Shown here: positions 1 to 42,828 of the stretch, piece after piece
Layout of the letters: each line of letters opens with the position of its first letter
Numbering within the stretch: position 1 is the stretch's first letter
Virus record (IMG/VR): IMGVR_UViG_3300040959_000451
Span: 1 to 42,828 of that record
Strand: one strand, 5' to 3'
Length of the DNA stretch: 42,828 nt
Origin: a virus
Notes under the pieces: generated by a model
What the model was told of the DNA's origin: nothing
What the model saw: the letters and a program-made list of their open reading frames with translations, nothing else
Databases searched by the model: none
Program-made: the position numbers and the translations under genes

Positions 1-99
1 TTATTGAAATAAACAATGGATGTTACGTTATTGACAACATTAGCTTTGAGGTTGGTTTTCCTTTATCTATCGATGATAATTTCAGAATTATAGAAAAGT
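1..99. repeat. Terminal redundancy, left copy (circular join)
   Basis: These 99 bases are identical to 42730-42828. A reading frame that begins at 42612 continues without a break from base 100 when the copies are merged and stops at 155. The repeat is therefore best read as the overlap of a circular or circularly permuted assembly rather than two physical copies. A short physical direct terminal repeat remains possible but would cut inside a gene. Confidence 0.95.
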
Positions 100-155
100 C
101 AAAAGTTAAGGTTAATATGGATTTGCGAAAAATAAAAGGTGAAAACAATGAATAA
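3..155 (+). CDS. Hypothetical protein, 3' part (continues from 42612 across the join)
   Basis: This is the C-terminal half of a 90-residue protein whose start lies at 42612. The frame enters at base 3 and ends with TAA at 153-155, overlapping the ATG of the next gene at 148 by eight bases, so the two are probably translationally coupled. The joined protein is acidic in its first part and ends in a basic tail (VKVNMDLRKIKGENNE). I recognise no domain. It belongs to the early-type run of small genes that starts at 42301. Confidence 0.75.
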   Translation: MEINNGCYVIDNISFEVGFPLSIDDNFRIIEKSKVKVNMDLRKIKGENNE

Positions 156-1173
156 CATTAAATGGAAAGAAGGTGCGGTTTGTTATGCAGATAATTATCA
201 ATGGAAACCACACATTTACGGTACTCTAGCAGACGTTGATGGGAGTGGTAATTTAGATGAGATTGAAAAGGCTGTTAATTGCGAAGACTTCCAACTAAAC
301 GAACCGCGCATAGGCGACTACATAGAAAAATCAGAGCTAGACACAGAAGAAAAGTATAATGATGCTGTTGAGTTGTTTGGGTTGTTTGGGTTTGTGGCTA
401 CGCACTACTGCATAAACGGAAACTTTAATGATGAAAATTCAGAAGTTATATTTCTTGGTGGAGGCACGATGAATGGCGGTAAGTTTGTTGATGTGCAATG
501 TAAACGCAAACTAACCTACAACCAACTAATGGCAATAGGTAAGCTTAAGCGCATGATGAATGAGCGCGAAAGCATTAAACGTCAAAGTGAATATTGTCGC
601 TGCGTAAAAGTTGACATAAGCACATCCGAAACAGTAGCGCCGTGCGCTGGTGGTTTTAGTGTTGGATATAAGTGCGAAATGCCAACATCTGACTTGGTTG
701 CGGATAAAAGTGGCATCCAAAAAGCCATTGATAAATCGCGCGCGGAGTTAGGTGGCAGTGGTGAAAAAGGTCGCTTTATTATCGGTGAAAGTGATGATGG
801 CCTTGAAAATGCAATCCCTGATTCAGCAAAAATAACGTTTAATCCCAGCGTTAATTTAGAGCAAGATTTCAAGAAGCACATTAAAGATATTGAAAATGAC
901 ACTTACAACGCCGTTAATAAGTCCGCACCTGTTTTAGGTGCGGATAATGACCAAGTTAAAAAGCCTAATCATTATCAACTAATGGAAGGTGTTGAGTCTA
1001 TCGAAATTATCGCTCGCTCAATGACTAAGGGGCAGTGGAAAGGCTTTTGTCTTGGTAATATGCTTAAGTATCGCATTAGAGCTGGTAAGAAAGACGCATT
1101 ACAGCAAGATATTGACAAGGCAAACTTCTATGGTGAGCTTTACGAAATGCACAAGGAGAAATGTTATGACTAG
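148..1173 (+). CDS. Phage protein with C-terminal DUF3310 domain
   Basis: The protein has 341 residues from the ATG at 148, chosen because AAGGTG lies seven bases upstream; an in-frame GTG at 139 is a less likely start. The last 70 residues carry the DUF3310 pattern, with KKPNHYQL, GNMLKYRIRAGKKD and DIDKANFY. DUF3310 occurs in many phages, including T7 gp1.7, which has nucleotide kinase activity, so a role in nucleotide metabolism is possible but not shown here. The first 240 residues match nothing I know and contain several cysteines. The long fusion is unusual because DUF3310 is often a short stand-alone protein. The gene overlaps both neighbours by a few bases. Confidence 0.8.
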   Translation: MNNIKWKEGAVCYADNYQWKPHIYGTLADVDGSGNLDEIEKAVNCEDFQLNEPRIGDYIEKSELDTEEKYNDAVELFGLFGFVATHYCINGNFNDENSEVIFLGGGTMNGGKFVDVQCKRKLTYNQLMAIGKLKRMMNERESIKRQSEYCRCVKVDISTSETVAPCAGGFSVGYKCEMPTSDLVADKSGIQKAIDKSRAELGGSGEKGRFIIGESDDGLENAIPDSAKITFNPSVNLEQDFKKHIKDIENDTYNAVNKSAPVLGADNDQVKKPNHYQLMEGVESIEIIARSMTKGQWKGFCLGNMLKYRIRAGKKDALQQDIDKANFYGELYEMHKEKCYD

Positions 1174-1267
1174 AATGATAACAAAGAAAATGCGGGATAG
1201 TTTTAACTATCCATCTTTACGCGGTACAAAGAAACAACGAATTTTAATTTTGCGGAGGTTGGTGTGA
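1166..1267 (+). CDS. Tiny basic hypothetical protein (33 aa)
   Basis: The ATG at 1166 has AAGGAG seven bases upstream, inside the end of the DUF3310 gene, and the frame ends in TGA at 1265-1267, overlapping the next ATG by one base. The product is strongly basic with many Lys and Arg residues (MTRMITKKMRDSFNYPSLRG and onward). Function is unknown. The good ribosome site and tight packing are the support for a real gene. Confidence 0.55.
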   Translation: MTRMITKKMRDSFNYPSLRGTKKQRILILRRLV

Positions 1268-1464
1268 TGAGTGAGCAAGCACAAGAATTACTGATGATGT
1301 TTATTCGTGACGGATATTCGTCAAGTGGGAAAGTAAAAAAGTCAACCGCATTAAAAATGATGAGGTTTGTAGAAAATCATCCAGAGCTTCAGATGCACGT
1401 AAATAACAGTAACAACAAAGCAATACTAGATTTTAGATTAAGAACTAAAACCACACCCGCTTAG
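1267..1464 (+). CDS. Hypothetical protein (65 aa)
   Basis: The ATG at 1267 has GGAGG eight bases upstream and overlaps the stop of the preceding gene (TGATG). The product is a small mostly helical protein starting MSEQAQELLMMFIRDGYSSS. I recognise no family. It is the last gene of the small early-type run that crosses the circular join; a promoter and hairpin follow, separating it from the head genes. Confidence 0.65.
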   Translation: MSEQAQELLMMFIRDGYSSSGKVKKSTALKMMRFVENHPELQMHVNNSNNKAILDFRLRTKTTPA

Positions 1465-1473
1465 CTGAGAATT

Positions 1474-1501
1474 TTTACTAAATATTAATCAGTGCTACAA
1501 T
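1474..1501 (+). promoter_or_regulatory. Promoter for the head operon (extended -10)
   Basis: TTTACT (1474-1479), a 16-base spacer and TGCTACAAT ending at 1501 form an extended -10 promoter. Transcription would start near 1508, inside the left arm of the hairpin at 1502-1526. The same TGCTACAATAA string stands before the portal gene at 27688-27696 on the other strand. Confidence 0.6.
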
Positions 1502-1530
1502 AAGCCCTATCTAACACATAGGGCTTTTTT
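1502..1530 (+). terminator. Hairpin plus T run abutting the protease start codon
   Basis: AAGCCCTAT (1502-1510) pairs with ATAGGGCTT (1518-1526) around a 7-base loop, followed by more T up to base 1530. The ATG of the protease gene is at 1531, so the U tract is the entire spacer. The right arm holds AGGG, the only Shine-Dalgarno-like string for that gene. It would end transcripts of the preceding early genes and would hide the ribosome site in any read-through transcript. Confidence 0.75.
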
Positions 1531-2679
1531 ATGTCTAAACGTAACGTACTTATCTATACAAATGTTGGTAAGTCTCAAATAGAGGAGACAGACACGCATT
1601 TTAAAATTATTGGTATTCCAATCACCAAAAACAATGACGTAATGAATCGAGTAGCATATCTTGAGCAGCACAATGCTGATGGTATGCCGACAATGGTGGA
1701 CCAGCCTATCACTCTGCGTCATCCAGAAGTTGACGGCGTAAATGTATCAGCTAAACAAGGCAAAGGTTTAACTTATTTTAGTGGCTCACTTATCGAGCAG
1801 CAGCCTTACTTAGTTAACGGCACTTGGAAAGTTGATACACTAGTCAACAAGAAGAAGTTAGCCGCACAAGATGACGGTGAGCGTTGGACTGAAATTCTAA
1901 GCAATAAAGAAACGTTTGGCGTATCTACAGGTTTAACATTTGCGCGAAACAATGAAGCTGGTGAAATCAATGGTAAAGAATACGATATGGTTGCCAAGAA
2001 TCAGCAGTACGACCACCTTGCATTCCTAGACCCTAAAGTTGAAGCTCCAGCAGGCGGTGAAAACACAATGGTTCGCTTTAATTCCAATGTTGAGCAGGGA
2101 GAAATAATTGTTTGCAATATTGATGGTGATGAGCATCAAGAACCACTAACCGAAAACGCATTCAACAAGCTAGTTGAAAAGCTTAAGGGCGTTTTTGCAC
2201 CCGCAACAGATAAAGGCTACAATAGTCAAGAATTTGACGTAAACCAACAAAATGAGGATCTAATTATGGATCGTAGTGAAATGCTCGAAGCGTTAGGCTT
2301 GACTGCTAATAGTCAGGTCACAGACGATGAGCTTAAAACTCTAATGAAATCTAAGCTTGCCGCAAATGCTAGTGAGGGTTTCACTAAAGAAGATATTGAG
2401 TCGATTGTTAACGCAGCGATTAAACCTCTTTCTGACCAGTTAACAGCTAACGCAGATAAAGAGCTTAACGAAGTTGCTGAGCAAGTAGCGGCGCTTAACA
2501 AAGGCTTAGACGCGGATGACGCTAAAGCGCTTGGTTTAGAAAAGGCTAAGGCATTTTTAGCGGCTAATAGTGCAGAACACGTTGCGGAAGGTTATAACGC
2601 GCAACATGGTGGTCGTGCAGCGGGTACTAATTCAGACGATGGCGAATATCGCTCTCGCAAACCTGGTATTGAGGAGTAA
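1531..2679 (+). CDS. Prohead protease (DUF2213 type) fused to scaffold
   Basis: The protein has 382 residues. Residues 1-200 resemble the DUF2213 phage family that sits between MuF and capsid genes and is thought to be the capsid maturation protease (start MSKRNVLIYTNVGKSQIEET; later LEQHNADGMPTMVDQPITLR). Residues 246-382 are Ala/Glu/Lys-rich and helical, as expected of a scaffold. The upstream region is unusual: the start codon directly follows a terminator-like T run and the only ribosome-binding match lies in the hairpin arm. An internal ATG with its own ribosome site at 2266 could give free scaffold. The decoration and major capsid genes follow. No catalytic residues can be assigned with confidence. 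Confidence 0.75.
   Translation: MSKRNVLIYTNVGKSQIEETDTHFKIIGIPITKNNDVMNRVAYLEQHNADGMPTMVDQPITLRHPEVDGVNVSAKQGKGLTYFSGSLIEQQPYLVNGTWKVDTLVNKKKLAAQDDGERWTEILSNKETFGVSTGLTFARNNEAGEINGKEYDMVAKNQQYDHLAFLDPKVEAPAGGENTMVRFNSNVEQGEIIVCNIDGDEHQEPLTENAFNKLVEKLKGVFAPATDKGYNSQEFDVNQQNEDLIMDRSEMLEALGLTANSQVTDDELKTLMKSKLAANASEGFTKEDIESIVNAAIKPLSDQLTANADKELNEVAEQVAALNKGLDADDAKALGLEKAKAFLAANSAEHVAEGYNAQHGGRAAGTNSDDGEYRSRKPGIEE
2253..2268 (+). promoter_or_regulatory. Internal ribosome site and start for a scaffold-only product
   Basis: TGAGGA (2253-2258) lies seven bases before an in-frame ATG (2266-2268). Translation from there would give about 137 residues beginning MDRSEMLEALGLTANSQVTD, which is exactly the helical scaffold half of the protease gene. 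The layout matches the nested C/Nu3 genes of phage lambda, but expression is inferred. Confidence 0.5.
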
Positions 2680-2684
2680 TCACA

Positions 2685-3134
2685 ATGGCAGCAGGAAAAA
2701 ATAGCATTTTTGTTGGCGGCGTTGGTCGCGTAAAACAAACAATTGAAGGTGTGGCGCAATCAGCGTTTAAGCCGGGCCAATTACTCGCACGCGCTGCGGC
2801 TGGTGCAATTGATGTAACAGCTAAAGCATCTACTACATTTGGTAACGAGTTTTTAATTTGTGATGACCAAGCGCAAACAGTTGGTGGCTCAACGTCAACG
2901 GCAGTTGTTAGCGGCGATACGATTAAAGCTATTTCAGTAAATAGCGGTGACTTTGTGTTGTTATCATTCGCTACAGGCCAAAACGTAACAAGCAAAGGTT
3001 TGCCAGTTGCTTCAAATGGTGACGGTGACTTTAAGCTTGGCGCTGATGATGGTACTGAGCAGATTTTTGCAGTAACCGAAGAAGTTATTAACGTAACTGC
3101 TGCGGGTACTTTAGTTTTATGTCGCGCACTTTAA
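2685..3134 (+). CDS. Head decoration / capsid-stabilising protein
   Basis: This 149-residue beta-rich, Gly/Ala/Thr-rich protein (MAAGKNSIFVGGVGRVKQTI start; KPGQLL near residue 29; C-terminal TAAGTLVLCRAL) lies between the protease-scaffold and the major capsid gene. That is the usual place of the gpD or DUF2190-like decoration protein in lambdoid and related siphophages, and the pattern of a fibre-like start followed by a small beta domain fits. The assignment rests on position and composition more than on a diagnostic motif. The start is preceded by GAGG at 2671-2674. Confidence 0.6.
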   Translation: MAAGKNSIFVGGVGRVKQTIEGVAQSAFKPGQLLARAAAGAIDVTAKASTTFGNEFLICDDQAQTVGGSTSTAVVSGDTIKAISVNSGDFVLLSFATGQNVTSKGLPVASNGDGDFKLGADDGTEQIFAVTEEVINVTAAGTLVLCRAL

Positions 3135-3144
3135 GGGGTGAACA

Positions 3145-4215
3145 ATGAGTATTTATTTTAACTTCAAAGGCAAAAGCGGCAAAGAGCTACACGCACTAAA
3201 CCGCCAATGGGATGATCTGCAAGACTTCCGTAAAGCGGGTGTTAATGCGTCATTAGAATTGCTAAATCACACAGGTGAAACTTTCGGTATTAACAAAGCT
3301 GAAAAAGATATGTCGGTCAATAACCTGCGTATTGATGAAATGTATCGTTTAGTTGATGGCACTGCAACTGGTGAAGATCGCGATTGGGGTTCGCAAAATC
3401 TATTAGGTGAGCTACTTTCAAGCGCACAAACTGTTAGCATCGGCAAGAAAGTTATTGAGTCTCGCCGCTACAGTGAAGCAGGTCGCATTACCCGTTCAAT
3501 GTCTGGTCAAACTGATATTGAAATGGATAAAACTGAAAGCAACTATCAGAAAACGATTGTGCCAATCTTTGACGGTGGTTATGGTCGTGACTTCCGCGAT
3601 GTTGCAGCAATGCAAAGTGAAGCACTTCCAGCGCTTGCAGAAGACAGTCAAGAAATCGAGTTTTCACTACTTGAAGATGTTAATGATTACCTTTGGAATG
3701 GTGATTCAACACTGAAAGTTGATACTGCATCTTGGGGTGGATTGAAAGGCGACTCAAGTGTTGCAACTTACACGCTCAATACTGACCTTTCATCTTCGGC
3801 TACTACTGATGCAGAAGCGGTTGCAGAATTACTAGCGGCTCTCGATGTGTTACGTATCAACAACAAAAAGTCAGGCCCGTTTGTGTTGAAAGTATCACCG
3901 CAAATTATGTCTAACTTCCAGCGCATCGCAGCATCAAACAGTACTGGTTTTATGAATATCATGGCAGCTGTTAATCAGTTAATTCCTGAGTTTTCATCAA
4001 TCCAAGCTGATAGCCAATTAAGCGGTAATCAGATTTTGATCTCAATCCTAGGTCAGCAAGGTCTACATGCAAAGGTAGGTATGATGATGTCAAGTTATCA
4101 AATGCCACGCTTTAAGCACAATGACCCGTACCAGTTCGTTAAGTGGTTCGCTGCTGGTTTCTGTAGTAAAAATACATTTAGCGGCTTGAAGTCAACTCTA
4201 TACGCATCGAGCTAA
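3145..4215 (+). CDS. Major capsid protein
   Basis: The 356-residue protein follows the decoration gene and is preceded by AAGGGGTG. Length, position and sequence style (IPIFDGGYGRDFRD-like core, GQTDIEMDKTESNYQKTIVP, and C-terminal PYQFVKWFAAGFCSKNTFSG) fit the HK97-fold capsid families that accompany DUF2213 proteases, possibly the DUF6260 group. It would form the icosahedral shell after scaffold release. There is no long N-terminal delta domain, which fits the separate scaffold segment encoded upstream. No frameshift or internal break is seen. Confidence 0.85.
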   Translation: MSIYFNFKGKSGKELHALNRQWDDLQDFRKAGVNASLELLNHTGETFGINKAEKDMSVNNLRIDEMYRLVDGTATGEDRDWGSQNLLGELLSSAQTVSIGKKVIESRRYSEAGRITRSMSGQTDIEMDKTESNYQKTIVPIFDGGYGRDFRDVAAMQSEALPALAEDSQEIEFSLLEDVNDYLWNGDSTLKVDTASWGGLKGDSSVATYTLNTDLSSSATTDAEAVAELLAALDVLRINNKKSGPFVLKVSPQIMSNFQRIAASNSTGFMNIMAAVNQLIPEFSSIQADSQLSGNQILISILGQQGLHAKVGMMMSSYQMPRFKHNDPYQFVKWFAAGFCSKNTFSGLKSTLYASS

Positions 4216-4228
4216 TAAGGAGTGACCT

Positions 4229-4411
4229 GTGAAAGTTAATGTAACTAAAGCAGGTCATTTCGCTAAAGTTGATGGCGTTATGACCGAGTTAAACAAAGGC
4301 GAGCAGGAATTGGAATCTAAATTAGCTGAATCAATGGTTAAAAATGGTTATGCCATTAAAGTTGAATCGGTTAAGCCTGAACCTAAGCCAAAATCAAAAC
4401 AAACCAAATAA
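4229..4411 (+). CDS. Small basic-tailed head-operon protein
   Basis: The 60-residue product starts with GTG at 4229, with AAGGAG ten bases before it. It begins MKVNVTKAGHFAKVDGVMTE and ends in a Lys/Pro/Glu tail (KPEPKPKSKQTK). Small proteins of this type often follow the major capsid gene in siphophages, but I cannot name the family. It is the last gene before the terminator at 4415. Confidence 0.65.
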   Translation: MKVNVTKAGHFAKVDGVMTELNKGEQELESKLAESMVKNGYAIKVESVKPEPKPKSKQTK

Positions 4412-4414
4412 ACA

Positions 4415-4437
4415 AAAGCCCCTAAATGGGGCTTTTT
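4415..4437 (+). terminator. Rho-independent terminator after the head operon
   Basis: AAAGCCCC, loop TAAAT, GGGGC and a run of five T form a compact hairpin immediately after the stop of the preceding gene. It closes the plus-strand head operon before the minus-strand island. On the minus strand it is preceded by A residues and may also act for the island. Confidence 0.85.
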
Positions 4438-4466
4438 ACTTTATCAATCCGAATTTTTATTTCTTT

Positions 4467-4682
4467 TTACTCTTTGCTTGTTGGGTAGTGGTTTTTTAGC
4501 ATTCCCAAGATGGTTAACGGGCAACCGCCAATATGAGAAAATGCCTTATTGCTAGTGTATACATAAAGGATGTTGATGCATGATGTAAATGGAACTTTAG
4601 CTCTTACAATATCCCAATCCGCCGCCACGCCAACACTATCTAGATAATCCATTGCCTGTTGTGCTATTTGTTCTAGTGTCAT
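4467..4682 (-). CDS. Hypothetical protein (71 aa)
   Basis: This is the last gene of a five-gene minus-strand island. Its ATG overlaps the stop of the preceding gene (ATGA), and GGAG lies twelve bases upstream. The product begins MTLEQIAQQAMDYLDSVGVA, with a hydrophobic middle (INILYVYTS). I recognise no family. The tight coupling supports coding. Confidence 0.6.
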   Translation of the reverse strand: MTLEQIAQQAMDYLDSVGVAADWDIVRAKVPFTSCINILYVYTSNKAFSHIGGCPLTILGMLKNHYPTSKE

Positions 4683-4879
4683 TTTGATTGCTCCATAACG
4701 TCAAGCGCTTTATCTAGGTCTGTGAGACTCCATTGAATTTTATCAATATCAGCGAATATTCCACGACGAATAATTGTAAAATCAAAAACACCACCATCAA
4801 AGAACTCACGAACAAGATTTACTGCGTTTTTGTTTCCAGTACCTAAAGCGCGTTTTAGGTATTCTGCTTTTAGTGTCAT
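4679..4879 (-). CDS. Hypothetical protein (66 aa)
   Basis: The gene overlaps both minus-strand neighbours by four bases (ATGA) and has AAGGAG upstream. The product begins MTLKAEYLKRALGTGNKNAV and ends in an acidic helix (DLDKALDVMEQSK). Function is unknown. Confidence 0.6.
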   Translation of the reverse strand: MTLKAEYLKRALGTGNKNAVNLVREFFDGGVFDFTIIRRGIFADIDKIQWSLTDLDKALDVMEQSK

Positions 4880-5100
4880 TTGTTGCGCTCCTTATCAGCA
4901 AGAGATATCTGTATTATCTGCTGCGAAAGAACCGCAAAAGTAGATGCAATAAGTGGCAATGCAGTATCGCCGCTATACTTTGCATTTATTTCAATAACAG
5001 ATTCTAAGGCGTTATTTTCAGCTTCAAGTGCTGCAATGTACGCATCTTTTGATAGCTTATCCTTTAAGTCTTTAGTTAATCCAATTCTATTTTCCATCAT
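4876..5100 (-). CDS. Hypothetical coiled-coil protein (74 aa)
   Basis: I place the start at the ATG of 5100, which overlaps the TGA of the upstream gene and has GGGGTGG immediately before it; a GTG fifteen bases further up or the next ATG at 5097 are alternatives. The sequence contains DKLSKDAYIAALEAENNALE, typical of a short coiled coil. A very similar layout (LKxxLPNDKYIAILE) occurs in the gene at 7958-8149, so the two may be related small helper proteins. Function is unknown. Confidence 0.6.
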   Translation of the reverse strand: MMENRIGLTKDLKDKLSKDAYIAALEAENNALESVIEINAKYSGDTALPLIASTFAVLSQQIIQISLADKERNK

Positions 5101-5483
5101 ATCCACCCCATGCACGCAAGAAAAAAAGGAATCACAGTAAGTGAAAAGAACACCACTGATGGTGCATATTGCAAGTACTCCATGTAATGAGTTGATTTAT
5201 CGCCGGTGGCATTTTGATACTCTGTTTTGCTTATTCTTTCAGCTTCACTGCCGTCAATTATTAATCCCGGTTCCGATGCAAGAACATCGGAATCTGAAAT
5301 AACCATCTTTACGCTTTGAATTTTCTTGCTAGATTTTACAACTTGAAAAATATCGCGCTCACCCATCGCCACCCACTGAATTATTGGGAAGAAATAACCC
5401 TTAAGGTAAACGGTATCAAAACCACCTAGTGAGCCGTGTTTTTTTCTTTTACACTTGAAGTGAATGAATTTGTAGTTAATCAT
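5097..5483 (-). CDS. Membrane-anchored hypothetical protein (128 aa)
   Basis: The product is basic at the N-terminus (FIHFKCKRKKHGS) and carries one clear hydrophobic segment at the extreme C-terminus (residues about 107-128, SVVFFSLTVIPFFLACMGWI), suggesting a tail-anchored inner-membrane protein facing the cytoplasm. It lies directly after the gene at 5493 in the minus-strand island. GGAG lies twelve bases before the start. No family recognised. Confidence 0.6.
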   Translation of the reverse strand: MINYKFIHFKCKRKKHGSLGGFDTVYLKGYFFPIIQWVAMGERDIFQVVKSSKKIQSVKMVISDSDVLASEPGLIIDGSEAERISKTEYQNATGDKSTHYMEYLQYAPSVVFFSLTVIPFFLACMGWI

Positions 5484-5492
5484 TTTAATGAG

Positions 5493-5930
5493 CTACTCCC
5501 ACCAAACCTTTTCTACCATTTTGGTTTTTCGCACCTGTGTTTTGCCGCAGTGTTTGCAAACTCTTGTTTCGCCATTAACTTCAAACTCGTGATTTGCATC
5601 ACCATCAAAGCACATGCCTTTTTCTTTGTACTCGCTCATAAACCAGCCTGTAACATCTTCATAATTACTAGGCATAAACGCCCATGTTTGAAAATTACCG
5701 CATCTGACTTGATTGATGTTTGACCCGCAAAAGTAACCTGTGTCATCAAAAAAGCCTATCAAAAGCCTTCCGTCTTTCAGTTCGCAATGCCCATCAATAC
5801 TATTCCATCCCTCTCGGATCACTTGCACGCAGTAATTTTTACCACGGCCTTTTGCGTACTTTCGCAAGTTTTCGCTACTGTGAGTAAACTCAGTTAATAG
5901 TAACTTTCTTAATTCAGAATCTAAATGCAT
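5493..5930 (-). CDS. Hypothetical protein with a C-terminal CxxC motif
   Basis: This is the first gene of the minus-strand island. I start it at the ATG of 5930, which has GGAGATTG upstream; a TTG at 5942 extends the frame but lies before that site. The 145-residue product ends with TRVCKHCGKTQVRKT, a CxxC pair that looks like half of a zinc ribbon; other Cys and His residues could complete it. The middle (GRLLIGFFDDTGYFCGSN) resembles no family I know. The sequence TGTTATTTTTAATT lies just upstream of the ribosome site, the same string as before the Mom-like gene. Confidence 0.6.
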   Translation of the reverse strand: MHLDSELRKLLLTEFTHSSENLRKYAKGRGKNYCVQVIREGWNSIDGHCELKDGRLLIGFFDDTGYFCGSNINQVRCGNFQTWAFMPSNYEDVTGWFMSEYKEKGMCFDGDANHEFEVNGETRVCKHCGKTQVRKTKMVEKVWWE

Positions 5931-5942
5931 AACAATCTCCAA

Positions 5943-6007
5943 TTAAAAATAACACTAACACAATAGCGCATCATCTTTAAACATGCAATAGTTTTAGTTG
6001 GTATAAT
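5943..6007 (+). promoter_or_regulatory. Shared 10-mer motif and extended -10 promoter
   Basis: TTAAAAATAA occupies 5943-5952, followed by CAC, as at other intergenic promoters of this genome. TGGTATAAT (5999-6007) is a strong extended -10 box about 28 bases before the plus-strand gene at 6035; no good -35 is seen. The region separates the minus-strand island from the plus-strand fibre genes. Confidence 0.55.
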
Positions 6008-6034
6008 TGGTAAAAAGTAACCGAGGAATTAAAT

Positions 6035-6322
6035 ATGGCTACAAGACCTAATATTATTCTACCTGCTGGCGTGTGGGTAGATGTTAACGCAGCACTTAAC
6101 GCGCAATCCGGCTTTCCTACTGTAACTGTTGGAACTGCGTTAAATATTAAGTTAGAGTCAAGCTCACACGTCAGGTTGTGCGAGAAAGCAACGCAACCAG
6201 CGGACGGTGATGGATTTAGAAGAATAACAAATATAGATACGCCGTACACAGTTGATAATAACGTTGGTTTATGGGCTTTTAGCGTTGGTAGTGACTCAAC
6301 CGTTAATGTAGAGGTGGCGTAA
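6035..6322 (+). CDS. Small structural protein upstream of the fibre gene
   Basis: The 95-residue beta-rich product (MATRPNIILPAGVWVDVNAA; TGTALNIKLESSS-like core; SDSTVNVEVA end) has GAGG upstream and ends one base before the next gene. The composition, a short domain of the kind found in virion decoration or fibre-attachment proteins, and its pairing with the beta-rich protein at 6323 suggest a virion role. I cannot name the family. Confidence 0.6.
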   Translation: MATRPNIILPAGVWVDVNAALNAQSGFPTVTVGTALNIKLESSSHVRLCEKATQPADGDGFRRITNIDTPYTVDNNVGLWAFSVGSDSTVNVEVA

Positions 6323-7552
6323 ATGTCTATCAGACCAAGTGGTAACAGTGTCGAACTCAGTGATATACCAAGCAAGATCATTTACATTCGAGAACCGAGC
6401 GATTTTGGCCCGACACTAAGAAGTGATGTTGTTTACTTTATTGATGGTGTTGTTGATATGGGAACTCAATCAATTGAAGTGCCTGTTGGTGGCTTATATC
6501 TCGCTGGGCATAACTTTGATGTTTCTCAACTTATTTCAAGCGCAGAAAACTACACCATGTTTACCTCTCCTGTTGGTGGTAGCGGTAACATACTTGGTGC
6601 TAACTTTACACTTACAACCAGCGGGTTAAGCTCATCTGTATGGGGTATAAGTGGCGCAACTGGTGATGAGGCAATAGAGTTTGACAAGGTCAACTTCAAT
6701 AGCTGTACGTCACTTGGATTTATTGATAATTACCGACAATACCTTGAGGTGGGGAGTGGCAGATTCGGCGGCGCTCCAGTTTTAGAGTTTAGAGGCGCAT
6801 GGAACGGAGCTAGAATATCAACATCAATAGTGCGCGGCTTGTCTGACTTTTCGTCATTGTTCAAAACCGGTGCAGGGTTAACTTTCTCCGGTCGATTCAT
6901 TGCAGATATTAACTGCGATTTACCCACCAACGGGGCTTTACTGGATTTTTCTGAATCTGAAATACTTGGTGATGAATCGCTATTATTGCAAGGTGCATTT
7001 ATCACTAGGCAGGGCGATATAAACCCTAAAGATGCTGGAATAACGCCGAACATAAGTGCAGAATCAGTCAAGTGCAATTGGGAGTCTAATACCGGATTGC
7101 CAAACACCAACAAATACATCAAGTCAGTAGTTACAACGCAATCATCAACGCCGATAGCTGCGATAGATACATACTACCCTTTACTCGGTACGTTTGCGGT
7201 TGAGAAATCAACACACTTCAGTCAACCTGTTAATGGTGAGTTTGAATGTCTGACTGGTGTTGGTGATTTTATTATTACCGGTGACTTAACAATTCAAGGA
7301 ACGGCTAACAACTTAATTGATATCAGAGTAACAAAATCAACCGATGGTGGCGCAACATATCCGACCGAACTTAACCATATATCACGATTGATTAACAACC
7401 TTGTTGGGCCTAATGATGTTGCATTCTTCCCTATTAATTTTATAACCAATTTAGCAAAAGGTGATAGGGTGAGACTTGAGGTAGAGAATAAAACGGCTGC
7501 AAAATCAGTTATCGCTAGAGATGATAGCTTTATCATAATAGCGGAAGTCTAA
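6323..7552 (+). CDS. Putative fibre / head-fibre protein
   Basis: The 409-residue protein has short repetitive beta strands rich in Gly, Ser, Asn and Thr in residues 50-260, as in right-handed beta-helix fibres. Its C-terminal 140 residues look like a compact trimerising beta-sandwich (GTFAVEKSTHFSQP, GEFECLTGVGDFIITGDLTI, DGGATYPTELNHISR). It is encoded in the head region, separate from the tail tip and tail fibre genes at 17.8-22.7 kb, so a capsid-attached fibre or an additional receptor-binding fibre is plausible. No enzymatic motif is visible. A terminator follows directly. Confidence 0.6.
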   Translation: MSIRPSGNSVELSDIPSKIIYIREPSDFGPTLRSDVVYFIDGVVDMGTQSIEVPVGGLYLAGHNFDVSQLISSAENYTMFTSPVGGSGNILGANFTLTTSGLSSSVWGISGATGDEAIEFDKVNFNSCTSLGFIDNYRQYLEVGSGRFGGAPVLEFRGAWNGARISTSIVRGLSDFSSLFKTGAGLTFSGRFIADINCDLPTNGALLDFSESEILGDESLLLQGAFITRQGDINPKDAGITPNISAESVKCNWESNTGLPNTNKYIKSVVTTQSSTPIAAIDTYYPLLGTFAVEKSTHFSQPVNGEFECLTGVGDFIITGDLTIQGTANNLIDIRVTKSTDGGATYPTELNHISRLINNLVGPNDVAFFPINFITNLAKGDRVRLEVENKTAAKSVIARDDSFIIIAEV

Positions 7553-7559
7553 ATAAATG

Positions 7560-7580
7560 ACCCCTCATTGCGAGGGGTTT
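7560..7580. terminator. Terminator between convergent units
   Basis: ACCCCTC (7560-7566), loop ATTGC and GAGGGGT (7572-7578) form a strong stem with TTT after it on the plus strand and ATTTATTT after it on the minus strand. It sits between the stop of the plus-strand fibre gene and the stop of the minus-strand gene at 7584, so it probably serves both directions. Confidence 0.75.
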
Positions 7581-7583
7581 ACT

Positions 7584-7691
7584 CTACTTCACAAACAAAT
7601 AAAAACCAACTGTAACTGCTGTGTAAAAAGCTAAACACATTGCAGCTACAACAAACCAAGTTATACTTTTTTCTACTTTGCATAAATCCAT
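7584..7691 (-). CDS. Tiny membrane protein (35 aa)
   Basis: Last gene of the minus-strand small-protein cluster. It starts at 7691, inside the end of the preceding gene, and encodes MDLCKVEKSITWFVVAAMCL followed by a continued hydrophobic stretch to the C-terminus. It is essentially one transmembrane helix with a short cytoplasmic start. No close ribosome site is seen, so expression probably depends on coupling. Function unknown. Confidence 0.4.
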   Translation of the reverse strand: MDLCKVEKSITWFVVAAMCLAFYTAVTVGFYLFVK

Positions 7692-7801
7692 ATAAACACC
7701 CAAACAATTAATGCAATAGGCCACCATGACTCGCTCAATAATAATGAGATCCAAAAAGCAGCCATCACAGCGTAACCTAGTGGATCGTCATTTTCGAACA
7801 T
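7673..7801 (-). CDS. Tiny membrane protein (42 aa)
   Basis: The ATG at 7801 overlaps the TAA of the preceding gene (TAATG). The product has an acidic start (MFENDDPLGY) and a Trp-rich hydrophobic remainder (SESWWPIALIVWVFIWIYAK), most likely one or two short membrane helices. It is a candidate holin-like or membrane-stress protein only by size and topology. Confidence 0.5.
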   Translation of the reverse strand: MFENDDPLGYAVMAAFWISLLLSESWWPIALIVWVFIWIYAK

Positions 7802-7956
7802 TACTTGCCGCCCTTAAGCATTTCAAACTCAGACCGAGATACGCGCTCACCATTAATGCGGTAAGTTACTTTCTTTTCACGCTTGTTGCTGCGTTCTGCG
7901 ATAATCCAAATAGGGTCGCTTTTTACTTGTGCGTTTCCGCCGAATGCTAGTGACAT
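7801..7956 (-). CDS. Small hypothetical protein (51 aa)
   Basis: The ATG at 7956 has AAGGAG seven bases upstream. The product begins MSLAFGGNAQVKSDPIWIIA and continues with a basic segment (ERSNKREKKVTYRINGERVS). It is soluble and basic, with a beta-hairpin-like second half. No family recognised. It sits in a chain of overlapping minus-strand small genes. Confidence 0.55.
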   Translation of the reverse strand: MSLAFGGNAQVKSDPIWIIAERSNKREKKVTYRINGERVSRSEFEMLKGGK

Positions 7957-7957
7957 A

Positions 7958-8149
7958 TTATTTCTCCTTAATTTCTTTAATGCGCTGATTTAGTGCGCGT
8001 ACTTCGTTAATCATAAACTCAGGCCAGTCATCAGTTTTAGGTGATGATATTACCCTGTGTGAAGTATGGGTAACATCTTCGAGTATTGCTATGTACTTAT
8101 CGTTTGGCAGCTCACTTTTAAGCTGCATCATTGTTTGTTTACTTAGCAT
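7958..8149 (-). CDS. Hypothetical protein (63 aa)
   Basis: I start at the ATG of 8149 because GGAG lies eight bases upstream; the frame is open for seven more codons. The product contains LKSELPNDKYIAILEDVTHT and a charged C-terminal helix (NEVRALNQRIKEIKEK). The segment DKYIAILE is close to DAYIAALE in the gene at 4876-5100, suggesting a shared small-protein family inside this phage. Confidence 0.55.
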   Translation of the reverse strand: MLSKQTMMQLKSELPNDKYIAILEDVTHTSHRVISSPKTDDWPEFMINEVRALNQRIKEIKEK

Positions 8150-8291
8150 TGTTGTTACTCCAATTAACAATAAAATCTACAACATGTGGCCCAGCTAAAA
8201 CATAACCAATTGCAAAACCAATCATTACGCACAGCAAACCATATGTTGCGTATTTAAAAATAAAATCAATCACATCATCCTTGCTTAGCAT
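8139..8291 (-). CDS. Small single-helix membrane protein (50 aa)
   Basis: The ATG at 8291 overlaps the stop of the exported protein gene (TAATG), and the frame ends 11 bases inside the next gene. The product, MLSKDDVIDFIFKYATYGLL and onward, has one strong transmembrane helix (CVMIGFAIGYVLAGPHVV) and a short Asn-rich tail. Its size and position make it a possible holin-like or antiholin-like protein, but it is far from the endolysin. Confidence 0.5.
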   Translation of the reverse strand: MLSKDDVIDFIFKYATYGLLCVMIGFAIGYVLAGPHVVDFIVNWSNNNAK

Positions 8292-8620
8292 TAGAAAACC
8301 TCACTTAGCTTAATTTCGTAATCAATAAAGAATTCGTCTTTAAAGTATTCACGGTCATCATTGAACGGGAAACCAGTTTGTAAGTTACTGTGATGGCTAT
8401 ACCCGAATGTGAAATTCTTGTACTTGGTACCAATTTCGAATCGTGCGCCGATTGGCTTGTTAGTTGCACCGCCATCCCAGCGAACTTCTGCCTCGTTGAA
8501 TTTGTAGCTTAGACCAACTTTCGCATAAGCGTTATCAATCAGCTGCTTTGCTAATGTTTCGTCATTTGCTGCGGCACTAGTTGAGATTAGCGCCGTAATT
8601 AGTAGTAATCGTTTAATCAT
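8291..8620 (-). CDS. Exported protein with HHSN motif
   Basis: I start at the ATG of 8620. Residues 1-20 form a classical signal peptide (MIKRLLLITALISTSAAA then NDE), so the product is periplasmic or outer-membrane. The mature part, about 90 residues, alternates polar and hydrophobic positions and contains FTFGYSHHSNLQTGFPFNDD, reminiscent of the histidine-serine motif of PagL-type lipid A deacylases and other small outer-membrane barrels. It is shorter than PagL, so enzymatic activity is uncertain. A surface-altering or exclusion role is conceivable. Confidence 0.6.
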   Translation of the reverse strand: MIKRLLLITALISTSAAANDETLAKQLIDNAYAKVGLSYKFNEAEVRWDGGATNKPIGARFEIGTKYKNFTFGYSHHSNLQTGFPFNDDREYFKDEFFIDYEIKLSEVF

Positions 8621-8663
8621 CGTAACCATCCATCAGAATATTAGTTATTAGCCAGTTAAGCAT
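8613..8663 (-). CDS. Candidate leader peptide (16 aa)
   Basis: A short frame, MLNWLITNILMDGYDD, starts at 8663 with GAGG about eight bases upstream and its stop overlaps the ATG region of the exported protein at 8620. The exported protein itself has only a weak ribosome site, so this leader could deliver ribosomes by coupling. Too short to judge by composition. Confidence 0.3.
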   Translation of the reverse strand: MLNWLITNILMDGYDD

Positions 8664-8693
8664 TTTATTGCCTCACTCATTAAGTTAAACATA

Positions 8694-8744
8694 ATACTAA
8701 ACACACACTACTTAGTTGTCAACTTTATTTTTAACTGTTATTAT
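8694..8744. promoter_or_regulatory. Overlapping divergent promoters
   Basis: Plus strand: TTGTCA (8716-8721), 17 bases, TATTAT (8739-8744), serving the gene at 8777. Minus strand: TTGACA (8722-8717), 17 bases, TAGTAT (8699-8694), serving the exported-protein cluster. The two -35 boxes share the same bases. The minus promoter has TTAAAAATAA (8734-8725) two bases upstream of its -35, which on the plus strand lies in the spacer. Only one direction can be occupied at a time. Confidence 0.65.
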
Positions 8745-8776
8745 ATTTAAAAATCAAATTAGGAAATAAGAAATAG

Positions 8777-9007
8777 ATGAAAACAATAGACTGGAATCAA
8801 GCGAGTGAACTCGGCTTGGTTGAGCGCATTAACAGTGAAATTTTGCATCCGCTAGGGCTAGCAATGTGCAGAGATGTTGACACCGGTGCTTCACCATCAC
8901 TATTAATCGCTGACGATGGTTTTTGGAATTACACTGACGACCATATACTCAAGCCAGTACTAACAAAAGAGCAAATCCAAGAAGAATTGAAAAAGGCGGT
9001 AAAATGA
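8777..9007 (+). CDS. Small conserved phage protein (DUF7415-like)
   Basis: The 76-residue product contains ASELGLVERINSEILHPLGL and CRDVDTGASPSLLIADDGFW, a pattern I recognise from small phage proteins of unknown function (DUF7415-like). First gene of a plus-strand run under the promoter at 8716-8744. No strong ribosome site is seen close to the ATG. It overlaps the next gene by four bases. Confidence 0.65.
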   Translation: MKTIDWNQASELGLVERINSEILHPLGLAMCRDVDTGASPSLLIADDGFWNYTDDHILKPVLTKEQIQEELKKAVK

Positions 9008-9453
9008 TTAACAAAAAACAGTTTGACTACATTTTGAAGTTTATTAGCGAGTCAGCTAGTGGACGTAAACACTCAGAAGAAAACGTAAAGGCAGCTAAGT
9101 GCTTTTTGTTTGAGCCTGATAAATGGGATGGCTTTAAAGTTTGCAAGGACAGTCGCGACAATTACTTCAAAAAGAAGTACGGCCAGAAGCTAGCTGAAAA
9201 GATTGTATTTTGGCATGGGTTCTTCAATAACTGGAGTGATGATATAGAAGCTCAGTTAAACGCATTTAAAACAACTGGCGCAAAAGCTATTGCTGACAAT
9301 GTTGTTAATGCCGTTATTGAATACAAAAAAGGCACATCAAAAAACATGAATGCAGCGGCACTATCTAACGGTTGCTACATGGGTTCGGTTAAGTCTGCAC
9401 TGGCTAAAATCGAAAAGTTTGATAAAGCGGCGAAATATTATGGTGATTTATGA
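9004..9453 (+). CDS. Hypothetical protein (149 aa)
   Basis: The ATG overlaps the preceding stop (ATGA) and has AAGGCGGT upstream. The product is basic, helical and soluble (MINKKQFDYILKFISESASG; KVCKDSRDNYFKKKYGQKLA). I recognise no family and see no catalytic motif. Function unknown. Confidence 0.65.
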   Translation: MINKKQFDYILKFISESASGRKHSEENVKAAKCFLFEPDKWDGFKVCKDSRDNYFKKKYGQKLAEKIVFWHGFFNNWSDDIEAQLNAFKTTGAKAIADNVVNAVIEYKKGTSKNMNAAALSNGCYMGSVKSALAKIEKFDKAAKYYGDL

Positions 9454-9647
9454 ACAAAAGGCTGGCTAAAAGATGGCAGTGGTGGGTTGGCGCTGCAATT
9501 ATTATAATTCCATTTTTATTCTTGCTGATGTTGGAGTTGATTTCTCTCACCTTGGTTTTCATAGCTAATCTTTTAAGTTGCGCTTATAACGCTAAAACGC
9601 CAGGATTCATAAAGAAGCTGTTTGTTTTTATGAATGGTAAAACCTGA
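9450..9647 (+). CDS. Small membrane protein (65 aa)
   Basis: The ATG overlaps the preceding stop (ATGA). A basic start (MNKRLAKRWQWW) is followed by a long hydrophobic segment (residues 13-43) that would span the membrane once or as a hairpin, and a basic tail (KTPGFIKKLFVFMNGKT). Holin-like by topology only. Confidence 0.6.
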   Translation: MNKRLAKRWQWWVGAAIIIIPFLFLLMLELISLTLVFIANLLSCAYNAKTPGFIKKLFVFMNGKT

Positions 9648-9666
9648 TAAACTATAGGCTCCATTA

Positions 9667-10230
9667 ATGATTGAGGAATTTTTGACATGGGTTCACCTAA
9701 CAAACCTGACCGCGGATCAGATAAAGATACTGGTAGCGAAGACCCAAAGTAATTTAATTTTTATTGCTTATTTGCTTACCATTAGAAAGTCGTACCTTTT
9801 CGGTGCGGCTTTTTTATTGTCTGATGTAGTGTCAATGATTGGGTTCGTTCCGAGCGGTTTGAGCAGGGAGTTGTACGGACTAACTTACTACTGTGCGCTT
9901 TGTCTTACATGGCTTAGTGTCGCTGGCTTACACATTTACAGGACTAACAACAAAAACACGTTAACAGCTTGTGCTACAATGATTTTATTCTTACTCGCAA
10001 TGGCAATGGATTCTTACATAAATGCGTACACTGAAACGTTTATTTGGCGCAACTACGCTAATATCATTGTGTGTATTCACGTTTGTATCATTGTTTCGTT
10101 ATATTGGCGTGGATTCATTTTTACAGGCTTGGTGGATAAGCTTAGCAACTTGTTCGCTATCTTTCGCCATAATGTCGCTTGCTCATATTTTTGGTATACT
10201 GTTAAAAACATTTACAACGGTGAAAAATAA
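9667..10230 (+). CDS. Polytopic membrane protein (187 aa), start uncertain
   Basis: The frame encodes about five hydrophobic segments (around residues 28-38, 46-62, 74-89, 97-116, 131-148), suggesting an integral membrane protein. Its stop overlaps the next gene (TAATG). However, a strong terminator-like hairpin lies inside the first third (9787-9815), a 21-codon frame with a better ribosome site occupies the beginning, and a second membrane-protein frame overlaps the last 200 bases. The true start could lie downstream, for instance the ATG near residue 57. No family recognised. Confidence 0.45.
   Translation: MIEEFLTWVHLTNLTADQIKILVAKTQSNLIFIAYLLTIRKSYLFGAAFLLSDVVSMIGFVPSGLSRELYGLTYYCALCLTWLSVAGLHIYRTNNKNTLTACATMILFLLAMAMDSYINAYTETFIWRNYANIIVCIHVCIIVSLYWRGFIFTGLVDKLSNLFAIFRHNVACSYFWYTVKNIYNGEK
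9687..9752 (+). CDS. Very small charged peptide (21 aa)
   Basis: An ATG at 9687 has GAGGAA about eight bases upstream. The frame gives MGSPNKPDRGSDKDTGSEDP plus one Lys, then TAA, and a terminator-like hairpin follows 35 bases later. It lies in another frame of the 187-residue membrane ORF. The good ribosome site and following hairpin are the reasons to list it; the length makes it uncertain. Confidence 0.35.
   Translation: MGSPNKPDRGSDKDTGSEDPK
9787..9815 (+). terminator. Terminator-like hairpin inside a reading frame
   Basis: AAGTCGTACC (9787-9796) pairs over all ten positions, with two G-U pairs, to GGTGCGGCTT (9802-9811) around a five-base loop, and TTTTT follows. It has the full form of a Rho-independent terminator but lies within the 187-residue membrane ORF, where it would end the transcript from the 8716 promoter. 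Confidence 0.6.
9972..9980 (+). promoter_or_regulatory. Possible extended -10 promoter
   Basis: TGCTACAAT is identical to the extended -10 boxes before the protease and portal genes. It lies 42 bases before the ATG at 10022. No -35 is visible and the site is inside another reading frame, so this is tentative. Confidence 0.35.
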
Positions 10231-10237
10231 TGAGTAA
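10022..10237 (+). CDS. Small two-helix membrane protein overlapping another frame
   Basis: This 71-residue frame begins MRTLKRLFGATTLISLCVFT and has a basic start, two hydrophobic segments (about residues 8-26 and 37-62) and a basic tail (KTFTTVKNNE). The topology (short basic N-terminus, two helices) is that of class II holins and other small phage membrane proteins. It overlaps the end of the 187-residue frame by more than 200 bases, and the start of the next gene by eight. The nearby TGCTACAAT promoter-like site favours it, but the ribosome site is weak. Confidence 0.4.
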   Translation: MRTLKRLFGATTLISLCVFTFVSLFRYIGVDSFLQAWWISLATCSLSFAIMSLAHIFGILLKTFTTVKNNE

Positions 10238-10565
10238 CGATAGTATCGTAACGCATGAACACTTAGCAACTATCGAGAAGTACATGGCACAACAAGCGAA
10301 TTCAATAGATAAGCTTGCCAATGCCATTAATGAATTAGTTGTCGCAGATAAAGAGCGTGCGGTTCGTGATGAGCAAAAAGATAATCGAATCAAAGAAATT
10401 GAAGAATTTCTCGATAAGCACGAAAAGGGCATTAGTCTATCAAGCTGGTTTTATCGCATGATTGATAACTATGTTCTTAAAATCGCATTCCCCGTTGCAA
10501 TGACGGCTTTAATTATTGCGATGGTAGCAAGCAAAGTTGATTTAAGTAAATTTGCGGGTGGGTAG
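10230..10565 (+). CDS. Coiled-coil protein with C-terminal membrane anchor
   Basis: The 111-residue product has a long heptad-like helix (residues 8-70, including LATIEKYMAQQANSIDKLAN and KDNRIKEIEEFLDKHEKG) and one hydrophobic segment near the C-terminus (AFPVAMTALIIAMVASKV). The layout resembles XhlA-type lysis-associated proteins and other tail-anchored phage proteins. A ribosome site ACGGTGA precedes the ATG. A role in lysis or at the membrane is possible but unproven. Confidence 0.6.
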   Translation: MSNDSIVTHEHLATIEKYMAQQANSIDKLANAINELVVADKERAVRDEQKDNRIKEIEEFLDKHEKGISLSSWFYRMIDNYVLKIAFPVAMTALIIAMVASKVDLSKFAGG

Positions 10566-10567
10566 CT

Positions 10568-10711
10568 ATGAGTAAGTGTAATTTAGAGATGAAAATTACT
10601 TTGTCAAAGTGGGCTAAATTAATGACTCCTGTATGGCTGATTCAGTCTAGACTATTTCCTAATAGCGACTTTATCTTTTTGGATAAGCTAATCAAGTATG
10701 AGGTCATATAA
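10568..10711 (+). CDS. Small hypothetical protein (47 aa)
   Basis: The ATG at 10568 follows the preceding stop by two bases, with GGGTGGG upstream, and the TAA overlaps the ATG of the connector gene (TAATG). The product (MSKCNLEMKITLSKWAKLMT, then PVWLIQSRLFPNSDFIFLDK) is basic with a moderately hydrophobic second half. Function unknown. Confidence 0.55.
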   Translation: MSKCNLEMKITLSKWAKLMTPVWLIQSRLFPNSDFIFLDKLIKYEVI

Positions 10712-11094
10712 TGGCATTCACACTAGAAACAGTAAAAGACTACGGCGGCACAGGCTCGGACGGCATGATTAACGGGCGTATTGCTGCATTTGCTGATACT
10801 TATGCTTGTTTAACCAATTCATACAGCACTGATGTTGCTGATGATATTGCCAATTCATACGTTGCCGGCTCACTGCAATCATCAACCGGTGAAATGCAAG
10901 TAACACAAGAGCGTGCGGCAAGTGGTGCAAGCACATCATTTAAACAATCAAAGTACGGTGGCGACAATCAATATGACAACGCATTGCTAGCTTATGCTTA
11001 CAAGCAAGATATTAACGGCTGCTTGCCAATTGACGATACGCAATTTAGCTTTGGTAGTGCTGGCAAAACATTCGAGGCTGATAATCCGTTATGA
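10711..11094 (+). CDS. Head-tail connector / adaptor protein
   Basis: The 127-residue product begins MAFTLETVKDYGGTGSDGMI and contains RIAAFADTYACLTNSYSTDV and YKQDINGCLPIDDTQFSFGS. It has the style of small helical head-tail adaptors that follow the capsid genes in lambdoid siphophages, a DUF7370-like pattern, and is the first of four connector genes leading to the tail terminator. GAGG precedes the ATG. The role is inferred from operon order. Confidence 0.55.
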   Translation: MAFTLETVKDYGGTGSDGMINGRIAAFADTYACLTNSYSTDVADDIANSYVAGSLQSSTGEMQVTQERAASGASTSFKQSKYGGDNQYDNALLAYAYKQDINGCLPIDDTQFSFGSAGKTFEADNPL

Positions 11095-11453
11095 GTAACC
11101 CAACTAAACGCAGCGCCAACACTCTAATAACTATCTGGTATAAGCGCGGCGGCGGTTTAGGTGGTTATAGCTCAACTGATACATTCGAACCAATTACAAC
11201 CATGGCTGATCCAAAACAAGGCGGCTCTAGTCAATTTGTCGCAAACGGCGTTACTTTTACACCTATGTCACAATATTGGCTTGAGTACGACATTGAAAAA
11301 CCGCGCTTAGGTGATTTTGTTGCAATTGGTGATCACTTAACAGAGTTAACGCCTAGCAATATCGAAGGCGCAGAAGAAATCAGGCAGGTTAACTTATTGC
11401 CAGCTGATATTTTGCGCGACAATCAACTCGATGATTTGCATTTGGTGACTTGA
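11091..11453 (+). CDS. Head-tail stopper / neck protein
   Basis: The ATG overlaps the preceding stop (ATGA). The 120-residue product is beta-rich (LITIWYKRGGGLGGYSSTDT; GDFVAIGDHLTELTPSN) with a size and position typical of the head-closure or stopper protein between the adaptor and the tail completion protein. No diagnostic motif; assignment rests on gene order. Confidence 0.5.
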   Translation: MSNPTKRSANTLITIWYKRGGGLGGYSSTDTFEPITTMADPKQGGSSQFVANGVTFTPMSQYWLEYDIEKPRLGDFVAIGDHLTELTPSNIEGAEEIRQVNLLPADILRDNQLDDLHLVT

Positions 11454-11455
11454 TT

Positions 11456-11536
11456 ATGTTTAAATTCAACGAAGAAGATTGGGGGTTTATTGGTGGCGAC
11501 TCTAGTGGCTTTGACAGTGAAAGCAAGGGTATGTAA
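11456..11536 (+). CDS. Candidate 26-residue acidic peptide
   Basis: A short frame, MFKFNEEDWGFIGGDSSGFD and six more residues, fills the gap between the stopper and tail completion genes exactly, stopping one base before the next ATG. GGTGA lies upstream. The acidic composition and exact packing hint that it is translated, perhaps mainly to couple the two structural genes. Confidence 0.4.
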   Translation: MFKFNEEDWGFIGGDSSGFDSESKGM

Positions 11537-11953
11537 ATGCCAGTAAAAAACGCTAACAAAGTTTTGGGTAATATTAGAAAAGCTGTTGACACTATCGACA
11601 AAAAGTCAAAGCAATTCGTGCAAGCTGTTGTTAGTGATGCAGGTATTTTATCAAAGACTAAAGCGCCACTTGCGTATGGCTTATTAGTTAATAGTCAATC
11701 GCAGGATTTTGATTCGTTTACTGGTCTATATGTTGGCACGCTGAGTTACAATACTGCTTATGCTGCTGCGTTAAATAACCCGAAAGCACCATGGCGACCT
11801 AAACCACCTGCTAAATATGGCAATAATAAAAAAGGTATTGCACCAGCAACGGCGTGGAATCCAGAAGCTACACCGCACTTTTTAGAATACGGCTTTGAAT
11901 CGCCAGAAGCTAAAACAATGATTGAAGCAAACGAGGCGATATTTAAAATATGA
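11537..11953 (+). CDS. Tail completion protein, HK97 gp10-like
   Basis: The 138-residue protein contains RKAVDTIDKKSKQFVQAVVS, SYNTAYAAALNNPKAPW and TPHFLEYGFESPEAKTMIEA. The helix followed by a YxxxYA element and a late HFLEYGF box is the pattern of HK97 gp10 / lambda Z-type tail completion proteins that sit at the head-tail joint. AAGGG lies upstream of the ATG. The following gene is the tail terminator, as usual in this module. Confidence 0.7.
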   Translation: MPVKNANKVLGNIRKAVDTIDKKSKQFVQAVVSDAGILSKTKAPLAYGLLVNSQSQDFDSFTGLYVGTLSYNTAYAAALNNPKAPWRPKPPAKYGNNKKGIAPATAWNPEATPHFLEYGFESPEAKTMIEANEAIFKI

Positions 11954-12390
11954 CAACTTTAGCTAATTTTGAAGATGTAAGATTGCTTGAGCATGTTAAA
12001 ACGAGCGGCTTACTAACATCATTTACTGATTGCTTTGGCAACCCGCAAGGTGCAACAGATTCAACGGCTGGTAGCATTGATTTAACCAAGTTAGCGCCTG
12101 GCGATCGAGCTGTACTTGTTCGACGTAATGGTGGTGATTCGTTTGGCAGGCCATACCAAGGTTATACTGAATATCCAATGTTGATCGCAGTATTTAGCAA
12201 AGCTGAGGATAATGACCTTGCAATCGCTAACGGACTGGCTAGCGATATTTATAAGTGGTTAATCACAAACCACAAATCAAGCGCTGAATGCATTATGGCT
12301 ATCAGCACTCGCGGAGTATCGCCACCACTTTACACAGAAGATGGTCGCGCAGTTTTTGAAATATCACTAAATGTTAAATTTAATGTTTGA
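11950..12390 (+). CDS. Tail terminator protein
   Basis: The ATG overlaps the preceding stop (ATGA). The 146-residue product has a helix, then beta strands (GDRAVLVRRNGGDSFGRPYQ; GYTEYPMLIAVFSK), a helix (LASDIYKWLITNH) and a final beta strand, the fold order of lambda gpU-type tail terminators. It directly follows the gp10-like gene. The tube gene does not follow at once: a tRNA region and an inverted HTH gene come between. Confidence 0.65.
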   Translation: MTTLANFEDVRLLEHVKTSGLLTSFTDCFGNPQGATDSTAGSIDLTKLAPGDRAVLVRRNGGDSFGRPYQGYTEYPMLIAVFSKAEDNDLAIANGLASDIYKWLITNHKSSAECIMAISTRGVSPPLYTEDGRAVFEISLNVKFNV

Positions 12391-12534
12391 CATGGTGAAT
12401 GTTAGCGTTTATATTTAATTGGCATTGAACGGAAAGATACTAAACCAACTTAATAGGAGGTGATGTATCTACCAGCTAGGAGGTTAGACTAGCATTGCCA
12501 AGCACAGTCGAGAGATAGAGCGAGGCAGATTTAA
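12391..12534 (+). other. Non-coding leader of the tRNA region
   Basis: No convincing gene is present. The stretch contains AGGAGGTGAT (12455-12464), a ten-base perfect match to the 16S anti-Shine-Dalgarno sequence, and a second AGGAGG at 12478-12483, yet neither has a sensible reading frame behind it. AGTCGA occurs at 12506-12511, the first of four copies in the region. It probably forms part of the tRNA precursor transcript. Confidence 0.5.
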
Positions 12535-12611
12535 TTCCCTATAGCTTAATTGGTAAAGCAGTCGACTCATAATCGAATGAAGGAGCGGTTCAAATCCGCC
12601 TAGGGAAACCA
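12535..12611 (+). tRNA. tRNA with CAU anticodon, probably tRNA-Ile2
   Basis: Acceptor arms TTCCCTA (12535-12541) and TAGGGAA (12601-12607) pair fully, followed by discriminator A and an encoded CCA (12609-12611). The anticodon loop CTCATAA places CAU at 12568-12570. The anticodon arm CGACTCATAATCG matches E. coli tRNA-Ile2 more closely than elongator tRNA-Met, so this is probably the lysidine-modified isoleucine tRNA that reads AUA, useful for an AT-rich phage. The T loop reads TTCAAAT. The T stem and anticodon stem each have one mismatch at the outer pair. Confidence 0.85.
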
Positions 12612-12612
12612 A

Positions 12613-12688
12613 GGTTAATTAGCTCAGTTGGTAGAGCGGGACGCTGTTAACGTCTAGGTCAATGGTTCGAGTCCATTATTAACCGCCA
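12613..12688 (+). tRNA. tRNA-Asn (GUU)
   Basis: Acceptor GGTTAAT (12613-12619) pairs with ATTAACC (12678-12684), followed by G and encoded CCA (12686-12688). The D arm contains AGTTGGTA, the anticodon loop CTGTTAA puts GUU at 12646-12648, and the T loop is TTCGAGT. All stems close, so the gene looks intact. It follows the tRNA-Ile2 gene by one base, so the two are probably processed from one transcript. Confidence 0.95.
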
Positions 12689-12834
12689 TATTTTAGAGTA
12701 TAACGGTGTGTATTATCGTAAAGCCATAGTCGAAAGCGGTTGATCGCGTTAGTAGTTTAGGTGGATAATTCACAACCGATACACTTTGTATCATACGCAG
12801 TCGAAATATAGCGCAACCAAGCTATGAAGGTTTA
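12689..12834 (+). other. Non-coding sequence after the tRNA genes
   Basis: No gene longer than a few codons is supported. Two further AGTCGA copies lie at 12728-12733 and 12799-12804, within the related contexts ATAGTCGAAAGCGG and GCAGTCGAAATATAGCG. A seven-pair stem could close 12708-12784, a tRNA-like span, but no T-loop consensus or CCA is present. The stretch is probably a transcribed spacer or contains degenerate tRNA remains. Confidence 0.4.
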
Positions 12835-12863
12835 ACCGCCTTGAAATATAGGCGGTATTTTTT
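12835..12863 (+). terminator. Terminator of the tRNA transcript
   Basis: ACCGCC (12835-12840) and GGCGGT (12851-12856) form a stem around a ten-base loop, followed by ATTTTTT. It lies downstream of the two tRNA genes and would end the connector-tRNA transcript. Confidence 0.7.
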
Positions 12864-12947
12864 AGGGTGTAATGGTATTGATACTTTAACAAGATTAATA
12901 ACCGATGTACCTTCCATTTGTTTCTACATTAAGTAAATCTCCAAAAC

Positions 12948-12973
12948 AAAAACCGCCTATTTGGCGGTTTTTT
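12948..12973. terminator. Bidirectional terminator
   Basis: AAAACCGCC, loop TATTT, GGCGGTTTTTT. It has A residues on one side and T residues on the other, so it can act on both strands. It lies just after the stop of the minus-strand HTH gene and behind the tRNA terminator. The stem core equals that of the terminator at 12835. Confidence 0.8.
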
Positions 12974-12974
12974 C

Positions 12975-13349
12975 TTATATGCTCTTAACTATATCTCTAA
13001 GTTTCTTTACGTACTCTAGTTTTGTTAACTGAGCTTCATACTGTGACTCGTATGAAATATCTCTGTATGAAAATGAAATATCTTCCCGCTCTTGTTCGAC
13101 AGAGTTAATTAATCTACTAGCTGTAAGAAGGTTAATTTCTTTATCCACCCACTTTTTTATAGTTGATCTTCCATTACCAAACTTATTGGCTAAATCTGCG
13201 TACGAATACCCATTAATCCTAAGCACTAGCGCCTCTTTCCCGCGCGAGCTTGGCGTAATTGATAAGTCATAAATCCCCCTGCACCTAAGTTTATACCTTT
13301 CGGAGCAGCAAAAATACCCAACCAAGTTAACACCATTTTCATCAATCAT
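12975..13349 (-). CDS. HTH DNA-binding protein, putative regulator
   Basis: I start at the ATG of 13349, where GGAGATTTT lies directly upstream; the open frame extends to 13391 without a better site. The 124-residue product has a helix-turn-helix in its middle (LVLRINGYSYADLANKFGNG followed by RSTIKKWVDKEINLL), similar to the HTH of resolvases and sigma-like regulators. The N-terminus has a CC pair and further Cys residues (YFCCSERYKLRCRG) that could bind metal; the C-terminus is a charged helix. It is the only minus-strand gene between connector and tail genes and diverges from the tail promoter at 13435, so it may regulate late genes. Confidence 0.65.
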   Translation of the reverse strand: MIDENGVNLVGYFCCSERYKLRCRGIYDLSITPSSRGKEALVLRINGYSYADLANKFGNGRSTIKKWVDKEINLLTASRLINSVEQEREDISFSYRDISYESQYEAQLTKLEYVKKLRDIVKSI

Positions 13350-13378
13350 AAAATCTCCAAACAAACAATTGTAAAGTA

Positions 13379-13388
13379 TTATATTTAA
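13379..13388 (-). promoter_or_regulatory. Variant of the shared promoter motif
   Basis: On the minus strand this reads TTAAATATAA followed by TACTTTACAATTG, one change from the TTAAAAATAA 10-mer and close to the extended form before the exonuclease gene (CACTTTACAATG). It lies about 30 bases upstream of the HTH start, too close for a standard -35/-10 pair placed as at the other sites, so it may act as an operator. Confidence 0.4.
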
Positions 13389-13434
13389 CACTTAAGCGAA
13401 GCTGATGCAAGCTTTTTTCTTATATAACTTTGCG

Positions 13435-13443
13435 TGTTATAAT
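13435..13443 (+). promoter_or_regulatory. Tail operon promoter (extended -10)
   Basis: TGTTATAAT is a near-consensus extended -10 box 39 bases before the tail tube start. No good -35 is visible, as with the other structural-gene promoters here. Everything from 13482 to 23676 is on the plus strand with overlapping stops and starts, so one transcript could cover the tail module. Confidence 0.65.
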
Positions 13444-13481
13444 CTCAAATGACAATTTACTAGTAATTTGAGGATAAAAAC

Positions 13482-13994
13482 ATGGCAACATGTGAAAATG
13501 AAGCGCTCGATATTGGGCGTAATATGATAGTTGCGTGGGCTCCTGGTTGTGGTAACGATGACCCAACGCAAGCAGCTACGCCAAAACTACCCTACAAGGC
13601 TCTTGGCTACACCACAACCAAAAACATCAACGATACAACACGTACAGTTTCAGCAAATAACGACTCAAGCGGTCCTTATGAAAAGGAGCTGCAAGTTGGT
13701 CGCGGGGTTGAAATCCCTGTTTCTGTATTTTCAGCCAAGGACGTTGCAGACGTATCTTCACACGAAGAATTACGCGACTACCGCAACGCCGAAATTGACG
13801 CCGGTCGACAGGCAACTGTTTGGCTGTGGTTAACTGACCCGCAAATGGGCGTACACCGTTACTTTTTCTGTTTAGTTAACGACACTAGCCGCTCGTTTGA
13901 AAATGAGGGCGTTAACAGTGGTGACTTCAACTTTAAGATGATCGCAACTGACGACCCTACAAACCCGCCAGAGCAAAAAGAAAACATCGTTTAA
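13482..13994 (+). CDS. Major tail tube protein
   Basis: The 170-residue protein starts MATCENEALDIGRNMIVAWA, with GAGG upstream, and has an N-terminal strand, a GYTTTKNINDTTRTVSANND segment and a C-terminal GDFNFKMIATDDPT. This matches non-contractile tube proteins (gpV family) in which a KxINDTTRT-like element recurs. It is followed by the chaperone-like and tape-measure genes. No sheath gene is present, so the tail is siphovirus-type. Confidence 0.8.
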   Translation: MATCENEALDIGRNMIVAWAPGCGNDDPTQAATPKLPYKALGYTTTKNINDTTRTVSANNDSSGPYEKELQVGRGVEIPVSVFSAKDVADVSSHEELRDYRNAEIDAGRQATVWLWLTDPQMGVHRYFFCLVNDTSRSFENEGVNSGDFNFKMIATDDPTNPPEQKENIV

Positions 13995-14578
13995 TGCTTA
14001 TTAAGTACGGGCTTGTAAATATCGAATGGCAGGGGCAGCAATTTAGCTTGCTCCCGTCATTCGCTAACATGGAAAAAATTGGCTCACCTAGTCAAATTAT
14101 TGACTATGTTAAATTACTATCTGACACTAAAGCACCTTGGTATGTAATTAGGCGTGTTGCTGAAAAGATAGTAAAAGCTTGCGCGACAACGGAATTGCCC
14201 GAAAAGCTTACTGGCGCAATGACTTTAAACCAATGGCGAAAAGAGATTGCTATCAGGCCAAGCGACAACGGAATGACAACCGAACAACTTGTTATTCTAG
14301 CTGGTCATTTAATTAAACATGGCATTATCGGCGACACTGATTACCGCGCAAAATCAAAAGATGGTGACAACGCACCACTTAAAACATTTGAAGCTAGCGA
14401 ATTTGTTGAAACTGCTGTTTTAGCATTCGATATATCTCACGAAGAAGCTAGCAGAATGACAATGACACAATTTATTAGACAGATGCGCGCTAAATATCCA
14501 GATATGTTTGAAGACGCTTCTGATAAGCAACAAGCTAACATGCTTGAGTTAGCGAAAAAATACGGGATGCTGAATTAA
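13994..14578 (+). CDS. Tail assembly chaperone-like protein (DUF6246-like)
   Basis: The ATG overlaps the tube stop (TAATG). The 194-residue protein lies between tube and tape measure genes, where tail assembly chaperones are encoded. The helical C-terminus (EASRMTMTQFIRQMRAKYPD and DASDKQQANMLELAKKYGML) resembles the DUF6246 group. I see no second overlapping frame or obvious slippery site, so it seems to be one protein rather than the usual frameshifted G/GT pair. Confidence 0.65.
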   Translation: MLIKYGLVNIEWQGQQFSLLPSFANMEKIGSPSQIIDYVKLLSDTKAPWYVIRRVAEKIVKACATTELPEKLTGAMTLNQWRKEIAIRPSDNGMTTEQLVILAGHLIKHGIIGDTDYRAKSKDGDNAPLKTFEASEFVETAVLAFDISHEEASRMTMTQFIRQMRAKYPDMFEDASDKQQANMLELAKKYGMLN

Positions 14579-16641
14579 TGGCTTATGATGCTGGCGGGAT
14601 AAAATACGAAATAGAAGTTGGTACGGCTGACTTAATGCGAGCGACTGCGGCAACTGATAAAGCCATGTCAAACCAAACCGCATCAATGAACCAAGCCGAT
14701 AAAAAGGTTAAACAACTAGAAAAAAGCCAGCAACAACTTGGTGGTACAGTCGCAGCTACCGGCGCAAAGATAAACGCTACAGCACAAGGCGTTAAAAAAG
14801 GCATGAATAACATGTCAGGCGCAATGACAAACGTGTCTTACCAACTACAAGATATTGCAGTTCAAGCGCAAATGGGTATTAATCCATTCATGATTGCATC
14901 TCAACAGTTACCGCAATTACTTGTTGGTATGGGTGCTGCGGCTGCTGGTATTGGTGCTGCAATTGCTGTGGTTGGTGGTTTAGCTATGGCGTATATCGAT
15001 ACTTCAACAAGCGCCGAAAAGCTAGAGAAAGCTATCAACAACATTAAAGCAGCAATAACACTAAGCAAAGATGGTGTAATTGGTTACACAGAAGAAATGG
15101 AGCGATTAGGCCGTGTAAGTGAAAATGTTGCTAAGTTCAAATTGCAAGCGCTGGCTGTTGAAGCTAAATCCGCAATGAAAGATGGTGTTGATGCAATCGC
15201 TGACGTATTTAGTGAGCTAGATGATGGTGATATCCTAACTAACTTTAATGATGCCGTTAAATTTAGCGATCAATTAACTAAATCATTCGCGGGCCGAGTT
15301 GGTAGTTACGCTTCATACATTGGAGAACAGTTAGGCTACACAGGAGAAGAAGCTAGGCAGCTTGGTGCTGAATTCATCCGCACAGTTAAAGCATTAAGCA
15401 CAGCTGAAACAACAAAAGAAGTTGACGAACTACAAAACAAACTAGTTGATATGGCCAACGCAACCGGCAAGTCTTCTACTGAAATACAGAAGCTATTAGC
15501 ACAAACTTTCCCGCTTATTGAGAATATGCGAAATAGTGCCGCTGCGATTGAAGCAAGTAAAGTTGAATACGATGAGCTAGCCGAGTCAACGCGCAAGGTA
15601 GGTGACGCATTTGCAAGTGAGTTAACGCAACTTACACTGCAAAATGTACTGTTAGAAGAAGGTGAGCGTGCAGCTTATGAAATGTCGTTGCAGTTACAGG
15701 GATTTAGTGAAGCACAAAGAGAGTCGGCTCTAGCTGTTTACGACAAAAACAAAGCACTAGAGCAACAACAAGAAGAATACAAAACGCTAAGCGAAGAAAT
15801 TGACGCATACGCAGAAATGGCGCGTCAATTTGAGGAAGAAGAAAAACGCAGGCAGGAAGCGGAAGCAAACAAAGAGGCATCTAAAAAAATCCAAGCTGAG
15901 GGTTTCGCTCAAGGTGTTGTTGATCGCGGAATGTCGGAAGATGAAAGGTTTGCAGCTGAGCTTGACAAGCTAACCGAGCTAAGGGAAAGAGGGCTTATAT
16001 CTCAGCAGTTATATGACGAGGCTATAGTAGCAAGTGTAACCCAAAGAACTGAGGCTGTAGCTGAGCAAGAAGCCAAGCAAGAAGCTTTGGCTAGGTCGCA
16101 AAAAGCTATGTTACTAGGCTCTACATCAGACATGTTCATGGGTATAGCTGAAATAATGCGTAACTCAAAAGGCGAGCAAAGCAAAGAATATAAGGCCATG
16201 TTTAAAATAGCTAAAGGTTTTGCTGTCGCTCAAGCAGCTTTAAACTTTGCTACCGCTCTTAGTAATGCGTCTGCTGTTTCACCTTGGCCTGCTAAATTTG
16301 CAGCGCTTGCCGAGGCTGCTGCGTCTGGTGGCGCACTACTGGCAGCTGTTAACGGTGCTCAATATTCTGGCGCACGACAATACGGTGGTCCAGTTTCAAA
16401 CGGTAAACCTTACTTAGTTGGTGAGCGCGGGCCCGAAATGTTTGTTCCAAACGGTAACGGCCAGATTATGACCAATAAGGATTTGATGGGTGGCAGCCAA
16501 CAGCAAGCAAGCAACACAAGCATAACTTTTAACGTGGCAGGCGATATGAGTGAGCAAGTTAAAAACGAAATACTTAACAATCAAGATTTAATTTACTCAG
16601 CCGTAGCCGCTGCTAAATCTGAAAATGGGGAAATGTTTTAA
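14578..16641 (+). CDS. Tape measure protein
   Basis: The 687-residue protein is helical throughout with a hydrophobic stretch near residues 110-140 (GIGAAIAVVGGLAMAYI), a long Glu/Lys/Ala coiled coil (residues 340-500) and the usual C-terminal YGGPVSNGKPYLVGERGPEM followed by FVPNGNGQIM. At about 0.15 nm per residue it predicts a tail near 103 nm. It starts on the chaperone stop (TAATG). No lysozyme or peptidase domain is visible, so it acts as ruler and probably DNA-channel protein. Confidence 0.9.
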   Translation: MAYDAGGIKYEIEVGTADLMRATAATDKAMSNQTASMNQADKKVKQLEKSQQQLGGTVAATGAKINATAQGVKKGMNNMSGAMTNVSYQLQDIAVQAQMGINPFMIASQQLPQLLVGMGAAAAGIGAAIAVVGGLAMAYIDTSTSAEKLEKAINNIKAAITLSKDGVIGYTEEMERLGRVSENVAKFKLQALAVEAKSAMKDGVDAIADVFSELDDGDILTNFNDAVKFSDQLTKSFAGRVGSYASYIGEQLGYTGEEARQLGAEFIRTVKALSTAETTKEVDELQNKLVDMANATGKSSTEIQKLLAQTFPLIENMRNSAAAIEASKVEYDELAESTRKVGDAFASELTQLTLQNVLLEEGERAAYEMSLQLQGFSEAQRESALAVYDKNKALEQQQEEYKTLSEEIDAYAEMARQFEEEEKRRQEAEANKEASKKIQAEGFAQGVVDRGMSEDERFAAELDKLTELRERGLISQQLYDEAIVASVTQRTEAVAEQEAKQEALARSQKAMLLGSTSDMFMGIAEIMRNSKGEQSKEYKAMFKIAKGFAVAQAALNFATALSNASAVSPWPAKFAALAEAAASGGALLAAVNGAQYSGARQYGGPVSNGKPYLVGERGPEMFVPNGNGQIMTNKDLMGGSQQQASNTSITFNVAGDMSEQVKNEILNNQDLIYSAVAAAKSENGEMF

Positions 16642-17270
16642 TGGAATTTCCAAGCTATTTTAAGCATGTAAGAACACCAACACCAGAAAGTAACGTGCCA
16701 ACGCAAATAAGTGAAACGCGAGGCTTAAAAACATTAGTGCGTAAGATACCATCACAGCGATGGGAGTTTACATTCAATGGTTTCACGTACAACGGTGGCT
16801 GCAATTCTAGCTATAACGAATCTATCAAGTTTTTTGGAGAATTTGTGTCAAGGGCTGAGAATGGTTACGGTATATTCGACTACAAACCAAACGATGAATT
16901 TTTAATAGGCGCTTTGAATATTAAGTTAGAGGAATCAATAGTTGCTGGTGATGATTATTTCTTAATAAGCGTTTCACCTAAGCCTGACTCAGCAGACGCA
17001 ATAATCGGAAAGCTTTTCAAGTTCTCAACAGAAACAAAAGCTTATATGATTTCTAATGCAACGCTGTTCGGCAGTACTGCTGATACTGCATTCTACAGAA
17101 TAACTACAAATATCGGTTCTAGATTCGATCAAAATGAAGACACTACAATCATATCTGGCGCTACAATGAGAATTAAACTACGTGTAGATGGTGGTGTTGG
17201 TCGTGGTGTTACGTCTAATCTTGTTAGAGATAAAACAGTATATCAATTTAAAATGATTGAGGTTATTTAA
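16641..17270 (+). CDS. Distal tail / minor tail protein
   Basis: The 209-residue beta-rich protein starts at the tape measure stop (TAATG). SQRWEFTFNGFTYN and the order tape measure, this gene, DUF2163-like gene, tip protein fit the distal tail position in HK97- and lambda-like or gene-transfer-agent-like tails (DUF2460 or M-like region). There is no clear catalytic motif. It would connect the tube to the tail tip. Confidence 0.65.
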   Translation: MEFPSYFKHVRTPTPESNVPTQISETRGLKTLVRKIPSQRWEFTFNGFTYNGGCNSSYNESIKFFGEFVSRAENGYGIFDYKPNDEFLIGALNIKLEESIVAGDDYFLISVSPKPDSADAIIGKLFKFSTETKAYMISNATLFGSTADTAFYRITTNIGSRFDQNEDTTIISGATMRIKLRVDGGVGRGVTSNLVRDKTVYQFKMIEVI

Positions 17271-17821
17271 TGGCTATACCGGCTAACATAGCAAACAATC
17301 TTGTTGTAGATTTCGAAAGCGCTTTAATAGCAAGAATTGAGTTTAACGGCTTAACTCTTGGCCTTACAGAAGCCGGCTTTGACATCAGTTACAATGGCGT
17401 CAATTATTTGTCGAACGGCTTGTTACTTGGCGTTAGTAATTATAAAGAAGCGGCCGAGCTAAAAGTAAATGACATTACACTGGTGTTATCAAGTGTTGAT
17501 CAAACAATATCAGCCTTACTATTGCAGAATAATCAAATCGGGCGAGAGGTTTTTATCGACAGGGTTATATTCGACAGATTTAACCCAGGAAATATTTTAT
17601 ATGTTGAAGAAATCGCGGTTGGTGAAATAACAGGGTTTTCAAACGGCTCAACAAAAGAAAGTAGCGCAATGTCAATAACCGTTTCTAGCTTGTTTGCAGA
17701 TTGGCAGCGTAAAAGCGGAAGAACAACAACAAACTCAAGTAATCAGCGGTTTTATCCAAACGACCTAGGCATGGAATTCGCTAACGCAATAAACAACGAA
17801 TTAAAGTGGGGCGGTAAATAA
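17270..17821 (+). CDS. Tail tip hub protein, DUF2163-like
   Basis: The 183-residue protein has LIARIEFNGLTLGLTEAGFD near its start, an alternating beta core, and the C-terminal signature ADWQRKSGRTTTNSSNQRFY then PNDLGMEF and a final W. That ending is typical of the DUF2163/BR0599-like tail proteins next to the central tip gene. It overlaps its upstream neighbour (TAATG). It would sit between distal tail protein and the tip. Confidence 0.7.
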   Translation: MAIPANIANNLVVDFESALIARIEFNGLTLGLTEAGFDISYNGVNYLSNGLLLGVSNYKEAAELKVNDITLVLSSVDQTISALLLQNNQIGREVFIDRVIFDRFNPGNILYVEEIAVGEITGFSNGSTKESSAMSITVSSLFADWQRKSGRTTTNSSNQRFYPNDLGMEFANAINNELKWGGK

Positions 17822-20800
17822 ATGGGCTTTTCTGACTTATTCGACAAGATAAGAAAAATATCAAATACATTAGGTCTTGGCATTCCAGACAAGATTGATG
17901 AGCTATTTATGCCTAAAATCCCATCGAAAGAGGGGTTAAAAATACAGCGTGAAGGCTCAGCAAAGCCAATACCTGTAGTTTACGGCACTCAATTTGTTGG
18001 TGGTATAGTTGTTCATAAGTATGTAACCAATTCCGTACCTTTCTCATCAAATGAAAGCCCTAACAGATTTCTCAATGTTATTGTTGTATTTTGTGAGGGC
18101 GAGATTGACGAAGTTGAGGAGGTATTCTTCAACGGTGTTAAGTCGACAGATAAAAGATTTAGACATAAAAACGGTAATGCGTGGTTTACGTCTGAAATAA
18201 TGAACGGCACAGAATTTCAGAACTCTCCACTTGCCGAGGGGGCAATCCCAAACTGGACAGGAAACCACAGGTTACAAGGTCTTTGCTGGGGTTACTTTTG
18301 CTTTGAGCAAGATAAAGATCAAACTATCTGGTCTGGTGAGCCAAAGATTACAGCCCGAATCAGGGGTAAAAAGGTGTTCGACCCTCGAACATTGTCTGTG
18401 CAATACAGTGATAACCCTGCTTTATGTCTATGGGATTATTTAACAAATAAAACCTACGGGAAAGGTCTGTCATTTGTGAGAATGGACGCTACAAAATTCA
18501 TTGCAGCGGCTGACAACTGTGACACTATAATTGATCAAGTTGAATCAACAGTTACCAGATCATTTTATGACAGTGAAACAGGTGAGTACGTTACACTACC
18601 TCCGCAAACAACTTTCACTGATATTACTAAACATACATGCAACTTAACAATTGACACAAATGAAACGATTTTCGAAAACACTAAGATTATCTTAAATACT
18701 TTCCGTGGATTGTTGCCGCCAGCTTATGTGTTAGGTCCGATAGTTGAAGAAGCTGGCTTCCCAACATTTATATTTGACGACAGCAACATTGAAAGTGATG
18801 TTGTAATAAAGTCGCCGAATCTAAATCAGCGCTTTAACCGTGTTACTGTCAGATTCCCTAATGAAACCTCACCAACATTTGACGAGGATGAGGCGTTTTA
18901 TCCGGCATCTGATAGCGCCATTTATCAGCAATTCCTTGATGAAGATAACGGCAAACAGTTAGAAAAGGTTTTCGATTTTAACGGTATTAACAACATGGCA
19001 GAAGCTCAACAAATGGCTGAGTTTCTGTGCAAAAAATCACGCTTTCAAATATCCACAACAATTGAAGCTTTACCGGTATCAGGGCAAGTTGCTATCGGTG
19101 ATATTGTCGGATTAACCAATGAAGATAACGGATATGTCGAAAAGCCTTTCCGCGTTAAAGCTCGCACCATTTTAGGTAATGGAAATTACCGCTTTGAACT
19201 TGTTGAGCATGAAAACAATATTTACCCTTGGGAAGATAAGGCTTACACAGAAATCGACGGCGGTACATGGCTGGGCGACCCGAGCGATGTTGATGCACCT
19301 ACCGGCTTGGTTTTTGAAGCAGATAAAAGTCTAAGTAGCGCAGGAACAATAAAGTGGGATGCTGACGATAACTTATTTGTACGACACTACATTGTTGAAA
19401 TGTTAAAGATTAAAGACGAAAGTGGCACTGATTTGCCAGATCCTATAGAAATACTTAAATCTGTCACGCCAGCGCCATATTTTAGCGTTCCAATTCAAGA
19501 AAAAGGCACGTACAGATTTAACGTGTCAAAAGAAACGACAGTTGGTAGCGTTAGCTTACCGGCTTCTCTTGATGTTGCACTGCAAAACCCAGCCGCTCCC
19601 GATTTTATAACTGTGGATGCTGACAACTTCGAGGCTGAAGTTAGAGCGGGTTATAACGTTGATGCGGGTGTTGGTACTGGATTTCAATTCTCGCTTAATG
19701 ACACATTAAACCCTAGCGGAATCACTGGCTCAGTAACATTTGTGCGCTTGTCGCCAAATACGGTTTATACAGTTTTTGCTAGAGCAATAAACTCCTACGG
19801 CGTATCAAATTGGATTAGCCAACAATTCACAACTGATAACGACGGAACTAAGATTATTGATGTAATCGGTGATGATATTTCAGATACGATATTGCCAGAT
19901 GTAATAACCGCTGTTGAAAACGACTTACAACAGATAGTGCAAGACTCGCTTGTTGATTATCCGACTCGTACGGAAGTTTCGACAGAGATTAGTGATGCCA
20001 TTGACTTAGTTAACAGCGCGTTTAACGAAGACCCATTCGACAACATCTTAGATACAGTCAATAACATTCTGGACAACTTCGACACAGAAGGTAATGTCAA
20101 GACAGAATCGCTCGAGCGTAAAACGCAAGTTGATGTATTGTTAACTGATATAAACGGAAATACAGCAAGACTAACAACGGTTGAAACTGCTGTATCTGAT
20201 TTAGATAGCGCTACAGCTGCAAGATTTACGACAGTTGAAACGCAAGTTGGCGAAAACGCATCAAGTATTGTTACTGTTGAATTGGCTGTGTCAGATTTAA
20301 ACTCATCTGTAGCACAACAGTTTACACAAATACAAGCAGAAGTTGACGGTAACGCGGCAACAATAACAAGCGTGTCAACGGCACTTGCAAATGAAACAAG
20401 CACTAGGGCATCTCAGGTAACTCAGTTGCAAGCTGCTGATACAGCGATAATATCAAGACTTGATACCGTTGAAAGTGATACGGATGGTAATTCAACGGCG
20501 ATTAGCGCACTTGAAGGTAATGTAAATAATCCGGTGACTGGATTGTCTGCAACATACAACATTGCATCAATAGCAAAAGTAGACAGTCAAAATAACGGAC
20601 TAGCAATAAACACACTTGAAGGGCAAGTTAACGATCCTGTCAATAACAACTCTGCTTTATTTGGATTTACACAGCAAGCGCAAACAACTGCTGACGGAAA
20701 TGCAGCTAGTATTACAGCGCTGCAAAACCAAGTTGACGATCCAGTTAATGGTCTTAGCGCTACATTCTTTTTAGCATCACAAGCGAAACTCACGGCTGAC

Positions 20801-21859
20801 GGAAATGCATCATCAATTGCAGGATTAAATACAAGTGTTTCGGATGCTCAAAATGATGCAACATCAGCGCTTACTTTGGCGACCACTTTAGATTCAAGTC
20901 TTGATGAATACAGAGCAAGCGCGCAACTTAAAGTTGATGCCAACGGTAACATTGGATTTATACAACTTGACGCGACACCGACCAACAGCACTATTACTTT
21001 CTTGGCGGCTGACGTTGAGTTTAAAGATCCGAATGGCGTAAAAGTGATTGATTATGACTTGGTTAATGAAAAGTACACGTTTAGAGGTATCGTAGAAGCT
21101 GACGGAACATTCACAGGAACTGTAAACAGTGACTCTGGTACTATAAACTCATTAACATCAACCACCATTAATTCGACAACAAGAATAAACGCTCGTAATA
21201 TAAATATCACAGGTAACGGGATAATTGATATAGATACAAGCAGTGCTTTTGGTGTTATATCAAATGCAGCAAGCTCAGGAGTAAACCAAGGCGCAGTACA
21301 GGGAAACTCAATAGGTAATGGTGTTGGTGTGCTTGGTAGAAGTGAGTCAGGTGCATATGCTTTTTACGCGCAAAAGGGTGGTTACGGACCATTCACTGGC
21401 AGCCACGATGGTTTGGTAACTAAAGACTTTAAAGCTGAGGTTGGCGATATCGTTTGTGATGGTAAGTTAGTTCATATAGCTGATATTTCAAACGCAATTT
21501 TAGAGTCAGAACTATCAACACAGAAAGAGCAACGAAACGTAACAGGTGTGTTTGTAGGTAAGTATAATCTTGATCCTAAGAATTTACCGACAGCCCTGGT
21601 TGGTTATGATGGCGATTTATCTAAATATGATATAATCGCATTTAACGCGCTGGGTGAGGGTGTTTTAAATGTTTGCGGTGAAGGTGGTACCATAAAGGCT
21701 GGTGACTACATATGCTCTAGCTCGATGACTGGTAAAGGTATGAAGCAGCAAGACCAAGACTTTAAACGCCCGTACACAATCGCAAAAGCGCGACATGATG
21801 TTAATTTCACAAGCAGTGATGAAATAAAGCAAATCGCTGTTAAATATTTAGAGGGATAA
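17822..21859 (+). CDS. Central tail tip / host-specificity protein (lambda J-like)
   Basis: The 1345-residue protein starts right after the hub gene. Residues 35-230 carry J-like elements (GSAKPIPVVYGTQFVGGIVV; NVIVVFCEGEIDEVEEVFFN; WNG-like loop). Residues 320-480 include FNRVTVRFPNE and a baseplate-hub beta domain (DIVGLTNEDNGYVEKPFRVK). FnIII-like strands cover about 490-690. A long repetitive coiled coil (about 700-1010) repeats DGNAASI-type heptads. DVEFKDPNGVKVIDYDL near 1065 is DUF1983-like. The C-terminal 160 residues (KDFKAEVGDIVCDGKLVH; GEGGTIKAGDYICSSS) look like an autoproteolytic or trimerisation cap of the peptidase G2 type; that part is uncertain. It likely contacts the receptor. 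Confidence 0.85.
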   Translation: MGFSDLFDKIRKISNTLGLGIPDKIDELFMPKIPSKEGLKIQREGSAKPIPVVYGTQFVGGIVVHKYVTNSVPFSSNESPNRFLNVIVVFCEGEIDEVEEVFFNGVKSTDKRFRHKNGNAWFTSEIMNGTEFQNSPLAEGAIPNWTGNHRLQGLCWGYFCFEQDKDQTIWSGEPKITARIRGKKVFDPRTLSVQYSDNPALCLWDYLTNKTYGKGLSFVRMDATKFIAAADNCDTIIDQVESTVTRSFYDSETGEYVTLPPQTTFTDITKHTCNLTIDTNETIFENTKIILNTFRGLLPPAYVLGPIVEEAGFPTFIFDDSNIESDVVIKSPNLNQRFNRVTVRFPNETSPTFDEDEAFYPASDSAIYQQFLDEDNGKQLEKVFDFNGINNMAEAQQMAEFLCKKSRFQISTTIEALPVSGQVAIGDIVGLTNEDNGYVEKPFRVKARTILGNGNYRFELVEHENNIYPWEDKAYTEIDGGTWLGDPSDVDAPTGLVFEADKSLSSAGTIKWDADDNLFVRHYIVEMLKIKDESGTDLPDPIEILKSVTPAPYFSVPIQEKGTYRFNVSKETTVGSVSLPASLDVALQNPAAPDFITVDADNFEAEVRAGYNVDAGVGTGFQFSLNDTLNPSGITGSVTFVRLSPNTVYTVFARAINSYGVSNWISQQFTTDNDGTKIIDVIGDDISDTILPDVITAVENDLQQIVQDSLVDYPTRTEVSTEISDAIDLVNSAFNEDPFDNILDTVNNILDNFDTEGNVKTESLERKTQVDVLLTDINGNTARLTTVETAVSDLDSATAARFTTVETQVGENASSIVTVELAVSDLNSSVAQQFTQIQAEVDGNAATITSVSTALANETSTRASQVTQLQAADTAIISRLDTVESDTDGNSTAISALEGNVNNPVTGLSATYNIASIAKVDSQNNGLAINTLEGQVNDPVNNNSALFGFTQQAQTTADGNAASITALQNQVDDPVNGLSATFFLASQAKLTADGNASSIAGLNTSVSDAQNDATSALTLATTLDSSLDEYRASAQLKVDANGNIGFIQLDATPTNSTITFLAADVEFKDPNGVKVIDYDLVNEKYTFRGIVEADGTFTGTVNSDSGTINSLTSTTINSTTRINARNINITGNGIIDIDTSSAFGVISNAASSGVNQGAVQGNSIGNGVGVLGRSESGAYAFYAQKGGYGPFTGSHDGLVTKDFKAEVGDIVCDGKLVHIADISNAILESELSTQKEQRNVTGVFVGKYNLDPKNLPTALVGYDGDLSKYDIIAFNALGEGVLNVCGEGGTIKAGDYICSSSMTGKGMKQQDQDFKRPYTIAKARHDVNFTSSDEIKQIAVKYLEG

Positions 21860-21862
21860 GTA

Positions 21863-22747
21863 ATGGCTATAAATCCTATTGAGTTTCTTAGGTCCGCTAG
21901 CGTGGATGTCGCTAACGGATCTAACGTCATCACAGTAAACGGAAGTGTTGATTGCTCCAGCGTTTACTCTGGTACGGCTGTTTACATAAATGACAATCAG
22001 CCAGTTGAAGCTATCGCTGGCACTGCATTCAATCCAGCAACCGGTGTATCAACAATAACATTACGATACAATTGGGATAGAACAAGTGTAACAGCTGGCA
22101 CTCTTGTCGCATTTAATACTAAAGAGGGTTTAAACAGCGCGGTCACTAGACTTAATGAAATAATCAAGGCTGTTCCAGATTTTACCGGTGTAACAGGTGC
22201 TGGCTTGCTGTACGATGACGGCGCTGGTAATTACACGGCAAAACCTATTGGTACGACTGGTGAGGCTGTTTTAGCATCTTCAACAGAAGCTGAATCAAGA
22301 TTGGCAATTGGCTTGAATGAATACGGCATATCAGTCACAAACCCACCACAAAACTCTACTGATGTAGAGAGTATTATGGGAGGCGGATTGTTTGCAGCAA
22401 CATCTACAGCAGCAAACATACCAGCACCTGGCAATGTTTACTCAATTATCAACGCCCATTACGCACCATCGGCTCAAACAATGATTCTTATGTCACTTAC
22501 TAGTGACAGGGTTTTTTGTAAAAGAAAAGCGAGTAATGTGTGGCAACCATCGTTTGAGTTTTACACCACATCAAATTTAACAGGCTCAACACTACCGCTT
22601 GATAGCTACACTGTTGCAACACTACCGAGTGCGGCAGCTAACACGCAAAGGCCAATTTTCGTTTCAGACTTAGCAGGGCAGGCAGCTCCATGCTATAGTG
22701 ATGGTACAAATTGGCGAAGATATTCAGATAACACAATAGCGAGTTAA
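21863..22747 (+). CDS. Tail fibre protein
   Basis: The 294-residue protein has GGGAT upstream. Its N-terminus (MAINPIEFLRSASVDVANGS) resembles attachment domains found in fibre proteins of siphophages; the centre is a T/S/G-rich shaft; the C-terminus ends TLPSAAANTQRPIFVSDLAG and CYSDGTNWRRYSDNT, a cap motif shared by many phage fibres. It lies immediately after the tip protein and is a good candidate for host-range variation. No chaperone gene is obvious, although the next small gene could be one. Confidence 0.75.
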   Translation: MAINPIEFLRSASVDVANGSNVITVNGSVDCSSVYSGTAVYINDNQPVEAIAGTAFNPATGVSTITLRYNWDRTSVTAGTLVAFNTKEGLNSAVTRLNEIIKAVPDFTGVTGAGLLYDDGAGNYTAKPIGTTGEAVLASSTEAESRLAIGLNEYGISVTNPPQNSTDVESIMGGGLFAATSTAANIPAPGNVYSIINAHYAPSAQTMILMSLTSDRVFCKRKASNVWQPSFEFYTTSNLTGSTLPLDSYTVATLPSAAANTQRPIFVSDLAGQAAPCYSDGTNWRRYSDNTIAS

Positions 22748-22752
22748 TTATT

Positions 22753-22953
22753 ATGTCTATAAATAAAATAGTTCAACCGTATGAGTTTTTAGTTAGAATT
22801 AATGATGGTGAAATTTCTGGCGCTCACGTAAGACGTTTAGAGGTAGTAAAAGACACCGAAACAGGCGAGGTTTTTAGCGCGAAAGAGTTACCGGCTGAGC
22901 CTATCGAATTAACAGAAGCTGAAAAAAGCATGATTTCAGCGAGGTTAGTATAA
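22753..22953 (+). CDS. Small tail-fibre-associated protein
   Basis: The 66-residue product starts MSINKIVQPYEFLVRINDGE and ends with an acidic helix (TEAEKSMISARLV). It lies between the fibre and lipoprotein genes and its stop overlaps the next ATG (TAATG). The ribosome site is weak. Small acidic genes in this spot are often fibre-assembly helpers, but this is only inference. Confidence 0.6.
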   Translation: MSINKIVQPYEFLVRINDGEISGAHVRRLEVVKDTETGEVFSAKELPAEPIELTEAEKSMISARLV

Positions 22954-23258
22954 TGAAATACTTAATATTACTTTTTGCACTACTACTAACCGGTTGCGTC
23001 AATATGGGCGTGACTGAATACGAACTTGAGCCGATTGTAAAAGAGGATGGTTCAGTTGTTTGTTGTAAGGCGACTGTTTATAACAGCAAGGACTACGACA
23101 ACTTGAAGTTTAAATTTAAGATTGCCAAAGATGGTAGTATAGAAGCGGTACTTGACGAGAAAGGTGTTAACTCAACTAACCCTGCTGCTATTGGTGCGGA
23201 GAATAACGGCAAGATGTTAGATGCTATCAATAAACTAATACCTTTAACTGGTGGCTAG
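22953..23258 (+). CDS. Putative lipoprotein
   Basis: The N-terminus MKYLILLFALLLTGCVNMGV is a textbook type II signal with lipobox LLTGC, so the mature protein would be lipid-anchored at Cys15. The remaining 86 residues are beta-rich (SVVCCKATVYNSKDYDNLKF) and end in a helical tail with NAAIGAEN-like content. Encoded between fibre and DUF1353 genes, it could be an outer-membrane exclusion lipoprotein or an outer spanin-like factor; it lacks the Pro-rich character of Rz1, so I prefer not to call it a spanin. Confidence 0.75.
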   Translation: MKYLILLFALLLTGCVNMGVTEYELEPIVKEDGSVVCCKATVYNSKDYDNLKFKFKIAKDGSIEAVLDEKGVNSTNPAAIGAENNGKMLDAINKLIPLTGG

Positions 23259-23259
23259 T

Positions 23260-23676
23260 ATGTTTTATTCGAACAGGCACAATGAGCAGTTTAGAGCTAT
23301 AAACGTCAAAACGCATTCTGTTTTTGATTTTGTTAATGTTATTCGTGCCACTGATGGTAAAAAGCTAGGTTATGAAGTTAAAGAAAACCTAGCTTACTGG
23401 AGTGTGAGATACCGCAAATGGATAACAATCAAAAAAGGTGACAAGTCTGACGGGGCAACCTCTGCGCCTGACATTGATAGCTGGTGCTGGCTTATTCATG
23501 ATGACCTGTGTAACTTTGGTGTATTCGAAGACGGTAGTAAATGCACCAATTGGCAAGCTTCAAAAATACTAAGTGACATATTGCGCGAAGAAGGTAAATG
23601 GTTTAGATCGTTTACTTGGTTCGTTGGCACTTGGTTAATTGGTGGCGGTAAAGCTAGAGAAAATGGAATGTTTTAG
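23260..23676 (+). CDS. DUF1353 family protein
   Basis: I start at the ATG of 23260, after GGTGG and the stop of the lipoprotein gene; an in-frame GTG at 23251 is possible. The 138-residue product has KGDKSDGATSAPDIDSWCWL followed by IHDDLCNFGVFEDGSKCTNW, the DUF1353 core with its conserved HDxLC and a late TNWQASK helix. DUF1353 proteins are common in phage lysis or tail-end regions; their biochemical role is not established. It is the last plus-strand gene of the tail operon. Confidence 0.75.
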   Translation: MFYSNRHNEQFRAINVKTHSVFDFVNVIRATDGKKLGYEVKENLAYWSVRYRKWITIKKGDKSDGATSAPDIDSWCWLIHDDLCNFGVFEDGSKCTNWQASKILSDILREEGKWFRSFTWFVGTWLIGGGKARENGMF

Positions 23677-23695
23677 CGCGTAATTGCGCTAAAAC
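23672..23695. terminator. Palindromic hairpin between convergent units
   Basis: TTTTAGCGC, loop GTAATT, GCGCTAAAA: a nine-pair stem containing the stop codons of both converging genes (TAG on each strand). No long T run follows on the plus strand, so terminator strength is uncertain, but the symmetrical placement suggests it ends both transcripts. Confidence 0.55.
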
Positions 23696-23835
23696 CTTTC
23701 TGCTACACTGATTGCAAACATAGCAAACCAAAACCACGCTAAGAACTTATTAACCTTAAATCTACGATCTAAACGCCTTGCTAGCCTACTGTAAAAGTAA
23801 CGCTGTTTTTCTAATTGCATTTCGCGCGGTGTCAT
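23689..23835 (-). CDS. Small basic single-helix membrane protein, holin candidate
   Basis: The 48-residue product has a basic N-terminal half (MTPREMQLEKQRYFYSRLAR then RLDRRFKVNKF) and one aromatic-rich hydrophobic helix at the C-terminus (LAWFWFAMFAISVA). Its ATG overlaps the stop of the endolysin gene (ATGA), so it is in the lysis cassette. A single membrane helix encoded directly after the endolysin makes it a candidate holin or lysis accessory protein; a longer Rz-like domain is not present. Confidence 0.6.
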   Translation of the reverse strand: MTPREMQLEKQRYFYSRLARRLDRRFKVNKFLAWFWFAMFAISVAERF

Positions 23836-24224
23836 TTTATTATCTCGAAGTGTGGTAAATCTTTAAAGTTACGCCAGTGGCCGCCCCAACGTAATTTTAC
23901 ACCTAACTCTGATGCAGCTGCCAACATTGCTGTGGCAACGTGCGTTAAGTGCTCAGGCATCCAGCTAGCACTCCCATCAACGTAAGCGTAAACATCAACA
24001 GCGTTACCGCTTTGATGATTACTGCGCTTTTCGTAACCATTTAGTTGTGACTTACCTTGTTGATACAATCTGTTTTGTTCTTCTGCGCTTCTAAAGCCGC
24101 CGTCTTTTGGTATTCCGAAATCTATGTGACTAATTTCTAGCGCTCTAATACAAACTGCTCGCAAATCACTATTGACACTTTCAAGTGTATTCAAGCTTGA
24201 TTGACTAAATTGGAACTGTTTCAT
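23832..24224 (-). CDS. Endolysin, VanY/M15-type L-Ala-D-Glu peptidase
   Basis: I start at the ATG of 24224, which overlaps the TAA of the preceding gene. The 130-residue enzyme has the M15 zinc peptidase signature: SNHQSGNAVDVYAYVDG supplies the first His and Asp ligands, and DLPHFEI at the C-terminus supplies the Glu/His pair. GIPKDGGFRSAEEQNRLYQQ matches the region ahead of the first ligand. No signal sequence is present, so it needs a holin. Similar short endolysins occur in T5-like and many marine phages. It cleaves peptidoglycan stem peptides. Confidence 0.9.
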   Translation of the reverse strand: MKQFQFSQSSLNTLESVNSDLRAVCIRALEISHIDFGIPKDGGFRSAEEQNRLYQQGKSQLNGYEKRSNHQSGNAVDVYAYVDGSASWMPEHLTHVATAMLAAASELGVKLRWGGHWRNFKDLPHFEIIK

Positions 24225-24391
24225 TAGCTCAACCCCCAACTTTCTAAATCACTATTTAAATCGCGTCTATGCTCAACCATGCGGCGTCGATTAGTAAATT
24301 GCTCAGACTTTCTAGCTTTGATTTTCTCTACCGCTTTCTTAATTTTCTTATAGCGCGCGGCTTTTAACTCTAATTCATTTGCATCAATCAT
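24224..24391 (-). CDS. Small highly charged helical protein (55 aa)
   Basis: The ATG at 24391 overlaps the upstream stop (ATGA) and the TAA overlaps the endolysin start (TAATG). The product (MIDANELELKAARYKKIKKA then a long K/R/E helix) is strongly basic and would be a single helix. It has no hydrophobic segment, so it is not a holin. It was probably kept for its place in the coupled lysis cassette; its function is unknown. Confidence 0.6.
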   Translation of the reverse strand: MIDANELELKAARYKKIKKAVEKIKARKSEQFTNRRRMVEHRRDLNSDLESWGLS

Positions 24392-24582
24392 TTGATAAAC
24401 CTTATTTTAGTTTCGTTAATCTCACTGTAAACATTCGCTTTGTCTTTATGTATTTTTGACATTACATCATTGCCGCACTTTCGATAATAGGCGCTTATTT
24501 GCATATGGCAACAAAATGCTTCCTCAGCATTATCTTCTAACTCTGCTTGTTTAGCTTCTTTTAGTAAATTATCTAAATACAT
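24388..24582 (-). CDS. Hypothetical protein, first gene of the lysis cassette
   Basis: I choose the ATG of 24582; the frame opens further upstream to 24681 but that part lies in the promoter region. The 64-residue product is acidic at first (MYLDNLLKEAKQAELEDNAE) with a CCHM segment and a charged helical end. No good ribosome site is seen. A promoter with the shared TTAAAAATAA motif lies upstream. Confidence 0.55.
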   Translation of the reverse strand: MYLDNLLKEAKQAELEDNAEEAFCCHMQISAYYRKCGNDVMSKIHKDKANVYSEINETKIRFIK

Positions 24583-24601
24583 AAATATTTTGCGTTTGCT
24601 G

Positions 24602-24630
24602 TTGTTTTTAATAATGTAGCATATTATAGT
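24602..24630 (+). promoter_or_regulatory. Promoter for the Mom-like gene
   Basis: TTGTTT (24602-24607), 17-base spacer, TATAGT (24625-24630), about 45 bases before the start at 24675. There is no GATC in this region, so control by Dam methylation as for Mu mom is not indicated. Confidence 0.55.
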
Positions 24631-24634
24631 TAGT

Positions 24635-24653
24635 TTGCAATTGTTATTTTTAA
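24635..24653 (-). promoter_or_regulatory. Shared motif and -35 for the lysis cassette
   Basis: On the minus strand TTAAAAATAA (24653-24644) is followed by CAA and TTGCAA (24640-24635), a -35-like hexamer with TACATT about 16 bases further on. The same 10-mer precedes the exonuclease and other early-type promoters. On the plus strand the reverse complement lies directly before the GGAGATTG ribosome site of the Mom-like gene. Confidence 0.5.
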
Positions 24654-24674
24654 TTAGATTGGAGATTGAAAAAT

Positions 24675-25256
24675 ATGGCACTACAAGGGTATTACGTTAA
24701 GCATTTAAAGCGACATGATGTACGAGATTTTATAGAGAGTAACCACTATTCAAAAAGCATAAACGGCTGCATAGCTGATTACTGCTTTGGCTTATTTAAC
24801 AAGGATGGTGTGATGGTTGGTGCTATGTTTTATGGCAGAATGGCAATGGCTAACCAGTGGAAACGGTTTTCTGATAACCCGGATAACGTAATAGAGTTAA
24901 GGCGCTTGTGTTGCATTGATAGCACACCAAAAAACGCTGAAAGCTTCTTTATAGGAAAAACACTTAGAATGCTGAGGAAGTTGTGGAGAAAAAACGGCGT
25001 TGTAGTGTCATACGCAGACAAGGAGTATAATCATGAGGGTACAATTTATAAAGCATCAAACTTCAAAATGATTGGTGAAGTTAAAGGCGCTAAAGTTATT
25101 TATTGGAATGGTAAGCGATACCACGACAAGACAATTAGAACGAAATACAAAGGGGAGTTAAAGCCATTTGCAAAAAGGGTTAAGCATGCCTTAGAGTCAG
25201 GGGATGCTTTTTATAAAACTACAGCTGGTAAGTACACTTATATTTACAATCTCTAA
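24675..25256 (+). CDS. Mom-like DNA modification protein (GNAT fold)
   Basis: I start at the ATG of 24675; GGAGATTG lies upstream and an earlier TTG at 24666 overlaps it. The 193-residue protein has the layout of phage Mu Mom relatives: SNHYSKSINGCIADYCFGLF, VGAMFYGRMAMANQW, NVIELRRLCCIDSTPKNAES, and above all VVSYADKEYNHEGTIYKASN followed by FKMIG. Mom is a GNAT-like enzyme that converts adenine to N6-carbamoylmethyladenine, protecting DNA from restriction. The conserved Tyr/Asp and His positions in YADxxxNHEGTIY are present. The gene stands alone on the plus strand and overlaps the MuF gene tail to tail by four bases. Function is inferred from similarity by eye. Confidence 0.75.
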   Translation: MALQGYYVKHLKRHDVRDFIESNHYSKSINGCIADYCFGLFNKDGVMVGAMFYGRMAMANQWKRFSDNPDNVIELRRLCCIDSTPKNAESFFIGKTLRMLRKLWRKNGVVVSYADKEYNHEGTIYKASNFKMIGEVKGAKVIYWNGKRYHDKTIRTKYKGELKPFAKRVKHALESGDAFYKTTAGKYTYIYNL

Positions 25257-26314
25257 GACGTCCTACCAACCCCAGCGCGCCACGTTTTCTTCTGTTGGCG
25301 CATTTTCTCTATTAAACTTTCCATTACAACTTCGCCAGTTTTTCTATTCACTAAGATTGGAGATTGAGAGCAGAGACAGTTAATGCCAAAGCCAGACTCA
25401 GAATAAAAGGCTTCTACTTCCTGCAAAGTATAAATCTCAGAATGTTTTGCCACGTGGTTAGGGCGGCTTGTCATCGCCAACGCACTAAACCAAAGCTGCT
25501 TTTGCACAAATGGTGAGTTGCCGTAAATGTCTTTGTTTATTTCTTTTGTCTTAGCTCGTTGCGCTGTACGATATGCGCCCATAATTTCAGTACGTGATAT
25601 GCGTTGTGCGCGACTAAAGCCAACACCGACACGCTTAGCAACGTCCTGTGTTATTTGCCTAATACCCAAACCGCTAGCCATACCCTTTGTAAGAGTTTGG
25701 TAAAGGTCTTTTCTCATACCATCGCTAAGCCCCTTCATCTCATTAAATGTGCGAGCATAAACTAAACCGAGTGATTGAACTTGTTGCGGGTTAAACGCGT
25801 CCGCATCTAACTGTCTAATCATCATCGCTATTTCATCACCAACAACGCTAGGCTCAGCCATGTTTTTAGACGATTGGATGGTATCGCGTATCGCATCGTT
25901 AAATGCGCTTGATAAGTACGATTGATAAAACCAATTCTGCGGCTTGCGTCCGGTAATCGACTCTAACAGCTCGTTATAAAGTAAACGCTCAATAAATGCG
26001 TTAATTGAATCGTAACGCTCAGTTGATACGTCATAACTATAAAAGGTTTTGTTAGCTACAACTTCATTGGAGCGCTCACCTTTATCATTTAGAGGCCACC
26101 AAAAAGACATACGATTACTGTTAGCAGATGCAACACGCTGAATATCTTTTTGCTCAGCAACTAACGATTTAACCGCTTTATTAATGCGCTCGAACCGTTT
26201 TTTCAATTCGACTTGAGCGCGTTTTAGATTACCTTTCTGATTCGCCGGGTCTGCTGCATCACGAGGAATGACAGGGTATGCACTAATCTGGCGTATTTTT
26301 TTCATCTGAATCAT
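25253..26314 (-). CDS. Phage head morphogenesis protein, MuF / SPP1 gp7-like
   Basis: The 353-residue protein follows the portal gene and overlaps it by 32 bases. Residues about 215-330 hold the MuF core: GFSRAQRISRTEIMGAYRTA, then AMTSRPNHVAKHSEIYTLQE and GFGINCLCSQSPILV, the last being the conserved CxC end of the domain. MuF proteins enter the prohead in small numbers beside the portal. The start may be the ATG at 26314 or the one at 26305. No toxin-like extension follows the MuF core. Confidence 0.85.
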   Translation of the reverse strand: MIQMKKIRQISAYPVIPRDAADPANQKGNLKRAQVELKKRFERINKAVKSLVAEQKDIQRVASANSNRMSFWWPLNDKGERSNEVVANKTFYSYDVSTERYDSINAFIERLLYNELLESITGRKPQNWFYQSYLSSAFNDAIRDTIQSSKNMAEPSVVGDEIAMMIRQLDADAFNPQQVQSLGLVYARTFNEMKGLSDGMRKDLYQTLTKGMASGLGIRQITQDVAKRVGVGFSRAQRISRTEIMGAYRTAQRAKTKEINKDIYGNSPFVQKQLWFSALAMTSRPNHVAKHSEIYTLQEVEAFYSESGFGINCLCSQSPILVNRKTGEVVMESLIEKMRQQKKTWRAGVGRTS

Positions 26315-27656
26315 CGTCTAAATTTAGATCTTCTTTTGGGTCGTAATCAGTATCAGGTTTATCAGGTTCAGAGCCGCCAATTTGTCTAATTTCTTCCATG
26401 GTCCACGGAGCCTCTTGCCCAGCTCTAAATGCTTGTTCATTCTGGCTAGTCATCTTGCCAGCGTTATCTAGCTTTTCGGTAGTGCTAGGCTCGCCAATAT
26501 CAGGCCAGCACACCTTAAATTCACCGCTTGACGGCTTAGGAAGTAAACCCAAACCAACCAACCACGATAAAAACTTATGAATGTCATTACTATATTTCTT
26601 TTGCCACTTTTTAAGGCGCTTGGTAAATGCTGAGCTGTTCTGCGTACTTGCTCGCTCACCAGTCATAAAGCCAACCAACTCAGTAAATGACACACCTCGG
26701 CTTGCACATGCTTCAACCACACAAATTTCCCATGCTGATTTAGGGTCTTGCAGTTGAGTTTGCAAGCTTGTGACATTTACACCAGCCATTCGTAATGCTG
26801 AATTAAAGTTATCGTTAAAGTCGTCTAACGCTTCATCAATAACCTCTTTCTTAGCATTAAACGCCTTTGCAGCCTCTGCGTTGTTAGCGCTTAGAATGTA
26901 CTTTTGCATAGCATTTTTACGATAACCTTCACTAGATGCACCACGTACTTTGTTAGCGTCAAATAACGCGTTAAAAGCTGGCTCTAGTACTGATTCACCA
27001 TAAATGGTTGCGCCTACTGCATTGGTAATAACTTTTACACGGCTATAGTGTAATGTGTGCTGCTCTGCGTTAGTTGTTTGTCTGCCGCTTAACTGTGACG
27101 GCTGCAACTTATAACTCAAAGGTTTGTTGTAGTTTGGGCTGCTGTAATCCGCGTCATACTCTTGATTTGCTTCACATTCCAATTCATACCAAGGATTTAT
27201 TGCAATTATGCGCCTACCTTGCGTTATTGGGTTTTCTAGCTTGTTTTCTGTTGGCTCAGATATAACCGGTACAATAGTCGAGTATTGACCAACATCAGCC
27301 ATCTTAAAAGCAGTTTCAAAAACGCGCCACAAATCAAAATCAGTAACTAATTTTTTAACTGCTTTCTCAAATTGAGTATCTTGAGGCGTATCTTCATCAC
27401 CATCTACAATAAATGGATCATCAGAAAAGCAGCGCTCAGGGATAATATCGACAATCGCATTAAAGAAACCACCGCGACGATATGCGTTATATAAATGATT
27501 AAAATCTAGCGCATCAGGATAGCCATATGATGCAGAATCATTTCGGTTAGTGTCACCAAAATTAACCGGAGCACTAGGTATAATTGAGTTAAGTGGCCTA
27601 CGCTGATTTTGTCGCATATTAGCCACGAATGTTTTATTTAGAGTATTTGCAGACAT
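26283..27656 (-). CDS. Portal protein, DUF1073-type
   Basis: The 457-residue protein has the portal pattern: GGFFNAIVDIIPERCFSDDP near residue 62, KMADVGQYSTIVPVI, LHYSRVKVITNAVGATIYGE followed by SVLEPAFNALFDANK, and an acidic C-terminal tail (DPKEDLNLDDDSDEKNTPD). This is the DUF1073 group of dodecameric portals. It lies on the minus strand more than 11 kb from the terminase genes and far from the capsid genes. Its start codon directly follows a hairpin and T run, as for the protease gene, and no standard ribosome site is present. Confidence 0.9.
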   Translation of the reverse strand: MSANTLNKTFVANMRQNQRRPLNSIIPSAPVNFGDTNRNDSASYGYPDALDFNHLYNAYRRGGFFNAIVDIIPERCFSDDPFIVDGDEDTPQDTQFEKAVKKLVTDFDLWRVFETAFKMADVGQYSTIVPVISEPTENKLENPITQGRRIIAINPWYELECEANQEYDADYSSPNYNKPLSYKLQPSQLSGRQTTNAEQHTLHYSRVKVITNAVGATIYGESVLEPAFNALFDANKVRGASSEGYRKNAMQKYILSANNAEAAKAFNAKKEVIDEALDDFNDNFNSALRMAGVNVTSLQTQLQDPKSAWEICVVEACASRGVSFTELVGFMTGERASTQNSSAFTKRLKKWQKKYSNDIHKFLSWLVGLGLLPKPSSGEFKVCWPDIGEPSTTEKLDNAGKMTSQNEQAFRAGQEAPWTMEEIRQIGGSEPDKPDTDYDPKEDLNLDDDSDEKNTPD

Positions 27657-27686
27657 AAAAAAGCCACACGTTTAAAAGTATGGCTT
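27657..27686 (-). terminator. Hairpin plus T run abutting the portal start codon
   Basis: On the minus strand AAGCCATAC pairs with GTGTGGCTT, including one G-U pair, around an eight-base loop, followed by TTTT and then the ATG at 27656. The mispairing on the plus strand shows that the structure is meant for minus-strand RNA. It would end transcripts of the replication operon, and it mirrors the hairpin before the protease gene. Confidence 0.7.
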
Positions 27687-27687
27687 T

Positions 27688-27696
27688 ATTGTAGCA
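27688..27696 (-). promoter_or_regulatory. Promoter for portal/MuF (extended -10)
   Basis: TGCTACAAT on the minus strand, followed by AA and the hairpin, is identical to the box before the protease gene. The start of transcription would fall near 27681, inside the left hairpin arm. No -35 is visible. Confidence 0.55.
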
Positions 27697-27723
27697 TGTT
27701 GTATTAGAGGGGGCTATTTAGTG

Positions 27724-28269
27724 CTAGGTACCTAAACTTATAAGTTCATTTCTATCAACCAAACTAACAATGCAAGGCATTTTTGATGGCTTGAAAATAA
27801 CAAACATACTCCCTTTGGTGTTTCCATTTACTTTTTCGTCAGTTAATGGGTGGTAAAAGCTTAATCGTCCACCTGTAACAATACGTATTTCTGATATTTC
27901 ACTAATTGGAAGCCATTGAGCATCAAGGGTTGCAGGTACCAGCAAAACAGTTGTAACTCCTTTTGACTTTTCCTCGATAGCCTTTTTCATGAATTTCTTG
28001 ATGTAACCTTTACCGTAAGGAGGATTAACCCAAACACTCAAAGTGTCAACATAATTCAAGTTCTTGCACTCAGTTATATTTAGGTACCAATCAACAGAGA
28101 GTGCGTCATCTTCTTTTGTGAGGTAATTATCAACCTTGTGATTTTTTGAGTTTGCAGCAGCATCTAAGTTGAATCTAAACTCCTTATCAAGCGCCTGAAA
28201 AATTAAAGGGTCGGTACCCCAACTATTTTTCATATCATCATCTAGTTCGCCACTAATTAAATCACTCAT
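27724..28269 (-). CDS. DNA N6-adenine methyltransferase (phage Dam family)
   Basis: I start at the ATG of 28269, after GGTGAGG; the frame is open for seven more codons. The 181-residue enzyme has WGTDPLIFQALDKEFRFNLD then AAANSKNHK, a dal...W segment (DDALSVDWYLN), and the catalytic motif NPPYGKG near residue 90. These are features of the phage N-6-adenine methyltransferase family (PF05869; T1 and similar Dam enzymes). It is last in the replication operon, overlaps the gene before it by eight bases, and could protect against restriction together with the Mom-like protein. Confidence 0.85.
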   Translation of the reverse strand: MSDLISGELDDDMKNSWGTDPLIFQALDKEFRFNLDAAANSKNHKVDNYLTKEDDALSVDWYLNITECKNLNYVDTLSVWVNPPYGKGYIKKFMKKAIEEKSKGVTTVLLVPATLDAQWLPISEISEIRIVTGGRLSFYHPLTDEKVNGNTKGSMFVIFKPSKMPCIVSLVDRNELISLGT

Positions 28270-28414
28270 CCTCACCCCCATTACAAACAAAAACCTTATC
28301 GCTCGTTACATCAATAAGCGCATTAATTAACTGCTGAGCGACAAGTGGCGATACGTGACCAAAGTCATTTAAATCCGACTGCGCTAACTGTATTAATTCA
28401 TCGTAATTTTTCAT
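28262..28414 (-). CDS. Small acidic protein (50 aa)
   Basis: The ATG at 28414 overlaps the upstream stop (ATGA), and the TGA lies eight bases inside the methylase gene. The product (MKNYDELIQLAQSDLNDFGH then VSPLVAQQLINALIDV) is helical and acidic, with GGEDE at the end. Its coding region supplies the ribosome site of the methylase gene. Function unknown. Confidence 0.6.
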   Translation of the reverse strand: MKNYDELIQLAQSDLNDFGHVSPLVAQQLINALIDVTSDKVFVCNGGEDE

Positions 28415-28551
28415 GATTCACTCGCCTTTTTATATGTTAAATACTCTTGTTCGTGGTGTTTCATAGCTTTAGTGTCGCCAACTTCAACCGCTGCTTGATA
28501 CGCTCTAAAGTGATCGGCCGCTTTCTTTTTGTAGTATTGTTTTTTATTCAT
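28411..28551 (-). CDS. Small basic/helical protein (46 aa)
   Basis: I choose the ATG of 28551, which overlaps the end of the dUTPase gene by eight bases; the frame is open further upstream but those residues lie inside dUTPase. The product begins MNKKQYYKKKAADHFRAYQA and is one charged helical hairpin. GGTAGC or GGAGG upstream could act as ribosome site. Function unknown. Confidence 0.55.
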   Translation of the reverse strand: MNKKQYYKKKAADHFRAYQAAVEVGDTKAMKHHEQEYLTYKKASES

Positions 28552-28930
28552 TAGTGCTACCAAAGCCTCCGTTTCGTTCATTTTCTTCAACTTCAAAAAA
28601 GCCCTGCACATATCGCATTGGTACAATTTGCGCTATACGCTCACCCTTAACGATGCATTGAGGCTCTTTACTGTGGTTTGTTAGCATTACTTTAATCTCG
28701 TCTTTGTAATCAGCATCAATAACGCCAACACCATTAGTTAAAGATAATCCACGTTTAAATGATAAGCTAGAACGAATAAACAACATATAAACCATATTTG
28801 AATGCTCATGGTAATGACTTAGTTTAAATCCAGTTCCGACTAAAACTGTTTCACCTGGTTGAATCTCAACGCTTTCGCTTGCCGTTAAATCAGCACCAGC
28901 GCTAAACTTTGTTTGATGTTTTGGCAACAT
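28544..28930 (-). CDS. dut: Trimeric dUTPase
   Basis: The 128-residue enzyme hydrolyses dUTP to dUMP and pyrophosphate, keeping uracil out of phage DNA and supplying dUMP. All five motifs are present: AGADL (I), RSSLSFKRGL (II), GVGVIDADYKDEIKV (III), GERIAQIV (IV) and NGGFGSTNE (V, the C-terminal arm). The length fits the homotrimeric family. The ATG has GAGG nine bases upstream and lies inside the end of the preceding gene. The replication operon context is typical. Confidence 0.93.
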   Translation of the reverse strand: MLPKHQTKFSAGADLTASESVEIQPGETVLVGTGFKLSHYHEHSNMVYMLFIRSSLSFKRGLSLTNGVGVIDADYKDEIKVMLTNHSKEPQCIVKGERIAQIVPMRYVQGFFEVEENERNGGFGSTNE

Positions 28931-29078
28931 TTCTATTCCTCACTAATTCATTTATTTGTTTGTCGATTTCGCGCCAGCCTAAACCTTGACGCTCTAATTT
29001 AATTTGTAACCGCAACTCTGGCGGCTTCATTATTCGATTTACACAGCTTGAATAGCTGTTGCGTGTTTTGTTTACCAT
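28902..29078 (-). CDS. Small basic protein (58 aa)
   Basis: The frame starts at 29078, overlapping the upstream stop, and runs 29 bases into the dUTPase gene. The product is basic (MVNKTRNSYSSCVNRIMKPP, then ELRLQIKLERQGLGWREIDK) with a helical motif reminiscent of a short HTH. No good ribosome site is visible, so it may rely on coupling. Function unknown. Confidence 0.55.
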   Translation of the reverse strand: MVNKTRNSYSSCVNRIMKPPELRLQIKLERQGLGWREIDKQINELVRNRNVAKTSNKV

Positions 29079-29527
29079 GCTTTGTACTTAGTTAGTATTT
29101 TGTCAATCTGTTCATTACTGATTGAATCGCCATTTGGCACTGCTAACCAAGCCAAATTCGTAAGCTTGTTTCTTTTTGCAAACTCATCAGCTAAGGCCTG
29201 GTGATGCTCGTTAAGATAATCAACTAGCTGGCTTTGCAGTAGAGGTACAGGCAATACCATTTCTTCAACTTCAAAGCGCGATTTTCCGTTACTTTCAACG
29301 CCTACGGCTATCATATGTATAGCCCATTTATGCCTAACTTCACTTATGACGTACGCCATTGATTGACCAACAGTAACTTGCTTTGCTGTTTTGTAATTAA
29401 CAACGATACAGGTAAAACCATCATTCAACTCTGACTGTGAATGAAATACAGCTAAGTTTTTAAGCCCAATGCGAGCGCTAGCCAAAGCATCACGCATCTT
29501 ATTGTGTTTTTTATTTCGCTTTTTCAT
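29072..29527 (-). CDS. Hypothetical protein (151 aa)
   Basis: I start at the ATG of 29527, three bases after GGAGATT. The N-terminus is very basic (MKKRNKKHNKMRDALASARI), the centre has beta strands (FTCIVVNYKTAKQVTVGQSM) and the end is helical. It stands between the resolvase and dUTPase genes in the replication operon. No domain recognised; nucleic-acid binding is conceivable from the basic start. Confidence 0.6.
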   Translation of the reverse strand: MKKRNKKHNKMRDALASARIGLKNLAVFHSQSELNDGFTCIVVNYKTAKQVTVGQSMAYVISEVRHKWAIHMIAVGVESNGKSRFEVEEMVLPVPLLQSQLVDYLNEHHQALADEFAKRNKLTNLAWLAVPNGDSISNEQIDKILTKYKAW

Positions 29528-29570
29528 AATCTCCATCTCGCGAATTAATTTACACCATAACTGTATATTG

Positions 29571-29580
29571 TTATTTTTAA
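29571..29580 (-). promoter_or_regulatory. Shared TTAAAAATAA motif
   Basis: The 10-mer, followed by CAATATACA on the minus strand, lies about 45 bases upstream of the start at 29527. The -35/-10 elements are weak here. It could mark a secondary promoter within the replication operon. Confidence 0.4.
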
Positions 29581-29584
29581 TTAA

Positions 29585-30058
29585 TCAAGTGTTGTTTTTA
29601 GTTTTATCTAACTTAACACCTAAGTAACCAAAATAAGCGGCACTGCGGCTATCTTCGTTACTTTGACCATGCCAACCTAAATCAGCTAGTGCAGCCTTTC
29701 CTATTTTTGAATCCTTCCACACTTTACTTACACCGTGACGCACAACTTTAACTCCAAAATGCTCGGCAATGCGCTCTATTTCAATTTGCACCTGCTTGCA
29801 TTTGCCAACGTGTTCAGCTTTTTTAAGTTTTACTGGTAATGGGTCACGCCCTTTAATGCTAAATGCGTTTGAACTTATGCCGTTTAAGTTTTCAATATGG
29901 AGTTCAATATCGGATTTACCTAGTGATAAAATACCTTTACACCATTCATAAAACTCCACCAATGACATGCACTTTAGGTCGGTTAACTTACCACTTTTAT
30001 AATAAGAAAATCCGCTTGCTTTACTGTCAGGATCACAACCAATAATAATTTTACTCAT
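29585..30058 (-). CDS. RuvC-like Holliday junction resolvase
   Basis: The 157-residue protein has the RNase H-like order of acidic residues: MSKIIIGCDPDSKASGFSYY gives the first Asp, SDIELHIENLNG the Glu, and QSNEDSRSAAYFGY near the C-terminus the last Asp/Glu cluster. This is the RuvC/phage resolvase pattern for cutting branched recombination intermediates, which would clean DNA before packaging. AGGTGATTT precedes the ATG. It follows the SSB gene in the operon. Confidence 0.75.
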   Translation of the reverse strand: MSKIIIGCDPDSKASGFSYYKSGKLTDLKCMSLVEFYEWCKGILSLGKSDIELHIENLNGISSNAFSIKGRDPLPVKLKKAEHVGKCKQVQIEIERIAEHFGVKVVRHGVSKVWKDSKIGKAALADLGWHGQSNEDSRSAAYFGYLGVKLDKTKNNT

Positions 30059-30075
30059 AAATCACCTATAAAATT

Positions 30076-30098
30076 AGCGCCAAATTAATGGCGCTTTT
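30076..30098 (-). terminator. Hairpin between SSB and resolvase genes
   Basis: AGCGCC and GGCGCT pair around an eight-base loop. On the minus strand AATTTTAT follows, a weak U tract, so this could be an attenuator within the operon or a processing signal that lets SSB be made in excess over the resolvase. On the plus strand TTTTG follows. Confidence 0.4.
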
Positions 30099-30103
30099 GT
30101 TAG

Positions 30104-30628
30104 TTAAAATGGCGCGTCTGTATTTTGGTTTACTTGTTGCTGCGGCGCGAAACCTTGGTTTTGTGCTTGCTGGTTAAATCCACCTTGTTGCTGATTTTGC
30201 TGCTGCATTGGTTGTTGCTGATTAAATCCACCTTGCGCTTGTTGCTGTGGTTGCTGTTGATAACCACCTTGCTGCGACTGGTTGCTTTGGTTTTGACCTT
30301 GATGTTGACCGCCACCTTGCAGGGTTAACTCATTAACCATCATGGTTAATTTTGGCACTACACCGTTTTGGCCATCATAACTATCAACATCAACAGAGCC
30401 GCTTACAGCTAGTTTAGTTCCTTTAGTGATATACTGGCTTAGCTTATCTGCACGCTCACCCCATACAGCACAATCAACCCATAGAGTTTCGTAATTACCG
30501 TTATTATCTTTTGTGCGCTTTTGAACTGCTAGGCTAAAGTTTAAAACTGACTTAGGTCCATTTGCCGTGTTTACCGAGTTCATTCGTGGGTCTTGCCCTA
30601 CGTTACCAGCGAAAGTTGCTGTGTTCAT
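30104..30628 (-). CDS. ssb: Single-stranded DNA-binding protein
   Basis: The 174-residue protein has an OB fold at residues 1-105 (MNTATFAGNVGQDPRMNSVN; VLNFSLAVQKRTKDNNGNYE; TLWVDCAVWGERADKLSQYI), a very Gln-rich linker (110-165) and the acidic tip NTDAPF that in bacterial SSB recruits partner proteins. The tip is less acidic than the host DDDIPF form. It would coat single-stranded DNA in phage replication and recombination and may contact the neighbouring exonuclease. Confidence 0.93.
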   Translation of the reverse strand: MNTATFAGNVGQDPRMNSVNTANGPKSVLNFSLAVQKRTKDNNGNYETLWVDCAVWGERADKLSQYITKGTKLAVSGSVDVDSYDGQNGVVPKLTMMVNELTLQGGGQHQGQNQSNQSQQGGYQQQPQQQAQGGFNQQQPMQQQNQQQGGFNQQAQNQGFAPQQQVNQNTDAPF

Positions 30629-31041
30629 TATTGATTTCCTTCTAAGTTTATAGGTTGTATTCTAAATTCTTGTTTTGCACCGCGTCTAACTGCCAAAGTT
30701 AACGTTGCTGCGTTTTTAATGTGCGACATTGCATTAACTCGAATGCCACCAATATTTTTTTGCTTACCAAAGCTTACAGTTGGATCAACATATAAATTCA
30801 TCCAGCGGCCAGCCCACTGACTTGCATCTTTACCCCACAATGCGACAAGTATTTTACGCACTGTTAAGCATGGCTTGAAAGGCTTACCTTCGCAGCCATA
30901 GTAATAAACTTGTACAGGCTGCTGCGGGTCGTTTGTTACGTTAACGCCCTCTACCTGTATCATTAAATCACCGCCCACCAAATCATCAGCGTTTAATTGA
31001 TCTGATTTTGTTTTAATTGTATGAGATACATCAAGCATCAT
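30628..31041 (-). CDS. Recombination-associated hypothetical protein (137 aa)
   Basis: The gene lies between the exonuclease and SSB genes and overlaps both. The product has VGGDLMIQVEGVNVTNDPQQ, KPFKPCLTVRKILVALWGKD and AATLTLAVRRGAKQEFRI, suggesting a small beta-rich or OB-like fold. Its place suggests a partner in exonuclease-SSB recombination, a position often held by an annealing protein, but no RecT or Erf motif is visible. I leave the function open. Confidence 0.6.
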   Translation of the reverse strand: MMLDVSHTIKTKSDQLNADDLVGGDLMIQVEGVNVTNDPQQPVQVYYYGCEGKPFKPCLTVRKILVALWGKDASQWAGRWMNLYVDPTVSFGKQKNIGGIRVNAMSHIKNAATLTLAVRRGAKQEFRIQPINLEGNQ

Positions 31042-31892
31042 TCTTCTCCGTCAAAAACAACTTCAACATCATCTGTATAATCGTCATCGCCGTTAAAATT
31101 GAACGATTCACTATGCAACCAGTCGTTATTGTCGCTACACTGCTTAAATCGCTCAATATTTGCTGTCATACGCTGCCAAAAACCCCAAGCAATTAACTGG
31201 TCTTTTGTTACTTCAAACACGCCTACAGGATAACGACCTAGTGCGATAGAAGAAGATACAGCAATAAATACAAATCGGTTAACTTCAAAGCCGTAGTGCA
31301 GACTTAGAACGTGCATATAAAACGCCGCTTGGTGGCCGTAATCAAACTTAAATAATGGGTTAATCCATTCTTTATCGCTTCGCCAGTCATCAATACAGCC
31401 AGTCGTTTTAACGTCAAGACAAACACCGATTGATTCAATTAAATTTTTGTCTGGTCTGCACTTCAATAACACACCTCGTTCTGAATCATTTGCAATTACA
31501 CTGCACTCAGCTTGACCTTGTTGGGCTAGTAAATGTACCGCAGTTGGATGGGCATTAACACTGCCAACCATAACTTTAATTTGCTCAGCTTCATCAGCTG
31601 TCAAAACAATGTTATCTGGATTGTCGATCACTTCTTGCTCGAATGACTTAGTATTTCGACCTTTTACGCTGCTAACAAACACCAAATCTTCGTACTCTGC
31701 TGGCTCAAGTAACGCACAATGTAAAGCAGTGCCAAAGTCTTTTGTTTGGACTTTTGAATAATTGATTGGCGCATTACGTGACCAAATATAATCAGCTGGG
31801 TTGCGCTCAACCATTACCGCATCACTGTTTGCTAGTGCGTCAATTTTGCGGTATTCATCTTGCGGAATATCAGTAAATAAACCAAGTTTCAT
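31038..31892 (-). CDS. PD-(D/E)XK exonuclease, RecE / DUF3799-like
   Basis: The 284-residue enzyme has GTALHCALLEPAEYEDLVFV (helix carrying the family's conserved GxxxH), LKCRPDKNLIE, and DVKTTGCIDDWRSDK, which supply the D...(D)xK core of the nuclease. GHQAAFYMHVLSLHYGFE is the conserved QxxxY helix of the RecB/exonuclease fold. Related phage enzymes degrade one DNA strand for annealing recombination. CGGAGATTT stands before the ATG, with an early-type promoter carrying the shared motif upstream. The C-terminus is very acidic. Confidence 0.85.
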   Translation of the reverse strand: MKLGLFTDIPQDEYRKIDALANSDAVMVERNPADYIWSRNAPINYSKVQTKDFGTALHCALLEPAEYEDLVFVSSVKGRNTKSFEQEVIDNPDNIVLTADEAEQIKVMVGSVNAHPTAVHLLAQQGQAECSVIANDSERGVLLKCRPDKNLIESIGVCLDVKTTGCIDDWRSDKEWINPLFKFDYGHQAAFYMHVLSLHYGFEVNRFVFIAVSSSIALGRYPVGVFEVTKDQLIAWGFWQRMTANIERFKQCSDNNDWLHSESFNFNGDDDYTDDVEVVFDGEE

Positions 31893-31925
31893 AACATTAA
31901 ATCTCCGTTGTTGTGGTTTAAATAT

Positions 31926-31967
31926 AAAGTAATATAATTAAACAACATTGTAAAGTGTTATTTTTAA
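31926..31967 (-). promoter_or_regulatory. Early-type promoter before the exonuclease gene
   Basis: On the minus strand TTAAAAATAA (31967-31958), CAC, TTTACA (31954-31949), 17 bases, TACTTT. The arrangement equals the promoters at 8694 and 42226. It lies inside the replication operon, just after the helicase gene, and would let the recombination genes be expressed separately from the primase genes. Confidence 0.55.
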
Positions 31968-33767
31968 TTAATCGAACTTTTTACGGGCAATTATGCTAAA
32001 CCCTTTGTCGTTTTTACGGTGTGTTATATATGTCGGTTGCTTCAATACCATTTCATTTTGCTTTAACTGTGCAAAGTTTTTGGCCGCCAACATTCCGCGC
32101 TGCCACGTTTCAGATTCAACATGCTCTTTTACAAACTTACGCCAGGTTGAACGCTCCCATTGTTTAGATGAGAACGGATTGAAATGCTCTTTTGCAATCT
32201 CTGGCAACTCAATACCATTGTGCATGTAAGTACTATCAAGATTATAGCTAACCCACAAACCGCCATTATTTGCTTGCGTTAATGACATTGACAGGACTTT
32301 TTTATAATCCGCCTCTGTGTATGCCTTGTTCTTCAAGTTAGCATTCGGATCAATCATTACTGCATCACACTTGCGGCACGTTTTTGCGCTTGGTGCGTTA
32401 TGTGCGCCACAATTCATACATTCATTGAACATGAAGTAATGCTCACAACGTCCATCTTCGCTGTTTTGCGACTGACCAACACAGCGTACCGCATATTCAC
32501 TATTTAATGTTGCACATAACGGGCAATCTTGCGTTTCACCTTTTGGCGCTTTTCCTTTTTGCTCCATTGCTTGTTGTAAAATTGGATCTTCGTAGATGTT
32601 ACCCATGGCTTCTATTGTGTCGGTAAAATCGAGAATGAGTGCATCATCTTTCACTAGGCCTTGTTCTATTTCATGTGGCTTTAATGTTCTAAGTACACGT
32701 CCAATAAGTTGTATAAGCAAAGTTAAAGATCCAATCTTTCTAAGTATCACACAAACTTGCCACTGGCTTATATCAACACCAGTTGTTAAGCAACCAATCT
32801 GAATTACATATTTTAATTCCCCGGCTTTTGCTTTTGATAAAATTTCCATTCTATTTTTAGCGCTTGTGCTATCGGTAACAATACCCCAGGTTCCATCTGG
32901 TAAACACTCTGCAACTTGTTCACAGTGTTTTTTACTTGCACATGTAATTAACACACCTAGCTTATCTTTTGTGCGCTCTATAACTTCCTGCATAATCTGC
33001 TGTGTTTTTGTTTGCTCCTTACACACTGCGCGACCCATTGCAGCCAATTCTTTAGCGCTAAAATCCTCAGCACCTTCACCGCCTTTTACTGAAAATTGAT
33101 TAAGTGACTCGTAGTGGTTTTCTTCATCACCAAAACCAAACACAGGTGGAACTAAAAATCCCTTGCTAATTAATTCATATGTTGAAATATCTGTTAATTG
33201 CTTTTTCCAGTAAGGCCCGTAAATTGACTCGCTGCCGCGATAAGGTGATCCAGTGTAGCCAATTACAAGTGGCGGTTTTGCACCTAATCGCTTAGCGTTA
33301 TCATTTAATCGCTTTAAAATTTTACCGTATTGCGTCTCTGGCTCATCAGTAAGGCAATCACTCCATGGCACCATATGCGCCTCATCTATCAAAATAGCCG
33401 TAAAAGTTCGATCTTTAAACTCGCTATTTAATGATCTACCAACTGTTCCCTCAGTCCCAAAAATAACTGGGTAGTAAGTTGATTTTTGATTTAAGCTGGC
33501 GCTGAATATGGAAAGTTTTATTCCAAACGCTCTAGCTGTTTCGGCTCCTTGAGCAATTAATTCACCTTGCCTAGCTAAAACTAGAATGCTATTGCTTGGC
33601 TTTGACATTATTTGCTTTATTGCCGCGGCAATTAAAACAGTTTTACCACCACCAACTGAGCAATTAATAAATGCCGGATCAAACTTCTGTTCTTTGTATG
33701 TTTCACGCATGTGCTTGATAGTCGAGTCATGCGCCTTTTGTTGATAGTCTCTTAGTTCAAAACTCAT
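31968..33767 (-). CDS. Superfamily II DEAD/DEAH-box helicase
   Basis: The 599-residue protein contains RDYQQKAHD (Q-motif-like start), SVGGGKTVLIAAAI (motif I), LIDEAH (motif II), IGYTGSP (motif III), and LLIQLIGRVLR (motif VI). From about residue 408 two zinc-binding clusters follow (CPLC...C...C, then CMNCGAHNAPSAKTCRKC), and an unknown helical domain ends the protein. This is the phage UvsW/RadD-like SF2 family used in replication or branch processing. The start has GGAGATTTAAGG upstream. No replicative DnaB-type helicase is seen in the genome. Confidence 0.88.
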   Translation of the reverse strand: MSFELRDYQQKAHDSTIKHMRETYKEQKFDPAFINCSVGGGKTVLIAAAIKQIMSKPSNSILVLARQGELIAQGAETARAFGIKLSIFSASLNQKSTYYPVIFGTEGTVGRSLNSEFKDRTFTAILIDEAHMVPWSDCLTDEPETQYGKILKRLNDNAKRLGAKPPLVIGYTGSPYRGSESIYGPYWKKQLTDISTYELISKGFLVPPVFGFGDEENHYESLNQFSVKGGEGAEDFSAKELAAMGRAVCKEQTKTQQIMQEVIERTKDKLGVLITCASKKHCEQVAECLPDGTWGIVTDSTSAKNRMEILSKAKAGELKYVIQIGCLTTGVDISQWQVCVILRKIGSLTLLIQLIGRVLRTLKPHEIEQGLVKDDALILDFTDTIEAMGNIYEDPILQQAMEQKGKAPKGETQDCPLCATLNSEYAVRCVGQSQNSEDGRCEHYFMFNECMNCGAHNAPSAKTCRKCDAVMIDPNANLKNKAYTEADYKKVLSMSLTQANNGGLWVSYNLDSTYMHNGIELPEIAKEHFNPFSSKQWERSTWRKFVKEHVESETWQRGMLAAKNFAQLKQNEMVLKQPTYITHRKNDKGFSIIARKKFD

Positions 33768-33780
33768 AACCTTAAATCTC

Positions 33781-34563
33781 CTATGGCATATCTGGCCAAT
33801 ATCTATTACCTTTTGAAGCGTTTTCGCTTCTTGTTAATAATTGAAAGTTATCAATGCAGTGTAAACCGCAAACTAAGTCACTACTTATCGGCACTATATG
33901 ATCAACTTCCATCCCGTTAATTTTTGCTGATTTGTAATAAGAGTTTATTTCCTTCTGACTTTGCCATAAAGGCCTTGCAGATCTAACTCTTGAGTCGTAA
34001 GCGCAAGATATGGCTATCATTTTCTTTCTATTGGCTTTGTAGTATTTTCTTTCGTACTTTCTTCTAGCATTTCTTACTTCAGCTCTACCCCTATACTCCT
34101 TATCTTGAGCCCTTACTTTTTCATAATTACTGTTTACGTAATTATCTTTGTACTTCTTTATTTTATCTTTGTTTTTATCTCTCCATTTTTTATGTTTCTC
34201 CTTTTGTTTTTCCTTATCAAGTCTTTCATAAGCTAACTTTGATTTGCATTTTCTGCATTGCGTCTTTACCGTTCTTGGTCTTATTTTGTCATTAGGAAAA
34301 AACTCACCTGTTTTAGGTTTTAATTCAAAGCAATTACTGCAAAGACAAAAACCGATTGGAACTTCAACCCCAAGATCTTTCTTTTGACTTTTACATTTCT
34401 TGCATTGTGATTGAAGTCCGCGACTTGAGCTTTTATGAAATTCACTCGCGCTTTTTATAATCTTGCACTTGCTGCACCTTTTTTCTGTGACTGGCAACTC
34501 TGCATTTTCCTGAGCAGTATTTTGCTCTTGCTGTTCCGTAGAATTTTTTCCCGCAATTTTCAC
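33781..34563 (-). CDS. HNH endonuclease with zinc-ribbon N-terminus
   Basis: The frame has 260 codons from a GTG at 34563, which lies inside the zinc-finger gene at 34442-34582; a TTG closer to the first cysteines is an alternative start. Two to three CxxC pairs ([34 protein letters not shown]) precede a long Lys-rich linker and an HNH domain at the C-terminus ([20 protein letters not shown] followed by [16 protein letters not shown]). Such proteins are often free-standing homing endonucleases. It lies between primase and helicase genes, a common invasion site. Confidence 0.8.
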
Positions 34564-34582
34564 ACTTAACCTCAGTAATCAT
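34442..34582 (-). CDS. Small zinc-finger protein (46 aa)
   Basis: I start at the ATG of 34582 because GAGG lies nine bases upstream. The product, [20 protein letters not shown] then [15 protein letters not shown], holds a CxxC...CxxxC zinc finger followed by a basic tail. This short finger is widespread in phages and plasmids. It overlaps the HNH frame by about 120 bases, so one of the two starts must be later than the open frame suggests. Confidence 0.6.
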
Positions 34583-34619
34583 AATAACCTCACTTATTAA
34601 TAATTGTAACACAGTACCG

Positions 34620-35378
34620 TTACATTTCAACAATCAATCTTTCCGCTTGAAACTTTGCTTCATCAGTTTCACAAACGGCGTGCATTTTAATTTTCTTGTG
34701 CTTAATCGCGCTGTAAATAAAATTAATATTGTGCGGCATGAAAAAACATATTGTGTTTTTACCCTCAACGCGATTTAGTTTATTTGCCGTAAACCAGTTT
34801 TCGCATAAATAAACATCACCTTCAATTTGCCCGAATATAGCGCAACTACCGTAAAGAAATTTCTTTTTATATGGTTGTGACTCATAACCAGCACCGCGCA
34901 ATTGCATAAGAGATACAGGCGTTGAATTCAGGTCAGTCAAGATAGCTATCTGACTAGCGCCATGAAAGTAAATGTTTTCATCTTGATAACTTCTAACATC
35001 ACACTTTCTTAAAAACTCTGTAATTTCATCAATCGAAAAAGCTGCCTTGTTAAGTGGTAGCCTAGCTGCCTTTGGCCTAGCTTTTTTAACCTCGCCTGTC
35101 GTTATTTCGGTGTCTTTAATATCAGCGCCTAAATATTTAGCGGCTTGCTTGAAATCCCATCCGTTAATGTCTTGCAGAAAATTAATAACGTCACCGCTTT
35201 CACCGCAACCAAAACAGTGATAAAACTGGTCGTTACTGTTAACTGAAAAGCTAGCTGTTTTTTCATTATGAAACGGGCAGCAACCAAAATAATCCTTCCC
35301 GTGCTTCTTTAGCGGCACAAAGTTTTCGATAATATCGACAATATCAACGCGCGCTTTTAGGTTATCAATATCAATCAT
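34620..35378 (-). CDS. CHC2-type DNA primase
   Basis: The 252-residue protein begins with a DnaG zinc-binding domain (FVPLKKHGKDYFGCCPFHNE, KTASFSVN, then YHCFGCGESGDVINFL) giving the CHC2 cysteine and histidine ligands. The second half has a shortened TOPRIM-like pattern (VYLCENWFTANKLNRVEGKN; MHAVCETDEAKFQAERL). The RNA polymerase core of full-length DnaG is reduced, as in phage primases that work with a separate ATPase, here the DUF3987 protein encoded just upstream. Confidence 0.85.
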   Translation of the reverse strand: MIDIDNLKARVDIVDIIENFVPLKKHGKDYFGCCPFHNEKTASFSVNSNDQFYHCFGCGESGDVINFLQDINGWDFKQAAKYLGADIKDTEITTGEVKKARPKAARLPLNKAAFSIDEITEFLRKCDVRSYQDENIYFHGASQIAILTDLNSTPVSLMQLRGAGYESQPYKKKFLYGSCAIFGQIEGDVYLCENWFTANKLNRVEGKNTICFFMPHNINFIYSAIKHKKIKMHAVCETDEAKFQAERLIVEM

Positions 35379-35380
35379 AA

Positions 35381-36907
35381 TTACTCGGCCATTTTAGGGT
35401 TAATGCGAATAAATCCGTCATTTTTATCGCTGTACCAACATATATTTCTGTTCTGCAATACTGGCATTAGCTTATCGTGGAAGTGAGATGTTATTTTTGT
35501 CTGGCTCTTAAACGCCTTTGCTTTTTTGATTGAGTCTATAAGGGTGCGCGCCTTAACTTCAATCTTACCTTTAGTAACGTAACCAGATAACGTGCCAGCG
35601 ATATGTTTTATTTGCGACTCATCACCGCCAAAACCTTCACTATCAGCTGTTTTAACGAATGTTTTTAATAGCTCGCAGTAAATGCTATAAGCGCGCAAAA
35701 CAGTATCATGACTAATAGTTAGTTTTGTCACTGAGTGCTGAAAATTATCAATTGCGTGTAGGCTAGCTGCAATTTTCATTACTTGTTTATCCATCTTACC
35801 AAGAAAACCAATCATTAAATTACTTGAGTATTTACCACCATCAGCCATTAGTGGCTCAAGTTCGTTTTTCTTTTGTTGAATAAAATTTTTAGTATCTTCG
35901 GTAATGTTTAAAATGGTTTTCTCTGACATGATTATATTTCGCATAATCTCGCCAAATCTTGTTTTCGTTTCGCTTCTTACTGGTGTGAATTTAGTATGAT
36001 CGCGATTACCAAGCATATGTGGCTCATAACCAAATAAGAATCGCTCTGTTAAGCCATTCTCACGCTCTGACATGCTCAGTATGGCCTTAACTGTTTCATA
36101 TTGAGCAAGAACAGCAATTCCACCGCGAATATGAATAGACGGCATCGAGCGAGTGATACGGACCATGCTTACATAACCATTATCCCAACCCTTCAGAATT
36201 GGCTCATTGTTTGGCGCTTTCTTGGCATCACCATACGCCAGCCCGATACTTGTTAAGATTGATTGTGCTTCATCGGAAATGATATTAAACATACCAGTTT
36301 GCTTTGCAGCCTCGTTACAAATAGCCTCCGGTGTAGCGTCCGTGAAATACATATTGTAAATAGGGAATCGCGACAGTTTTTCTTCTAGTTCGGCAATGGT
36401 ATCGCGTAAATTCATTTTTTCTTCACGGCCTGTTGAACTTTTTAGTTCTTTTTCTGCTTCCTCAATATCCTGGAGTATTTCACGGCGGCGCTTTTTGTTG
36501 CCAGTATTAAGCTCATCAACAGCGGCTAATATCGGACTTGTAAAGAAATTACTAACACCAGTTTTACCGGTTGATGGTGGCTGAGCTGTTGCAATATAAA
36601 GGTTAGTTGATAGCTCACCAAAGTAATTAACATAAAAGCTTTTGCACATAGCCGCAGCAACACAACCAAGACCATGTAAATACACGCTAGACTCAGGGAA
36701 TTGAACTTGCGCGGCAACCTCTTTAGCCAAATTGCTAAGCGCATCATCGCGACTGTGATCAATTAAGTGCATGGTCGAATAAAGGCGATCATCTTCGGTC
36801 AGAATTGGTTCGGGCCAATACTCTCTATGAGTTGCTGCACCGCTCTCTGGACCATCTTTAAATTGACCAAAGTTAGCAATGTTACCCATGTTAATATTCT
36901 GAGCCAT
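35381..36907 (-). CDS. DUF3987 primase-associated ATPase / helicase-like
   Basis: The 508-residue protein has a Walker A motif in IATAQPPSTGKTGVSNFF (around residue 110) and a Walker B-like MFNIISDEAQSILTS. A central coiled coil (KKRRREILQDIEEAEKELKS) precedes it. RSMPSIHIRGGIAVLAQYET and ENGLTERFLFGYEPHMLGNR are typical of the DUF3987/YfjI family, which pairs with CHC2 primases in plasmids and phages and may unwind DNA at the origin. It is the second gene of the replication operon, right after the ribbon-helix-helix gene. Confidence 0.8.
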   Translation of the reverse strand: MAQNINMGNIANFGQFKDGPESGAATHREYWPEPILTEDDRLYSTMHLIDHSRDDALSNLAKEVAAQVQFPESSVYLHGLGCVAAAMCKSFYVNYFGELSTNLYIATAQPPSTGKTGVSNFFTSPILAAVDELNTGNKKRRREILQDIEEAEKELKSSTGREEKMNLRDTIAELEEKLSRFPIYNMYFTDATPEAICNEAAKQTGMFNIISDEAQSILTSIGLAYGDAKKAPNNEPILKGWDNGYVSMVRITRSMPSIHIRGGIAVLAQYETVKAILSMSERENGLTERFLFGYEPHMLGNRDHTKFTPVRSETKTRFGEIMRNIIMSEKTILNITEDTKNFIQQKKNELEPLMADGGKYSSNLMIGFLGKMDKQVMKIAASLHAIDNFQHSVTKLTISHDTVLRAYSIYCELLKTFVKTADSEGFGGDESQIKHIAGTLSGYVTKGKIEVKARTLIDSIKKAKAFKSQTKITSHFHDKLMPVLQNRNICWYSDKNDGFIRINPKMAE

Positions 36908-36910
36908 AAA

Positions 36911-37150
36911 TTAACACTCCACATTTTTAACTGAGTTTCTGATTTGCTTGTCAGACTCAGCAATAAATGACGTTACATTTTCTTTCTGATTGTCATTTAG
37001 TAGTCGCAGCATCTTATCAAGACCATAAGCGGTTGCTGCTCTAATAACCTGACTTCTTTCCATGCTAGTCAATTCAGAAATGCGTAAAATATCCTCGTGC
37101 ATACCCTGGCTGAATTTAACTTTCGCATTCGACATAGCTACTTTCTTCAT
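36911..37150 (-). CDS. Ribbon-helix-helix DNA-binding protein
   Basis: I start at the ATG of 37150, seven bases after GGAG; the frame is open to 37189. The 79-residue product has AKVKFSQGM (strand), HEDILRISELTS (helix) and MERSQVIRAATAYGLDKML (helix), the MetJ/Arc/CopG pattern. It is the first gene of the replication operon and is adjacent to the iteron arrays at 37277-37610. Such proteins bind arrays of short direct repeats as repressors, plasmid copy-control or partition adaptors, so it may control the origin and its own promoter. Confidence 0.75.
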   Translation of the reverse strand: MKKVAMSNAKVKFSQGMHEDILRISELTSMERSQVIRAATAYGLDKMLRLLNDNQKENVTSFIAESDKQIRNSVKNVEC

Positions 37151-37276
37151 CTTAAAACTCCAAAAACTTAAATTGTTAACGTGATACATGGTGACACATA
37201 AAACAAATTACAACCAATTCAAATTAACGATTGAAAATCTACCATTTCACCGAAAAAACAGATTAAAAAGCGTTTT

Positions 37277-37610
37277 CTGTGGGTATATTTTGCCGCTGTG
37301 GGTATGCTTGCGGTATGGCTACGGTATACTCGTGAGTATGAAAAAAAGCTGTAGACCGTTGATTTATATATATTTTCTCAAAAATGGGTATGAAAACGCT
37401 ATTTTTGCCGTGTATACACATATAAAAATAAAATTAATGACAATAAAAAATAGTGAGAAATAAATAAAAATACAAAAACATTGAAATTCATACCCACAGA
37501 TAGTAAATAATTAATAAAATACTAATAAATACATACACTTACACTATATATATACATACTCATTCTCATACCAATACCATACCAATACCATACCCACAGC
37601 ATACTCACAG
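37277..37610. other. Origin-like region: inverted arrays of 11-bp iterons
   Basis: The right array is four tandem 11-mers (37567-37577, 37578-37588, 37589-37599, 37600-37610): CATACCAATAC twice, CATACCCACAG, CATACTCACAG, with outliers at 37489-37499 and 37555. The left array is the reverse complement type: CTGTGGGTATA (37277-37287), CTGTGGGTATG (37296-37306), CTTGCGGTATG (37307-37317), GCTACGGTATA (37318-37328), CTCGTGAGTATG (37329-37340), and ATGGGTATG at 37384. About 150 bases of very AT-rich sequence lie between. It sits upstream of both the replication operon and the plus-strand genes at 37689, as expected for a replication origin or centromere-like site. Confidence 0.75.
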
Positions 37611-37688
37611 ATAAATTAAATAAATATTTATTGATTTATTTAAATTTTTATTTAACATTAAACAAACAAAAACTTTAGGGGGTTAAAA
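37611..37688. other. AT-rich leader before 37689
   Basis: Nearly pure A/T sequence with TTTATT and AAATA runs. TTGATT, 17 bases and AACATT could be a weak promoter. It carries the ribosome site AGGGGGT just before the next gene. No reading frame is supported; it may extend the unwinding element of the iteron region. Confidence 0.4.
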
Positions 37689-37925
37689 ATGAATCCGTTT
37701 GAAAAAACATCTGTAACAGGCAAGAAAGGCTTTTACTTTGATCAGTTGTCAGAAATACAAGCTGGTGTAAGCAACGCTAAAATTTTAAAAGTTATGGATG
37801 GAGACAAATTACACTCAGCAAGAATGTACATAAATAAATACTATTCTGGCACTGGTGAGAATTACAAGACAAAGTTTGTTGACGGTAATCTATGGGTTGT
37901 AAATCTTGGATCTGAAAATAAATAA
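37689..37925 (+). CDS. Hypothetical protein (78 aa)
   Basis: First plus-strand gene after the iteron region, with AGGGGGTTA upstream. The product (MNPFEKTSVTGKKGFYFDQL, then AGVSNAKILKVMDGDKL) is small, soluble and basic. No family recognised. Expression probably begins in the AT-rich origin region. Confidence 0.65.
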   Translation: MNPFEKTSVTGKKGFYFDQLSEIQAGVSNAKILKVMDGDKLHSARMYINKYYSGTGENYKTKFVDGNLWVVNLGSENK

Positions 37926-37948
37926 ACTTAATTAATGGAGATTGAAAA

Positions 37949-38182
37949 ATGAAAAATAGCACAATCAAGAAGGTAAGCTTTATCACTACTTTGGTTGTTT
38001 TATGTGTAGGGTTTGTTGCGCTAGTTGATTACTTCGCATCAAACATGAAAGACGCACCTAGTTACATGGAAGCTTATAACGCTGTCGGCTCTGTTTTGCT
38101 GATACCGTTTATGCTTATTGCTGCATTGGTTGTTTATTATTTTGATGTTGTTATTGATGAGGTGGCTGGCGATGATGAGTAA
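37949..38182 (+). CDS. Small two-helix membrane protein (77 aa)
   Basis: GGAGATTG lies upstream of the ATG. The product has two clear hydrophobic helices (FITTLVVLCVGFVALVDYF and LLIPFMLIAALVVYYFDVV), a polar loop and an acidic tail (DEVAGDDE). It is holin-like in topology but lies among early-type genes, so a membrane regulator or exclusion role is equally likely. Confidence 0.65.
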   Translation: MKNSTIKKVSFITTLVVLCVGFVALVDYFASNMKDAPSYMEAYNAVGSVLLIPFMLIAALVVYYFDVVIDEVAGDDE

Positions 38183-38501
38183 AAAATACCAACTAAGCAA
38201 AAAAGGCATTGAGCGCCTAGAGCAATTTAAGCGTGATGTTGTGAATGGTGATTGTCAAATCTTTCCTGAGAAATGCAGAGGTAAAATTGTTTACTTTAAG
38301 GTTCATTCAGATTCTGGACTAACGTGCGTGTTTAACTTGAACGAAAGTAAAGTTAAAGAAAATGCAATTAAAATGATTGATAAAACTTTGACTGGTGAAG
38401 TTGAGCGAAGAATAATGACGCATGACGGTAGTAAGTATTTTTGTGTGGACGATGGTTGTGCGCTACTTGATAGCGATGTGGAGGAAGTTAGCAATGCCTA
38501 G
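38172..38501 (+). CDS. Hypothetical protein (109 aa)
   Basis: I start at the first of two adjacent ATGs (38172, 38175), after GAGGTGG, overlapping the stop of the membrane protein gene. The frame extends upstream in the ORF but those residues overlap that gene. The product is charged and soluble (KKGIERLEQFKRDVVNGDCQ; GKIVYFKVHSDSGLTCVFNL) with two late cysteines (FCVDDGCALL). Function unknown. Confidence 0.6.
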   Translation: MMSKKYQLSKKGIERLEQFKRDVVNGDCQIFPEKCRGKIVYFKVHSDSGLTCVFNLNESKVKENAIKMIDKTLTGEVERRIMTHDGSKYFCVDDGCALLDSDVEEVSNA

Positions 38502-38679
38502 ATACAGTGTAAACATTAATGGTAATGTCGTTAAATTCAGCGCTAGGAATCAGCGTGAGGCGATTTCTCATGCTTTTCGATTAAGTCCTTATTACTCGAA
38601 TTTAAAGCGCTTAGAATCACGCTGGTGGCTTCTTGTGTATGTTATGTTAATTTTACTTGGTTTGTTTGCGGGGTGGTGA
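38494..38679 (+). CDS. Small protein with C-terminal membrane helix (61 aa)
   Basis: GAGGAAG precedes the ATG at 38494, which overlaps the previous stop by eight bases. The product has a basic first half (MPRYSVNINGNVVKFSARNQ) and one membrane helix (WWLLVYVMLILLGLFAGW). Tail-anchored; function unknown. Confidence 0.6.
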   Translation: MPRYSVNINGNVVKFSARNQREAISHAFRLSPYYSNLKRLESRWWLLVYVMLILLGLFAGW

Positions 38680-38682
38680 TTT

Positions 38683-38925
38683 ATGAGTGAGTCAATATTT
38701 CCAAAGTTTGATAAGTGCAACTCTGTTAAGGTTTGGTCGCGATACGAAATAACAGACGAAATGATGCAATTCGGTTGGTCCGCATTTAATCAATATCAGC
38801 GCGGCTTAACTAGTGGTGAAGTTTCAGAATCTGGCTGCATTTATAGCAATAAGTTTTATATGGCATCTGCAAAGAAAACAAAGTCAGGCATGTGTAGTGT
38901 TTGCGTGGTATCTATTAATGAATAA
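38683..38925 (+). CDS. Hypothetical protein (80 aa)
   Basis: GGGTGGTGA lies upstream of the ATG. The product begins MSESIFPKFDKCNSVKVWSR and has several cysteines (GCIYSNKF; CSVCVVSINE). FGWSAFNQYQRGLTSGE suggests a helical surface. Function unknown. Confidence 0.6.
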   Translation: MSESIFPKFDKCNSVKVWSRYEITDEMMQFGWSAFNQYQRGLTSGEVSESGCIYSNKFYMASAKKTKSGMCSVCVVSINE

Positions 38926-39094
38926 CTTTCAACCAGCACAACCAAGTGCGTGCGTGATATGTGCAATTGATGAAATTGATAATGTGTTCGCTGATTTTGG
39001 CATTGAACTTGAGTTTGGTCAGGCAATTGATAACGAGATGCTTGCAACCGAAGTGGTTGAGAAAGTGATTAGTGATTTAACAGCCTCTATATGA
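38918..39094 (+). CDS. Small acidic protein (58 aa)
   Basis: I choose the ATG of 38918, which overlaps the previous stop. The product begins MNNFQPAQPSACVICAIDEI and is acidic and helical, with a CxxC pair. Its stop codon lies within the loop of the following terminator. Function unknown. Confidence 0.55.
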   Translation: MNNFQPAQPSACVICAIDEIDNVFADFGIELEFGQAIDNEMLATEVVEKVISDLTASI

Positions 39095-39102
39095 GGCTTT
39101 TT
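39082..39102 (+). terminator. Terminator before the terminase genes
   Basis: AGCCTC, loop TATAT, GAGGCT and a T run form a strong Rho-independent terminator overlapping the last codon of the preceding gene. It separates the early-type small genes from terminase. Confidence 0.85.
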
Positions 39103-39116
39103 TATTTTTAGTTATG

Positions 39117-39125
39117 TGGTAATAT
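39117..39125 (+). promoter_or_regulatory. Possible terminase promoter (extended -10)
   Basis: TGGTAATAT lies just after the terminator, 37 bases before the terminase small subunit start. It matches the TGn plus -10 layout seen before the protease, fibre, tail tube and portal genes, though the hexamer is less good. Confidence 0.4.
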
Positions 39126-39161
39126 TATGTTTAATTATTTATGTTTTTAAGGTGGTGAGTT

Positions 39162-39647
39162 ATGGAGTTGTGGGAGGTAGCTAAGAAAAGTGTAGGTAAG
39201 CCGCCATGCTTTAATTCCCCTGATGAAATGCTTCATAGAGCCTATGAGTATTTCGCGTGGTGCAAAGATAATCCTATCCATATTCAAAAACCATTCTCTA
39301 GCCAAGGTGAAATCATCTACGGCGATGAATTTAAGATGCGAGCCATGACTCAGGAAGGGCTTTGTGTATTCTTAAATATCAGCAAATCAACGTGGCATAA
39401 CTATCAAAATAAACCTGAATATTTGGACGTCACTAAACACATTAACGATGTAATGCGCGAGCAGAAGTTCACAGGAGCAGCTGGTGGCGTATTAAACGCT
39501 AACATTATAGCGCGCGACCTTGGATTGAAAGATAGCTCTGAAATCGAGCATAGCGGAAAGGTGTCGCATGATGTAAAACAGATAACTCACGATATGGACC
39601 CACAAGAAGCGACACGCATTTACCAAGATATGATTAATGCTAAGTAA
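39162..39647 (+). CDS. terS: Terminase small subunit
   Basis: The 161-residue protein has AAGGTGGTG upstream. CFNSPDEMLHRAYEYFAWCK and MTQEGLCVFLNISKSTWHNY (a helix-turn-helix in residues 69-91), with a helical C-terminus (ANIIARDLGLKDSSEIEH), match the phage DNA-packaging small subunit family (GP3_package group). It would recognise phage DNA and present it to the large subunit. It overlaps the large subunit start by eleven bases. Confidence 0.85.
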   Translation: MELWEVAKKSVGKPPCFNSPDEMLHRAYEYFAWCKDNPIHIQKPFSSQGEIIYGDEFKMRAMTQEGLCVFLNISKSTWHNYQNKPEYLDVTKHINDVMREQKFTGAAGGVLNANIIARDLGLKDSSEIEHSGKVSHDVKQITHDMDPQEATRIYQDMINAK

Positions 39648-41253
39648 AGACTTTGATTTTAAAAATCCAAACTACGCAGCGGTTTTGTCAGATAGACAGG
39701 CCCTACTAAAAAAACTTAGGTCAGATCCAAAACTTTTAGCCGCTGCAAAACTTCACTATAAACACCATCCTTGGGATTTTATCAGCACATGGGGTATGAC
39801 GTTTGACCCGCGAAACCTTGAGCGTGATTTACCCGCTGTTGTGCCGTTCATTCTATTCCCAAAACAAGTTGAAGCGCTCCAATGGATACATGCAAGGTGG
39901 CGAAACCAGGAAAGGGCGCTAGTAGAAAAAACCCGTGACTTTGGTTTGTCTTGGCTGTCTATTGCATACGGTTGTACGATGTGGCTTTTTTGGGATGATT
40001 ACACAGCTGGTTATGGTTCGCGTAAAGTTGATCTGGTTGACCGCCTTGGCGACCCTAAAAGCATATTCGAAAAAGGCAGGCAGTTTTTGAGGTTTATACC
40101 TAAAGAGTTTTTGCCGTCTGGATATAATGAGAAAGAGCACGCTAATTTCTTAAAGATAACCAACCCAGAAAACGGCTCAACACTAACTGGTGAGGGTGGT
40201 TATGATATTGGTCGTGGTGCGCGTACATCAATTTACTTTGTTGATGAGGCTGCATTCCTTGAGCGCCAAGAGGCTGCGGACGCTGCATTATCTCAGACAA
40301 CAAACTGCCAGGTTGACATATCAACACCGAACGGCAACGGTAACTCGTTTTATAGAAAGCGTTTCAGCGGGAAAGTTAAGGTTCTAACTCTCAGGTGGCA
40401 GGATGACCCACGCAAGGACCAAGTTTGGTATGATAAGCAAGTTAGAGAGCAGGACCCTGTAACAGTAGCGCAAGAAATTGATGTTGATTATGATGCATCG
40501 GTTGAGGGTGTCTTGATACCTGCGCTTTACGCCAGGGCTTGTATTGACGCGCATAAAAAGCTTGGGTTTGAACCTTCTGGCTCTAAAGTTGTAGGGTTCG
40601 ACATTATGGACGGCGGAAAGGACTGGAATACTACAGTAATGCGCCACGGGTCCGTAATTACCCATATTGCGAAGTGGCAACACAAAGAGCATGAGAGCCG
40701 CAAATCATATAAGCGAGTATACAATCTTGCGTATGAAAGTGGCGCCAGCATTATTTACGATTCAGTGGGCGTTGGCTCTAACGCTGGTTCAAGCTTTGAT
40801 GAGTTTAATAATGAGCGCAGCACGGAAAACGGTTATAAAAAAGTAGACTTCACTGGGTTTAATGCTGGCAGTAAGGATATCGTAAACCCGACAGACGAAT
40901 ACGCACCGGGCAAAACTAATAAAGATAAATTCTCAAACGTTAAAGCTCAATCAACATGGTCTTTTGCCGATCGAGTGAAAAACACTTACATGGCATTAGA
41001 AGAAGGTGAGCAATTTAACGAAGATGAAATGATTAGCTTTGATAGCGAGTCAATAGACCCGCAAGTGCTCGATGAATTTATTAGCGAGATGAGCCGCATA
41101 TTGCGCGACACTGATAACAACGGCAAAGACAAGGTAGAAAGTAAAAAGGACTTGGCAAAACGCGGGATACCAAGCCCTAATTTATTTGATGGCGGGGTTA
41201 TGGCTTTCGCTAGAGTTGAAAGCTCAGACTGGCTTGATGATTTTATTGGTTAG
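39637..41253 (+). CDS. terL: Terminase large subunit
   Basis: The 538-residue motor has a degenerate Walker A (VEKTRDFGLSWLS, residues about 90-102), Walker B (IYFVDEAAF near 198), a coupling segment and a C-terminal nuclease with acidic residues in VVGFDIMDGGKDWN, IIYDSVGVGSNAGS and SPNLFDGGVMAFAR. The spacing fits the HK97/P22-like and headful-type terminases, but the cleavage mode (cos or pac) cannot be decided here. It follows the small subunit without a gap; the portal is elsewhere, on the other strand. Confidence 0.92.
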   Translation: MLSKDFDFKNPNYAAVLSDRQALLKKLRSDPKLLAAAKLHYKHHPWDFISTWGMTFDPRNLERDLPAVVPFILFPKQVEALQWIHARWRNQERALVEKTRDFGLSWLSIAYGCTMWLFWDDYTAGYGSRKVDLVDRLGDPKSIFEKGRQFLRFIPKEFLPSGYNEKEHANFLKITNPENGSTLTGEGGYDIGRGARTSIYFVDEAAFLERQEAADAALSQTTNCQVDISTPNGNGNSFYRKRFSGKVKVLTLRWQDDPRKDQVWYDKQVREQDPVTVAQEIDVDYDASVEGVLIPALYARACIDAHKKLGFEPSGSKVVGFDIMDGGKDWNTTVMRHGSVITHIAKWQHKEHESRKSYKRVYNLAYESGASIIYDSVGVGSNAGSSFDEFNNERSTENGYKKVDFTGFNAGSKDIVNPTDEYAPGKTNKDKFSNVKAQSTWSFADRVKNTYMALEEGEQFNEDEMISFDSESIDPQVLDEFISEMSRILRDTDNNGKDKVESKKDLAKRGIPSPNLFDGGVMAFARVESSDWLDDFIG

Positions 41254-41272
41254 CCGCTATTGCGGCTTTTTG
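41252..41272. terminator. Terminator after terminase
   Basis: GCCGC (41253-41257), loop TATT, GCGGC and TTTTT. It starts at the terminase stop codon and also lies at the end of the minus-strand readthrough frame, so it may serve both directions. Confidence 0.75.
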
Positions 41273-41373
41273 GTTATGTTGTATTTAGAAAGTAGCTGAC
41301 CTGCCAAATAGTAAGAGTTATGCGTTAGGTCATAACTGTCATCATTAAATTGATTGAAAGCTAAATCAGCTAT
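41257..41373 (-). other. In-frame 38-codon extension after an amber stop
   Basis: The gene at 41374-42186 ends LRD then TAG. Directly after the amber codon the same frame continues with ATA GCT and 36 more sense codons (IADLAFNQFNDDSYDLTHNS, then YYLAGQLLSKYNITKKPQ) before the next TAG at 41257-41259. There is no canonical start codon that would begin a separate gene in this frame. The residue mix looks coding, so either amber readthrough or a recent stop mutation may be present. Confidence 0.45.
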
Positions 41374-42186
41374 CTAATCACGCAATTCTTCTTCTGGTGT
41401 TTTTGGTTTTTGTAAATCATCTGTAACACACCAGAAAGTATCGTAATCATCATTAAACACAAGTGACACATGCATACCGCCATCATTTACCCGTTGCCAG
41501 CATACTGTTGCTTTAACGTTAATGCGATTGAATGGCGCTAAAACCTCATCACCAACTTGCGGCCACTCCTTGCGCTCGCCGGTATCAACCTTGCAATATT
41601 TACTACCATCAAACTCATAACCAAGGTTTTCAAGTGTTGTGATTGCTAGTGACCCTTTAAGTGCTGATTCTTGTGCTTCCTTCACTCCGTAAATGCGCTT
41701 TTGTTTTGGCTCTTTAACTTCTGGCGTTGGCGTCTTTACATTCATTTTTGGTAATTGTGACTCACCTGCAAACATAAGGTTGTCGCCGTTGTTTAGTGGT
41801 TCATCGCACTTAGGCGGTATAGGTATTGTGATTTGTTTTTCGCCTTTGTTGGCTGCGGTTGCCAAACCGAAAAAGCAAAGGTTTAGATTACTATGACAAT
41901 CCAACACAAAATTAAAATAACGGCATTTCCTCCATTTATTACAAACCTTAATACCATTAACCTTAGCCAGCTCAATAATAAACTCAGCGTGTTCTTCGCT
42001 TTCAACCTTGCCGTATGTGTTTGCTAGGTATTCGCGGGTGATGTTTTTGTCGTTTTCGTGATTATCTTCAGCGGTTGACTTATCCCACTTTTCTCGTTGA
42101 TGGCTATAATAATTACTTTTATCTTGGTAAAGGTAGGTATAGCCATATTCAGATTTATATATAGCTGGGTAAACTTTATCGCTCAT
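41374..42186 (-). CDS. Hypothetical protein (270 aa)
   Basis: The start has GGAGATAG upstream and an AT-rich control region. The N-terminal third (GYTYLYQDKSNYYSHQREKW) is basic and charged; the middle has a few cysteines (NKWRKCRYFNFVLDCHSNLN) and a Pro-rich linker (TPTPEVKEPKQKRIYGV); the last 80 residues (YEFDGSKYCKVDTGERKEWP, then GDEVLAPFNRINVKATVCWQ) resemble small phage domains that contain a WPxxGDEV start. It lies between the terminase and the circular join and diverges from the small genes at 42301. A further in-frame segment follows the stop. Confidence 0.6.
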   Translation of the reverse strand: MSDKVYPAIYKSEYGYTYLYQDKSNYYSHQREKWDKSTAEDNHENDKNITREYLANTYGKVESEEHAEFIIELAKVNGIKVCNKWRKCRYFNFVLDCHSNLNLCFFGLATAANKGEKQITIPIPPKCDEPLNNGDNLMFAGESQLPKMNVKTPTPEVKEPKQKRIYGVKEAQESALKGSLAITTLENLGYEFDGSKYCKVDTGERKEWPQVGDEVLAPFNRINVKATVCWQRVNDGGMHVSLVFNDDYDTFWCVTDDLQKPKTPEEELRD

Positions 42187-42225
42187 TCTCTATCTCCAAA
42201 ATTAAATTTCACACACAGCATAATA

Positions 42226-42267
42226 TTAAAAATAATACTTGTAAAGCGTTTTGTTTAATATTATATT
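42226..42267 (+). promoter_or_regulatory. Early-type promoter with shared motif
   Basis: TTAAAAATAA (42226-42235), TAC, TTGTAA (42239-42244), 17 bases, TATATT (42262-42267). The arrangement is a good sigma70 promoter with the phage-wide 10-mer immediately upstream of the -35. It would drive the small genes at 42301 and onward across the join. The region also supplies the upstream area for the minus-strand gene at 42186. Confidence 0.65.
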
Positions 42268-42300
42268 TAGGTCTGACTAATTAGATGGAGATAACAAACA

Positions 42301-42612
42301 ATGCAAACAATACACGCAACAGAAGCCGCAGACGCAGCGCAAAATATTTACCGCAGTGATTGGATTGAAGGTGCGGCTAAATTAGTGGCTGCAAATGAAG
42401 CGCAATATGACCGTAGTACAGAGTGGAGCAATGAGCGATTAATTAGCCGTGACAATGTGTGTGATAGTATCGATATGATGCCACTAATTAACAAGTGGTT
42501 AGATGGCGCTGAATGTTGTGATTGCCGCGACGAACTAAGCGAATTAATTTATAACGCTGCTTATGATGAGTTGCAGCAAATGGCAGATGATTTTGAGATA
42601 GGGGTTGAGTGA
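42301..42612 (+). CDS. Hypothetical protein (103 aa)
   Basis: GGAGATAAC lies before the ATG. The product (MQTIHATEAADAAQNIYRSD) is acidic and helical, with an ECCDC cluster near residue 72 that could bind metal. Its stop overlaps the next ATG. First gene of the early-type run that crosses the circular join. Function unknown. Confidence 0.65.
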   Translation: MQTIHATEAADAAQNIYRSDWIEGAAKLVAANEAQYDRSTEWSNERLISRDNVCDSIDMMPLINKWLDGAECCDCRDELSELIYNAAYDELQQMADDFEIGVE

Positions 42613-42828
42613 TGAAGCTACAATTACCAGAAAGCGCGGATATTCAAAGCATTGAATTTTACGCAGCGCCAGAAGGTACTGCAAAGTTAAGAGATGAATT
42701 TTGCGACACTGACAATCTTGGTTGTAGGTTTATTGAAATAAACAATGGATGTTACGTTATTGACAACATTAGCTTTGAGGTTGGTTTTCCTTTATCTATC
42801 GATGATAATTTCAGAATTATAGAAAAGT
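42612..42828 (+). CDS. Hypothetical protein, 5' part (continues at base 100, ends at 155)
   Basis: The ATG at 42612 overlaps the preceding stop (TGATG). 72 codons lie before the window end, and after the 99-base overlap is removed the frame continues to 155, giving 90 residues (MKLQLPESADIQSIEFYAAP at the start, acidic, with FRIIEK and a basic end). No family recognised. The unbroken frame is the best evidence that the ends join. Confidence 0.75.
   Translation, partial: MKLQLPESADIQSIEFYAAPEGTAKLRDEFCDTDNLGCRFIEINNGCYVIDNISFEVGFPLSIDDNFRIIEK
42730..42828. repeat. Terminal redundancy, right copy
   Basis: Exact copy of bases 1-99. See the left copy for interpretation. Removing one copy gives a circle of about 42,729 bp. 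Confidence 0.95.

Follow-up and report, generated by a model that had tools for sequence, protein, structure and literature searches.

A putative promoter, a terminator-like hairpin and a start codon joined at the head genes of a marine phage

The elements at the protease and portal genes

The window analysed here is a whole virus record of 42,828 bases. Its first and last 99 bases (1-99 and 42730-42828), read by eye, are identical, so the genome is probably complete, circular or circularly permuted, with a length of about 42.7 kb. A putative head maturation protease/scaffold gene is the first of a capsid unit and is followed by head-decoration and capsid genes. Upstream of it on the plus strand lie the terminase region and small genes, which span the ends of the record. 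The features at the start of the protease gene are as follows.

1493..1501, plus strand: extended −10 box TGCTACAAT (TGC-TACAAT), identified from sequence, with a TANAAT-type box at the equivalent place in relatives
1502..1526, plus strand: 9 bp hairpin AAGCCCTAT-CTAACAC-ATAGGGCTT, with arms at 1502-1510 and 1518-1526 and a loop at 1511-1517
1520-1523, plus strand: AGGG within the right arm of the hairpin
1525..1530, plus strand: T6 tract, a terminator-like tail adjoining the start codon
1531..2679, plus strand: putative head maturation protease/scaffold gene (phrog_760; one relative is annotated DUF2213)

The −10 box, hairpin, T6 tract and protease ATG follow one another with no spacer between the parts (1493-1533, plus strand). 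An in-frame TAG at 1519-1521 lies upstream of this ATG, and the protein sequence is conserved by residue 38, well ahead of the next methionine, which together make 1531 the sole usual start of the protease. The box agrees with the sigma70 extended −10 TGNTANAAT. The −35 is poor, with TTTACT matching at four of six positions, and no TTGACA is found at 16-18 nt in the protease copy; relatives have TAGCCCACC instead. A sequence-only reading of this DNA had described a promoter box, hairpin and T run leading directly into the protease ATG, and this arrangement is confirmed by the sequence. The element that it placed at 1474-1536 is real, but those limits take in the poor −35, and a copy at the portal gene was overlooked.

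The portal copy was detected by a self-search of the record, as a 46-base similarity on the minus strand. It occupies 27696-27654 of that strand, at the portal ATG, and its stem sequence is unlike that of the protease copy.

27709..27719, minus strand: conserved upstream box AAATAGCCCCC, −35-like, beginning 26 nt before TACAAT
27688..27696, minus strand: extended −10 box TGCTACAAT
27660..27687, minus strand: hairpin AAAGCCATAC-TTTTAAAC-GTGTGGCTTT
27657..27662, minus strand: T6 tract adjoining the portal ATG
26283..27656, minus strand: portal protein gene, first of the second head unit (phrog_146, PF06381)

Read along the minus strand, the order is TGCTACAAT AAAGCCATAC TTTTAAAC GTGTGGCTTTTTT ATG (27656). 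The arms differ from those of the protease copy while the pairing is kept. Helicase, exonuclease, SSB and methyltransferase genes lie upstream on the same strand, and with such neighbours both elements stand at a junction of co-directional upstream genes with head genes. Both also have the form of an intrinsic terminator, a stable stem directly before a U-rich tract (9-10 bp, −11.2 and −12.8 kcal/mol, U6). Rfam models matched two tRNAs in the window and left the element unmatched. A tRNA-Met and a tRNA-Asn lie in tandem at 12535-12688, between blocks of virion genes.

The promoter match by itself is not above chance. The window holds 11 promoter-like sites against 14.2 expected, and 32 matches to TGCTACAATAA with up to two mismatches against 26 expected, so the −10 box by itself proves nothing. 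The full architecture, counted as a −10, a stem of at least 7 bp, a T tract and an ATG, occurs twice in the window, compared with once in 300 dinucleotide shuffles of it. In a PWM scan for more such promoters, the only clear or stem-bearing sites were those of the protease and portal genes, plus the head-morphogenesis gene in phage C7.

Conservation, covariation and recurrence

Relatives were phage records and viral contigs fetched by protein homology to the protease and portal. Six isolated Pseudoalteromonas and Vibrio phages and several viral contigs carry the element at their counterparts of the protease and portal genes. The protease gene has this architecture in XCL1123, TW1, H40/1, H103, C7, pYD21-A and LP.1 and in contigs L009-L012 and L024-L027; the portal gene has it in XCL1123, TW1, H40/1, H103, C7 and pYD21-A and in contigs L033-L037. 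It is absent from the more distant protease relatives L028, L029 and L032, and alignment of the protease against the genome collection found no relative. Published papers on these phages, among those accessible, do not mention promoters or terminators.

The −10 box of the relatives is TACAAT or TATAAT, often with TG before it, and its end lies 0-1 nt from the stem. From the −10 to the ATG there are 27-32 nt in Pseudoalteromonas-type phages, with pYD21-A and LP.1 at or just under this range, and with this spacing transcription is predicted to start within the left arm. Most relatives have, starting about 23 nt ahead of the −10, a TAGCCC(C)ACC box (TAGCCCACC); it is present at the portal promoter of the window and absent at the protease promoter (1462-1495). 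Its location at the place of a −35 in relatives suggests a phage-specific activator.

The stems have changed in sequence while remaining paired. Ten distinct protease stems, located through protein homology, were aligned: 98.8% of cells are paired, compared with 26-63% in slid controls, and four of eight pairs have changed on both sides. G-U pairs are common in the stems. Such wobble pairs preserve RNA pairing and break DNA symmetry, which argues for selection on an RNA hairpin rather than on DNA. The T6 tract is invariant across the ten aligned copies, and the ATG comes exactly next.

Across 38 copies the mean folding ΔG of the stem is −11.9 kcal/mol with both arms and −0.6 when the RNA begins 7 nt past the −10, a position within the left arm in nearly all of them. 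For the protease copy the value of −11.2 kcal/mol falls to only −0.9 in an RNA begun at this point, and the predicted transcription start is 1508/1509, within the left arm. The earlier proposal of a promoter and a terminator, with initiation inside this arm, is well backed by the conservation, the covariation and the fixed distance from −10 to ATG.

The arrangement recurs in contigs found without reference to these proteins. Exact scans of viral contigs for ACAATAGCC-N10..24-GGCTTTTTT followed by ATG, ATC or ATA gave 102 matches with ATG after the T tract, 2 with ATC and none with ATA. The 102 ATG matches represent 21 distinct elements, one of which, lacking a TANAAT box, accounts for 68 of them. 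This hairpin-T6-ATG element lies ahead of a phrog_4727 gene in 68 viral contigs (L114, L126, L264, L282 and others) and also in Acinetobacter genomes. Each of the 13 distinct elements with TACAAT starts an ORF of at least 121 aa. In wider scans, an ORF of at least 60 codons follows 34 of 38 matches with a TANAAT box and 27 of 63 without one (P = 2e-6). This motif occurs less often in the genome collection, and mostly no long ORF follows it there.

Twenty of the downstream proteins were tested. For about half, the match was to the protease family or to a family of head, packaging or lysis proteins, namely terminase, two portal families, head-morphogenesis, head proteins and endolysin. A minority are otherwise, namely RNase H, dNMP kinase or unknown, and several of the twenty belong to families unrelated to those of the window. 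Contigs L186 and L298 have canonical TTGACA-N17-TACAAT promoters ahead of non-late or unknown genes. With such promoters and genes among the matches, the design is better described as an insulated promoter than strictly as a late one. Contigs L117, L141, L151, L183 and L190 form a family with TTGACA and TATGTAAAAATAGCC...GGGCTTTTTTATG, whose downstream genes begin MIIG (dNMP kinase in L141).

Inserted genes and a tail-gene contrast

In the window the portal and head-morphogenesis genes overlap, and no element lies there. Other phages have genes between the two. In C7, where a methylase gene separates them, the portal gene has a terminator after it and the head-morphogenesis ATG has a merged element of its own, the third in that phage. 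At this place 1.076.O and 1.210.O carry other insertions, after which come a terminator and a −10, here as separate parts. The insertion in pYD21-A has no element after it. That upstream transcription is kept out of the head genes, as had been suggested, fits the junction locations and the elements after the insertions in C7, 1.076.O and 1.210.O, but not the pYD21-A insertion.

A tail gene of the window presents a related arrangement with one part missing.

13438..13472, plus strand: late-type tail promoter TATAAT, then a CTCAAAT...ATTTGAG hairpin whose right arm overlaps the SD; no T tract

The arrangement recurs at the tail gene of XCL1123 and H103 (L013 near 39327, L016 near 13983), where the hairpin after the −10 again overlies the SD and no T tract is present; the stem measures 12 bp in XCL1123. 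The tail-gene SD of the window and of XCL1123 and H103 is better than the SDs at merged sites. Upstream of the tail-gene hairpin, XCL1123 and H103 have a clear separate terminator and the window a weak one. This T4-like tail version suggests that both termination and occlusion of the SD exist in these phages, apart or fused. In H40/1 and C7 a perfect palindrome, TTGATAACGTTATCAA, comes right after the tail-gene −10 (L015 near 40723, L017 near 8913) and is possibly an operator.

Readings of the hairpin and known systems

Opening the ribosome site of read-through RNA costs 9.5-15 kcal/mol at Pseudoalteromonas-type sites, compared with a mean of 4.7 for 139 CDS from two of these phages. In RNA begun at the predicted start the cost is about 2-6, except in L026 (9.9), where the RNA can refold. 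The SDs are −3.5 at the protease and −2.7, nearly absent, at the portal, against a CDS mean of −6.3. A G-rich right arm is usual in terminators. The suggestion that read-through RNA hides its ribosome site is plausible but less certain, with the high opening cost in its favor and the weak SDs and the ordinary G-rich arm against it. Because the SDs are weak, occlusion is ranked second: at merged sites termination is probably the primary function, with occlusion as a probable backup.

The best explanation of the element, and a probable one, is an insulated promoter that would initiate transcription within an intrinsic terminator. Judged from sequence, the start site, termination, translational effect and timing would be as follows. 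Polymerase arriving from co-directional upstream genes would transcribe both arms, and the hairpin formed at the T6 tract would terminate transcription. In read-through RNA that escaped, the stem would stay beside the AUG, and translation would probably be poor. Transcription from the local −10 would start about 7 nt downstream, in the left arm, and yield an RNA unable to form the hairpin. This RNA would be neither terminated nor occluded, and its leader of 21-26 nt would end in U6-AUG. The head genes would then be expressed only from their own promoters, of which there are two here, one for the protease unit and one for the portal unit.

A simpler account, which is quite possible if somewhat short of probable, is that a terminator at the end of an operon and a promoter overlap only to save space, and that the hairpin has no translational role. 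Any promoter-terminator overlap would require the same geometry, a G-rich right arm is ordinary in terminators, the SDs are weak, and the two parts stand apart in 1.076.O and 1.210.O. Against mere packing stand the tail gene of the window and of XCL1123 and H103, where a hairpin covers the SD in the absence of a T tract, and 1.076.O, where read-through RNA occludes the SD region despite an upstream terminator; the opening costs are moreover outliers.

Three further accounts have less in their favor. Late genes are under antitermination in many phages, and upstream transcription might pass the hairpin with the help of a phage antiterminator, in which case the −10-like box would not be a promoter. 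This is very unlikely given the conservation of the TANAAT box, often with TG before it, together with the upstream box and the fixed spacing, and given the link between the box and an ORF at the ATG among the blind matches. It is highly improbable that a repressor or activator uses the inverted repeat as its DNA operator: although the palindrome next to the tail-gene −10 of H40/1 and C7 is of such a form, the stems of the element differ among copies and keep their wobble pairs, while the positions of T6 and ATG are fixed. A translational switch of the T4 gene e type alone, with an incidental T tract and little termination, is unlikely. The anatomy does resemble that of T4 gene e and I-TevI, whose late transcripts lack the 5' arm (PMC3014915, PMC2988022), but T6 is invariant in ten protease copies, the stems are of terminator grade, the ATG comes exactly after, and in portal copies there is hardly an SD that could be hidden.

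If the insulated-promoter reading is true, virion genes of this marine phage and of many others would seem to remain unexpressed until transcription starts at their own promoter. This would explain how head proteins are kept from early expression in phages without a dedicated late-gene cluster. On balance, self-erasing terminators of this kind may well form a class of phage control elements that is widespread and has evolved repeatedly. In such an element promoter, terminator and start codon would be fused within about 40 bp, the origin of a transcript would decide its termination and translation, and virion genes that follow co-directional genes would be guarded. The compact and portable rule of −10, stem, T6 and ATG at fixed spacing could locate the starts of late units in phages without transcriptomes, and the origin-sensing part of about 40 bp could serve as an insulator in synthetic constructs.

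T4-type late promoters have the consensus TATAAATA and depend on gp55; the box here is a different one, TACAAT in the window and TACAAT or TATAAT in relatives. Late-gene leader hairpins are known from T4 gene e, I-TevI, soc, 49 and segB and from Aeh1 mobE (PMC3014915, PMC2988022). As in the T4 gene e and I-TevI group, where early read-through RNA forms a hairpin over the ribosome site and the late start drops the 5' arm, the predicted position of the local start in the present element would remove the 5' arm of the stem. The T4 hairpins are described as translational only, with no U tract or terminator role (PMC3014915, PMC2988022), whereas the present element has a terminator-like stem with T6 and a sigma70-type −10 and stands ahead of essential head genes. 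In the literature searched, which included few subscription papers, no report was found of the same stem acting as a terminator at a start codon. What appears new relative to the T4 precedent for translation is the fusion with a terminator before essential head genes, in an arrangement that is conserved and also turns up in unrelated phages.

Like intrinsic (Rho-independent) terminators, the element has a GC-containing stem directly before T6; unlike them, it is overlapped by a promoter start and adjoined by a start codon, so that it would act on upstream RNA only. It also shares with the SAS/ESAS of mycobacteriophages the recurrence at start codons and, in some cases, inverted repeats. SAS has an invariant 13-bp sequence, lies close to non-structural genes, and contains repeats that do not support formation of an RNA hairpin (PMC3203893). 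The 13-bp GGGATAGGAGCCC is not found in the present element, whose stem covaries and is followed by virion genes.

Follow-up and report, generated by a model that had tools for sequence, protein, structure and literature searches.

The region at 37277–37610 of the window, by which we mean the whole stretch of DNA analysed, is probably a replication origin bound by a self-loading DUF3987 helicase-initiator, and the neighbouring ribbon-helix-helix (RHH)-like protein would be a replaceable regulator. In favour of an origin, two iteron arrays face each other far above chance and are conserved in relatives, and arrays with other core letters stand upstream of helicases sharing 33–49% identity, with a spacing common to several groups. 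Against it, T1-like phages carry the same helicase family without visible arrays in the stretches searched.

Genome Context of the Intergenic Region

The window was a virus record of 42,828 bases with siphophage structural genes. The intergenic region 37151–37688 formed the gap between two divergent operons (Table 1). The left operon, on the minus strand, consisted of the RHH-like small gene, the DUF3987 helicase gene, and the CHC2 primase gene; the right operon, on the plus strand, consisted of small genes, with P0002 as the first. Among the ORFs scanned in the window, no gene for a DNA polymerase, a plasmid-type Rep initiator, or a ParA/ParM-like motor was found. A DNA-level search of cultured phages with 36600–38400 gave no match, tblastn of the RHH-like protein and P0002 gave no match, and no close helicase relative was found in the genome contigs scanned.

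P0002 was a homologue of TW1_039; the latter is encoded directly upstream of the TW1 helicase, and P0002 lies beyond the arrays. A Mom-like DNA modification protein and a Dam-type methyltransferase were encoded at 24666–25256 and 27724–28290, and the phage DNA may therefore be modified. The replication operon ended, on the minus strand, in portal and head-morphogenesis genes (25253–27656), distant from the capsid genes (1.5–4.2 kb) and the terminase (39–41 kb).

Table 1. Features of the putative origin region and adjacent genes (positions in the window).
Feature	Position	Strand	Remarks
CHC2 zinc-finger DNA primase	34620–35378	-	
DUF3987 helicase, MCM/AAA+-like, with modelled C-terminal winged helix (about residues 429–502)	35381–36907	-	putative iteron-binding initiator
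RHH-like small protein	36911–37150	-	probable autoregulator of the replication operon
Candidate operator for the RHH-like protein, made up of two GTGWCAC-like sites 10 bp apart	37181–37200	-	promoter of its operon, directly upstream of the RHH-like start; TATGTGTCACCATGTATCAC
Left outer array, five iterons, CTGTGGGTATR-type	37277–37340	+	kept in L015–L017
Left iteron 1	37277–37287	+	CTGTGGGTATA
Left iteron 2	37296–37306	+	CTGTGGGTATG
Left iteron 3	37307–37317	+	CTTGCGGTATG
Left iteron 4	37318–37328	+	GCTACGGTATA
Left iteron 5	37330–37340	+	TCGTGAGTATG
Extra unit, opposite orientation	37325–37336		overlaps its neighbour
Left inner (detached) iteron	37382–37392	+	AAATGGGTATG; kept in the alignment of four relatives
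AT-rich centre between the inner iterons	37393–37488		candidate melting region
Right inner (detached) iteron	37489–37499	-	CATACCCACAG on the plus strand
Very AT-rich conserved block	37500–37554		TTA-repeat tract in L015–L017, eroded in the window
Right outer array, five iterons	37555–37610	-	
Right outer units	37555–37565, 37567–37577, 37578–37588, 37589–37599, 37600–37610	-	
P0002, small protein, unnamed family	37689–37925	+	in TW1, family member directly upstream of the helicase

Facing Iteron Arrays

The iterons were GG(G)TATG-type 11-mers, related to CATACCCACAG, and were arranged in two groups pointing at each other. A pattern count gave 13 units in 37250–37640 (390 bp), where the remainder of the window would predict 0.30. 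In a scan for facing exact 6-mers, the top score of the whole window (7) was found at the arrays, and the best unrelated place scored 6. The facing score of the 520-bp array region was reached by 0 of 200 dinucleotide-preserving shuffles. The facing 11-mer arrays described in the first-pass annotation were confirmed, with five outer units on the left and five on the right, the last four of the latter in perfect 11-bp phase. The annotation had placed about 150 bases of AT-rich DNA between them; the DNA was AT-rich, but the size had to be corrected, the outer arrays being about 215 bp apart and the inner units about 96 bp apart.

The cumulative GC-skew minimum of the window was at 37–38 kb. However, the minimum coincided with the gene-strand switch and was rejected as independent evidence of an origin, because it follows gene orientation.

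In L009, L024, L031, and L035, both sides had a CTGTAG / AGCCCTTT element between outer and inner units; the window had a single CTGTAG, near 37349.

Close Relatives and the RHH-Like Protein

Four close loci were compared: the window, L015 (on the same contig as L002), L016, and L017 (on the same contig as L003), whose helicases were 85–92% identical. A scan for further RHH-like relatives returned only the three contigs known before. The four loci retained the outer units, the inner units, the very AT-rich block, and the block immediately before the RHH-like gene; the remaining spacer sequence differed in the alignment. Conservation of the repeat units with variation of the spacers, which had been proposed earlier as a test, was thus borne out in the four-locus alignment. 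The gap between the inner units was about 97–118 bp in the four relatives. A sigma-70 scan picked out a single promoter-like site, whereas shuffles had more; our promoter assignment is accordingly limited to the conserved block.

The RHH-like gene adjoined the region in all four close relatives, and its recognition strand, SNAKVKF, was invariant there. The RHH-like proteins of these relatives were down to 38% identical to that of the window, with the same iteron. The candidate operator was nearly invariant in the four SNAKVKF loci; L018, which has a different strand, carries another sequence in its place. Binding to tandem sites about 10–11 bp apart is common among RHH dimers. Judged from these sequences, it is more likely that the RHH-like protein binds the operator in its own promoter than the iterons, and we infer that it acts as an autoregulator of the replication operon.

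Both the sequence pattern and the helices fitted the RHH assignment. The monomer model had two helices in the right places and no strand; the strand forms only in a dimer. Profile and fold searches gave no Pfam, PHROG, NCBIfam, or PDB match confirming the assignment; comparison of the RHH-like profile with ORF56 of pRN1 gave a weak match (E 0.72).

Exchange of the Regulator Gene

The gene immediately upstream of the helicase belonged to unrelated families, namely RHH-like, AP2, YdaS-like HTH, and an unnamed small family that takes in P0002 and TW1_039. The grouping of the unnamed family is provisional; one profile comparison gave a probability of 53 and E 1.3e-4. In the Klebsiella/E. coli group (helicases 86–100% identical), this position was occupied by AP2, by the unnamed family, or by a third variant, and the TGGGG-type units remained. 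L042 (AP2) and L101 (an unrelated family) had identical helicases and near-identical arrays up to the outermost right-hand units, beyond which the promoter and regulator were unrelated. TW1 and L021 had the same GTAAG units, with regulators 30% identical and helicases 94% identical. The arrays stay when the regulator is exchanged; therefore, the iteron goes with the helicase, or with a factor linked to the helicase, rather than with the small regulator. This pattern suggests that the helicase itself, and not its RHH-like neighbour, reads the repeats, although they could instead be bound by a linked factor.

Structure Model of the DUF3987 Helicase

DUF3987 was earlier predicted as a helicase family (PMC5862659). 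A model of the helicase built from a 36-sequence alignment had a pLDDT of 88 and a pTM of 0.86. Its last 80 residues were ordered as helix-strand-helix-helix-strand-strand, the element order of a winged helix. In Foldseek, MCM subunits and ORC proteins ranked best, and the SaPI5 helicase came 50th (E 0.055). Both MCM and ORC are AAA+ proteins ending in winged helices. The global TM-scores to MCM were low (about 0.35), so that the MCM/AAA+ label gives a class and does not imply a close match. No sequence relative of the helicase was found in the PDB. From the model and by analogy with known initiators, the C-terminal winged helix is the predicted iteron-binding element.

Proposed Mechanism and Alternative Readings

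In the proposed mechanism, two helicase rings would load at the two facing arrays and point toward the AT-rich middle. This middle would be melted, and the primase together with the host polymerase would then copy both ways. The RHH-like protein would autoregulate the operon at 37181–37200, as one of several unrelated, exchangeable regulators encoded at that position. The plasmid-style replicon suggested by the first-pass annotation agrees with the iterons, the AT-rich interior, the helicase and primase genes, and the conservation of the units in relatives, and this origin-like part of the interpretation was upheld. Its two other parts, iteron binding by the RHH protein and a centromere, were not.

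If the RHH-like protein bound the 11-mers, it might recruit the helicase or repress both divergent operons. The adjacent gene in the four close relatives, with SNAKVKF invariant and the iterons the same, fits such binding, as does the tandem spacing that RHH dimers often use. However, the RHH-like proteins that share this one iteron are otherwise down to 38% identical, against 85–92% for the helicases; similar arrays occur beside AP2, HTH, and other unrelated regulators and survive regulator exchange; and the promoter has a distinct, conserved operator of the RHH type. Binding of the 11-mers by the RHH-like protein is therefore not favoured and appears unlikely. A centromere-like partition site of the parC/ParR or omega type, to which clusters of 10–11-bp repeats adjoining a possible RHH gene had pointed, is most improbable; it was rejected because the scanned ORFs yielded no ParA/ParM-like motor and relatives carry other genes in place of the RHH-like one. 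The adjacent genes, moreover, encode a helicase and a primase.

The region lies between two divergent operons at a strand switch, and the facing arrays might accordingly be the operators of two divergent promoters, unrelated to replication initiation. We regard this purely regulatory role as rather improbable, since the arrays reach far from the conserved promoter-proximal block, the AT-rich interior and the paired inner units are kept, the arrays are retained where promoter, regulator, and divergent gene change, and promoter-like sites were fewer than in shuffles. Very little weight is given to origin iterons read by another protein, either a host factor (DnaA) or a helicase-linked phage replication protein. 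TGTGGGTAT resembles a DnaA box in part, and further replication proteins are common to these phages; however, the cores vary widely among phages (GTAAG, GGGTA, AAGGA, GTGGGG) and are therefore a poor fit to a fixed host factor, and DUF3987 is the constant neighbour, with a winged helix in its model.

Comparison with Known Replicons

In SaPI Rep and SCCmec Cch2, the C-terminal domain binds short iterons, and loading as two hexamers has been proposed (PMC7581432). These systems resemble the window in having an AAA+ initiator-helicase with a C-terminal DNA-binding domain (seen in the window by model only), short iterons, a nearby primase, and unrelated small proteins (LP1413, MP) encoded just upstream of the helicase. 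As in the SaPI/SCC type, the short iterons of the window lay in non-coding DNA next to the helicase operon. However, the SaPI/SCCmec helicases are of the DUF927 or D5 type (D5/Primase_Cterm), and their origin is directly downstream of the helicase gene; neither feature was found in the window, whose helicase is DUF3987 and whose arrays are upstream of the operon. In addition, Cch2 has only three 5-nt iterons, and the window has two facing arrays of five or six 11-mers.

The alpha protein of phage P4 binds origin repeats via a winged helix (PMC4234260), as the helicase initiator of the window would. P4 alpha is a primase-helicase fusion, whereas the window has separate helicase and primase genes and another helicase family. 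By analogy, the putative origin of the window may work like the SaPI and P4 origins, departing from the SaPI kind in origin position and helicase family.

In pRN1, the repressor gene precedes the replication gene (orf56/orf904; PMC4234260). Like the window, pRN1 thus has a small repressor gene directly before that of a replication protein with a C-terminal winged helix; pRN1 has a stem-loop downstream of the Rep gene and no iterons, while the window has iterons. Iteron plasmids and lambda-type iterons share with the window in-phase direct repeats adjoining AT-rich DNA. The repeats of the window are shorter, form two facing arrays, and are outside the initiator gene, and, in contrast to iteron plasmids, none of the ORFs scanned was a plasmid-type Rep gene. 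The parC/ParR and omega/parS systems also have short-repeat clusters beside a possible RHH gene; in the window, no partition motor was found, the arrays face each other around an AT-rich interior, and replication genes are adjacent. Literature searches found no paper describing these origins.

Wider DUF3987 Family

The helicase matched in 1,158 phage records by tblastn, all with less than 60% identity, and 80 loci were obtained by an IMG/VR scan. Many of these loci had facing arrays upstream of the helicase with other core letters, including TAGGGT, GGGTAA, TGTGTA, AGTAAG, AAAAGG, TAGGAA, CGTGGG, CGGTAA, GGTAAG, and GGGGTA. Most of the facing arrays were reached by 0 of 30 shuffles. A second facing test on 520-bp regions agreed for most groups; in the AP2 group the strict facing score was weak, because each side also holds inverted pairs. 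The helicases of the array-bearing groups shared mostly 33–49% identity.

Several groups had one spacing pattern, in which the outer units end in an inverted pair about 10 bp apart, followed inward after 44–48 bp by a pair 8 bp apart, an AT-rich centre of about 80–125 bp, and the mirror image. L037 (core GGGAA), L066 (GTAAG), and L024 (GTAAG) matched this pattern almost base for base, and the window was a simplified version of it. In a spacing test allowing any 5-bp band, 106 of 5000 random shifts were equally good or better, and the cores were partly chosen by eye, so that the spacing result is suggestive and not proof.

Five T1-like phages (L056, L060, L064, L070, and L076) had a DUF3987 helicase and no facing arrays within about 4 kb on either side. 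The TLS paper sought an origin and reported no iterons (PMC11447400).

These loci might belong to a large class of phage origins, which we put forward tentatively and with some doubt. In such a class, the site spacing around an AT-rich, often microsatellite-bearing interior would be kept, the letters would drift with each DUF3987 lineage, the promoter-regulator cassette would be exchanged freely among unrelated DNA-binding folds, and two MCM-like rings would be loaded head to head. If true, this loading would be a bacterial-virus parallel of MCM double-ring loading.

The helicase family occurs in more than 1,100 sequenced phage records, including E. coli phages amenable to laboratory work such as Bas79. 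If the origin reading is true, many polymerase-less siphophages can be tested directly for their origin, initiator, and replicon specificity. Natural exchange of the regulators helps to tell which protein reads which site. The drift of the core letters could have an effect similar to plasmid incompatibility, acting between phages or their satellites.

A perfect microsatellite tract was present inside the arrays of most relatives [L009 (TW1), L021, L010, L016, L017, L020, and L066]. The microsatellite unit differed between close phages, with (GTAA)9 in TW1 and (AAC)12 in L021 at the same place, their helicases being 94% identical.
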